From NCBI GenBank assembly GCA_003577165.1, contig QEUM01000018.1, positions 1 to 41,810 of the forward strand: a stretch of 41,810 nucleotides of DNA, given 5' to 3'. A model generated the notes under the pieces. It did no database searches, was not told where the DNA came from, and saw only the letters and a list, made by a program, of their open reading frames with translations. This DNA is from Armatimonadota bacterium. GTDB taxonomy: Bacteria > Armatimonadota > Fimbriimonadia > Fimbriimonadales > ATM1. Made by a program: the position numbers and the translations under genes. Positions 1-41,810 of this stretch are shown piece after piece. The stretch's first letter is position 1. The number at the start of each line of letters is the position of its first letter.

Positions 1-419
1 ATCTGGATCGCGTACCACTGGTTAGAGAACTCCGGTCGAGCCATGCACTTCCCGGGTCTCGCTTGATAGTGGGGATCAGGATGCACAGGAATGACCAACT
101 CCTCGCCTGCTCCGAGGATGCGCAAACTGTTGACCGAATACGGACTGTATTCCGGCAAGTCATGCCGATCGAGTTCCCATCGATACTCCCCGCGCGCATC
201 ATAGAACGCGACGTAAAATGTATCGCCTCGCACGAATAGGGCCACGGGATCCTTCTTGTTGTTCCGTACTCGAACGAGGAATCGGTGTTCTTTGTGGTCC
301 TTAAACTGTGCGGCAATCCGCATGATCCTCGGCCCTTCCAACGTAAGGGAATCTCTCCATCGGATCGGCAAAATCCTGTCTTCTGAAACCCGGAGTTCGC
401 CGGCAATCTGAGACGTCAT
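1..419 (-). CDS. Hypothetical protein, 3' end cut off by window edge
   Basis: The frame is open from an ATG at 419 to the window edge, giving about 139 residues with no stop. The reading is N-terminal; the C-terminus lies outside the window. The ATG has a good Shine-Dalgarno (GAGAGGGAAAG) just upstream and sits 13 nt after the stop of the preceding gene, so the two are probably co-transcribed. No signal peptide or membrane segment is visible. The chain is mixed charged/hydrophobic with a beta-rich look (e.g. HRFLVRVRNN, LFVRGDTFYVAFYD). I do not recognise a family and assign no function. Confidence 0.65.
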   Translation of the reverse strand, partial: MTSQIAGELRVSEDRILPIRWRDSLTLEGPRIMRIAAQFKDHKEHRFLVRVRNNKKDPVALFVRGDTFYVAFYDARGEYRWELDRHDLPEYSPYSVNSLRILGAGEELVIPVHPDPHYQARPGKCMARPEFSNQWYAIQ

Positions 420-432
420 GGCTTTCCCTCTC

Positions 433-795
433 TCAGCCGCCATCCTTCTGCCGGCCTCCGGTACGCAGCATCCGAAGACCGACGAATATGCAGACAATGC
501 CAAGCAAGACTGAGGCAGCACCCAGTAGATCGAGCGCGATGTTGGTACGGACGGAATCGTGCCCGCGTGTGGGCGCGAGATTGTAGACGGCGACCTCCAC
601 GAGAAGCTGCACGCCCCGAAGGCCGACTAACCCATAGCAGATCCCCGCCAGGATCAGCAGCAGGCCGCGTCGTTTCGTTCGCGCGTCGGCTTTGGATCGC
701 TGCAACGCAGATAGGTCTCGCACATCTTCCTCGCCGGGTGCTCGTTGACCACGGTACCCATCGAAGCTGGACGCGCAATGCCCTTTGAAACGCAA
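433..795 (-). CDS. Small membrane protein, two transmembrane segments
   Basis: A 120-residue protein of unknown function. Two hydrophobic segments (about residues 46-70 and 88-108) are separated by a short polar loop containing PTRGHDSVRTN. The basic run TKRRG before the first helix suggests a cytoplasmic N-terminus. The start is a TTG at 795, chosen because GAGGGG lies seven bases upstream; the only nearby ATG (806) is followed at once by a stop. It is 195 nt downstream of the 352-residue gene and 13 nt before the partial gene at 419. No family is recognised. It could be a helper or anchor for its hypothetical neighbours, which is inference. Confidence 0.6.
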   Translation of the reverse strand: MRFKGHCASSFDGYRGQRAPGEEDVRDLSALQRSKADARTKRRGLLLILAGICYGLVGLRGVQLLVEVAVYNLAPTRGHDSVRTNIALDLLGAASVLLGIVCIFVGLRMLRTGGRQKDGG

Positions 796-939
796 AGCCC
801 CTCACATGATTTGCGGGCACACCCCGTTGATTGGGCACTTCGCGCAGTATCGAAAGAGAGGTTCTACAGTTCACGCGCACGTCCTTCCTCGCCCTACCAA
901 GCCACGTGCGCGTACTCACGTCGGTCCCTGACTGGACGA

Positions 940-971
940 GCGCGGCAGTCCAACGCCGAGGACTGCCGCGC
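940..971. repeat. Perfect 12-bp inverted repeat in intergenic gap
   Basis: GCGCGGCAGTCC (940-951) is followed after an 8-base loop by its exact reverse complement (960-971). It lies about 20 nt past the stop of the 352-residue gene, in the 195-nt gap before the next gene. No T-run follows on either strand, so it is not a classical intrinsic terminator. It may be an mRNA-stabilising or partial-attenuation hairpin within the minus-strand operon, or a dispersed REP-like element. It is the only structure I see in this gap. Confidence 0.55.
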
Positions 972-990
972 AGTTTCCACGAGCGTGCTC

Positions 991-2049
991 CTACGTCAGA
1001 GGCTTTCCCTCCTGACAGATCACCTCCGCCAACTCCGAGAGTTTTCGCCCTCTCAGTTCGCATGAGCGTGAGAATGTCCACGCGCCGCCGTTCACATGGG
1101 ATTCGACCCAGTAAGCCCTTAACATCATCGTCAGGAGCGACATGACGGCCATCCCGCGAATGTGGGCGCGGTTGGGGACGAACGACGTGAACGTCGGAGT
1201 CGAGAACTTGTCCACGCTCCAACCTCCCAAGAAGTTGACCTGAGTGTTCGTCGTCAACTCTCGCTCGTTGAGCTCGAGTGCGAACTTCACAGGGTCCTTC
1301 GGCCAGTTCGGCAGCAGCAGTTGGGAGACGAGGCCGTTTCCGATCACGGGATGTGGCACGTTCGTAGCGAGTTTCACCAGGCTCGTCATGTGCAGGCATG
1401 GAAACTCAAGTTGGATGCACTCGTCGGACTGCGTCTCCAATACGCAGTGCTGTAGAAAGGATGAGCGTTCGAATTCCGAGTAGGCCTCCTCGATCTCGTC
1501 AGCGCCGCAGGCGGCAGGTTGATTGCCCGCCGCCTTGTACGGATCGAGACCTTTCTTGAATAGGTCCAGGTCCCCCTCGATGAGACCGAGCCTCGGGTGG
1601 GGGGCCTCGGCGACTGCGAGCCCAACCGACGCAAGTTCATCTTTCGTTGGCGTGAGCACCGCGATCTCGGCCGGCTGCACGGAGGCGGCAATCAAGAAGT
1701 GCTCGAGCATACATGGATCGCCAGCGGCGGCGAAGTAGACGCTGCAAGCGAGTTGGAGTCTCGACGGGTCATCCGGACTGCGCACGATGCCGCTGAAGAT
1801 GGTCTGCGGCATGATTCTCCTGAGAAGTGTGCACTGCTCGTCTGATCCCGTGAATCCACTGAGGAAGTCGGTGCGAGCGTGGAGGCGCGAGATCTCCACT
1901 TCGCCCACCATGAAGGGCGCGTCTGCCCACGCCGTGAGCCGGAGCGGTCCGTGCCAAACTGCGAATCCGCGAGGTCCTTCGACGAGTGTGGAGGGATTTG
2001 TAACCCGGCTCTTGCAGCGTTCGATGGCGGAGATTCCGATGTCGCTCAT
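991..2049 (-). CDS. Hypothetical protein, 352 aa
   Basis: No family recognised. The protein looks soluble, with no signal peptide and only short hydrophobic stretches. It has an acidic middle (EGDLDLFKKG, GADEIEEAYSEFERS) and several scattered cysteines that form no obvious metal motif. The ATG at 2049 overlaps the TGA of the upstream gene by four bases (ATGA), indicating translational coupling and probably a joint function. Composition and codon use look like those of a real gene. The C-terminus ends in a basic/hydrophobic stretch (SCELRGRKLSELAEVICQ). It is part of an unidentified four-gene minus-strand run. Confidence 0.7.
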   Translation of the reverse strand: MSDIGISAIERCKSRVTNPSTLVEGPRGFAVWHGPLRLTAWADAPFMVGEVEISRLHARTDFLSGFTGSDEQCTLLRRIMPQTIFSGIVRSPDDPSRLQLACSVYFAAAGDPCMLEHFLIAASVQPAEIAVLTPTKDELASVGLAVAEAPHPRLGLIEGDLDLFKKGLDPYKAAGNQPAACGADEIEEAYSEFERSSFLQHCVLETQSDECIQLEFPCLHMTSLVKLATNVPHPVIGNGLVSQLLLPNWPKDPVKFALELNERELTTNTQVNFLGGWSVDKFSTPTFTSFVPNRAHIRGMAVMSLLTMMLRAYWVESHVNGGAWTFSRSCELRGRKLSELAEVICQEGKPLT

Positions 2050-2903
2050 GAGGCCACCTCGAGGTTATCGGAGCCGGATTGCGTCGTAGTTCGAGCAGGC
2101 GCCGAACTGTCGAAGTAAGCGTTGACTGCTCGCTCGAGGTACTGCGGGGTTCCAATCTCAGCCAGCCCCTGTCGGCTCCACGCGACGTCCAGCAGGAACG
2201 CCATCGCTTCGCTGTCGATTACGTCCGACGCTCCATAAAAATGGAACGGTCCCCTGTGACAGTGGTCGCGCAGCCACTCGCATCGCGACGCCAACAGGTG
2301 GAACGAAGCGGATTGCAGGTCCAGAACTTCGCTCTGCACGGCGGCGAGCGGAACGATCAACTTGCGACGTCTGCGCCTTGTCGCCTGAGGAGCGAACGCC
2401 CAAAGAACCCATGTGCCGCTCTTCCGGCCTTCGGAAACGTGCCACGTCTCGCGGTAAGGTTGTGCGCCCGGAAGTTCCCACTCACCATAGCCGATGGAGA
2501 CTGTGCTAACAACCACCGGGTTCGGTATGAGAGGGTGAGTCACCTTGCCTTCGGCCCAACCAACTCCGTCGATCGCTTCGATGCTGTCGAGGAGCGGCCG
2601 ATCAACCCAAGGGAAGTCCACTTCAGAGAACTTGTTCTTCTTCAGAAGTTCTTCGAAGGCGGTCTGGCCGAGAAGCACGGCAGAGCGAAAGAACGCGAAG
2701 AACCACTCTGCGTGAGACGAAAAGGACTCTCGCGGCGGCACCGGCGTGCAGTGACAAGCCTCCACGAAGCACCAGGGGCGCCGTTTCCTCCCAGGAATCT
2801 TGTAAGCGCGGATGGCCTCCAACGCTTCGCTTGCGACGTATTCGATTCGTTCGGGCGGGCAGTCCTTGCGGAACTGCTCGAATTCCGAGTTCTCGTAGAT
2901 CAT
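2046..2903 (-). CDS. Hypothetical protein, 285 aa, coupled to the next gene
   Basis: No family recognised. The open frame extends further upstream, but the ATG at 2903 has a strong Shine-Dalgarno (GGAGGC, seven bases away), whereas the extra N-terminal residues look like untranslated leader. The protein is rich in Trp, His and Cys in its first third (RPWCFVEACHC) and has a strongly basic patch (QATRRRRRKL) near residue 180. No transmembrane helix is obvious. It overlaps the next gene by ATGA. A consensus -10 element lies about 220 bases upstream, so it is probably the first gene of the unit that runs to the left edge. Confidence 0.7.
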   Translation of the reverse strand: MIYENSEFEQFRKDCPPERIEYVASEALEAIRAYKIPGRKRRPWCFVEACHCTPVPPRESFSSHAEWFFAFFRSAVLLGQTAFEELLKKNKFSEVDFPWVDRPLLDSIEAIDGVGWAEGKVTHPLIPNPVVVSTVSIGYGEWELPGAQPYRETWHVSEGRKSGTWVLWAFAPQATRRRRRKLIVPLAAVQSEVLDLQSASFHLLASRCEWLRDHCHRGPFHFYGASDVIDSEAMAFLLDVAWSRQGLAEIGTPQYLERAVNAYFDSSAPARTTTQSGSDNLEVAS

Positions 2904-3123
2904 TGTTTGCCTCCAATTGCGAACTGATTTCAGGCATCGCAAGAGGCCCAACAAAGCACGAAGCCGCCGGCAGTGAACTGCGGGCGGCCCCAAAAACCTC
3001 GTCGCACAAGACTCCTTATTTCAGGTTGATCCTGCACATCGAGCCTTCTCGGCTCCTGGCACCGTGGCGGTCTTTTCGCTCGGTTGCCGGGCCCTCTTTC
3101 GGGCCGCTCTTGATGCTGCGTGC

Positions 3124-3129
3124 ATTATA
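3124..3129 (-). promoter_or_regulatory. Consensus -10 box for the 2903-to-1 unit
   Basis: The minus strand reads TATAAT here, a perfect match to the sigma-70-type -10 consensus, inside an AT-rich spot of an otherwise GC-rich gap. No good -35 is found at the expected distance. Initiation would lie near 3117 and give a leader of about 210 nt with two small hairpins (around 3042-3056 and 3090-3105). The element sits just past the stop of the phosphatase-fold gene, so it would separate that module from the hypothetical genes. Confidence 0.45.
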
Positions 3130-3177
3130 CCACACGCCGTCCGAAAACGGGAAACCTTTTTGTCGGCTCCGCCCGAT

Positions 3178-4680
3178 TCAGCGCACACGGTCGGTGACGT
3201 CGGTGAAGACGAAGGGGCGGTTGTGAGTGGAGTAGTAGGCCCTCGCCGGCCGCAACGGCAGGTCGAGGCCCAGCAGGTCGGAGGCGATGATGCGAAACGT
3301 GTTGACCGGCGCTAGTTCGTCCGTGAGTCGCGCGCGGATGGAATCCGGAACGAGCAGCGCGTTCAGGATCGAGAACGCCTCCTTAAGGTCGGTCTTCTCG
3401 AGACTCTCCATGTCGAATCCGACTTTCGAACCGTGGTCCCCCTGGAGGATGATGATCGGCGGGTCCGGATGGCCCGCGAGGAGTCTGTCGATCATCTGAA
3501 GGAGACGGCGGTTGATGAACGTCGCCTGGTCGGCGTAGCCTTCCTTGTACTGGTCCGCGGTGATGCCGTTCAATAGCAGGCTCGCGTCGGCGATCGTGTA
3601 GCCGCCGAGGCGCTTGCCCGGGTTCCCATCTCGGTCGAAGGCAAAGGGCGGACGCGGGCCGAGAATGTGGACGAAGACGAGCCTCGGAGTTGCCGCCGGC
3701 TTGTCCAACTCTTCGAGGGTCTCGAACGCGGTGAGCGCCCGGTTTCTGTGCGCGTCGAACAGGGACTCGACCGCCCGCTGGGTCGCGCCGAACGGCGTCA
3801 TCTGCAGAAGGTACGTCTCAAGGAGCGTGAGGCCGGGGCGGTTCACCACGGAGAGATCGTCGGTTGCGAAAGGCACGCCCGGAAACCCGCTTCCGATGCC
3901 CATAACTCGGTAGCCGCATGACCGAAACGCGCTCGCGACTGCGCTTTCCCGGATCCCGTTCACGATGGGCGTGCGGTCATCGGAGTTCTTGTCGAGTTTC
4001 GGCAAGAGCGACTGAATGTAGTCCATGTTCACGGATGAGAACACGGACAATTGTGTTTGGCAGTAGTTCGGCACGCTTCTCTTCGCGATGAAGAAGCCGC
4101 GCTTTTCGAGTTCCTCGATGAAATCTCGGTTCGAGTAGCCGAGCGCGCGCTCGAGTTGATCGGTTCTCCCATAGCCGTCGAGGACGATGTAATAGATGTC
4201 GGGGAGGTTTTCCTTCGGCTTCGCATTTGCCGCCACTTGAGAGCGCTCCGCAGCCGCGGCGCGCGAGACGGAGTTCCGCGCGTATGTCACTTGGCCGACT
4301 GCGACGGCCGTCATCGCCAGGGCCAAAACGTTGAAGCCGCGAAGGACGCGAACCTTCCACGCGGCGAGCGCCATCAGCAACAGAGACGCGATCAGCCAAT
4401 ATAAAAGCGCCGTAGACGACTCTGTCTCGCTGCTCACCCAGCCGGCAAAGGTGGAGTAAGCGTAAAGGGCAAGGATGGCGACGAGGGCGGCGGCTCCCCC
4501 CCGGACCGCGCTTCTCAGCACGAGCGACAGGACAGCCGTCAGAACTGCAGAAGCGACGACAACGACGATGACCGGACGCCACAACTGTGCAAGAGGAAAC
4601 AGGTCGGCATTCGAGGCATAGAGCGCGAGAACCGGAAGAATTGCGAAGAGCGCGGGATAGAAGGGGACGCGAGAAATCAC
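3178..4680 (-). CDS. Membrane-anchored sulfatase / alkaline-phosphatase-superfamily protein
   Basis: 500 residues. The N-terminal third carries about four transmembrane helices (residues 8-30, 36-56, 62-80, 92-130). A soluble domain follows that should face outward. Superfamily hallmarks: the first metal-binding Asp in IYYIVLDGYGR (D168), a likely nucleophile Thr in NYCQTQLS (T209), a His in FVHILGPRPPF (H338) and the second metal pair in LQGDHGSK (D415, H416). Members of this superfamily hydrolyse or transfer sulfate, phosphate or phosphoglycerol/phosphoethanolamine groups; the exact substrate is not readable. Its ATG overlaps the upstream kinase/methyltransferase gene by four bases, so the two are made together. 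A transferase acting on a surface polymer is plausible but is inference. Confidence 0.8.
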   Translation of the reverse strand: MISRVPFYPALFAILPVLALYASNADLFPLAQLWRPVIVVVVASAVLTAVLSLVLRSAVRGGAAALVAILALYAYSTFAGWVSSETESSTALLYWLIASLLLMALAAWKVRVLRGFNVLALAMTAVAVGQVTYARNSVSRAAAAERSQVAANAKPKENLPDIYYIVLDGYGRTDQLERALGYSNRDFIEELEKRGFFIAKRSVPNYCQTQLSVFSSVNMDYIQSLLPKLDKNSDDRTPIVNGIRESAVASAFRSCGYRVMGIGSGFPGVPFATDDLSVVNRPGLTLLETYLLQMTPFGATQRAVESLFDAHRNRALTAFETLEELDKPAATPRLVFVHILGPRPPFAFDRDGNPGKRLGGYTIADASLLLNGITADQYKEGYADQATFINRRLLQMIDRLLAGHPDPPIIILQGDHGSKVGFDMESLEKTDLKEAFSILNALLVPDSIRARLTDELAPVNTFRIIASDLLGLDLPLRPARAYYSTHNRPFVFTDVTDRVR

Positions 4681-6059
4681 GCCGCGCGACGCCTCATCAA
4701 ATACAGTGTTCGATGAGAGTTCTGAATGGCATCGCGCTGAAGGATCTCATACTCCCGACCGAACGCCGCTTCGAAAGACGCGGCATCGTAATCCGGGAAA
4801 ACGTCTTCGCGACTCTGCAGCATGCGCTGAACTTGCGAGTCCTCTTTCGCGACGAATTCGATTACCAGCCATTCGCCGAGTTCTGCGAGGAGGGAAGCGA
4901 TTCGCGGCAGCGGAACGTTGTTCCCGATCGCGAGGTGGTGCACAAGCGCGAGGCATAGGATGACGTCGACAGGTCCCCGACGCATAAGGCCGTCTCTCTC
5001 TTCAAGCGCCCACCCGATGTCCGGCGAAGGATTGGTGAGGTCCTGAACGAGAGGCAGAATCCTCTGCTCTCCCGCCGCTTTGACTCTCTCATACGCAATG
5101 TCGACGGCAAGAGGATCGAGGTCCCAAGCGACGGTGTTGAGCCCGGCTTCGCTGGCGATCTTGCTGAATTCACCGGTGTTCGCGCCGAGGTCCCAGCAAG
5201 TTTGTGGCAGCGGAGCGATGCGGGCGACATGCCGAGCGACGAGTTCGCGCTTGTGCTGCATGGCGCGCTTCGAGTAGTTGGTCTGGCTGTAGTATTCGCT
5301 CCACGTCGAAGGGCGACGCGGAAGCCGCAGGCTCAGAATCGTGCTGCGAAGGTTGTGGAGAAGAGCCTTCAGCGCAAAGCGGCTCACCTTTGCAGAGCGC
5401 GGGCTGTCGGAGGGGGGGCGCGCAACGGCCTTTCCGTGGAGACGAAGGTGCGTCACGAGTCCCGGCCGAAGCCAACTCGAGTTGGGCAGCATGCGCGAAG
5501 CGAGATCCACCGGGATGCCGTCGAGAAACGCGCGCGACAATTGCCCGATACGGGCGTCAACGGTGCTCATCAACGCGAGCGGCGCAAGGAAATGCTGACA
5601 GAACTGGCGATATGCAATCCACGGCTTGCCCTCTTCGTAAAGATCGAAACTCAGCGTGTCGATGAAGATGGGCTTGCCGCGCAGAAACTGGACGTTGTAC
5701 GCGCTGGCGTCCTTCAGGATCATGTCATTCTCAAGCGCAATGGATGCGATCTCGAGTGTGAGAAGCGCAGCGTCCTTGAGTTGCGAGAAAGACCATTCGT
5801 AGGGGTACGAGATGAACGGCACGGCCTCCGGCTGCAGGACATCGATCGCATCCGGAGCTTGGGCGTAACTCGTACCGATACGCTCCGCGTGAATCAGCAG
5901 GCCACGCGAAACGAGGTCGTCATAAAGCCCGGAATCCAGCAGCCGCCGGAATTGTTCTTCGTACGACTTGTTGACTTGGCGCAGCAAAACGCCATCGCGC
6001 ACGAAGATGAAGCCGCTCGGATCGCGGAACGAAGATGCTTGAACGCCGAAGGTCTTCAG
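4677..6059 (-). CDS. Kinase-fold-like domain fused to class I SAM methyltransferase
   Basis: About 460 residues from the proposed CTG start at 6059 (441 from the GTG at 6002). The C-terminal half is a class I methyltransferase: motif I DLGANTGEF near residue 290, the acidic end of beta-2 in AWDLDP, then LCLALVHHL. The N-terminal half resembles an aminoglycoside-phosphotransferase/LicA-type kinase: a G-loop-like DPSGFIF, a hinge-like PFISYPYEW, a long helix, a catalytic-loop-like LKDASAYN (Asp and Asn five apart, D117/N122) and IDTLSF in place of DFG (D134). The upstream start is favoured because SSFRDPSGF precedes the GTG in frame and the CTG overlaps the preceding stop as CTGA. It is coupled to the phosphatase-fold gene downstream. 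The methyltransferase is confident; the kinase reading is my own inference. Confidence 0.75.
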   Translation of the reverse strand: MKTFGVQASSFRDPSGFIFVRDGVLLRQVNKSYEEQFRRLLDSGLYDDLVSRGLLIHAERIGTSYAQAPDAIDVLQPEAVPFISYPYEWSFSQLKDAALLTLEIASIALENDMILKDASAYNVQFLRGKPIFIDTLSFDLYEEGKPWIAYRQFCQHFLAPLALMSTVDARIGQLSRAFLDGIPVDLASRMLPNSSWLRPGLVTHLRLHGKAVARPPSDSPRSAKVSRFALKALLHNLRSTILSLRLPRRPSTWSEYYSQTNYSKRAMQHKRELVARHVARIAPLPQTCWDLGANTGEFSKIASEAGLNTVAWDLDPLAVDIAYERVKAAGEQRILPLVQDLTNPSPDIGWALEERDGLMRRGPVDVILCLALVHHLAIGNNVPLPRIASLLAELGEWLVIEFVAKEDSQVQRMLQSREDVFPDYDAASFEAAFGREYEILQRDAIQNSHRTLYLMRRRAA

Positions 6060-6265
6060 GGTTCAGATCGCTTGCCGTCGCTGGGTCTCTTTCGATTAAA
6101 GAGTGATTTCAGCCGATTCCAACTCGATGCGAAGAAAAAGGCGCCAGTAAGGAGCCCGCCGAGAGTCGCTTGAAACAGCATGCTCCCGGTTCCTCCGTCT
6201 ACGTATCCTAACGGAGTCGGCAGGTTCGATAGGTCTGGGAAGATAGGCACGCCAGATGGACGCAA
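6056..6265 (-). CDS. Tiny membrane protein with YVDGGTGS motif
   Basis: About 69 residues from a TTG at 6265; a GTG at 6250 is an alternative. It contains YVDGGTGSMLFQ followed by one hydrophobic helix (ATLGGLLTGAFFFASSW) and a basic tail (RLKSLFNRKRPSDGKR). Small proteins with a Y-(I/V)-D-x-GTGS motif and a single helix are commonly found beside sulfatase-like and methyltransferase genes in envelope loci, as here. Its stop overlaps the proposed CTG start of the next gene. Role unknown; a membrane scaffold for the two following enzymes is plausible. Confidence 0.65.
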   Translation of the reverse strand: MRPSGVPIFPDLSNLPTPLGYVDGGTGSMLFQATLGGLLTGAFFFASSWNRLKSLFNRKRPSDGKRSEP

Positions 6266-6336
6266 CTTTCATGGCCTTAAGTTCCCGGCGCGAGGTTCCC
6301 TCCGACAGAACCCCGATATTTCGGAGGCGACTGAGG

Positions 6337-6813
6337 TCAGGAACGCTTCATGACGTCGGCGACGAGTTGCCGCACGGCTCCGAGGTGATAGGCGGCATGG
6401 GCTAGGGATCCCAGGAGCCCCCGAGCGTGATTGGGGTCCTCCGGGAGTGTGGGGACCTTTCTAACGAAGGCGATCCACTCTTTCGCCTTCCGCCGAAGGT
6501 CTTCCCGAAGCCGAGCCCATCCTTCTTCGTCCACGGAGGACGTGCCCCACGACGACTCCCAGTCCGGCCGCGGCTGCTCTCCGCGCGCATAAGCCAACCC
6601 CACTTCGAGTGCAAACAGGACGTGGGCCGCGTGGGCCGCAACCGTGTAGCGGCCGACGGCCGGCTTCCGGGAAGCCTGCTCGTGCGTGAGTTGGTCAAGC
6701 GTCAACAGGAGGCTCGATTCAGGGTCATTGTCCTTGAACCACGTGGACTCGTAGTACTCGGCGAGATAGGCCTCCTCGAGCAGATCAGCGACGACTTCTC
6801 CGAGGGTGTGCAT
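6337..6813 (-). CDS. DinB-like four-helix protein
   Basis: 158 residues, all-helical in appearance. It matches the DinB/YfiT-like fold: histidines in the typical places (VAAHAAHVLFALEV near residue 60 and LAHAAYHLGAVRQ near residue 140) would form the metal site used by this superfamily. DinB-superfamily proteins include metal-dependent thiol S-transferases (bacillithiol, mycothiol) and many of unknown function, so the reaction cannot be specified. The start is an ATG at 6813 with no evident Shine-Dalgarno. It is divergent from the formate dehydrogenase gene, sharing a 94-bp intergenic region. It stands alone, with no partner in the same direction. Confidence 0.7.
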   Translation of the reverse strand: MHTLGEVVADLLEEAYLAEYYESTWFKDNDPESSLLLTLDQLTHEQASRKPAVGRYTVAAHAAHVLFALEVGLAYARGEQPRPDWESSWGTSSVDEEGWARLREDLRRKAKEWIAFVRKVPTLPEDPNHARGLLGSLAHAAYHLGAVRQLVADVMKRS

Positions 6814-6828
6814 GCGGCAATTTTGTCA

Positions 6829-6850
6829 TCGGATGATTTTCGTCATCCGA
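6829..6850. repeat. 8-bp inverted repeat between divergent genes
   Basis: TCGGATGA (6829-6836) and TCATCCGA (6843-6850) are exact reverse complements separated by TTTTCG. The site is midway between the divergent DinB-like and formate dehydrogenase genes, where a dimeric regulator could bind, or it could form a small RNA hairpin. No T-tract follows on either strand, so a terminator is unlikely. Confidence 0.4.
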
Positions 6851-6858
6851 CCTGCGGA

Positions 6859-6898
6859 TCGGCGAGAGGTACCCTGAAGTCGGCGATATCCTCGCCGA
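6859..6898 (+). promoter_or_regulatory. Alternative hairpins in formate dehydrogenase leader
   Basis: Two mutually exclusive stems can form just before the start codon. TCGGCGAG (6859-6866) pairs perfectly with CTCGCCGA (6891-6898), while CGGCGA (6881-6886) pairs with TCGCCG (6892-6897). Both use the same 3' arm, which abuts the Shine-Dalgarno GAGAGAAG (6897-6904). Such competition is the layout of a translational switch. No known riboswitch class is recognised, and the region may be too short for one. Confidence 0.35.
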
Positions 6899-6907
6899 GA
6901 GAAGTCC

Positions 6908-9580
6908 GTGAATCGCGTCACAGTAGACGGAGCGGAAGTCCGGGTGCCGAAAGGCAGCACGGCTCTCGACGCCGCGCGCGCGGTCGGCATCGACATTCCA
7001 ACTCTATGCCATGACGACCGCGTGTCGCCCTCCACGGCCTGCCGCGTGTGCTTGGTGGAGGTGGAGGGCTTCGCGAGGCCGGTTGCCGCGTGCGGATTCG
7101 AGGTGTGCGATGGCAGCGTCGTGCGCACGAACACAGCCTCGATTCGCCGCGCGAGGGAGGGAGTGCTCAGGTTCCTGGCGCGCGAATATCCGATGGCGGA
7201 AGCGCGCGCGTATCCGGAGAAGCCCTTTCACAAACTGCTCGCCGAGTACCAACTCATCAATGAGCGCAACGGGGAGATCGCGACATCGCTCGTCGACGAC
7301 TCGAATCCGTACTTCGTTTTCAATCCTGCGGCGTGCATCGAATGCTACAAGTGCGTAAAGATCTGCGACGAAGTCGAAGGGGCTTTCGTATGGCAGATCG
7401 TCGGGAAGAGAGGCGAATCGCGAGTCGTTCCGGACTCGCTTTCCACGCTTGCGCAAAGCAGCTGCAAGAGTTGTGGCGCTTGCGTCGAAGGTTGCCCGAC
7501 GTCGGCCTTGCTCGACAAAACTCGCATCGAGTCCGGGGTTCCGGACGCATGGAAGCGCACGACCTGTCCTTACTGCGGAGTCGGCTGCGAACTGTTCGCA
7601 GGAACGAAGAACGGCAGGCTGATCCAATCTCTTCCAGTTCGCGATGCACCCGTGAACAAAGGGCACTTGTGCGTGAAGGGAAGGTATGCCCACCAGTACG
7701 TGCACGCGGATGACCGAATCACGAAGCCGATGATTCGGAGGGGGGGCGAGTTCGTCGAGGTCTCGTGGGACGAGGCCCTGGAACTGGTTGCCTCGCGATT
7801 CCGGGAGATGCGCGACGCAAACGGTCCGGACTCCATCGGAGTCTTGGGCTCCGCGCGCGCGCCGAACGAAGACAACTACGTGACACAGAAATTCGCCCGC
7901 GTGGTCATCGGAACGAACAACGTGGACTGCTGCGCTAGGGTGTGTCACGCGCCGACAGGCACGGCCATGAAGCAACTCCTCGGCACAGGCGCGGCCACCA
8001 ACTCCTACGACGACATCGAAGTCGCGAAGACGATTCTCGTCTCCGGAAGCAACCCGACCGAAAACCACCCGATCGTCGGCGAACGAATCAAGCAGGCCGC
8101 TCTCAAAGGGGCGAAACTCATCGTCGTCGATCCTCGAAAGATCGAGTTGGCGCGGTTCGCCGAAGTGCATCTTCAAATCCACCCAGGAACCAACGTTCCG
8201 CTCTACAACGCGATGGCCAACGTGCTGCTCGAGGAAGGGCTGTACGACAAGGAATTCGCGGAGCGCCGAATCGCGGAGATGGACGAGTTCCGACAGGCTG
8301 TGTCGGAATGGACTGCAGAGAAAGCGGCGGAGGTCTGCGGCGTGAGCGCCGAGGACATCCGTCGAGCGTCGCGCCTGTTTGCTACGCACACGCCTGCGAT
8401 GAGCGTGCACGGCCTCGGAATGACCGAGCACCTCCAGGGAACTGAGGGGGTGATGTGTCTCGTGAACTTGGCGCTGCTCACCGGCAACATCGGCAAGCCG
8501 GGCGCCGGGGTCAATCCGCTCCGCGGTCAAAACAACGTTCAGGGTTCAGGGCACATGGGATGCGAGCCGAGGAGCCTCACAGGGTTCGTTCCGCTCACCG
8601 ATGCCGCTGCGAAATTCTCCGCGAGGTGGGGGGTCCAAGTGTCGGACCGACCGGGCCTGACTTCAATGGAAATGCTGGATGCCGCGCGGGATGGAACCCT
8701 CAAGGCGATGTGGATCATCGGATACGACCTGTATCTGTCGAATCCCAACGCGGCCGAATCACGCGAAGCGTTCGAGCAGATGGAGTTCGTCGTCGTTCAA
8801 GACATGTTCATGAACGAAACTGCGCGCGAGTTCGCTCACGTCTTCCTACCCGCGGCTTCGTCGTTCGAGCGTGAGGGTACGTTCATGAACGCGGAGCGAA
8901 GAGTTCAGCTGATCCGCAAAGTCATCGAGCCGCCGGGAGAGGCCAAGTCCGACTGGGAGATCGTTCAGGAAGTCGCTAACCGGATGGGATACCAAGAAGG
9001 GTTTGCATTCACGTCCGCCGAGGAAATCTGGGACGAGGTTCGCGAACTCTGGCCCGAGGGCGCGGGCCTCAGTTACAGGAGGCTTCGCGTCGAGGGAATT
9101 CAATGGCCGTGCCCGGACGAAGACCATCCCGGCACAAAGGTCATGCACACCGAGGAGTTCCCGTTTGGCGTCAAGACCAAACTTCGGGCGATTCCATACA
9201 TCCCGACTCCCGAAGTGACCGACGAGCGGTTCCCAATGCTGCTGAACACAGGAAGAAACCTGTATCAATTCAACGCAGCCACGATGACGGATCGCACGAA
9301 GAATCGAGAGATTCGCCCGACCGACACGCTCGACATTCATCCGGAGGATGCCAAGCGGCTCGGCATCCGGAGCGGCTCGAAGGTTCGAATCGTGAGCCGT
9401 TACGGTGATGCCGAGATCGGCGTTCGTCTGGACTCAAGGGTTCGTCGCGGTGAACTCTTCGCCACCTTCCACGACGCCAGGATTCTGCTCAATCGCGTGA
9501 CGAGCAACGTTCGCGACCGAAAAGTCAAATCGCCGGAATACAAGGTGACGGCGGTGCGCGTCGAGCCAATTTCTAACTGA
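6908..9580 (+). CDS. fdhA: Formate dehydrogenase catalytic (alpha) subunit, Mo/W-bis-MGD, Cys form
   Basis: 890 residues; oxidises formate to CO2 in the cytoplasm (no Tat signal). Domains in order: an N-terminal 2Fe-2S ferredoxin-like domain (C34, C45, C48, C62); two 4Fe-4S clusters (C143/146/149/153 and C186/189/192/196); then the molybdopterin domain with its own 4Fe-4S ligands C220, C223, C227, C255 and K257. C346 in CCARVCH occupies the position of selenocysteine in E. coli FdhF, followed by the conserved His. The C-terminal dinucleotide-binding domain spans roughly 770-885. The His-ligated cluster often found between the ferredoxin and 4Fe-4S parts seems absent. The start is a GTG with GAGAGAAG upstream. 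No diaphorase subunit, fdhD or cofactor gene lies nearby, so its electron partner is elsewhere. It ends with an 8-bp convergent overlap. Confidence 0.9.
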   Translation: MNRVTVDGAEVRVPKGSTALDAARAVGIDIPTLCHDDRVSPSTACRVCLVEVEGFARPVAACGFEVCDGSVVRTNTASIRRAREGVLRFLAREYPMAEARAYPEKPFHKLLAEYQLINERNGEIATSLVDDSNPYFVFNPAACIECYKCVKICDEVEGAFVWQIVGKRGESRVVPDSLSTLAQSSCKSCGACVEGCPTSALLDKTRIESGVPDAWKRTTCPYCGVGCELFAGTKNGRLIQSLPVRDAPVNKGHLCVKGRYAHQYVHADDRITKPMIRRGGEFVEVSWDEALELVASRFREMRDANGPDSIGVLGSARAPNEDNYVTQKFARVVIGTNNVDCCARVCHAPTGTAMKQLLGTGAATNSYDDIEVAKTILVSGSNPTENHPIVGERIKQAALKGAKLIVVDPRKIELARFAEVHLQIHPGTNVPLYNAMANVLLEEGLYDKEFAERRIAEMDEFRQAVSEWTAEKAAEVCGVSAEDIRRASRLFATHTPAMSVHGLGMTEHLQGTEGVMCLVNLALLTGNIGKPGAGVNPLRGQNNVQGSGHMGCEPRSLTGFVPLTDAAAKFSARWGVQVSDRPGLTSMEMLDAARDGTLKAMWIIGYDLYLSNPNAAESREAFEQMEFVVVQDMFMNETAREFAHVFLPAASSFEREGTFMNAERRVQLIRKVIEPPGEAKSDWEIVQEVANRMGYQEGFAFTSAEEIWDEVRELWPEGAGLSYRRLRVEGIQWPCPDEDHPGTKVMHTEEFPFGVKTKLRAIPYIPTPEVTDERFPMLLNTGRNLYQFNAATMTDRTKNREIRPTDTLDIHPEDAKRLGIRSGSKVRIVSRYGDAEIGVRLDSRVRRGELFATFHDARILLNRVTSNVRDRKVKSPEYKVTAVRVEPISN

Positions 9581-10733
9581 CTGAGTACCTGACCCTCAGC
9601 ATCTCCGCAGCTTCCGAAATCGATCGGAGTTTTTCAAACGCGATCCCAGGGGAATTCATTGGGCGCGACGCGAATGTGCCGAAGCCGCAGTCCGGATTCA
9701 GAAAGATCGCCTCGGCGGGATAGCAGTCGAGAGCCTCCTCCACCTTTGCGACGATCTCTTCGGGCGTCTCAACCTCCATCGTTCGCGGATTGACCACGCC
9801 CAGCCCGATCTCTTTGCCCTCGATCCCCAGCAAATCCCCCGCTCGCGGCGTCGCGTACTCCAGAACGCACTGAGTCACCTTCATCCGTTCGAGGTACGGC
9901 TTCAGCGGATGATAACTGCCGCGAAGCAGTGTGGACTCGTCCTGGCTCCAGTTGCCTCGGCAAACATGGAGTCCGATCCGCACACCCTCGATCCCCTCGA
10001 CAACTCGATTCACGAGGCTGACCGCGAACTCCAGTTCCTCGGCGGGGTCCCTGCGTGCCGCGAGCGCGGCGCACATGAACGTTCGCGTTTGTCCTTGCGT
10101 GAAGACCAGTTCCGTTAGAACGGGCTCGTCGAATTGAATGAAGGTCGCTCCCGCGCTCGCCAGTTCGAGCACCTCGTCACGCAGAATCGCGACCACCTCT
10201 TCGCCGAGGTCCTCCTTCGTCGGATAGATGTCCGCAGTCACTTCCGGCACCCACATCGCTCGAGTGAGGAGGTACGGCCCGGGGAGGGGGACTTTGATCG
10301 GCTTGTCCGTGTGGTCCTTAAGGAACCGAAACTCGTCGACCGCGAGGCTCGAGTGGCGCGCGAGTTTGCCGACGCACGTTGGGTTCTTCAAACTGCTCGC
10401 CGGAACGTCGAGCGTTTGGAGGATCTTCTCAAATCCCGCCTTGTCCTCGACGACGTCGAGCATCTCGGCGAGCGTCATCAGTTTCGTTCCCGCAAGTTTG
10501 TCCGTGACGAAGGAGTAGAAGTTGTCTCTCCTCTGTTCGCCGTCGGTGACGATGTCCACACCGGCCTCTTCCTGCATTCGGACCGATTCGATCACCTCAG
10601 CGTCGGCGACCCCTTGGAACTCCGACTCCGAGATGTCGCCTCGCTGCTTGGCGCGCAACGCGCGAAGCAGATCCGGAGAGCGAGGCCAGCTCCCGACGGT
10701 AGTAACCGGAAACAAAGGAAGGCTTTGGTTCAC
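9573..10733 (-). CDS. Core MetE-like cobalamin-independent methionine-synthase family methyltransferase
   Basis: 386 residues, corresponding only to the catalytic C-terminal half of MetE. The full zinc ligand set is present: H256 and C258 in GLHVCRGN, E292 in VLEYATP and C349 in NPDCGFG; D202 in QFDEP matches the substrate-binding Asp. It should transfer a methyl group to a thiol such as homocysteine. Short core MetE proteins do not use folate and take methyl groups from other donors; which one cannot be told here. The GTG start overlaps the stop of the PhnD-like gene (GTGA), so the two are coupled. Its 3' end overlaps fdhA tail to tail by eight bases. It is the last gene of the 15.2-9.6 kb minus-strand cluster. 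Confidence 0.82.
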   Translation of the reverse strand: MNQSLPLFPVTTVGSWPRSPDLLRALRAKQRGDISESEFQGVADAEVIESVRMQEEAGVDIVTDGEQRRDNFYSFVTDKLAGTKLMTLAEMLDVVEDKAGFEKILQTLDVPASSLKNPTCVGKLARHSSLAVDEFRFLKDHTDKPIKVPLPGPYLLTRAMWVPEVTADIYPTKEDLGEEVVAILRDEVLELASAGATFIQFDEPVLTELVFTQGQTRTFMCAALAARRDPAEELEFAVSLVNRVVEGIEGVRIGLHVCRGNWSQDESTLLRGSYHPLKPYLERMKVTQCVLEYATPRAGDLLGIEGKEIGLGVVNPRTMEVETPEEIVAKVEEALDCYPAEAIFLNPDCGFGTFASRPMNSPGIAFEKLRSISEAAEMLRVRYSVS

Positions 10734-11548
10734 TTCTCGAAAAATCTCTGCTCAGCGACTGCTGCCGTAAGGGGACCGAATCCAGTGAGCCTTCCCGGCC
10801 TCCACTCCTTGAGGCCCTCCATGTCCATCATCTCTCGATGGTCTGGATTATCGTAGGACATTCGGAACAGAACATCGAGCCAACGCCGCTCCTCGTCCGC
10901 ATCGAACTCATTTCTGCACGCGAAGATGCAGTGATCGAACCTGTCCGTGGTGCCGAGCACGCGTAGCCTCTCGCCGTCGGCGGTACCGTCCGCGCACCAG
11001 CGCTCCCAGTTCAGGTCCAAAACCGTCGCCGCGTCACTATCCCCGGCCATGAGGTCTTTCAGCGCATCGAGTTCTCCGCCGACGTGGTCGCCGTGCAAAC
11101 CGACCCCGACGTTGAAGTTCTTCACCGTGTAATCGGAGTTTGCCGACAGCGAGTTCTTCTGCAGGAAGTGGATCGGAATCAGCGTGGCCTGCGGCGAATC
11201 GGTCGCCCCCATGGCAATCGTCTTCCCGCGAAGGTCTGGGAGCGTTTCGATCCCGGCGCCCTTCCGCACGATGATGTGCGTCACCCGATCCTGGTCCGTA
11301 TCCCGCATCGCAAGTCCTCTGCAGGCGTTGCCCGATCTGAGAACGCAGTCAACCCAAGCGAGAGGAGAGTTCCAGGCGATGTCGATCTCTCCATTCAGAA
11401 GGCCATCCACTTGAAGTTCGTAGTCTTTGTAGAACACCGTGTCGATCGGACATTCCTCGGCTTCGAAGAAGTCCGCGATGATCTGCCAAATGGTGACGAC
11501 CTTTGGGTCGTAGATGACGGCGCCGACTTTGATAGGTTGCAAGGTCAT
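10730..11548 (-). CDS. PhnD-like substrate-binding fold protein without signal peptide
   Basis: 272 residues resembling PhnD/SsuA/transferrin-type binding proteins: an opening strand KVGAVIYDPKVV, then DIAWNSPLAW, GKTIAMGATDSPQATLIP and DAATVLDLNWERW. These normally bind phosphonate, phosphite, sulfonate or similar ligands outside the membrane. Here the ATG at 11548, backed by a near-perfect Shine-Dalgarno (AAGGAG), leaves no signal peptide or lipobox, and no permease or ATPase gene is nearby. It may therefore work in the cytoplasm as a ligand sensor, carrier or enzyme, as some proteins with this fold do. It starts seven bases after the acyl-CoA-dehydrogenase-like gene and overlaps the MetE-like gene. 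Confidence 0.75.
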   Translation of the reverse strand: MTLQPIKVGAVIYDPKVVTIWQIIADFFEAEECPIDTVFYKDYELQVDGLLNGEIDIAWNSPLAWVDCVLRSGNACRGLAMRDTDQDRVTHIIVRKGAGIETLPDLRGKTIAMGATDSPQATLIPIHFLQKNSLSANSDYTVKNFNVGVGLHGDHVGGELDALKDLMAGDSDAATVLDLNWERWCADGTADGERLRVLGTTDRFDHCIFACRNEFDADEERRWLDVLFRMSYDNPDHREMMDMEGLKEWRPGRLTGFGPLTAAVAEQRFFEK

Positions 11549-11555
11549 TGGCTCC

Positions 11556-12707
11556 TTAGAACAGAGGGATTCCGCAAAGGGCTTTCCCGATGAAGTCGTG
11601 AATGACATCGGCGGTCGGCGCCATGACGACGGACGCTCGCGCGTCTCGGAAGCAGCGCTCGACCGGAAGGTGCTTGCTGAACGCCGCCCCCCCGCAAGCC
11701 CTCATCCCGATGTCGGTGACGGAGAGTGCGGTTTCGCCGGCTGCCGCTTTGGCTTCGAGAACCATGAGCATCGTCGCGGGAGACGGATTCTCGACTGCAT
11801 CGAGAACGCTCACAAGGTGCGCTCGCGCTCGATCCGTTTCGATCCTCATCTGCGCAAGCCTCGCGCGGAGATTCGGAAGGTCGGCGAGAGTCGAACCGAG
11901 GTGGTCGAACTTCGCGGTCGTGAGATGTCTTTGCGTCGCTTGCGTGGCCGCCTCGCAGATGCCGACCGAGGTCGCGGCGTTTCCGATTTGGAACCAGGGA
12001 AGGACGACGCCGAGCATCATGTCCATGCCCTTGCCCTCTTCGGTGAACGCCCGATCCGGTGTGAGTTCGACGTTGTCGAGCGACATGGGAGCGCTGGCGT
12101 TGCCGCGCATCCCGAGCGCGTTCCAACTTCCGGACACCTCGATCCCCTTGTCCTCCTTCAGCACGAGAAAGAGCATCGAATCGGTGGCGGATTGCGCCAT
12201 CGGAGACTTCGTAGAAACGACGTATCCGTCGGCATAGCCTGCGGAGGTGACCCAAGACTTCTGCGCAGAGATTCGCAAATGCCCGTTGTTCGCCACGGCT
12301 TGGCTCACGGGCGCCCAGAAGTGGCTGCGCGAACCCTTTTCGCTCCACGCGAGCGTCGTAACGTGGTTGCCCTCCGCGGCCTCGCGCAATTGCTTTTCCG
12401 CAACGTCTGCGCGAGCGCTGTAGACGCTGATCGCGCAAAGGTGCATGATGTAGCACATCGCGGTGGACGCGCATCTCTGCGCGATTTCGTCCACAACGGC
12501 CGCAGCCGTGCGAATTCCCTCTCCCATCCCTCCGAACTCCTGGGACACGGTGAGGCCCAAAAACCCCTCCTTCCCAAGCGCGTCGAACGCCTCTTTGGGG
12601 AATCGAGAGTTCTCGTCTACATCTTGCGCATAGGGCGCGATGTGCTGATCTGCGATGTTACGCAACCGCGTAACGACGGCTGCCTGCTCTTCGGTTAATC
12701 GGTACAA
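11556..12707 (-). CDS. Acyl-CoA-dehydrogenase-like flavoprotein lacking the catalytic Glu
   Basis: 383 residues with the full three-domain acyl-CoA dehydrogenase layout: an N-terminal helical domain (EFGGMGEG near residue 60), a central beta domain (ITAQKSWVTSAG-like segment reading ISAQKSWVTSAG near 150) and a C-terminal helical domain ending RDARASVVMAPTADVIHDF. In true dehydrogenases the last stretch reads YEGT, with Glu as the alpha-proton-abstracting base; here it is MAPT. The alternative Glu position on the helix used by isovaleryl-CoA dehydrogenases also lacks Glu (VVLPWFQIG). The protein may be a flavin monooxygenase-like member (DszC/SfnC type) or another oxidoreductase. The start is a TTG with AAGGAGAT upstream. 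It lies between OsmC-like and PhnD-like genes. Confidence 0.8.
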   Translation of the reverse strand: MYRLTEEQAAVVTRLRNIADQHIAPYAQDVDENSRFPKEAFDALGKEGFLGLTVSQEFGGMGEGIRTAAAVVDEIAQRCASTAMCYIMHLCAISVYSARADVAEKQLREAAEGNHVTTLAWSEKGSRSHFWAPVSQAVANNGHLRISAQKSWVTSAGYADGYVVSTKSPMAQSATDSMLFLVLKEDKGIEVSGSWNALGMRGNASAPMSLDNVELTPDRAFTEEGKGMDMMLGVVLPWFQIGNAATSVGICEAATQATQRHLTTAKFDHLGSTLADLPNLRARLAQMRIETDRARAHLVSVLDAVENPSPATMLMVLEAKAAAGETALSVTDIGMRACGGAAFSKHLPVERCFRDARASVVMAPTADVIHDFIGKALCGIPLF

Positions 12708-12744
12708 GGCTATCTCCTTCCTTGCCGCGAATGGGAGCCGGCAG

Positions 12745-12768
12745 ACCGCCGGCCCTTTGGGCGGCGGT
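12745..12768 (-). repeat. GC-rich hairpin between osmC-like and flavoprotein genes
   Basis: ACCGCCG (12745-12751) pairs with CGGCGGT (12762-12768) around a 10-base loop, immediately after the OsmC-like stop. No T-run follows on the minus strand, so it is more likely an mRNA stability or partial-termination element than a full terminator. Confidence 0.35.
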
Positions 12769-13221
12769 TCAGTTCAGTCTCAGTTTCATTTCCAGGTCCA
12801 TGCTGGTCTTCAGAGTCTCTACGACGGGCGCGCGGGCTAAGGTTTCTTGCCATGCATCGAGGAGGTCGGATTCCTCCTCGTCGGACCCGACGTACAGCGT
12901 GAGGCTACCCTTGGCAACCCTCGGACTTCCATCGACGCCGCGCACTCCGACGTGCGCCAGGGGCTCCTCGCACGTGGCAGTGAGCGCGACTTCGAGCGAA
13001 TCGATTCGCAGCCGGCGACGCCGACATGCCGCCTCGAAACTACCGATGACGTCTGCCGCAATTGCCGCGAGGAGGAGTTCCAGCGCAGTCGGGAGCGGCT
13101 CCATGTCCGAGAAGGCAAGAGGCGGACCGACCGCAATGGCGTGCTTGCCTGAGTAGACCGTCACCTTCTTCCGGCCGGAAAGGCGTGCTCGAAGAGCCCA
13201 AACGTGCTCACCGTGCGTCAT
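12769..13221 (-). CDS. OsmC-like protein missing both redox cysteines
   Basis: 150 residues with the OsmC/Ohr fold pattern: N-terminal strands, then a long helix starting PLPTALELLLAAIAADVIGSF, then strand SLEVALTATCEE and a final helix/strand. OsmC and Ohr reduce organic peroxides with two cysteines. The first normally follows LAALAA; here that residue is Asp (D57). The second normally precedes PVxxTL; here it is Ala (A131 in ARAPVVETL). C66 and C84 lie elsewhere. Peroxidase activity is therefore unlikely, and a binding or accessory role is inferred. The ATG at 13221 has GGAG seven bases upstream. It is the third protein of this cluster with altered key features. Confidence 0.72.
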   Translation of the reverse strand: MTHGEHVWALRARLSGRKKVTVYSGKHAIAVGPPLAFSDMEPLPTALELLLAAIAADVIGSFEAACRRRRLRIDSLEVALTATCEEPLAHVGVRGVDGSPRVAKGSLTLYVGSDEEESDLLDAWQETLARAPVVETLKTSMDLEMKLRLN

Positions 13222-13257
13222 GCCGCGCTCCAGCGACTCGCGACTTTCCGCTTCACT

Positions 13258-15183
13258 TCAGGGCGCGCCGCCGAGAAGTGCAGCCGCCTTCGACCGCAGG
13301 CTGTCGTTGGGTAACGCTTCATACGCGGCGGAGAGCATATCCTTGAACGACTCACGCGGATAGCCGACGAGCGCGTCGAGGGCGAGCCCCGATTGCGCTG
13401 CGTCCCTTTCGGCGAGGATCATCCGTAGCCCGTCGAGGCCGCCCGCTTGAGCGACTGCGGAGCGCGCCGACTCAGGCACCGACTGAAGCAACTTGATCCC
13501 CGCCTTCCGGAGGTCTGGGTTGTTCTGCTCGCCCGTGATCCTCGCGATGGTCGCGACGTGGGTCGGGCCGTATTGCGTGTCCGAAGTGGCGAGCATGGCG
13601 ACCTTTGCAGCGTTCGCAGAGAGCCAAGAGGACAGGTCCCTCGGCTTGATGTCAGCTATCGCGTTGACGACCCATGTCAGTGCGTCGGCTTGGATCGCGA
13701 CTGAGCCCAAGAGCGATGGGTCGAGGCAGCGGTTGTATTGGTTCGTGCCGAAGTCCACGCCGCACGCGCGCGCCACATCATAAAGAAGCCCAATGTATCG
13801 CGTAGCAGAAATCCCAGGAATGAGTCTCTTGTTGACCTCGTCCAGCGTGGCGTGGTCGGTGTAAATCCACACCCGCGCTTGATCCCACGGCCCGCGAATG
13901 CGCGCCTTTTCCGACAATCTGCTGAGCCTCGCAACTCCGGAGTCCCGATTCCGCTTCAACTTGAACTTCGAGTTAGGTCCCGGCTCCTTCTTGGACATCT
14001 GGAGGCAAGCCCATCGAACGGGAATCGGCGCGGTCATCGTCCGAACTTCCCCCCCGCTGATCATCACCCAAACTGTCGCTCCGGGAGGCAGCGGAACCTG
14101 GGCTCTGGTGATCGTGCACATGTTCTGCGTCGATTTGTCCTCGCACTCGGCGACTGTCCCGCAGGGCACGATAACCGTTCGCTCTTCGTCGCAAGTGTTC
14201 GTCATTTCGACGAAACACTGGTTGAGGTTCGACCCTGTACATTCGACGATGACATCCGAGGAATCGGGACATGTATTCCCCTTATCGTCCTGCACCAAGA
14301 CTCCCGTGGAATCCGTGAACGGAAGTAACTCATCGAAGGTCGCGCCGTCGAACCAGTCCTCATCATCGAGTCCGTTGATGAACTCTTCAAACCACTCTTG
14401 TAAATCGGAGATTTCGTCCTGCCATATCTGGTTGGCCTCTTCCTGCGGCTTCTCGACAAGTTTGCATCGGCAATTGGCCGATTCATGTTTGTCGAACGGC
14501 TCCTCCTGCGCGATGTCAGCTTCGGCGACCGTCTGCATATGTGTCCCGATGACGGCGTCGATCGGCGTGCGAACTCCCTGGCTCATGATGTAGCCTACTT
14601 TTCTCATCTTGCCGCGAACCTTGAAAGTGAAGTGCTTGGTTCCGACTTCCCAAATCCGCGCGGAACAAGCTCCCGCGTGCGGCATGTTGAAAGTCTTCTG
14701 CTTTCTGGCTTCGCGACGGAAGTCGGCGAGCGCTTGGCTAACCCGATGCGACCAGTCCGACGGTGAAACCGTTCCGCCTCCGTCGATGGCAAGTTGGTTC
14801 GCCTGCGACGTCGCTTCCCGCATCTGATCGGTGTTTGGTGTGTACTTCCCCTTTATCGTATGCCGATGGCTGTCCGTACAGCGATCGTCGCAAGAGGTGT
14901 CGCAAACCGAGTGATCCTTGTGCTTCTTCCCTTTGCAGATGTTCTGGCAGATCAGCAGGAGCGTGTCCTTGCGGGTTTCTTCGATGAGGATCTCCACCGA
15001 GTACTCAAGATGAAAGAACTCGGTCGCAACCACGCGGTTCCCCTCTCGGATCTGGTTCTGATACTGACGCGACTCGATGGATCCCTGAGGGACCCAACCC
15101 TGAATGAAGTTGCCGCTCCACGGGGAGGAAGCGGCCAGCACGGCGATCGGCACCCACGACGTCATGCAGATATTGTGCGGCAT
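13258..15183 (-). CDS. Exported Cys-rich hypothetical protein, 641 aa
   Basis: No family recognised for the whole protein. A hydrophobic stretch at residues 8-20 (SWVPIAVLAASSPW) suggests a short signal peptide or anchor. Residues 80-108 are dense in Cys and His (ICQNICKGKK, CDTSCDDRC, SHRH). A second Cys-rich beta-like region spans about 300-400 with paired cysteines that could form disulfides. The last 200 residues are helical repeats of HEAT/armadillo appearance (AGIKLLQSVPESARSAVAQAGG). The ATG at 15183 is preceded only by a weak GGGCGG, which can pair with CCGCCC upstream; ATG 15165 is possible. It sits between the Rrf2 gene and the OsmC-like gene and may head the latter's cluster. Confidence 0.65.
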   Translation of the reverse strand: MPHNICMTSWVPIAVLAASSPWSGNFIQGWVPQGSIESRQYQNQIREGNRVVATEFFHLEYSVEILIEETRKDTLLLICQNICKGKKHKDHSVCDTSCDDRCTDSHRHTIKGKYTPNTDQMREATSQANQLAIDGGGTVSPSDWSHRVSQALADFRREARKQKTFNMPHAGACSARIWEVGTKHFTFKVRGKMRKVGYIMSQGVRTPIDAVIGTHMQTVAEADIAQEEPFDKHESANCRCKLVEKPQEEANQIWQDEISDLQEWFEEFINGLDDEDWFDGATFDELLPFTDSTGVLVQDDKGNTCPDSSDVIVECTGSNLNQCFVEMTNTCDEERTVIVPCGTVAECEDKSTQNMCTITRAQVPLPPGATVWVMISGGEVRTMTAPIPVRWACLQMSKKEPGPNSKFKLKRNRDSGVARLSRLSEKARIRGPWDQARVWIYTDHATLDEVNKRLIPGISATRYIGLLYDVARACGVDFGTNQYNRCLDPSLLGSVAIQADALTWVVNAIADIKPRDLSSWLSANAAKVAMLATSDTQYGPTHVATIARITGEQNNPDLRKAGIKLLQSVPESARSAVAQAGGLDGLRMILAERDAAQSGLALDALVGYPRESFKDMLSAAYEALPNDSLRSKAAALLGGAP

Positions 15184-15233
15184 TTTCCGCCCAAGTCGGT
15201 GCTGAATTCAGTTTCGGGCGGGGAATTTAGAGC

Positions 15234-15689
15234 CTACGGCGCCGGTACGGGCGGGCCGAGGCGGATCAGTTCCTGGTCCTCCCCCTGGAGAAGATCGGAG
15301 AGAGTGATTCGGCGCAGCGAGTGGTCGACGGCGATCTGGATTCGCAGCCACAGGCTTCTAACCCGGCACCCGGACAGGTGCCGGCAAGAGTCGGCGCCTC
15401 CACCCCTCGTATCGCAAAACTGGTGGTCGTAGAGTCTCCCGCCGAGGAACGCCAGCACCTCTCCGACGGCGATCTCTTCGGGTTGTCTCGCCAACTCATA
15501 ACCGCCGTCATGCCCGCGAATGCTCTTCACGAAGCCGCCGCGCCTTAGCAGGCGCATCATCTTCGCGACATTCGGCTGCGAAATGCCCTCCGCCTTGCAG
15601 ATCTGTGAGATGGTCACAGGTTCGCCGTCGCCGTGGGCAACGCGAAGCAAACACCTCAGTCCGTATTCCTCTTGCGCTGTGATCTTCAT
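15234..15689 (-). CDS. Rrf2-family transcriptional regulator (IscR/SufR-like)
   Basis: 151 residues. An N-terminal winged helix (ITAQEEYGLRCLLRVA; recognition helix around ISQPNVAKMMRLL; wing IRGHDGGYELAR) is followed by a dimerisation helix and three cysteines, C92, C102 and C108 (FCDT, DSCRH, SGCRV), placed to ligate an Fe-S cluster as in IscR and related Rrf2 sensors. The ATG at 15689 lies two bases after the sufT-like stop, making this the last gene of the suf operon. It most likely senses cluster status and regulates the operon by feedback. The frame is open further upstream, but the extra residues overlap the previous gene and do not match the family N-terminus. Confidence 0.85.
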   Translation of the reverse strand: MKITAQEEYGLRCLLRVAHGDGEPVTISQICKAEGISQPNVAKMMRLLRRGGFVKSIRGHDGGYELARQPEEIAVGEVLAFLGGRLYDHQFCDTRGGGADSCRHLSGCRVRSLWLRIQIAVDHSLRRITLSDLLQGEDQELIRLGPPVPAP

Positions 15690-15691
15690 GC

Positions 15692-16024
15692 CTACAAAAG
15701 CCCCAAGTCCATGCGCACCTCTTCCGGGATCCGCGACATGTCCCATGGTGGATCCCAAACCAATTCGACCTTCACGTCGTTCACATCAGGAACGGAGCGG
15801 ACAGCATGCTCAACTTCACCCGGCATCTGTCCTGCAACCGGACACATCGGCGTCGTCAATGTCATCTTGACGTACACGTTCTTCTGCTCGTCAATCTGGA
15901 TGTCGTAGATGAGCCCGAGATCATACAGGTTGACGGGGATTTCGGGATCGTATACGGTGCGGATCGCCTCGATGACCTCCCCTTCGAGCACACGAGCCTT
16001 CATGTCGGCGAGCGGGTCACTCAT
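15692..16024 (-). CDS. sufT: SufT-like MIP18/DUF59 Fe-S assembly factor
   Basis: 110 residues of the MIP18 (DUF59) family: the family core VYDPEIPVNLYDLGLIYDI, then VKMTLTTPMCPVAGQ with the conserved Cys of the family, and VWDPPWDMSRI near the end. Proteins of this family help mature iron-sulfur proteins and are called SufT when encoded with suf genes. The ATG at 16024 has GGAGACGGG before it and overlaps the sufU stop by eight bases. Position and family agree; the precise role (carrier or targeting factor) is known only in general terms. Confidence 0.85.
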   Translation of the reverse strand: MSDPLADMKARVLEGEVIEAIRTVYDPEIPVNLYDLGLIYDIQIDEQKNVYVKMTLTTPMCPVAGQMPGEVEHAVRSVPDVNDVKVELVWDPPWDMSRIPEEVRMDLGLL

Positions 16025-16475
16025 CTCCCGTCTCCGTCGTGACAACTTCATCTGCTCCGGCAAGCGCCGCCTTCATCGTGTGCCAAGCGAGCGTTGCGCA
16101 CTTCACGCGAAGCGGAAACTCCCGAACTCCCGACAGCGCCTGCAGTTTGCCCAGTTCTTCGGAATCGACCACATCCCTGCCCGCCACCATCTTGTGAAAC
16201 TTTTCGAAGAGCGCCTCGACTTCCTCGATGCGCTTTCCCTTCACGGCCTCACTCATCATGGATGCCGACGCCGTCGAAATCGCACATCCGACACCCGTGA
16301 ACGAAACGTCCTTGACCACGCCATCCTCTACGTCGAGCCAAAGTTTAACCTCATCGCCGCAAAGCGGGTTCTGCCCTTCAGCATGGCGGTTCGCGTGATC
16401 GAGCGTTCCGCTGTTGCGCGGACGCCGATAGTGATCGAGAATCACTTCTTGATACAGGTCCTGGAGTTCACTCAT
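16017..16475 (-). CDS. sufU: SufU, sulfur acceptor for the cysteine desulfurase
   Basis: 152 residues of the IscU/SufU fold. It accepts persulfide sulfur from SufS. Zinc/sulfur ligands are visible: C39 and D41 (PLCGDE), C64 (GVGCAIS) and C126 (RVKCATL). The spacer between the second and third Cys is longer than in IscU, as expected for SufU-type proteins. The ATG at 16475 overlaps the sufS stop as ATGA and has GAGGTG nine bases upstream; residues further upstream in the frame do not resemble the family. Coupled to sufS and sufT. Confidence 0.93.
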   Translation of the reverse strand: MSELQDLYQEVILDHYRRPRNSGTLDHANRHAEGQNPLCGDEVKLWLDVEDGVVKDVSFTGVGCAISTASASMMSEAVKGKRIEEVEALFEKFHKMVAGRDVVDSEELGKLQALSGVREFPLRVKCATLAWHTMKAALAGADEVVTTETGDE

Positions 16476-17725
16476 GGTCCGAACACCTCTTTGACCTTGA
16501 GGACTGCGGCGTGGAGTTGAGCTACGTCTTCCAGGTCGTTGTAGAAGGAAAAGGATGCGCGCACCGTGCCCGCCACTCCCAGGCGATGCATCAGCGGCTG
16601 AGCGCAATGATGGCCTGCGCGAACGGCAACGCCCTGCATGTCCAGGATCGTCCCGACATCGTGCGCGTGAACGCCCTGTATGTTGAAAGAGAGAATCGGT
16701 GCCTTCTTCGCCACATCTCCGTAAATCTTCAGCCCAGATATCTCGCGGAGCGCATGGGTCGCCTCTCTAAGCAGCGCGGATTCCCATCCGTGGACAGCGC
16801 TCCAATCGAGCGCGGCCATGTAATCAATCGCCGCGCCCATCGCGATCACGCCTTCGATGTTGGGCGTGCCCGCCTCGAACCGAAACGGCGGCTCGGCGTA
16901 AGTCGTTTTTTCGAACGTGACGGAGCGGATCATGTCTCCCCCACCCAAGAGCGGCCCCATCTCGGCAAGCCGGCTCGCCTTCCCGTAGAGTGCGCCAGCA
17001 CCCGTCGGGCCGAACGCCTTGTGCGCGCTGAACGCGAAGAAATCGCATCCCAAGGTTGCCAAGTCCACCGGATAGTGTGGGACGGCCTGCGCGCCATCCA
17101 CAAGAATCGGAACACCGGCCGACGACGCCAGTCGGCACATCTCCTGAATTGGATTCACGATGCCGATTGCATTCGACGCAAAGGTAACCGATGCGAAGGC
17201 GACATCGCTTCGGAGCAGTCTCGCAAACTCTTCGAGGTCGACGACCCCGTCATCGTCCACCGGCGCGACGAGCAGGCTCGCACCCGTCTCTTCACAAACC
17301 ATCTGCCACGGAACGATGTTCGCGTGATGTTCGATCCCTGTGATGAGGATCTTCTGGCCCGGCTTGATCCGCGGCATCACGAACCCACGGGCGACGAGGT
17401 TGATGGACTCCGTCGTCCCGCGAGTGAACACAATCTCGTGCGCGTCGCTCGCTTTGAGGAACCGAGCGATCTTTGAACGAACTTCTTCGTACTCCGCGCT
17501 CGCGATCTCGCTCAGGTAGTGCACACCCCGGTGCACGTTCGCGTTCTCCTCTTCATAGAAGCGCCGAATGCGCTCGATGACCATGCGCGGTTTCTGCGTC
17601 GTCGCCGCATTATCGAGGTACGCAAGCCGCTTTGACCGAACCGACTTCGCGAGAATCGGAAATTCTTTTCGCGCGGCGACTACGTCGAACCGTGCGCCAA
17701 GTTCGGGTTCAGGAATGGAGGTCAT
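16472..17725 (-). CDS. sufS: SufS cysteine desulfurase (PLP, class II)
   Basis: 417 residues. Releases sulfur from cysteine and passes it to SufU. Landmarks: AYLDNAATTQKP near residue 36, H134 in IEHHANIVPW, the PLP Lys K236 in FSAHKAFGPTG, and the persulfide Cys C374 in RAGHHCAQP with the short RxGHHC loop of the SufS class. The start is an ATG at 17725 (MTSIPEPE), which overlaps the sufD end by 17 bases; a TTG at 17755 is less likely. No proper Shine-Dalgarno precedes the ATG, so translation probably depends on ribosomes finishing sufD. Confidence 0.95.
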   Translation of the reverse strand: MTSIPEPELGARFDVVAARKEFPILAKSVRSKRLAYLDNAATTQKPRMVIERIRRFYEEENANVHRGVHYLSEIASAEYEEVRSKIARFLKASDAHEIVFTRGTTESINLVARGFVMPRIKPGQKILITGIEHHANIVPWQMVCEETGASLLVAPVDDDGVVDLEEFARLLRSDVAFASVTFASNAIGIVNPIQEMCRLASSAGVPILVDGAQAVPHYPVDLATLGCDFFAFSAHKAFGPTGAGALYGKASRLAEMGPLLGGGDMIRSVTFEKTTYAEPPFRFEAGTPNIEGVIAMGAAIDYMAALDWSAVHGWESALLREATHALREISGLKIYGDVAKKAPILSFNIQGVHAHDVGTILDMQGVAVRAGHHCAQPLMHRLGVAGTVRASFSFYNDLEDVAQLHAAVLKVKEVFGP

Positions 17726-19040
17726 CGGAGGACGGCAGAGTGTCTCCTGCCGCAAATCGTGCGAAGATGAGAGCTTCCAATTCGTTCTTCAACTGCTCCG
17801 GCTGAATAGCGTCAAGCACTTCCGAGGCGAACGCGAAGGTGAGAAGGTGACGCGCCGCCTTCGCGTCAATTCCGCGAGAACGGAGATAGAAGAGAGGTTC
17901 GTCGTCAATGCGGCCGATCGTCGCGCCATGCGTGCAGCGAACGTCGTCGGCAAAGATCTCCAACTGCGGCTTGCTGTTGATCACCGCGTCGTCGGAAAGA
18001 ATGAGGTTCATGTTCGACTGCTTCGAGTCCGTCTTCTGTGCGTCGGGTCGGACGATGATGCGGCCCCGAAAGACCGCGCTGGCCTTGTCGTCCACGATGC
18101 CCTTGTACATCTCGAAACTCGGACAGTTCGGCTTCGCGTGATCGAGAGTCGTGTGGTTGTCCACGTGCTGTTCGTTCCGAGCGATGTAGAGCGCGTTGAG
18201 CGTGGTCTCCGCAGCCTCACCGTCGAGGACGGAGCCAGTGTCGTTCCTAACGAGCGCCCCCCCGTATGTGAACGTCGTCTGCTCGACCTTAGCCCGATCT
18301 GCGCAGTTTGCCTGCAGGCTGGAGATGTGGAGCGCCTTCTCGCTCCCGAGTTGCAGCCGAGAGTGGAAGAGCCTCGCGTCGGCCGCGACCTTGATCTCGG
18401 TGACCGAATTCAAAAAGGCGACCTGATCACCCGGAACGGCGAACGTCTCGACCACCGTCGCTTCCGCCGCCTCATCGAGCATGCAAAGAAGTCGCGGGTG
18501 AGATGCCGCGGGCTTGCCCGACGAAACGCCGAGGTGGATGATGTGAACCGGTCGTGCGAGCGCCGCTCGCGTCGGAACCCAAAGGACGGCGCATTCGGCC
18601 GCGCACGCTGTGTTGAGCGCGACGAAGTGAAGCGTCCGCCAATCGGCGACCGTTCCGTAAACCGAAAGCAGTCTCTCCTGAACGGATTCAGGCGCGTTGC
18701 GCAGCAAGCCGACGTATGCGCCCGACAAATCCCGCGGAACGGAACTGAGCGCCTCATCCAACCGGCCGTTCACAAAGACCAGCCGAATTTCAGCATCCTG
18801 CATCGGAAGCGACCGCAGGATTCCGGACGGCGCAGCAGCTGACGGTCGGTGGTCGAACTCCGTTTCCGAAAGCACGCGCACGCTCGTGTTGCGCCACTCT
18901 TCGAGTTTCGTGTGAGGAAGCCCGAGCGCACGCGCCGCGGCGGCTGCCTCCTCCCGCAACTTCGGGAGGGGGGCTGCATCGCCGCCCGCGGCGATGCATG
19001 CCTCGATGAAATCGCTCTTCTGTATGGTCTGCGTGCTCAT
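17709..19040 (-). CDS. sufD: SufD, scaffold subunit of SufBCD
   Basis: 443 residues. Partner of SufB and SufC in the complex that builds Fe-S clusters. The C-terminal half has the SufB/D beta-helix signature (GEAAETTLNALYIARNEQHVDN, then CTHGATIGRIDDEPLFYLRSRG in the family position). The N-terminal helical region (FIEACIAAGGD, LPHTKLEEWRNTSV) is typical. The ATG at 19040 is seven bases after sufC; there is no Shine-Dalgarno (the leader reads TAATCAACCT), suggesting coupling by re-initiation. Confidence 0.93.
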   Translation of the reverse strand: MSTQTIQKSDFIEACIAAGGDAAPLPKLREEAAAAARALGLPHTKLEEWRNTSVRVLSETEFDHRPSAAAPSGILRSLPMQDAEIRLVFVNGRLDEALSSVPRDLSGAYVGLLRNAPESVQERLLSVYGTVADWRTLHFVALNTACAAECAVLWVPTRAALARPVHIIHLGVSSGKPAASHPRLLCMLDEAAEATVVETFAVPGDQVAFLNSVTEIKVAADARLFHSRLQLGSEKALHISSLQANCADRAKVEQTTFTYGGALVRNDTGSVLDGEAAETTLNALYIARNEQHVDNHTTLDHAKPNCPSFEMYKGIVDDKASAVFRGRIIVRPDAQKTDSKQSNMNLILSDDAVINSKPQLEIFADDVRCTHGATIGRIDDEPLFYLRSRGIDAKAARHLLTFAFASEVLDAIQPEQLKNELEALIFARFAAGDTLPSSDDLHS

Positions 19041-19047
19041 AGGTTGA

Positions 19048-19809
<762 letters not shown>

Positions 19810-19826
19810 GTTTCCTAATCCTGTCG

Positions 19827-21275
19827 TTATCCGACGCTTCCTTCAAGGCTGACGGCAAGCAACTTCTGCGCCTCCACCGCGAATTCCATCGGCAGTTCGC
19901 GGAACACTTCTTTGCAGAAGCCGTTGACGATCATCGAGACCGCGTCTTCCGTTGAGATCCCGCGCTGATTGCAGTAGAAAATCTGGTCTTCGCCGATCTT
20001 CGACGTGGACGCTTCATGTTCGACCGTAGCGGTCGAATTACGAACTTCAAGATATGGGAAGGTGTGCGCGCCGCACTTGTCCCCAATCAGGAGCGAATCG
20101 CACTGCGAGTAGTTTCGCGCGTTCGTCGCGCCGCGGTTGATTCTCACGAGGCCCCGATACGTGTTCTGCCCGAACTTCGCCGAAATCCCCTTCGACACGA
20201 TCGTGCTCCGCGTGTTCTTGCCGATGTGCACCATCTTCGTTCCCGTGTCCGCCTGCTGGCGCAGGGACGTAAGCGCGACGGAGTAGAACTCGCCGACCGA
20301 GTCGTCTCCGATGAGCAGCACGCTGGGATACTTCCACGTGATCGCGGAACCCGTTTCGACTTGCGTCCAAGAGATCTTCGACCGATTGCCGAGGCACTTC
20401 CCTCGCTTCGTCACGAAGTTGTAGATGCCCCCCACCCCGTTCTCGTCGCCCGGGTACCAGTTCTGAACCGTGGAGTATTTGATCGTCGCGCCCTCCAGGG
20501 CGACCAACTCGACCACCGCGGCGTGCAGTTGGTTTTCGTCTCGCATCGGCGCAGTGCAGCCTTCGAGGTAACTGACATACGCGCCTTCGTCGGCGATGAT
20601 GAGAGTCCGCTCGAATTGGCCCGTGTTCTTCGCGTTGATGCGGAAGTAAGTCGAGAGTTCCATCGGACAGCGAACTCCCTTCGGAACGTACACGAAGGAC
20701 CCGTCGCTGAACACAGCGGAGTTGAGCGTGGCGAAGAAGTTGTCCGTTACGGGAACGACCGAGCCGAGGTACTTCTTCACAAGTTCGGGATGCTCGCGAA
20801 TCGCCTCCGACATCGAACAGAAGATGATGCCGTGCTTCTCGAGTTCTTCCTTGAACGTCGTGGCTACGGAAACGCTGTCGAACACGGCGTCCACCGCCAC
20901 TCCCGCAAGAAGCGCCCGCTCATGCAAAGGAATCCCGAGTTTCTCGTATGTCTCAAGAAGTTTCGGGTCCACCTCGTCGAGGCTCTTCGGCCCGTCCGCC
21001 ATGGACTTCGGCGCGGCGTAATAGACGATGGATTGATAATCGATCGGGTCGTAGCGGACGTTCTGCCAGGTCGGCTCCTCCATCTTCGTCCAGTGCCGGA
21101 AGGCCTCAAGCCGCCACTCAAGCATCCACTCGGGCTCTCCCTTCTTCGCAGAGATGAATCGAATGGTGTTCTCGTCGAGACCCGGCGGGGCAGACTCCTG
21201 CTCGATGTCGGTGACGAACCCCCACTCGTACTCCCGTTCTGCGGCCTGTTCGAGGGTGTTGAGATCAGTGCTCAT
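19827..21275 (-). CDS. sufB: SufB, main scaffold of the SufBCD complex
   Basis: 482 residues, normal length for SufB. The first gene of the operon. Characteristic segments include [16 protein letters not shown] near residue 30, [19 protein letters not shown] near 190, the EGCTAP loop near 240, and the C-terminal [20 protein letters not shown], followed by QRGISTEDA. SufB accepts sulfur and holds the nascent cluster. Transcription should start about 15 bases upstream, from the promoter at 21297-21325. The leader is thus very short and carries only a weak AAGAG as ribosome site. Confidence 0.96.
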
Positions 21276-21296
21276 GAATGCGGCTCTTAGGCTGAG

Positions 21297-21325
21297 ATTA
21301 TGGCAATTCTGGACAAAAAAGTCAA
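21297..21325 (-). promoter_or_regulatory. Sigma-70-type promoter of the suf operon
   Basis: On the minus strand TTGACT (21325-21320) and CATAAT (21302-21297) are separated by exactly 17 bases; each differs from consensus at one position. The predicted start is near 21290, leaving a leader of about 15 nt before the sufB ATG. An Rrf2 protein such as the one encoded at the end of the operon could bind across it, but I see no clear operator. Confidence 0.8.
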
Positions 21326-21357
21326 GAATGGTCGCTGCCCGTGGCGCGATCCAGGGC

Positions 21358-21396
21358 CAATTCCCCGAGGACTGACGCTAATTTCCGGGGGAATTG
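21358..21396. repeat. 9-bp inverted repeat upstream of gspE
   Basis: CAATTCCCC (21358-21366) and GGGGAATTG (21388-21396) are perfect reverse complements with centres 30 bases apart, close to three helical turns. The repeat ends 17 bases before the gspE start and about 60 bases beyond the suf promoter. It could be an operator for either divergent operon, or a hairpin in the gspE leader that hides the only G-rich ribosome-site-like stretch (21387-21391). I found no convincing promoter for gspE in this gap. Confidence 0.45.
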
Positions 21397-21413
21397 CGTA
21401 GTACCTGTTCGTC

Positions 21414-23048
21414 GTGCGCAGTTCAAGCCGCCCCTCCGACGCACCCGAGGACTCGACGCCCGCCCCCTACGGGAACGGCGACGCCTTGGCGGGCGCCCAT
21501 TCGGGGACGGGGAACGGCGCCTCCTCCATATCCTGGCTGCCCACGATCGACCTCGCCGAGACCCAGCCCGACCCTACGATCATCGAGAGGGTGCCGGCCG
21601 GCTTCGCTCTCCAGAACCAGATCCTGCCCCTCTGGATGGAGGGCGCCTCTCTCGCCGTTGCCATCGGCACTGTGGAGGCCCTCAAGGCGGCGGACGACCT
21701 GAGCGTGCTCCTCTCCATGCCGGTCAAGGCGTACCTCGCCGACGCGGCGATCATCCGCGAGCGCATCGAGGAGCGGTTCATCGAAGAGATCATGGCGGGG
21801 CTGCCTGCGGAGGAAGGCGCCTACACCGAGATTGACGAGTCCACGGACCTCGCGGACCTGCAAAAGATGGCCGGAGAGACGGCCGTCGTGCAGATGGTCA
21901 ATCTGGTTTTTGCCCAAGCAGTGAGAGACTCGGCGAGCGACATTCACATCGAGCCCTATGAGCGCGAAGTGAAAGTGCGCTACCGGATCGACGGAATGCT
22001 GCACGACGTCATGCGCCCCCCAAAGCGCATGCACGCAGCGATCGTCTCGCGCCTGAAAATCCTCGGCGAAATGAACATCGCGGAGCGGCGACTCCCGCAG
22101 GACGGACGCATCCGCCTACAGATCGCCGGCCGACAGATAGACGTCCGCGTGTCCATCGTTCCGACCGTCTACGGCGAACGAGCCGTGATGAGAATCCTCG
22201 ACAAGTCGACAGCTATGCTCGGTTTGAACGAACTGGGCATGGTCGGCGACACCTTCGAAAAGTTTCGGCGGCTCATCCGCCAACCTCACGGAATCATCCT
22301 CGTCACGGGCCCAACGGGCAGCGGCAAATCCACCACCTTGTATGCGTCGCTTCAAGAGATTTACTCCCCGACGACGAACATCCTAACCATCGAAGATCCG
22401 GTCGAGTACCAAGTCCCAGGCATCGGCCAAATTCAAGTTCGTCCAAACATCGGCCTGACATTCGCGAACGGACTGCGAAGCATCGTGCGCCAAGACCCCG
22501 ACATCATCATGGTCGGCGAAATCCGCGACCATGAAACGGCCGAGATCGCGATCCACGCCGCGCTGACGGGCCACCTCGTGTTCTCGACGCTTCACACAAA
22601 CGACGCGGCCGGCGCCGTGACTCGACTCCTCGACATGGGAGTCGAGCCGTACCTTGCAGCCAGTTCCCTCATCGGAGTCGTCGCACAAAGACTCGTCCGC
22701 CAGAACTGTTTGAACTGCGCGCAGCCGACAGAGGAGACGGACGACGCTCTCCGCTCACTCGGCATCACGCGCGAAGAAGCGGAAAGCGGCAGGCTGATGC
22801 GCGGCGTGGGCTGCGACAAATGCCAAGGCACCGGCTATCGCCGCCGAACCGGCCTCTTCGAGTTCTTCCTGGTGGATGAGAACATCCGCCGAATGACGGT
22901 GGAACGCGCGTCCGCAAGCGCGATGAAACAGTACGCAGTGGACCATCAAGGAATGCGAACGCTGTTAGGTGACGGAAAACTTGCCGTTCTCGCGGGCAAG
23001 ACAACGATCGAAGAAGTCCTGCGAGTCGCTCAGAGGGAGGACTTCTAA
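21414..23048 (+). CDS. gspE: GspE/PilB-type secretion ATPase
   Basis: 544 residues. The cytoplasmic hexameric motor of the type II secretion system. An N-terminal domain (to about 150) is followed by the N2 domain (SDIHIEPYEREVKVRYRIDG at 175-194), Walker A GPTGSGKST (299-307), an Asp box, Walker B DPDIIMVGEIRD (361-372), a His box (HLVFSTLHTNDA) and a four-Cys zinc site (C432, C435, C467, C470). The start is a GTG at 21414 without an obvious Shine-Dalgarno; the first 40 residues are low-complexity and might not all be translated. The next gene begins two bases after its stop. Confidence 0.94.
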   Translation: MRSSSRPSDAPEDSTPAPYGNGDALAGAHSGTGNGASSISWLPTIDLAETQPDPTIIERVPAGFALQNQILPLWMEGASLAVAIGTVEALKAADDLSVLLSMPVKAYLADAAIIRERIEERFIEEIMAGLPAEEGAYTEIDESTDLADLQKMAGETAVVQMVNLVFAQAVRDSASDIHIEPYEREVKVRYRIDGMLHDVMRPPKRMHAAIVSRLKILGEMNIAERRLPQDGRIRLQIAGRQIDVRVSIVPTVYGERAVMRILDKSTAMLGLNELGMVGDTFEKFRRLIRQPHGIILVTGPTGSGKSTTLYASLQEIYSPTTNILTIEDPVEYQVPGIGQIQVRPNIGLTFANGLRSIVRQDPDIIMVGEIRDHETAEIAIHAALTGHLVFSTLHTNDAAGAVTRLLDMGVEPYLAASSLIGVVAQRLVRQNCLNCAQPTEETDDALRSLGITREEAESGRLMRGVGCDKCQGTGYRRRTGLFEFFLVDENIRRMTVERASASAMKQYAVDHQGMRTLLGDGKLAVLAGKTTIEEVLRVAQREDF

Positions 23049-23050
23049 GG

Positions 23051-24256
23051 GTGAAGACCTTCGCTTACACGGCTCTCGACGCCGCGGGCCGTAAGAAGAG
23101 CGGCTTCGTCGACGCCGAGACCAAGCAGACAGCGATTGCGAAAGTCGCCTCCGAAGGCAAGTTCGTCGTCGACATTCAGGAGGCGGAAGAGAAGGTCGCC
23201 ACGAAGGCCGTCGTAGGCGGCAAGATCTCTCGATCGGACCTCGCTCTTTTCACTCGCCGCCTGGCAGACCTCTCGGCCGCAGGCCTGCCCCTTGACCGCG
23301 TTCTCAAAGTCATCAGCGAGCAATCGGAGTCGCCGCTTTTGGCCCACATCGTTGAGAGCGTGCTCGAAAACGTCCGGGGGGGGATGCCGGTCTCCGAGGC
23401 TTTGGCGCAGCATCCTAAATATTTCCCCGAGGTGTACACCCAAACGCTCCGCGCAGGAGAGGCGAGCGGTCAGTTCCCTGAGGTCGCCGGAAGGCTTGCG
23501 GACTTCCAACAGATGGAAGTAACCAGGCGAAGCCAGATCGCATCGGCAATGGTCTATCCGATTGTGCTCACCGTCGTGGCGGTCGGCGTCGTCGTGTTCC
23601 TATTGACTTTCGTTGTGCCGCGGCTTTCCGGAGTGTTCAGAGACTTGGGCGGTGATCTCCCTGCGACTACGCGAATCCTCTTAGCCACGACGGACTTCTT
23701 GACCTCGAATGGGCTGACGCTGCTCGCAGGGATCATCGTGACCGTGCTCGCCCTGCGGGCATGGTTCGCGACGCCCGGGGGGGCGCTGTTCAGAGACATG
23801 ACGGTTCTGCGCGCGCCGCTGCTTGGCAAAATAGTGGAGAAGGCCGTCGTGTCACGGTACTCGCGCGTCCTGGGCATGCTGGTCTACGGCGGAGTGCCCA
23901 TCCTCGAATCGCTGAACCTGGCGGGGTTGTCCACCGGCAACCGGGTGTTCGCGCAGCACAGCGAAAAGGTCCGCGAGGACGTGCGCGAGGGGCGTTCGAT
24001 CGCTGACTCGATGCGAGACGCCTCCTGTTTCCCGCCCGTGCTGACACACATGGTGGCCATCGGCGAAGAAACTGGCGATCTGCCCAAAATGCTCAGCCGC
24101 GTTTCAGACAGTTTAGATTTCGAAGTGGACAATGGAATCCGGCGACTGATGTCCCTCTTCGAGCCCGCTATCGTAATCGTGATGGGCTCGTTCGTAGGTT
24201 TCGTCGTCCTCTCCGTTCTCCTCCCGATCTATCAAGCACAAAACTTGGTGAAATGA
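23051..24256 (+). CDS. gspF: GspF inner-membrane platform protein
   Basis: 401 residues. Two tandem GspF domains (SDLALFTRRLADLSAAGLPLD near 60-80 and VSRYSRVLGMLVYGGVPILE near 265-285) and three transmembrane helices (about 172-195, 222-240, 372-395) place it in the inner membrane, where it links the ATPase to the pseudopilus. The GTG at 23051 is preceded by GGGAGG. The 3' end overlaps gspG by four bases (ATGA). Confidence 0.95.
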   Translation: MKTFAYTALDAAGRKKSGFVDAETKQTAIAKVASEGKFVVDIQEAEEKVATKAVVGGKISRSDLALFTRRLADLSAAGLPLDRVLKVISEQSESPLLAHIVESVLENVRGGMPVSEALAQHPKYFPEVYTQTLRAGEASGQFPEVAGRLADFQQMEVTRRSQIASAMVYPIVLTVVAVGVVVFLLTFVVPRLSGVFRDLGGDLPATTRILLATTDFLTSNGLTLLAGIIVTVLALRAWFATPGGALFRDMTVLRAPLLGKIVEKAVVSRYSRVLGMLVYGGVPILESLNLAGLSTGNRVFAQHSEKVREDVREGRSIADSMRDASCFPPVLTHMVAIGEETGDLPKMLSRVSDSLDFEVDNGIRRLMSLFEPAIVIVMGSFVGFVVLSVLLPIYQAQNLVK

Positions 24257-24696
24257 GAATGCACACAAACAAACGCAAAAGACCTCAAGCGTTCACGCTC
24301 ATCGAACTTCTCGTCGTGATCTTGATTCTGGCGATCCTCGCAGCGATGATCGTTCCGCGCGTCGTAGGACGCACTTCGGACGCAAAGCGCGCGAAAGCGG
24401 CGACGGACATCGCGGTTTTGAGCGGCCTTCTTCAGACGTTTCGGATTGACACGGACCGCTTTCCCACGACCGAAGAGGGCCTCGATGCGCTGAGAACTCC
24501 TCCTTCGGACATCAACAACTGGCGCGGTCCCTACGCAACCAAGCCAATCCCTGCCGATCCGTGGGGTTACGAGTACATCTATGAGTACCCCGGCCCGGCA
24601 GGTGAAGACAGTTTTCTATTGATGTCCTACGGCTCGGACGGCCAGCCGGGCGGCGAAGGCGAAGCGGCGGACATCATCGAGGGTGAAGAGGGTTAG
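24253..24696 (+). CDS. gspG: GspG major pseudopilin
   Basis: 147 residues. A prepilin signal is present: a basic leader RMHTNKRKRPQA, cleavage predicted between A13 and F14, and Glu at mature position 5 (FTLIELLVV). A Gly is more usual than Ala at the cleavage site. The C-terminal half has the GspG pattern FPTTEEGLDAL, WRGPYATKPIPADPWG and LLMSYGSDGQPGGEGE; the last contains the calcium-loop motif. It forms the shaft of the pseudopilus. Confidence 0.95.
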   Translation: MRMHTNKRKRPQAFTLIELLVVILILAILAAMIVPRVVGRTSDAKRAKAATDIAVLSGLLQTFRIDTDRFPTTEEGLDALRTPPSDINNWRGPYATKPIPADPWGYEYIYEYPGPAGEDSFLLMSYGSDGQPGGEGEAADIIEGEEG

Positions 24697-25204
24697 ACGC
24701 TCAGCCTTTACGCTGGTCGAACTCGTCATCGTCATCACGCTCTTCGCGCTGATGGCGGCCGTCGTAGCGCCTCGACTCGTCACGGGCTACACGAATTCCG
24801 AGCAGCGATCCGGCCTTCGCCGAATGCTCTCGTTCGTCCGAACGGCGCGTGAAACCGCGATCCTCACGGCGTCACCGGTCACCGTTACCGTAAACGCCGA
24901 CGGACGACTCGAGATGGTCCAAACGGCCAACGACGAAGAGCAAGTTCTCGGCGCATTTCGAGTTCCGGATGGATTTCAGTTGACCGACCCCAGACCGACT
25001 TCTTCGCAGACCGGCGAGGAATCCTCAGTCACCTTCTTCGCCGACGGCAGTGCGTCAGGTGGAGACTTCCTGTTCGACGACGGGTCGGGTGTAAGGAGGG
25101 CGCTCCGCGTGGAAAGTGCAACGGGAGCAGTCGAGTGGACGGCCGAAGATGCTACGGAAGAAGAGGACACGTGGGCCGCAGGGGAGTTGCAGCGCCGTGG
25201 CTAA
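24683..25204 (+). CDS. gspH: GspH-like minor pseudopilin
   Basis: 173 residues from a GTG at 24683, overlapping gspG by 14 bases. Prepilin signal RRSA/FTLVELVIVI with cleavage after A8 and Glu at mature position 5. The passenger is beta-rich with a hydrophilic acidic tail. By gene order and length it corresponds to GspH, a minor pseudopilin of the tip or shaft. Sequence alone does not separate GspH from similar FimT-type proteins, but the operon context does. Confidence 0.85.
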   Translation: MKRVRRSAFTLVELVIVITLFALMAAVVAPRLVTGYTNSEQRSGLRRMLSFVRTARETAILTASPVTVTVNADGRLEMVQTANDEEQVLGAFRVPDGFQLTDPRPTSSQTGEESSVTFFADGSASGGDFLFDDGSGVRRALRVESATGAVEWTAEDATEEEDTWAAGELQRRG

Positions 25205-25583
25205 ACGAGGTTTCACGCTGGTCGAAGTCGTAGCCGCTACCGCGATCGCGGGGGTGGGCATCGTCGCCGCCATGAGCACCTTCGGCGCAATGAACGCAGC
25301 GATGGCCCGCGGCCTCGAAACGGAAAAGATGCAGCGCATCGCCGACGAGAAGTTCGACGAGATCGTCGCAACGGGAGAGGTCCCAAATACGCCGCTCTCG
25401 GGCGAAGTCACTGGCACAGACTTCGTTTGGAATGCCGAGTCGGCCACCACAGCAACCGAAAACGTCACGGAACTCATCGTAACGGTTCGTCGCTCTGCGG
25501 GGCGCGAAGACAGCGGCATCGAAGTCCGCGGCCTGGTTTTCATCCTTCCGACGTCCACGGGAGCAGCGGGGGGGACGCCTTGA
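25197..25583 (+). CDS. gspI: GspI-like minor pseudopilin
   Basis: 128 residues from a GTG at 25197 (overlapping gspH by eight bases), with GGGGAG ten bases upstream. The open frame extends 27 codons further, but this start gives a normal prepilin leader: KRG/FTLVEVVAATAIAG, Glu at mature position 5. Short passenger, ordinary for GspI. It should form the pseudopilus tip with GspJ and GspK. Confidence 0.88.
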   Translation: MAKRGFTLVEVVAATAIAGVGIVAAMSTFGAMNAAMARGLETEKMQRIADEKFDEIVATGEVPNTPLSGEVTGTDFVWNAESATTATENVTELIVTVRRSAGREDSGIEVRGLVFILPTSTGAAGGTP

Positions 25584-26293
25584 GAAGACGTGGCTTCTCG
25601 CTCATCGAGGTCATGGTGGTGCTCGCCCTGTCCGCGGTCCTCACTTTGACGATCGCGCGGGCGTTCGTTCACGCCACGGAAATGGAGCGGGCGTTTGCCA
25701 TCTCGCGAGAATCAGAAGCCCAAGCCAGAGAGTTCGAGGAGTCGATCCGAACGCTCATCGAATCGGCGTCGCTCAGTCGCTCCGCGGCGACTCTCGAATC
25801 TTTCTTCATGGCGGGCGCAGTTTCGCTCGGAGGCGACGGCATCACCTCCGACTCTCTGACCTTCACAGCGGTCAAACGACCGATGGACGCAGTCATCGGG
25901 TCGGGCTTGGATTTCGAAACGATCAACGAGCGCTTCGGCCCCCCCGGGGGAATCGAGGAAGTCTCTCTCTCGCTGACGCCGGTCGGTAACCCCGGCGAAA
26001 GGTCGGGCCTGTTTCTGCGAACACAAATGCCTGCAGACTCAGAACCGTCGCAAGGCGGCTACGAAAGGCTGCTCCTGGAAGGCGTGCAAAGTCTCCGGTT
26101 CGAGTTCTTCGACGGAGCGAGTTGGGTGGGGGCCTGGGATACCACTACGCAAACGACTCCTCGTCTTCCCGCCGCCGTGAAGATGTACTACACGACTTCG
26201 GATCAACCGGAGGTGGAGCGAGTCATCACCGTGAGGGTTCCAGCGAGCGACGCCACCATTGACAATCCCGTCACCATCGGAGGCGGCGCGTAG
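25580..26293 (+). CDS. gspJ: GspJ-like minor pseudopilin
   Basis: 237 residues from a TTG at 25580 that overlaps the gspI stop as TTGA, with a G-run just before it. Leader RRRG/FSLIEVMVVLAL with Glu at mature position 5. The frame is open for another 51 codons upstream inside gspI, but that part is not prepilin-like. The passenger has the size and beta-rich look of GspJ (RLLLEGVQSLRFEFFDGASW). Tip component together with GspI and GspK. Confidence 0.88.
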   Translation: MRRRGFSLIEVMVVLALSAVLTLTIARAFVHATEMERAFAISRESEAQAREFEESIRTLIESASLSRSAATLESFFMAGAVSLGGDGITSDSLTFTAVKRPMDAVIGSGLDFETINERFGPPGGIEEVSLSLTPVGNPGERSGLFLRTQMPADSEPSQGGYERLLLEGVQSLRFEFFDGASWVGAWDTTTQTTPRLPAAVKMYYTTSDQPEVERVITVRVPASDATIDNPVTIGGGA

Positions 26294-26294
26294 C

Positions 26295-27551
26295 ATGAGA
26301 AGAGAACGCGGAAGCGTGTTCGTCCTGTCCCTCATCACGCTTGCGGCGATCGTGGCGATGGTGGCCGGAATCGCCGCGACGCGGCGCATCGAAATGCGCG
26401 CAATCGCCAACCGAGTTTCCCTCGCGCGCGCGGAGCGCATCGCCTGGAGCGCAGCGCAAGTCGCACTCAGCGAACTGCAAACGCAACTCGACACGGCGCC
26501 CGGCACTTGGACACGGGCGGACGCCTGGGCGCAATTGGGAACGCAAGGCAACGAACGGCTCGATTACGCAGGCGGATATGCCCGCATGCAGATCGTAGAC
26601 GCGGCCGGCTTCGTGAATCTCAACGTGGCGAATGAAGCCCAACTTCGAACCATGCCCCTGACTGACGAGCAAGTCGAATCCCTGCTGGATTGGCGAGAGC
26701 CAGACTTCGCTCCGAGGGCACTGGGCGCGAAAGATGACTACTATAATGCGCTCCCCGAACCGTATAACGCCCGCCTCGGCCCGCTGGAAACTCTCGACGA
26801 ACTGCTTCTCGTAAAGGGATTCACGCCGCAGACGCTTTATGAACCCACGACCGAGCAGCCCACGACGACGACGCCCCTCCCCGGACCCGACGGCGAGGAG
26901 CCGCGCTTAGCCGAACTGGTCACAGTTCACTCCGTGTCGCCCAACATCGCGCCGGACGGGACACAGAAACTCAACGTGAACACCGCCACACTCCAGGCCC
27001 TCGTGGGGAGGGGGATACCTGCCCAACTGGCAACACAGATCATTCAGCGCCGAAACCAACAGGGCACGTTTACTTCGATGTCGGACCTGCTGGGGCTTCC
27101 CGGACTGACGACACAAAACGCTCGCGTCCTGCTCGACAACCTGTCCACTCAAAACAACGCACAGGCGAACGGCCTCGTCAACATCAACGCCGCGAGCGAG
27201 GGAGTGCTCATGACGCTCCCAGGAATGACTCGGGAACTCGCGTCCGGCATCTTCACGCTTCAGCAAACCGGTTTCCAGGGACTCGGCCAGATCTTCGACG
27301 TGCCAGGAATGTCGGTGCAGGCGATTCGCCCGTTCGTGGACATGATTACGACGACGACTCGCTCCTGGACGATACGCACCATGGGAATCACAGGAGGGAT
27401 TCGATACGCCCTCGAAACGAATGTCATCGTCGTCAACGGGCGGCTTCGCGTGCTCTCTACCCGCCGCGTGTCTCCCGAACTCGCGATGACGATCTGGCGA
27501 TGGGACGAGGAAACGACGACGAGTCGAGAACTCGGAGGAGTGCTGCCGTGA
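26295..27551 (+). CDS. gspK: GspK-like minor pseudopilin with helix-hairpin-helix repeats
   Basis: 418 residues; the ATG at 26295 follows the gspJ stop by one base, with GGAGGCGG upstream. The leader RRERG/SVFVLSLITLAAIVAMV has no Glu at position 5, as is usual for GspK. The body contains three related segments that look like ComEA-type helix-hairpin-helix units: FVNLNVANEAQLRTMPLTDE, LNVNTATLQALVGRG with DLLGLPGLT, and LVNINAASEGVLMTLPGMT with IFDVPGMS. A Thr/Pro-rich linker (TEQPTTTTPLPGPDGEE) lies around residue 200. It caps the pseudopilus. The repeat number seems greater than in the classical protein. Confidence 0.88.
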   Translation: MRRERGSVFVLSLITLAAIVAMVAGIAATRRIEMRAIANRVSLARAERIAWSAAQVALSELQTQLDTAPGTWTRADAWAQLGTQGNERLDYAGGYARMQIVDAAGFVNLNVANEAQLRTMPLTDEQVESLLDWREPDFAPRALGAKDDYYNALPEPYNARLGPLETLDELLLVKGFTPQTLYEPTTEQPTTTTPLPGPDGEEPRLAELVTVHSVSPNIAPDGTQKLNVNTATLQALVGRGIPAQLATQIIQRRNQQGTFTSMSDLLGLPGLTTQNARVLLDNLSTQNNAQANGLVNINAASEGVLMTLPGMTRELASGIFTLQQTGFQGLGQIFDVPGMSVQAIRPFVDMITTTTRSWTIRTMGITGGIRYALETNVIVVNGRLRVLSTRRVSPELAMTIWRWDEETTTSRELGGVLP

Positions 27552-28825
27552 GCCCGACGACCTCCGCCGCCTACGCGATCGAGCCTTCGCCAGACGGAAT
27601 TCTCGCCGGACGCATCGGTCAGAAACACACGGAGAGGTTTCGATCTTTAGAAGAGGCAAGAGGCGCGCTGGGGAGGGGGCCCGCAGTCGTCGCCCTGCCT
27701 CGCAGGAGCCTGTTCGTCAGAACTATGCGCGTGCCGAACGCATCGAAAGCGGACGTGCGCGCGGCCGTTGCAACGCAACTCGGACTTCTCTTGCCACTCG
27801 ATCCTGCGGACATCGCATTCGACTTCCATCTGACCGACGACGTGAACACCGAGGGACGACTCGCGACTGTTTTTGCCCTGAATGCGCAGCAGTTGGAAGA
27901 ACTCAAGGCTTCGCTCGCGGCAGCCGACATCGAGGTGTCCGGATTCGTGCCCTCCTGTTTGGGCAGCATGGTCCTCGCTTCGCAACTCAGAGTCCCCGAT
28001 TGCCTTGTCATCTCTCAATCAGCAGCAGGCCTGGGGTTCGACGTCATCCGCGGTGGCGAAATCACTTATGCGCGCGAGGCGCCTACCGTGGCAGAAGAAG
28101 ACTCGCTTCGCGGTGAAATCGCTCGAACTCTCGCGGCCGCATCCGAATCGGACCTGCCGATCGTGATGGCGGATGGACTCGCTCTTCCCTCGGCAGAATT
28201 TCAATCCAACGAATCCCCGCTCGTCGACCTCGCCTCCCACGAAGCCCAGAGGATGCACGTCTCTCTCGAATCGCCGAGGGCGCTCATGGAGAGGGAAAAA
28301 GCGAAGCGAGCGGCCAAGACTCGATTCACGGTTCTTCTCTGCGCGGCCGCAGCCGTCATGTGGACATGGGTGTTCCTCAACGACTCCGATGTGAATCGCG
28401 CGGCGAGACAATCCGAAGCGAGATTTGCAGCTTCGCTTCGCACGCTGAATTCAGCCGTCACAGCCGCCGAAGCGAGGCTGCTCGAAAAAACGAAACTCAA
28501 GACGACCCTTGATCGCGCGTTTGCGCCCAAGCAGGCCATCGAAGACGTGTTGGCGGTCGTTTCGAATCACACCAACGACGGAGTCTGGCTGACGAACTTC
28601 TCTGCAGAATTCGGAAAGCCCCTGGAAGTGAGAGGTACCGCGCTCACCAATGACAATGTTTCGACGTTCGTCGCGGACTTGGAGGGCGATCAGAGGTTCC
28701 GCGACGTGCGCCTGCTGTTTGCGAACAACGGAACCATCGAAGAAAGACACGTCGTTCAGTTCGCCGTTCAAGCCCACGTGATCGGCAACCTCCCGATCGT
28801 CGATCCGAAGAAGGGGGGGAAGTGA
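27548..28825 (+). CDS. gspL: GspL/PilMN-like inner-membrane assembly protein
   Basis: 425 residues from a GTG overlapping the gspK stop (GTGA). A cytoplasmic domain of about 255 residues with an actin-like/PilM appearance (ALPRRSLFVRTMRVPNA, AATQLGLLLPLDPADIAFDFH) is followed by one transmembrane helix (about 260-277), a coiled coil and a small periplasmic domain of PilN type (DGVWLTNFSAEFGKPLEVRGTA-like pattern). GspL recruits the GspE ATPase to the membrane. Similarity to GspL is structural and positional rather than by clear sequence motif. Confidence 0.8.
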   Translation: MSPTTSAAYAIEPSPDGILAGRIGQKHTERFRSLEEARGALGRGPAVVALPRRSLFVRTMRVPNASKADVRAAVATQLGLLLPLDPADIAFDFHLTDDVNTEGRLATVFALNAQQLEELKASLAAADIEVSGFVPSCLGSMVLASQLRVPDCLVISQSAAGLGFDVIRGGEITYAREAPTVAEEDSLRGEIARTLAAASESDLPIVMADGLALPSAEFQSNESPLVDLASHEAQRMHVSLESPRALMEREKAKRAAKTRFTVLLCAAAAVMWTWVFLNDSDVNRAARQSEARFAASLRTLNSAVTAAEARLLEKTKLKTTLDRAFAPKQAIEDVLAVVSNHTNDGVWLTNFSAEFGKPLEVRGTALTNDNVSTFVADLEGDQRFRDVRLLFANNGTIEERHVVQFAVQAHVIGNLPIVDPKKGGK

Positions 28826-29361
28826 TGGCCCCTCGCGTCTCTCAGGATCGAATCTTCAGCCTCATTCAACTGGTCGCAATCCTCGCCATCCTCGGCGCGG
28901 GCATCGCGATTCTCTTCCCGAAAGAGGCGGAAACCACGCCCTTGGGCGTCCGCAAATCCAAGGAGGCCGAACTGCGGAAGAAAGCCTCCGCCGCAAAGAC
29001 CCGGGCCGAGGCGGTCGAGGCTGAGATCTCCAAGGTCCTCTGGACCGAATCGAACGAGCAGATCGAGGCCACGGCGCTCGCAGTCGTGGACAAGACCGCG
29101 AAGGCTCGCGGCGTCCGCATCTCTGGGTTCCGACCCCAAAAGCCGATGACCGAACAGGGCCTAACTCGAGTCCCCTTCCTCGTGTCCGTCGAGGGCACGT
29201 TTCCGGCGGTTTGCGACCTGGCCCGCGATCTGGGAACAAGGGAGAACAGGCTCGCTGTAAATATCATACAGGTAGCCTCCGCCGATGCGGCCTCCGATCG
29301 GGTGAACGCCACGATCGGGATATTGGCGTTCCGGGTCGCCCAAGGAGCCTCCAGCAAGTGA
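28825..29361 (+). CDS. gspM: GspM/PilO-like inner-membrane protein
   Basis: 178 residues from an ATG sharing one base with the gspL stop; a GTG at 28822 is an alternative. The layout is a short N-terminus, one transmembrane helix (SLIQLVAILAILGAGIAILF), a coiled coil (KSKEAELRKKASAAKTRAEAVEAE, about 45-75) and a small alpha/beta periplasmic domain (GLTRVPFLVSVEGTFPAVCD). This is the GspM/PilO architecture, and it pairs with GspL in the inner-membrane platform. Confidence 0.8.
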   Translation: MAPRVSQDRIFSLIQLVAILAILGAGIAILFPKEAETTPLGVRKSKEAELRKKASAAKTRAEAVEAEISKVLWTESNEQIEATALAVVDKTAKARGVRISGFRPQKPMTEQGLTRVPFLVSVEGTFPAVCDLARDLGTRENRLAVNIIQVASADAASDRVNATIGILAFRVAQGASSK

Positions 29362-30005
29362 AGAGTCTAAAGGTTTCTCGACCCGTTGTGTACCTCGGGC
29401 TGATCGCAGTCGCGGTGGCAGCCTTCCTGCTGACGGAGGAAGAACCCGCCCGGAAGTCAACAACGAAGCCCAAGACCGTCGCCTCAAAGCCCGGCGACAG
29501 ATCCGCCTTCACAGAAGAGGACTACAAGGCGACCTTCGAGCCGGTAAGCGGCCCGGTCAAGAACAGTTTCCAGCCCCTGGTGCTCCGGTACGGCGGGCTG
29601 GACGCCGGCCTCTTGACCCCCAACGTCGTGCCCCTCGAGTTCGCCGGCGGCGAGCCGAACTGGGCCCTGACGGGCATCGCCTACGTGGACGGCGTGCCGA
29701 CCGCCTTGATCGAGAACTCGTCTACGGGGGAAGGCTTCTTCGTCAAGCACGGCGACCAGTTCAAAGCGTCCACCGTGGTTCGGATCACGCCGAACTCCGT
29801 TGTTCTGTCCGGCCCGGGTGGCATCGCGAAGACCTTAACCATCGTCACCGAGGCCTTCGGCGCCTACGCGGCTCAGTCTCCCGCGCCGCTGGACGTCGGC
29901 CCAGCCGCCAACCGCGCCCTAACGGGTGAAATAACCGTGACGCCCGAAGCGAACACCACGCCTACCACACCGCCTCAAGGATCGGAGGGAGGAAATGAAA
30001 ATTAA
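29358..30005 (+). CDS. GspC/PilP-like linker protein
   Basis: 215 residues from a GTG overlapping the gspM stop (GTGA). One N-terminal transmembrane helix (VVYLGLIAVAVAAFLL), a basic flexible linker (RKSTTKPKTVASK), then a small beta domain (ALTGIAYVDGVPTALIENSS, GDQFKASTVVRITPNSVVLS) resembling the homology region of GspC or PilP, and a Thr/Pro-rich tail. Such proteins connect the inner-membrane platform to the secretin. Its 3' end overlaps the secretin gene by 11 bases. The beta-domain resemblance and the position support the role; the exact orthology is unclear. Confidence 0.7.
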   Translation: MKSLKVSRPVVYLGLIAVAVAAFLLTEEEPARKSTTKPKTVASKPGDRSAFTEEDYKATFEPVSGPVKNSFQPLVLRYGGLDAGLLTPNVVPLEFAGGEPNWALTGIAYVDGVPTALIENSSTGEGFFVKHGDQFKASTVVRITPNSVVLSGPGGIAKTLTIVTEAFGAYAAQSPAPLDVGPAANRALTGEITVTPEANTTPTTPPQGSEGGNEN

Positions 30006-32412
30006 GAGACTCCTCATCGCAACGCTCGCGCTGCTGCCTTGCATCGCGGCGCCCCAGTTCGACTTTGGCTCTCAGTCGGCGCCCAAGCCCTGGGAGTCGT
30101 TCGAACTGAACAAGAAGACCACCGTCCGGCTGGACTTCCGAAACGCCAACGTCGACAACGTCATCGCGTTCTATTCGAAGACGTCCGGAATTACGATCGT
30201 CAAAGATCCCGCCCTTACGGGCACGATTACCCTGACCAGCGCAAAGGCCGTTCCTCTGACCGAGGCGTTCCAGATCCTCTCCTCGACGCTCAAGTTGAAG
30301 AACTTCGAGATCGTGAAGGAAGGAAACCTGCTGGTCATCCAACAGGTTCGACAGCGAGGCGGTGGATTCAGCATGACCTCAATGTCGCCGGAGGACTTGC
30401 AGCGAATGCTCTCCGGCAGCGGCAACAGCGAACTCCGCGTGTACCAATTGGAATTCGCCAATGCGACTCAAGTGGCGCGGGTGATCAACGAGGTGTTCGC
30501 GCAGAACCAGCAGAACCCGTTCCAACAGTTTGCTCAGATGATGATGGGCGGAGGCGGCCAAGGCGGTCGCAATCAACGCGGCAACTTCGGGCAGTTCGGA
30601 CGGGGGGGCGTCACAACGCAAACCGTTCGAGCGTCCGCCGATGACTACAGCAACACGGTCATCGTGAACGCTCCGTCCCGAGACCATGAACAGGTCGCAC
30701 GCATCATCCGCGAAATTGACAAGGACATCGAGCAGCCGCAGAAACCTCGCGTCTATCCTTTGAGATATGCGAACGCGAACGAACTGGTGCCGATCGTTCA
30801 AAACATCTTAATAACGAACGCCCCGAAGGGCCGCGGAGGACAGGGCTCGCAGAACGTCCCGATAGACCAGCGATTCGGCGCGGCCATGCGCACCGGCAAC
30901 TTCCAGGCTGCATTCGGAACGGTGCTCGCCGACGCAAGGACGAACTCCCTCGTCGTCACGGCGACCGAATCGAACCTTGCGATCCTGGATCAAGTTCTCC
31001 AAGAACTCGATCAAGAAGTCGCCTACGAGTCGGCCACTTTTGTGATTCCCCTCGATAACGCGCGCGCGGATCAGATGGCACAACTCCTGAGCCAAGCGTT
31101 CGGCACTCGCGGCTCCAACACGAGAACGGGCACCGGAGTCCAGGGCTTTGGCGGAGCGAACCGAAACATGCAGAACCCCAACAACCGAAACCGCGGCAAC
31201 ACGGGCGGCGGAGGCTTTGGTGGAGGCGGCGGATTCGGCGGCGGTGGAGGTTTCGGTGGAGGCGGCCGCGGAGGAAACACCGAGGAACTTACCGACGAAC
31301 TCTATCTTCAGTTAGAGGACCCACAGGCCGACGCGGGTCTGCTCGCGACCGAGGTGCAAATTCAGGGCGGTCAGTTCGGACGCCTGTTCGGCGGTCAGGG
31401 AACGCAAGGCGGGGGCGCAGCGCTCGGCCGCAATCAGGAAGGTCAAGTCGTCAACGTGCGCGACCTCGGCGGCCAAGTGACGGTCATCGCAGACCCGAAC
31501 ACGAACAGCCTGATCGTCGTGACGAATCCGGAGAACGAACAGATCATTCGCAGCATCCTGGAGCAACTCGACCGAATTCCGGAACAGGTGATGATCGAGA
31601 CGATGATCATCGAGGCGACGCTCGACAAATCCAGCCAGTTCGGAGTCGAGTGGAAGTTCGCTCACAAGAACATCTTCGGCACAAGCGCCGCAGGCGACGC
31701 GGAGCAGAACTTCGGCCTTGAAGGAGCGAACCCGCCCCTTCAGGGCTTCCGATATTCTCTCACCAGCGGCGACCTAACTGCGTTCATCAATCTGCTGAGG
31801 ACCGACAACAAGTTCCAGGTGCTCTCGACACCCAGAATCTTCACCTCGAACAACGTCCAAGCGGAGATCAACATCAGCCAAAGGGTGCCGTACGTCCTCA
31901 GCACGCGCGAGGACCCGAACGGCAACCTCACTTTCAACTACGCCTTTGAAGACGTGGGAATCATCTTGACGGTCACCCCGCGAATCACGCGCGACGGCAC
32001 CGTTACGATGGACATTACGCAAACGGCGAACGACCTGCAAGGTTTCACGTCGTTCAACGCGCCCATCATCAACCAGAGGTCTGCTCAAACGACGGTTTCC
32101 GTCAAAGACGGGGAGACCATCATTCTCGGCGGAATCATCCGCAACACCGTGACATCATCCGTGAAGAAGGTTCCGCTGCTCGGTGACATCCCACTCTTGG
32201 GTGAGTTGTTCCGCTCGACTTCCAAGCAGGATGTAAAGACTGAACTACTCGTTTTCCTGACTCCGCGAATCGTGCGAGACCCCGCCGAAGCAGCGAAGCT
32301 TCGCGAAGACGAAGAGAAGAGACTTTCTGCCGGCGCAAAGAAGAAGTTGGACGAAGCAAAGAACTCAGGCGCGGCGGGGGGAAATGGCAATAAAGGAGGC
32401 AATGGATCATGA
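29995..32412 (+). CDS. gspD: GspD-type secretin
   Basis: 805 residues with a Sec signal peptide (KRLLIATLALLPCIAAP). The outer-membrane channel of the secretion system. The N0 domain is at about 36-115 (TVRLDFRNANVDNVIAFYSK), followed by N1-N3 type repeats (VYQLEFANATQVARVINEVF, VYPLRYANANELVPIVQNIL, TFVIPLDNARADQMAQLLSQ). The C-terminal secretin domain has VPYVLSTRED, VGIILTVTPRITRDGTVTM and VPLLGDIPLLGELFRST. A glycine-rich stretch (residues about 402-426, mostly G and F) is inserted between repeats and looks like a flexible loop. The start is an ATG with GGAGGGAGGAA upstream. Coupled to the next gene by ATGA. Confidence 0.94.
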   Translation: MKIKRLLIATLALLPCIAAPQFDFGSQSAPKPWESFELNKKTTVRLDFRNANVDNVIAFYSKTSGITIVKDPALTGTITLTSAKAVPLTEAFQILSSTLKLKNFEIVKEGNLLVIQQVRQRGGGFSMTSMSPEDLQRMLSGSGNSELRVYQLEFANATQVARVINEVFAQNQQNPFQQFAQMMMGGGGQGGRNQRGNFGQFGRGGVTTQTVRASADDYSNTVIVNAPSRDHEQVARIIREIDKDIEQPQKPRVYPLRYANANELVPIVQNILITNAPKGRGGQGSQNVPIDQRFGAAMRTGNFQAAFGTVLADARTNSLVVTATESNLAILDQVLQELDQEVAYESATFVIPLDNARADQMAQLLSQAFGTRGSNTRTGTGVQGFGGANRNMQNPNNRNRGNTGGGGFGGGGGFGGGGGFGGGGRGGNTEELTDELYLQLEDPQADAGLLATEVQIQGGQFGRLFGGQGTQGGGAALGRNQEGQVVNVRDLGGQVTVIADPNTNSLIVVTNPENEQIIRSILEQLDRIPEQVMIETMIIEATLDKSSQFGVEWKFAHKNIFGTSAAGDAEQNFGLEGANPPLQGFRYSLTSGDLTAFINLLRTDNKFQVLSTPRIFTSNNVQAEINISQRVPYVLSTREDPNGNLTFNYAFEDVGIILTVTPRITRDGTVTMDITQTANDLQGFTSFNAPIINQRSAQTTVSVKDGETIILGGIIRNTVTSSVKKVPLLGDIPLLGELFRSTSKQDVKTELLVFLTPRIVRDPAEAAKLREDEEKRLSAGAKKKLDEAKNSGAAGGNGNKGGNGS

Positions 32413-33122
32413 ATCAAGTCAAGTGGGCCGCTAAGGCATTCGCAATCGCGGCTCTTTTCGCACTTCTCGTTGGCGCGTATGCGCAAGGTGGTGGCGGCGG
32501 CGGACGCGGTTTCGGCGGCCAGCGCGGCGGAATGTTCGGCTTCGGCGGAAACAACCTCGGCCTTGGCCTGCTGATGCGCGCCGACGTGCAGCGAGACCTC
32601 GCGCTCACCGCAGACCAAAAGGCACAACTCCAGGCGATCTCGCAGGCCGCACAGGATCAGCGGCGCGCGATGTTCGAGGAGATGCGCAACAGCGGCGGCG
32701 GTGGCAACTTCGAAGAGATGCGCGCAACCATGGAGAAGATGAACGCCGAGACCGACAAGAAGGCTCTCGCCGTTCTCACCGACGCCCAGCGAAAGCGAGC
32801 GAAGGAGATCTCAGTTCAACTCTCTGGGAACCGAGCGATCCTCAACCCCGAGATCCAGAAGGACCTCGGCATGACGCAAGAGCAGATAGACAAGGCCAAG
32901 AAACTCCAGGAGAACTTCCAGGCCGCGATGCAGGCGCTCATGCAGGACATGAGAGACGGCGCCCTTTCTCGCGAGGAGTTGCAGAGCAAGATGGAGGCGA
33001 ACAACAAGGTCCTCGACACGGAACTTGGCAAAATCCTCACTCCTGCTCAGGCCGATAAACTGAAGGCGATGGGCGGCGCCCCGTTCAAAGCGGACCCGCC
33101 GCAGCCGCCTCCGACAGCCTAA
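32409..33122 (+). CDS. Periplasmic LTxxQ (Spy/CpxP-like) protein coupled to the secretin
   Basis: 237 residues. A Sec signal peptide (AKAFAIAALFALLVGAYAQ) precedes a Gly/Arg-rich segment and a long helical region with four LTxxQ-type motifs (LTADQ, LTDAQ, MTQEQ, LTPAQ). Spy and CpxP proteins with such motifs are periplasmic chaperones or stress sensors; others bind metals. There is no Cys and little His, so metal binding is unlikely. Its ATG overlaps the gspD stop, and a terminator follows at once, so it is truly part of the secretion operon. It may be a chaperone or stabiliser for secreted cargo or the secretin; that is inference. Confidence 0.8.
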   Translation: MNQVKWAAKAFAIAALFALLVGAYAQGGGGGGRGFGGQRGGMFGFGGNNLGLGLLMRADVQRDLALTADQKAQLQAISQAAQDQRRAMFEEMRNSGGGGNFEEMRATMEKMNAETDKKALAVLTDAQRKRAKEISVQLSGNRAILNPEIQKDLGMTQEQIDKAKKLQENFQAAMQALMQDMRDGALSREELQSKMEANNKVLDTELGKILTPAQADKLKAMGGAPFKADPPQPPPTA

Positions 33123-33140
33123 AACTCGATTGCTGTTCCG

Positions 33141-33176
33141 GCCCCGAAGCGCTCGCTTTGGGGTCGTTTTTCTTTG
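33141..33176 (+). terminator. Intrinsic terminator of the type II secretion operon
   Basis: GGCCCCGAAGC (33141-33151) pairs with GCTTTGGGGTC (33156-33166) using two G-U pairs and a four-base loop. It is followed by GTTTTTCTTT. It lies 19 bases after the LTxxQ gene stop, the right place to end the operon. Confidence 0.85.
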
Positions 33177-33232
33177 CCGATTCGGGCCGGGCAAGAGGCC
33201 CCAATCTCAATCCACTCAACCCATGGACTGAC

Positions 33233-33238
33233 TATAAT
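33233..33238 (+). promoter_or_regulatory. Consensus -10 box, probable leaderless start
   Basis: TATAAT (perfect consensus) ends six bases before the ATG at 33245. A start site 6-8 bases downstream would coincide with the ATG, giving an mRNA with no leader. In keeping with this, no Shine-Dalgarno is present. No convincing -35 is visible. Confidence 0.6.
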
Positions 33239-33244
33239 TACTCC

Positions 33245-34084
33245 ATGGCAATTCATGGTCAAAGCGAACCCATAGCCCCCGAAATGCAGGCGCTCAAGGA
33301 GCGGCTGAAGGCGACTTGGGAAGCAGGCGACTACGGACACTTCTCTCAATATCTCGAGCCCGGCGCGCTCGAGTTTTTCGAGCGGCTTCAGATACCGCCA
33401 GGCGTGAAGATGCTCGACCTCGCATGCGGCGCCGGCCAGCTGACGATTCCTGCCGCGAGAAGGGGAATCCACGTTATCGGCCTCGATCTCGCTCAGAATC
33501 TGGTCGACCGCGCAAATGAAAGGCTCCGAGCCGAGAACCTCGAAGGCGAGGTCATTCAGGGAGATGCTGAAGACCTGCCATTCGAAGACAACTCGTTCGA
33601 CGTCGTCCTAACCCTCATCGGAGCGATGTTCGCCCCTCGCCCCCACCTCGTCGCAAAGGAGATGCTTCGCGTCTGCAGGCCGGGTGGACAGATCATCATG
33701 GGCAACTGGACTCCCACCGGCACGATCGGAGAGTTGTTCAAAGTCGTCGCCAAGCACGTGCCGCCACCCCCGATCTTCCCTGCGCCCGTCCTCTGGGGCA
33801 CAAAGGAAGCCGTCGAGGAACGACTCGGACAAGGCCTGTCCGAATTGCGCATGACGGCTCGCATGTATCCGTTCCGCTTCCCGTTCGGGCCCTCCGACGT
33901 CGCGGACTGGTTCATCGCTTACTACGGTCCGACGCACCGCGCGTTCAACACGCTGGAAGGCGCCGCGCGAGACGCGTTTCGTCAGGACCTCATTGAGTTC
34001 TGGACGCGTGTGAACACGGGCAGCGAGAACGAGACGACGATGCAGGCCGAGTATCTCGAAGTCATCGGAACCGTAAGGGCGTAA
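33245..34084 (+). CDS. Class I SAM-dependent methyltransferase
   Basis: 279 residues of the UbiE/methyltransferase-11 type. Motif I is MLDLACGAGQLTIPAARRG (about residues 57-75), the acidic residue after beta-2 is in VIGLDLAQNLVD, and EGEVIQGDAEDLPFEDNSFDVVL is the typical post-motif with the Asp that contacts adenine. MLRVCRPGGQIIMGNW matches motif III. The substrate is unknown; a small-molecule target is typical of the subgroup. The ATG at 33245 is favoured over upstream codons because the family N-terminus fits and a -10 box lies just upstream. Monocistronic, between the secretion operon terminator and a convergent gene. Confidence 0.88.
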   Translation: MAIHGQSEPIAPEMQALKERLKATWEAGDYGHFSQYLEPGALEFFERLQIPPGVKMLDLACGAGQLTIPAARRGIHVIGLDLAQNLVDRANERLRAENLEGEVIQGDAEDLPFEDNSFDVVLTLIGAMFAPRPHLVAKEMLRVCRPGGQIIMGNWTPTGTIGELFKVVAKHVPPPPIFPAPVLWGTKEAVEERLGQGLSELRMTARMYPFRFPFGPSDVADWFIAYYGPTHRAFNTLEGAARDAFRQDLIEFWTRVNTGSENETTMQAEYLEVIGTVRA

Positions 34085-34087
34085 GCC

Positions 34088-34127
34088 AAGTTCTCCGGGG
34101 TCTTAGGGGGCCGAGAACTTCGGCCCC
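34088..34127. terminator. Competing hairpins in convergent 3' region
   Basis: AAGTTCTC (34088-34095) pairs with GAGAACTT (34113-34120), while GGGGCCGA (34107-34114) pairs with TCGGCCCC (34120-34127). The two stems compete. The second is strong, but there is no T-run on either strand. As it lies between convergent genes (34084 and 34174), it probably helps to end transcription from both sides. I see nothing else in this gap apart from an imperfect hairpin at about 34135-34155. Confidence 0.45.
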
Positions 34128-34173
34128 ACTCTATGGCTCCGAGAGGTCGGAGGCCAAGTCGAACGTAGATGAA

Positions 34174-36576
34174 CTACGCGCCGGAGCCCACGGCGGCGCG
34201 CAGCCGTTGCCGGACTTCATCCGCTTGGACTTCGACGGTCGGCACGAGCGACCGAGCATCCAACTCGTCGAGGATCTTCTGCACGGCGACGAAGTCGTTC
34301 TGCAACAGCCGGAGCCGCGCCAACCAAACGAGCCACTGCGCCTCAAAGTCAAAACTCGAACGCGGTCCGAGTTTCAGGAGGCGATCCGTCTCGTGAATCG
34401 CCGCGGCGCGCTCGCTTGGATTCGACGTGATCTCTCCGACCAGTAGAAGGCTTTGGACGAGATCATGAGTCTCACTGGACCACCCATCCTTCTCCAGCCG
34501 CACGGTCTCACGTTCGGCGAACCGCTGCAGGATCGAAAGCGCTTCGTCATTCCTCCCCAGCCGGCATAGCAGGCGCGCCCGATCAAAGCCATACGAGTCG
34601 CTTCGAGATTCGCTCGGGATCTGCTCGTGGTGGCGCAAGGCCTCTACGTAGTTTCCGATCCCACAGTAAAACGTGTACTTCGCCGACGCCGACGTTGCAG
34701 GGCCGTTGATCCCGATCAACTCGTAGGCAGACTGAACGTCACCTCGCATGTATCTGCAGGCTGCGACGTTCACTCGAATCTCTTCCGGAACGTTTTCGAT
34801 GCCGCCGATCAGTCTCACGCCTCGCTCGAAGAGACGCTCCATCGTTTCGTAATCCCGGAACGTGATGCCAAACCAGGCCGCCATCTCCAACTGCTTCATG
34901 GGAATGTTCGAAAAGGTTTCCGCAATCCACTTTCCAAGTTTGTATTCAACTTCCCGATCGCGGTCATCGCGAACATACATGTGAACAGCAGTGAGGGCTC
35001 GTTCGTATGTGTAGGCGCTCGGATCTCTTCTTAGACCATCCGAGAGCAGGCGGAAGCACTCTTCGCGACTTCGCGCGTTCGTCTCGGCAAGGCGCGTCGC
35101 AGCGTGCACGGTCCACCGCGGTACGGGCCAATCCTGAACAGCACGCAGCGTCCACTGAAGGCTTTCCTGCTTCCGAGTGGCGTGGTAAAGGGCCTCACCC
35201 AGTCTGTGGCACGCGATCGCCCGATACCTTTTGTCGCGAACCGCTCGATCAGAAATGAGGATCTTCCGCAACCTTCGCTCTGCATCCAACAGAATTTGCC
35301 TGTCATTTGCTAAAGCAATGCCGCCATAGACGTACGCCTCTGCGATCGCCAGTTGATCGTCGTTCTTTTGAAACCCCTCCAGTTCTCTCGCGGCCTCGAC
35401 AGCCTTCTCCCAGTCGCTGCCAAAACTCCTTGCCAACTTCCGAAGTCTGTCGAAGTAGTCCGTTCCGAACGAGCGCTTTGCGGACGGCCTGCTCTCGATC
35501 ACGCTGATGATTCGCCCCGCCACTTCCGGATCGCCGCTTTGGGCAATCTGCGATCGCGCCAAAGCGAGGAGTTCCGCGTCGGTCAGGCTGGCCAGGTTTC
35601 CATCGGCCGACATCGCGAGACGAGCAGCAGACGCTGCACTCGCCCTCTCTTGGAAGTTCGCCAAGGCGACTGCGAGTCGAGCGTATCGCTCCGCTGGGTT
35701 TTGAATTCGAGTTGCTTCGGCTACCTTCTCGAGTAGGGCCTCATCCGGTGGCGGGAGCGGCAAGCGGGGAAGAACCAAGAGCCCGCGCGCGCTCGGAACC
35801 GGCACAGCATCCATGAGTTTCGCGACGGGATCGTCCTTGATGTGCTGAACGGCCCCCCCCTCCAGCGCGTGCCCCTCGCCAATCACGCGAGCGGAGGATT
35901 GAATCGTCACTTCCACGCGAGACGCGTACACGGACACCACGGTCTCGCTCCCTCCGTTCGCCGTCACGCTGAAGCGAGTTCCGAGGGGCCTCGCTTCCAC
36001 TCCGCTCGAAACGACCTGATAGCGCACGCGATCGCTGTGACCCGAGAACGCGAAATCGCCGACCTTCGGACGGAACACAATCCGGTCGCCGACTTTGTCC
36101 ACTGTGAACACAGTCAATCCCGGGCCTGTCGGAGCTGCGATGCCACCCAGCCCGAAGCGGGCCGGGTTGATGCAGACGATCTCCTCGCCGAACGGCACGG
36201 ACGCTCCGGGCGACAGGGCCGCGCCGTTCGCGAACACCGCCCCATCCGTGGACTCGAGGGTCACTCGGATTGGGCGCGGGATGAGAAACCACAAGGCGAT
36301 CGCCGCGGCCGCCCCTGCGAGAACGAATCGCAGGAACCCGCTGGTGCGCGGCTTGGACCCGGCACGCGCCACCATCACGGACTGAATAGCGGTCTCGGGA
36401 AGTTCGGGCGGCGGGAATGCTTCGCGGAAAGCCCGGCCGACGGGTGCCAACTCGGCTTCGATCGCCGCTGCAACCTCCGAATCCTCAAGAGCGAGCGCTT
36501 CCAGTTCCGTCGCCTCTTGGTCCGAAAGAGATCCTCTCGCGTACTCGCGTATCCGTTCTCTCAGTTCATCGTTCAT
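34174..36576 (-). CDS. FecR-domain transmembrane anti-sigma-like protein with TPR repeats
   Basis: 800 residues. The N-terminus (1-70, MNDELRERIREYARGSLSD) looks like a zinc-less anti-sigma domain; one transmembrane helix (81-99) follows; then a FecR-like beta domain (about 105-240: VTLESTDGAVFANGAALSPG, RYQVVSSGVEARPLGTRFSV). The remaining 550 residues are helical repeats of TPR type (RAIACHRLGEALYHATRKQE, SYGFDRARLLCRLGRNDEA). It is coupled by ATGA to an ECF sigma factor, as expected for a membrane signal relay that holds or activates the sigma factor. The outward TPR region is presumably a protein-binding or sensing surface. The start at 36576 is fixed by this overlap. Confidence 0.85.
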   Translation of the reverse strand: MNDELRERIREYARGSLSDQEATELEALALEDSEVAAAIEAELAPVGRAFREAFPPPELPETAIQSVMVARAGSKPRTSGFLRFVLAGAAAAIALWFLIPRPIRVTLESTDGAVFANGAALSPGASVPFGEEIVCINPARFGLGGIAAPTGPGLTVFTVDKVGDRIVFRPKVGDFAFSGHSDRVRYQVVSSGVEARPLGTRFSVTANGGSETVVSVYASRVEVTIQSSARVIGEGHALEGGAVQHIKDDPVAKLMDAVPVPSARGLLVLPRLPLPPPDEALLEKVAEATRIQNPAERYARLAVALANFQERASAASAARLAMSADGNLASLTDAELLALARSQIAQSGDPEVAGRIISVIESRPSAKRSFGTDYFDRLRKLARSFGSDWEKAVEAARELEGFQKNDDQLAIAEAYVYGGIALANDRQILLDAERRLRKILISDRAVRDKRYRAIACHRLGEALYHATRKQESLQWTLRAVQDWPVPRWTVHAATRLAETNARSREECFRLLSDGLRRDPSAYTYERALTAVHMYVRDDRDREVEYKLGKWIAETFSNIPMKQLEMAAWFGITFRDYETMERLFERGVRLIGGIENVPEEIRVNVAACRYMRGDVQSAYELIGINGPATSASAKYTFYCGIGNYVEALRHHEQIPSESRSDSYGFDRARLLCRLGRNDEALSILQRFAERETVRLEKDGWSSETHDLVQSLLLVGEITSNPSERAAAIHETDRLLKLGPRSSFDFEAQWLVWLARLRLLQNDFVAVQKILDELDARSLVPTVEVQADEVRQRLRAAVGSGA

Positions 36577-37097
36577 GGCCCTTGTGCCTCCGAAGCCACG
36601 GCCGACCTCAGTTGGACCAGCGATCGCCAGATCCAAGACTTAACTGTGCCGACCGGGACGCCTAGTGCGGCTGCGACCTCTTCGTCGGTCATCTGCAGGC
36701 CGACGCGCATCCACACTGCCATTCTTCGTTCGCTCGGGAGAGCCGCCAAAAGTCGCTCGGCTTCAAATCGGTTCATGACCTCTCCCGCGGGATCACTCGC
36801 GCTGGCGGGCTCCTCCTCACCGCTTCCGTCCTTCCCGATCTCCTCGATGCGGGAGTTCCTGTGGCGCCCGGAAACGTCACGGATTCTCTTAGCCACGTTC
36901 GCTGCTATCGTCATCATCCAGGCTCGCTCGGTGCAGTCGCCTCGAAATCTGGCCAGGCCGTTGTGTGCCCGGCGCAAAGTCTCGTTCAGCGCGTCTTCGG
37001 CATCCTCAGCGCTCCCCAGGTACCTGAACAGGAAGCCGTAGACTGCTTTCGCGTGGTCGCGAACCAGCCCCTCGAACCGCCTGTCCAAATCCCCCAT
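36573..37097 (-). CDS. ECF-family RNA polymerase sigma factor
   Basis: 174 residues. Region 2 (AVYGFLFRYLGSAEDAEDAL to AWMMTIAANVAKRIRD, about 18-75) and region 4 (LPSERRMAVWMRVGLQMTDEEVAAALGVPVGTVKSWIWRSLVQLRSAV, about 115-168) are present without regions 1 and 3, as in ECF sigma factors. The ATG at 37097 with GAGAG upstream is preferred; the frame is open further upstream but that part is not sigma-like. Its partner is the FecR/TPR protein encoded directly after. The target promoters are not evident in the window. Confidence 0.92.
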   Translation of the reverse strand: MGDLDRRFEGLVRDHAKAVYGFLFRYLGSAEDAEDALNETLRRAHNGLARFRGDCTERAWMMTIAANVAKRIRDVSGRHRNSRIEEIGKDGSGEEEPASASDPAGEVMNRFEAERLLAALPSERRMAVWMRVGLQMTDEEVAAALGVPVGTVKSWIWRSLVQLRSAVASEAQGP

Positions 37098-37357
37098 CTC
37101 TCTGCAGCCCCAACCCGGGAGCCCTTCCCGTAAACCTGTGACCCACGCCGGCCTGTCTACGGTTGCGGTGGCAGTGGCTATTTTGGAGGGTTTCTCGCAG
37201 AGTGCATCCAGGAGCCCTTCCGCCTGGGTCACACCTTCTGACGGCGGGCTCTGGCCGGCTTCCCCGATCTGCCCGGCGGACCGCCGTTCTTTGAGTCTTT
37301 AGGGGGTTCAGTCGCCCGCGCCGCGCGGGCCGCGACGCTCGCGTGGCCGCGGACGAA

Positions 37358-37432
37358 TGGAGCCGGCGACAGGATTCGAACCCGCGACCCGCTGTTTACA
37401 AAACAGCCGCTCTACCACTGAGCTACGCCGGC
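37358..37432 (-). tRNA. tRNA-Thr (TGT anticodon)
   Basis: The minus strand folds as a full cloverleaf: acceptor stem GCCGGCG/CGCCGGC, D arm GCTC-AGTGGTA-GAGC, anticodon stem GCTGT/ACAGC around loop TTTGTAA (anticodon TGT, reads ACA), T arm with TTCGAAT. The discriminator is T, and CCA is encoded (37360-37358). No other tRNA is adjacent. Confidence 0.95.
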
Positions 37433-37443
37433 AATCGAGCCGG

Positions 37444-37449
37444 ATTTTA
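37444..37449 (-). promoter_or_regulatory. Possible -10 box of tRNA-Thr
   Basis: TAAAAT on the minus strand (five of six to consensus) lies 11 bases before the tRNA 5' end, the right distance for a -10. No clear -35 is seen. Confidence 0.4.
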
Positions 37450-37478
37450 CTCTTTGGGCTCCGCTCACTCCCTCCGGC

Positions 37479-38540
37479 TTACTTGTAGGTGTAGTTTCCG
37501 TTGTGCGCGTCCTCTATGTACCGAGCAAGGAGCGCCACCGAGGCATCCACGTCATCGGAGTGCACGGTCTCGTTTACCGTATGCACGTATCGTGTGGGGA
37601 TGGAAAGCGTGAACGACGGGATGCCGCCGTGCAGTCTCTGTATCCCCCCCGCATCGGTTCCTCCAGCAGGAAGGATCTCAATCTGATGCTTGATCTTGTG
37701 CTTCTCAGCGACTTGACGGAAGTGATCCACGACTTTCGGATGACAGATGAGTGAGGAATCCATGATCTTGATCGCAGTCCCCTGTCCGAGTTTCGTCACG
37801 TGATCTTGCTCGGGTATCCCTGGAATGTCGTTGGCGAGCGTGATGTCGATTGCGACCGCGATGTCAGGCTGAATGCTCCAGCCGGAAGTCGTCGCGCCCC
37901 TCAGTCCGATTTCTTCCTGCACCGTGGCGACCGCATAAACGTCAACGGAGTGCTTCTTCGCTGCCTTCACCGCTTCAATCATGCAATAGACGGCCACTCG
38001 GTCATCCATCGCTTTGCAAGTCAGCAGTTTGCCCATCTGCTGCAGTTGACGATTCATCGTCACCATGTCCCCGAGACGCACAGCCTTCTTCGCTTTGTCT
38101 CCATCCATGCCGATGTCCACAAAGTAGTTGTCCACCTGCGGGGGCTTGCTCATCTCTTCCGGCGTAAGCATATGCTTCGGTTTCGTGCTGAGCATCAGCA
38201 CGCCGTTCATCGGCCCTTTGGCCGTGTGAACGAACACCCTCTGGCTCGACATCTGTCGCGGGTCCCAGCCCCCAAGCGGTTGAATTCGAAGAAATCCCTT
38301 GTCATCGATGTGCTTCACGATGAAGCCGATCTCGTCCATGTGGGCGGCGAGCATTAGTTTCTTCGGCTTTCCGGACTTGGGTGGAGCAGTGGCCTTCTTA
38401 AGGCAGATCATGTTGCCCATGGAATCCACCGAGATGTCGCAGTGGCCCTTCAGTTCCTTGCGGACGATCTCGCGAATCAGGTCTTCTTGGCCGGGCACTC
38501 CGTGGGCTTCGGTGAGGCGCTTCAGCAGGTCGACGTTCAT
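37479..38540 (-). CDS. M42-family metallo-aminopeptidase
   Basis: 353 residues of the M42 (tetrahedral, TET-type) family. Metal and catalytic residues are visible: H and D in LAAHMDEIGF, D in KAMDDRVAVY, paired Glu in ATVQEEIGLRGA, D in IDITLANDIPG and the C-terminal H in RYVHTVNETVHSDD. Such enzymes trim peptides in the cytoplasm with two Zn or Co ions; family members have also been called endoglucanase or glutamyl aminopeptidase. The ATG at 38540 (MNVDLLKRLTEAHG) matches the family start although no Shine-Dalgarno is present. It sits downstream of the PEP-CTERM gene but is separated from it by a strong terminator. Confidence 0.9.
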   Translation of the reverse strand: MNVDLLKRLTEAHGVPGQEDLIREIVRKELKGHCDISVDSMGNMICLKKATAPPKSGKPKKLMLAAHMDEIGFIVKHIDDKGFLRIQPLGGWDPRQMSSQRVFVHTAKGPMNGVLMLSTKPKHMLTPEEMSKPPQVDNYFVDIGMDGDKAKKAVRLGDMVTMNRQLQQMGKLLTCKAMDDRVAVYCMIEAVKAAKKHSVDVYAVATVQEEIGLRGATTSGWSIQPDIAVAIDITLANDIPGIPEQDHVTKLGQGTAIKIMDSSLICHPKVVDHFRQVAEKHKIKHQIEILPAGGTDAGGIQRLHGGIPSFTLSIPTRYVHTVNETVHSDDVDASVALLARYIEDAHNGNYTYK

Positions 38541-38596
38541 TGAATGAGGTTTTACACCACTCGTCGAGTTAACGAGCGAAAACGGGACCAATGGGC

Positions 38597-38623
38597 AAAA
38601 AAAGAGGCCCGGCGAACCGGGCC
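38597..38623 (-). terminator. Intrinsic terminator of the PEP-CTERM gene
   Basis: On the minus strand GGCCCGG-TTCG-CCGGGCC (38623-38606), a seven-pair stem with a stable TTCG tetraloop, is followed by TCTTTTTTT. It lies 26 bases after the PEP-CTERM stop. One of the two clearest terminators in the window. Confidence 0.92.
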
Positions 38624-38648
38624 AACGAGCCGTAGATCGGGTGCGCTG

Positions 38649-39287
38649 TTACGCTTTTCGTCTGCGACGTGCTGCCAACGCGGCGAGGCCTGTGCCGATC
38701 GCTAAGAGTGTCGCGGGTTCGGGGACTACGTCACCGACGACCTTGGCCGAGCCTAAGCCGCCGTCCGTTCCCTGGATGTGGATCATGCTGTAGATCTGCT
38801 CAGGAGATCCGGTCGCAGTCGTGAGGAAGTCGTTTTCGTCGAGGCCGCTGCCCGTCAGGTCGAGCAGGACGGTTTCGCCGGGCTTGAGGCGGAGCGCGCC
38901 GCCGTTGGCGTTCGAGGTGTGGAAGTCAACGTTCACATCGAACAGGTAGCCGGCATCGGCGAACGCGTCGTTACCGTAGGTGGGCACGCCGTCAATCTTT
39001 GGATCGAGCGGTGGTACGTGTGTCATGTTCCCAGGAACGGAAGTCAGGTTCAGATACAGTTTCGTGATGAACTGTCCCGCCGCGGAGCCAGCGTTGTGCG
39101 ACAGCGCGAGGCGGACCGTGTCCGTTCCGATGTTGTCAATGGTCAGGGTGGCGAACGGTGGCGTGCCGCTCGGCGCCTGGCCGGTCAATGTCGTTGTGTA
39201 GTTGAAGATGACGGTTGCGTTCGCGCTTGCAATGGCTCCACCGAGAATGCCGGCTGCGGCCAGCGCACGCAAGGTTGATCTCTTCAT
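38649..39287 (-). CDS. PEP-CTERM sorting-domain protein
   Basis: 212 residues. Signal peptide MKRSTLRALAAAGILGGAIASANA, a beta-rich passenger (VIFNYTTTLTGQAPSGTPPF, FDVNVDFHTSNANGGALRL) and a C-terminal VPEPATLLAIGTGLAALAARRRRKA-type tail (first 20 residues are the sorting signal: PEP, hydrophobic helix, Arg cluster). Such proteins are processed by exosortase and displayed or released, often with exopolysaccharide. The tail helix is shorter and more Ala-rich than usual. No exosortase gene is in the window. The ATG at 39287 is preferred over 39317 because it gives a normal signal peptide. Monocistronic with its own terminator. Confidence 0.88.
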   Translation of the reverse strand: MKRSTLRALAAAGILGGAIASANATVIFNYTTTLTGQAPSGTPPFATLTIDNIGTDTVRLALSHNAGSAAGQFITKLYLNLTSVPGNMTHVPPLDPKIDGVPTYGNDAFADAGYLFDVNVDFHTSNANGGALRLKPGETVLLDLTGSGLDENDFLTTATGSPEQIYSMIHIQGTDGGLGSAKVVGDVVPEPATLLAIGTGLAALAARRRRKA

Positions 39288-39495
39288 GGATTTCGACCCC
39301 CGAGTAGTTGAGTTCATGTTGATTGTCTGAAGGCACAGCCCGTGCCATCTCTCCGCCGCCCCCTATTTTTCGGGAGCCACAAGTAATGACTTATTCTCCC
39401 TAACTAAGGTTCCCATCGATACGCTGGTGCCCCAATCCCGGTCGTTTTCAGGGTACCAACCCGGCACAATCACCGGGGTGGGACATACTGTCACC

Positions 39496-40011
39496 ATGGC
39501 CGAGCGGCTATGGGCGCCCTGGAGATACACCTACATCAAAGCCGCTCGCGCGGGCGAGGCGGAGTGCATCTTCGTGGACCTGCCCGCGCAGACCGATGAC
39601 CGCAAGAACCTCATCCTCCATCGAGGGGAGGGGGCGTTCGTGATGCTGAACGCCTACCCCTACACGAACGGCCACCTCATGGTCGCTCCGTATAGGCACA
39701 CGACGGACTTCGATGAACTCTCCGACGGCGAGCACCTCGAGATCCAGCGCCTCCTCGCCGCGGCGATCGGCTGGCTCAAGGGGGCCTACCGGCCCGACGG
39801 CTTCAACATCGGCGTGAACTTGGGCCGCGTCGCTGGCGCGGGGATCGAGGATCACCTCCACTGGCACATCGTGCCGCGCTGGTCCGGAGACACGAACTTT
39901 ATGCCCGTCATTGGCGAGGTGCGCGTCCTGCCGCAGAGCCTGGAAGAAAGTTACGACCTCCTGCGGCGAGAGGTCGAGCGGTGGCTTGAGTCGAGCGGGC
40001 AGCAACCTTAA
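39496..40011 (+). CDS. HIT-family nucleotide hydrolase/phosphorylase
   Basis: 171 residues. The histidine triad is HLHWHIVP near residue 117, in the context NIGVNLGRVAGAGIEDHLHWHIVPRW typical of the Ap4A-phosphorylase-like branch of HIT proteins. The N-terminus MAERLWAPWRYTYI is the family hallmark and fixes the ATG at 39496 although the frame is open from 39427. It acts on dinucleoside polyphosphates or similar AMP conjugates in the cytoplasm. GTGGGA lies about 12 bases upstream as a weak ribosome site. Monocistronic. Confidence 0.9.
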   Translation: MAERLWAPWRYTYIKAARAGEAECIFVDLPAQTDDRKNLILHRGEGAFVMLNAYPYTNGHLMVAPYRHTTDFDELSDGEHLEIQRLLAAAIGWLKGAYRPDGFNIGVNLGRVAGAGIEDHLHWHIVPRWSGDTNFMPVIGEVRVLPQSLEESYDLLRREVERWLESSGQQP

Positions 40012-40065
40012 AAATTCCGACTCGATTAAGCCGCCACATTCCTGCTCTCGTATTAATTCGACGGT

Positions 40066-40095
40066 GCAGGCAGTCCCGCCGATTGGCGGTCCTGC
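40066..40095. repeat. Interrupted inverted repeat before the truncated prepilin gene
   Basis: GCAGG (40066-40070) pairs with CCTGC (40091-40095), and inside it CCGCC (40076-40080) pairs with GGCGG (40085-40089) around GATT. It lies just upstream of the point where homology with the second prepilin gene begins. It could be a terminator-like structure for the HIT gene (no T-run) or a trace of a rearrangement. Confidence 0.4.
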
Positions 40096-41013
40096 TTGCA
40101 GGCAATCAATCCATCGAAATACTACGGAAGCAGAATTGCGATCATCGCAATTCTCGCGGCCATTCTCTTCCCCGTGTTTGCGGCAGCCCGTGAAAAGGCC
40201 AAGCAGACCACCTGTCTGAACAACAGCAAGCAGTTGGCAACAGCGTTCCAGCTGTACCTTTCAGACCAGGACCAGAAATTCCCGATGGCCTGGATGATCG
40301 AATCCGGCACCAACCGGTGGCGAATCGGTCTCCCGAGAAACGTCGAGGACCTCGGCCCGACCCCGTACAACTGGCGGCCGAGCCAAACGGCTGCTCGACA
40401 CGGCGAGAACCAGACCCACTGGGCCAACTCGATCTTCCCGTACGTCAACAGTTGGGGAATCTACGGATGCCCGAGCGGCCCTGAGCGAGACCGAATCGCC
40501 GAAGGCTGCCCCGGCACTGACTACCAGTCGCCGAACGTCCGACCTCAGAACAACAGCTACACCTTCAACGGTCACTTGCACACGTTCAACGACTCGGGCA
40601 TCGTCGATCCCTCAAACCTCCCGGTCATTTGGGAAGGCCAAGGGAAGATCAAGATCGTCGGCTTCGCCATGGCGAACCCATTCCTGAGGTGCACCACCAC
40701 GGCGGCCCCTTGCATCTACCGCTACCTCAGCAACCCGCAAGGCAGCATGTTCGGCACTCGCCCGACTAACGCCTGGCCCGCCGGGGAGCAGTGGGTCCAC
40801 AACAAGGGCATGCACTTCGGCTTCGCCGATACGCACGCCAAGTGGCGCCGCATGGGAGCCCAGGTCACGACCGGCGGTCCTTGCTCTGGTCCTCACACCG
40901 ACTGGCGCGTTGACCCCTTCACCAGTTACCTCGGTGACGGATACGCCCAGTGCTTCTGGTGGGACGGCTTCCACGCGTGGCTGTTCCGCCCGCCGTACGA
41001 CTTCGCTGACTAA
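40096..41013 (+). pseudogene. Prepilin-type protein gene lacking its prepilin signal (first tandem copy)
   Basis: The open frame encodes 305 residues from a TTG, the only start candidate after the stop at 40054. From residue 14 ([23 protein letters not shown]) it is almost identical to the gene at 41217 (nine differences in 184 comparable residues). The first 13 residues (MQAINPSKYYGSR), however, replace [14 protein letters not shown], so the cleavage site and Glu5 are gone. The body carries [21 protein letters not shown] and the HFGFADTHAKW motif near the C-terminus, as in large prepilin-type families of Armatimonadota and Planctomycetes. Without the signal it should not be processed as a pilin; I therefore call it a probable 5'-broken copy, although the body is intact to its stop. 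Confidence 0.6.
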
Positions 41014-41043
41014 CCGCAGCGAGCCGTCCGACGGCATGCCGAT

Positions 41044-41074
41044 GCGGGGCAGGGCCTTCGGGCCCCTGCCCCGC
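41044..41074 (+). terminator. Strong GC hairpin after the first prepilin copy
   Basis: GCGGGGCAGGG (41044-41054) pairs perfectly with CCCTGCCCCGC (41064-41074). It lies 30 bases after the stop, where a terminator is expected, but only a short AATTTCTCC follows instead of a full T-run. Confidence 0.55.
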
Positions 41075-41123
41075 CGGAATGAATTTCTCCAAAAAAGTTC
41101 GCACAAATCCTGAAATCCTCATT

Positions 41124-41129
41124 TATAAT
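41124..41129 (+). promoter_or_regulatory. Consensus -10 box of the second prepilin gene
   Basis: TATAAT (perfect) in an AT-rich patch between the hairpin and the gene. Initiation near 41136 would give a leader of about 80 bases containing a strong Shine-Dalgarno (AGGAGG at 41204-41209). No good -35 is visible. The first copy has no equivalent. Confidence 0.6.
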
Positions 41130-41216
41130 GATTCCTAGGTGTTTGGCGGGCTTTCCCCCTGTTGGGGCGGCCCCGAAGACGCCTGCACTACTAAGAATAG
41201 GACAGGAGGAGTGACC

Positions 41217-41810
41217 ATGAGGCGAAAAGCCTTCACCCTTATCGAGCTGCTGGTAGTCATCGCGATCATCGCGATCCTGGCGGCCATTCTCTTCCCGGTC
41301 TTTGCGGCAGCCCGTGAAAAGGCCAAGCAGACCACGTGTCTGAACAACAGCAAGCAGTTGGCAACCGCCTTCCAGCTTTATCTGTCAGACCATGACCAGA
41401 AGTTCCCCATGGCCTGGATGATCGAATCCGGCACCGGCAGGTGGCGGATCGGCCTTCCGCGAAACGTCGAGGACCTCGGCCCGACCCCCTACAACTGGAG
41501 GCCGAGCCAGACGACCGCTCGACACGGCGAGAACCAGACCCACTGGGCGAACTCAATCTTCCCGTATGTGAACAGCTGGGGAATCTATCAGTGCCCGAGC
41601 GGCCCGGAGCGAGATCGTATCGCAGAAGGCTGCCCAGGCTCTGACTACCAGACGCCGAACGTCCGACCGCAGAACGACAGCTACACCTTCAACGGTCTGC
41701 TGCACACGTTCAACGACTCGGGCATCGTCGATCCTTCCAACCTCCCGGTCATCTGGGAAGGCCACGGAAAGATCAAGATCGTCGGCTTCGCAATGGCGAA
41801 CCCGTTCCTG
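41217..41810 (+). CDS. Prepilin-type N-terminal cleavage/methylation protein, partial (second tandem copy)
   Basis: The start is an ATG at 41217 with AGGAGG eight bases upstream. 198 residues are visible before the window ends. The prepilin leader is complete: [14 protein letters not shown] with Ala at the cleavage site and Glu at mature position 5, followed by a hydrophobic helix and [23 protein letters not shown]. The passenger nearly matches the previous gene, so the missing part is expected to be about 105 residues ending near a HFGFADTHAKW-like motif. It should be matured by a prepilin peptidase (not in the window) and exported by a pilus or type II system; a link to the secretion operon at 21-33 kb is plausible. 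Confidence 0.9.

Follow-up and report, generated by a model that had tools for sequence, protein, structure and literature searches.

A NoeA-family kinase-methyltransferase locus in an Armatimonadota bacterium and its overlooked small-protein partner

Three adjoining genes within a 41,810-nucleotide stretch of an Armatimonadota genome (here termed the window, meaning that stretch at its full length) raise the question of what a protein that joins a kinase-like domain to a methyltransferase might do when its gene overlaps both that of a phosphatase-fold membrane enzyme and that of a protein of about 70 residues. A preliminary description had proposed that the three products might act together on a surface polymer, and might terminate a polysaccharide chain in the manner of WbdD from Escherichia coli O8/O9a. 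That interpretation was partly borne out: the enzymes, their order and their coupling were as described; chain termination was not established, and the pairing of such a fusion with a phosphatase-fold enzyme proved to have been published already.

Gene layout and the two halves of the fusion

Positions 3178-6265 of the window hold three minus-strand genes that encode, in order, a mini-protein, a kinase-methyltransferase fusion and a phosphatase-fold membrane enzyme (Table 1). The number and placement of these genes, the 460-residue length of the fusion and the YVDGGTGS sequence in the mini-protein were all confirmed, and the tight coupling that had been claimed is evident in the four bases shared at each junction (CTGA between mini-protein and fusion, and GTGA between fusion and phosphatase-fold enzyme). 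Because no ATG, GTG or TTG is found in the fusion's reading frame upstream of an invariant SFRDPSG motif, the CTG at position 6059, within the first overlap, is likely to be its start codon, which yields the 460-residue product. A GTG at position 6002 was rejected as the start, since the resulting 441-residue protein would lose that motif. Residue numbers used here exceed those of the preliminary description by one, as the protein analysed (P0001) is longer by one residue. The G+C content of the module is that of the window (0.605), so that base composition lends no support to a recent foreign origin; a search of 50,697 phage records returned no match.

Table 1. Features of the three-gene module, with their positions in the window and the basis for each assignment
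Feature	Position	Strand	Basis
Mini-protein, 69 aa, TTG start, motif YVDGGTGSMLFQ	6056..6265	-	ORF; profile from relatives, E 3e-15
Mini-protein: one weak membrane segment, basic C-terminal tail	6056..6265	-	
CTGA overlap: mini-protein stop and probable CTG start of fusion (translational coupling)	6056..6059	-	CTG start inferred
NoeA-family kinase-methyltransferase fusion, 460 aa	4677..6059	-	Homology; AF2 model, pLDDT 89.7
N-terminal kinase-like domain, residues 2-245 of P0001	5328..6059	-	AF2 pLDDT 90.5; Foldseek and VIA-align
R28, invariant; probable equivalent of the ATP-binding lysine (R38 of Lani_1194)	5979..5981	-	Equivalence inferred from PMC9758233
D118 (D117 in the preliminary description), catalytic Asp	5709..5711	-	Invariant in 58 sequences
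N123 (previously N122), metal-binding Asn of catalytic loop	5694..5696	-	Invariant in 58 sequences
D135 (previously D134), DFG-Asp equivalent	5658..5660	-	Invariant in 58 sequences
C-terminal class I SAM methyltransferase domain, residues 250-461 of P0001	4680..5315	-	Structural matches; Pfam below cut-off
GTGA overlap: fusion stop and GTG start of phosphatase-fold enzyme	4677..4680	-	
NoeB-like alkaline-phosphatase-superfamily membrane enzyme, 500 aa, GTG start	3178..4680	-	Homologues match PF00884
NoeB-like enzyme: about five membrane segments, then catalytic domain with D168, T209, H338, D415, H416			Hydropathy and alignment

Sequence searches of Pfam, NCBIfam, PHROGs and the PDB assigned the N-terminal half of the fusion to no family. 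As the structural matches of the full-length model all fell on the methyltransferase, residues 1-245 were modelled and searched alone. The best 50 PDB matches returned by Foldseek were all kinases or pseudokinases (PknG at 3.6e-5 and AmiN at 1.4e-4), and only kinase-fold chains appeared among the best 50 of VIA-align (top Z 10.1 over 201 residues, rmsd 4.2). A protein-kinase-like fold was thereby recognised from the structure model where sequence was silent, and TM-scores near 0.4 say that the modelled fold is a divergent one. The LKDASAYN and IDTLSF stretches, in which active-site residues had been proposed, are both present; the long helix and hinge-like segment described ahead of them appear in the full-length model (the helix at residues 92-111, with the hinge-like stretch before it); and D118, N123 and D135, together with R28, are invariant in 58 relatives drawn from many phyla. 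With the kinase fold modelled and the triad invariant, neither of the two findings named beforehand as contrary to a kinase (an unrelated fold, or a lack of conservation at these three positions) was encountered.

The C-terminal half, described from the outset as a SAM methyltransferase, carries motif I (D291-x-G) and an invariant HH pair. Matches to Pfam Methyltransf_12 and Methyltransf_23 lie below cut-off, and its closest structural matches, NodS (Z 18.6), MePCE (18.1), ChlM (18.0) and BCDIN3D (17.4), are effectively tied; Foldseek with the full-length model placed WbdD at rank 3. MePCE, BCDIN3D and WbdD methylate phosphates, and structural matches of this kind fit an adjoining kinase, although they are not proof of phosphate methylation. 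Unrelated methyltransferases score as highly as MePCE and BCDIN3D.

Family membership, the phosphatase-fold enzyme and genomic surroundings

The NoeA protein of Sinorhizobium meliloti aligns with the fusion at 36% identity across 98% of the length and has in common with it the SFRDPSG, R28, D118, N123 and D135 positions; the fusion belongs to the Sinorhizobium NoeA family, whose name comes from root-nodule bacteria of legumes. The genes noeA and noeB, whose role in Medicago host range dates in the literature from 1995 (Ardourel et al., as cited in PMC9758233), belong to the nodL operon (PMC9758233; PMC9048898; PMC4053727). In 2022 a survey of Legionella kinases described Lani_1194 as a NoeA homologue, with a kinase fold in which Arg replaces Lys, and with a methyltransferase that is found in 94% of about two thousand homologues; its neighbour is a phosphatase-fold protein, NoeB/Lani_1195 (PMC9758233). 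The window fusion has the same build: it is homologous over its full length, with the kinase-like domain N-terminal and the methyltransferase C-terminal, it has equivalents of D166, N171 and D184 and an Arg in place of K72, and an alkaline-phosphatase-fold gene adjoins it (3178-4680). The pairing of such a fusion with a phosphatase-fold enzyme is thus not new, having been published as a prediction in 2022 (PMC9758233). The accessible literature offers no substrate or activity for any family member, and modification of Nod factors stands there as a hypothesis (PMC9048898).

Relatives of the fusion were found in 55 of the 291 genomes searched in the phylum Armatimonadota, most at approximately 47-57% identity, and in none of the seven other genomes searched in the window's own family. 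Outside the phylum they are widespread and extend to Methanoculleus archaea. The same three genes stand in this order in distant phyla and in the nod operon of S. meliloti, which, taken with the residues invariant in 58 relatives, shows that the module is not a chance pattern.

The association with nodulation raises one alternative, namely that the unit tailors a Nod-factor-like or other secreted small molecule, modifying a soluble or lipid-linked signal before its export. The host-range role of NoeA and NoeB within the nodL operon (PMC9758233; PMC9048898; PMC4053727) and the position of NodS as best methyltransferase match both speak for it; the NodS match, however, is a tie, and family members occur across non-symbiotic phyla and in archaea. 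Nodulation is, on that spread, better regarded as a local co-option, and signal tailoring is distinctly improbable. The window module differs from noeA and noeB in lying outside any nod operon, in a member of the Armatimonadota.

The phosphatase-fold enzyme is a relative of S. meliloti NoeB. Its homologues match PF00884 (Sulfatase) at 9e-7 to 2e-10, the window copy itself matching below cut-off (0.03), and the residues D168, T209, H338, D415 and H416 are conserved across 62 close relatives and are all present in the window copy, so that profile and catalytic metal and nucleophile residues together place the family in the alkaline-phosphatase superfamily. As in LtaS/EptA-type transferases, membrane helices precede an Asp/Thr/His/Asp-His catalytic set, and one relative is annotated as 'LTA synthase family'; the family of the window enzyme matches the broad Sulfatase model only. 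Residue 343 of the window copy is Arg, where 61 of the 62 close relatives have His, and its codon is one base removed from a His codon; the substitution may reflect an enzyme that has weakened naturally or acquired a new specificity, or else an error in the assembly. Among 46 fusion loci with full flanks, 30 have the phosphatase-fold enzyme no more than 3 kb from the fusion and 16 lack it in the immediate surroundings, so that the enzyme is not obligatory in cis.

Chain termination, the function originally proposed, would have the fusion cap a growing polysaccharide with methyl phosphate and thereby set its length. WbdD, the O-antigen terminator of E. coli O8/O9a, likewise carries a kinase and a class I methyltransferase on one chain and ranks third for the full-length model, and methylphosphate terminators are known to have evolved independently (E. 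coli O9a WbdD and Klebsiella O7, PMC11231755). For the Klebsiella O7 protein ORF6, a convergent pairing of methyltransferase and kinase, the closest kinase fold is AmiN (PMC11231755), a protein that likewise ranks high among the matches of the window N-terminal model. The architectures differ: WbdD places its methyltransferase first and ends in a coiled coil that serves as a molecular ruler, and ORF6 runs from methyltransferase through a carbohydrate-binding module and coiled coil to glycosyltransferases (PMC11231755), whereas in the window model the kinase comes first, as the preliminary description had noted with respect to WbdD, and the chain ends with the methyltransferase domain, with no coiled-coil ruler beyond it. 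WbdD is absent from the best 50 matches listed for the N-terminal model, an absence that does not show the two to be unrelated; WbdD is an analogue of the fusion, not its nearest relative.

The surroundings of the loci bear on the same question. The O-antigen setting of WbdD is not general for the family, and two samples of loci examined for a conserved setting of glycan genes revealed none. Glycosyltransferase family 2 was the commonest neighbour family in both, yet it supplied no more than 6 of the 121 neighbours in one sample and 6 of the 108 in the other; sulfotransferases and nucleotidyl transferases were further neighbours. Some loci (L033, L166 and L167) lie in clear glycan clusters and many others do not, and the window genes scanned around the module included no evident glycan gene. 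Loci in Anaerolineales repeatedly adjoin genes for topoisomerase I and DprA. The expectation that the three-gene set would be conserved beside glycan genes therefore held for the set itself, and for glycan flanks at some loci only. Many loci, the window's included, have no evident glycan neighbours, and no consistent polymerase or ABC exporter lies near the sampled loci; termination of a polysaccharide chain was not established and stands as a guess, and an unlikely one.

A small protein that accompanies the fusion

The known family thus gains another member at this locus, and the part of it worth following is the mini-protein, a near-constant partner of the fusion that has been overlooked. 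It is not described in the accessible part of PMC9758233, and no paper describing its motif was found in the open-access literature. Within the phylum it is present in 53 of the 55 genomes that bear the fusion and in 1 of the 236 that do not (Fisher p 1.4e-54, a statistic that ignores shared ancestry); in six of the genomes with both, the two genes do not lie within 5 kb of each other on one contig. Among sampled Gammaproteobacteria it accompanies the fusion in 11 of 11 genomes and is found in seven more in which no fusion was detected, one of which keeps a fusion-like fragment alongside it. The same gene precedes noeA in S. meliloti, where the operon runs nodL, a 71-residue hypothetical protein (MPII...AHAYLDPGTGSMLVQ), noeA, noeB, and that hypothetical protein is the mini-protein. 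Between two rhizobia its nonsynonymous divergence (0.058) is approximately a quarter of the synonymous (0.249), and it thus behaves as a real gene under selection.

Across 101 sequences the family displays the motif Y-x-D-P-G-S/T-G-S-x3-Q, with Tyr in 100, Asp in 101, Ser in 100 and Gln in 101. A hydrophobic stretch that ends in a signal-peptide-like AxA sequence immediately precedes the motif Tyr in 62 of 106 sequences, and Lys and Arg average 5.6 beyond the membrane segment as against 0.3 around the motif; this arrangement suggests that the motif would lie outside, in the periplasm, and the basic tail inside, in the cytoplasm. Hints of a similarity to AtpR/N-ATPase (E 0.008) fell below cut-off and receive no backing from the conserved motif.

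Mini-proteins that occur without the fusion mostly adjoin a phosphatase-fold enzyme (L147, L149, L150, L152, L153, L166, L167, L170 and L174). At L171 and L172 the mini-protein makes up the N-terminal region of a longer chain that carries a CDP-glycerol glycerophosphotransferase domain (PF04464; E 1e-14 and 7e-10, respectively), and at L166, L167 and L169 a PF04464 protein is encoded by a separate gene nearby. The gene that follows at L171 encodes a YidC insertase domain and a phosphatase-fold domain in one protein, and YidC genes are also present at L166 and L167. The PF04464 fusions point to a putative membrane module that phosphate-transferring enzymes have in common and whose C-terminal side faces the cytoplasm. 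Ser, Thr or Tyr takes the place of the motif Gln in the fused mini-proteins and in several of the fusion-free ones, and the mini-protein may accordingly comprise two subfamilies.

From these observations it is proposed, tentatively and at somewhat less than even confidence, that the approximately 70-residue YxDPG(S/T)GS protein is a required subunit of NoeA-type kinase-methyltransferases in bacteria and some archaea, and a membrane module shared by several envelope enzymes that transfer phosphate (kinase-methyltransferases, CDP-glycerol transferases and LtaS-like enzymes). A different reading makes the mini-protein the substrate, with the fusion modifying its motif Tyr, Asp or Ser or its tail, the phosphatase-fold enzyme processing the result, and a modified membrane peptide as the product. 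The motif is short and is conserved beyond what a plain anchor would need, and the YidC-type insertase genes in the clusters at L166, L167 and L171 are as might be expected if a small membrane protein needs insertion; the distribution of charge, however, places the motif in the periplasm, away from ATP and SAM, and fusion of the mini-protein to a different enzyme at two loci would be odd for a dedicated substrate. That the mini-protein is the substrate is accordingly doubtful, with perhaps one chance in several.

A possible envelope-modifying unit

The explanation preferred here, which is given about an even chance of being correct, is that the locus encodes a NoeA/NoeB-type envelope unit, in which a membrane-held kinase-methyltransferase and a periplasmic phosphatase-fold partner act upon an envelope glycan or glycolipid. 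The fusion, in the cytoplasm, would probably use its N-terminal kinase to phosphorylate a hydroxyl group on a membrane-bound glycan, glycolipid or polyol that serves as acceptor; its C-terminal methyltransferase would probably methylate the product, for which the newly added phosphate is the simplest site. Anchoring of the fusion at the membrane would fall to the mini-protein, whose motif would face the periplasm and whose basic tail would reach into the cytoplasm, and the NoeB-like enzyme would subsequently transfer or remove the phosphoryl-type group on the periplasmic side. What the analysis demonstrates is membership of the NoeA family, the two folds, the invariance of the catalytic residues, the gene order with its four-base overlaps and the near-obligate pairing of mini-protein and fusion across genomes; the acceptor, the methylation of phosphate, the topology, the tethering and the part played by the phosphatase-fold enzyme are deduced from these. 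Fusion or proximity of the mini-protein to PF04464 proteins is what would be expected if it anchors a phosphotransferase at the membrane. Against this explanation stand the presence of glycan genes beside a minority of loci, the lack of a nearby phosphatase-fold enzyme at 16 of 46, the Arg343 of the window copy, and the absence of the fusion from the seven other searched genomes of the window's family.

If the mini-protein is indeed a required subunit, the nod n5 operon would hold an overlooked host-range gene. For the action of noeA and noeB, a third, near-invariant partner and its fusion to PF04464 domains narrow the field to phosphate chemistry at the inner membrane and, as NoeA-type units are found in many phyla, whatever is learned of it would extend to a broad class of envelope modification that is so far uncharacterised.

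Window enzyme and downstream ORFs

Sequence comparison demonstrated that residue 343 of the phosphatase-fold enzyme, which lies within the HxxxxH pair in the active-site region, is arginine in the window and histidine in 61 of 62 close relatives; the activity of the window enzyme is possibly altered or weakened. The two ORFs downstream of the module matched zero families above cut-off in Pfam and NCBIfam.

Features of the window and of loci from other genomes
Locus	Position	Strand	Feature	Remark
Window	991-2993	-	ORFs of 352 and 315 aa, both uncharacterised	Downstream of module
Window	3652-3654	-	Arg343 codon (CGT), phosphatase-fold enzyme	Compared with close relatives
L031	7760-7975		Mini-protein family gene, 71 aa, no name	S. 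meliloti pSymA, between nodL and noeA
L171	123-1448		Mini-protein + CDP-glycerol glycerophosphotransferase-family fusion gene	
L171	1423-3912		YidC (60KD_IMP) domain joined to Sulfatase/alkaline-phosphatase-fold domain	One gene
L172	2216-3589		Mini-protein + CDP-glycerol glycerophosphotransferase-family fusion gene	
L173	4935-5349		Diverged mini-protein, then 55-aa fusion-like N-terminal fragment	

Mini-protein genes in other genomes

In L171 and L172, the mini-protein motif and a membrane segment form the N-terminus of the CDP-glycerol glycerophosphotransferase-family (PF04464) protein, and in L171 the YidC-Sulfatase gene follows immediately. Locus L152 carries the phosphatase-fold enzyme/mini-protein pair twice in tandem, followed by a PF01663 phosphodiesterase-type enzyme, and the kinase-methyltransferase fusion was not detected in its genome (G285); the L173 arrangement is probably a decayed copy. 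The pSymA gene, a mini-protein family member, may represent an overlooked nodulation gene.
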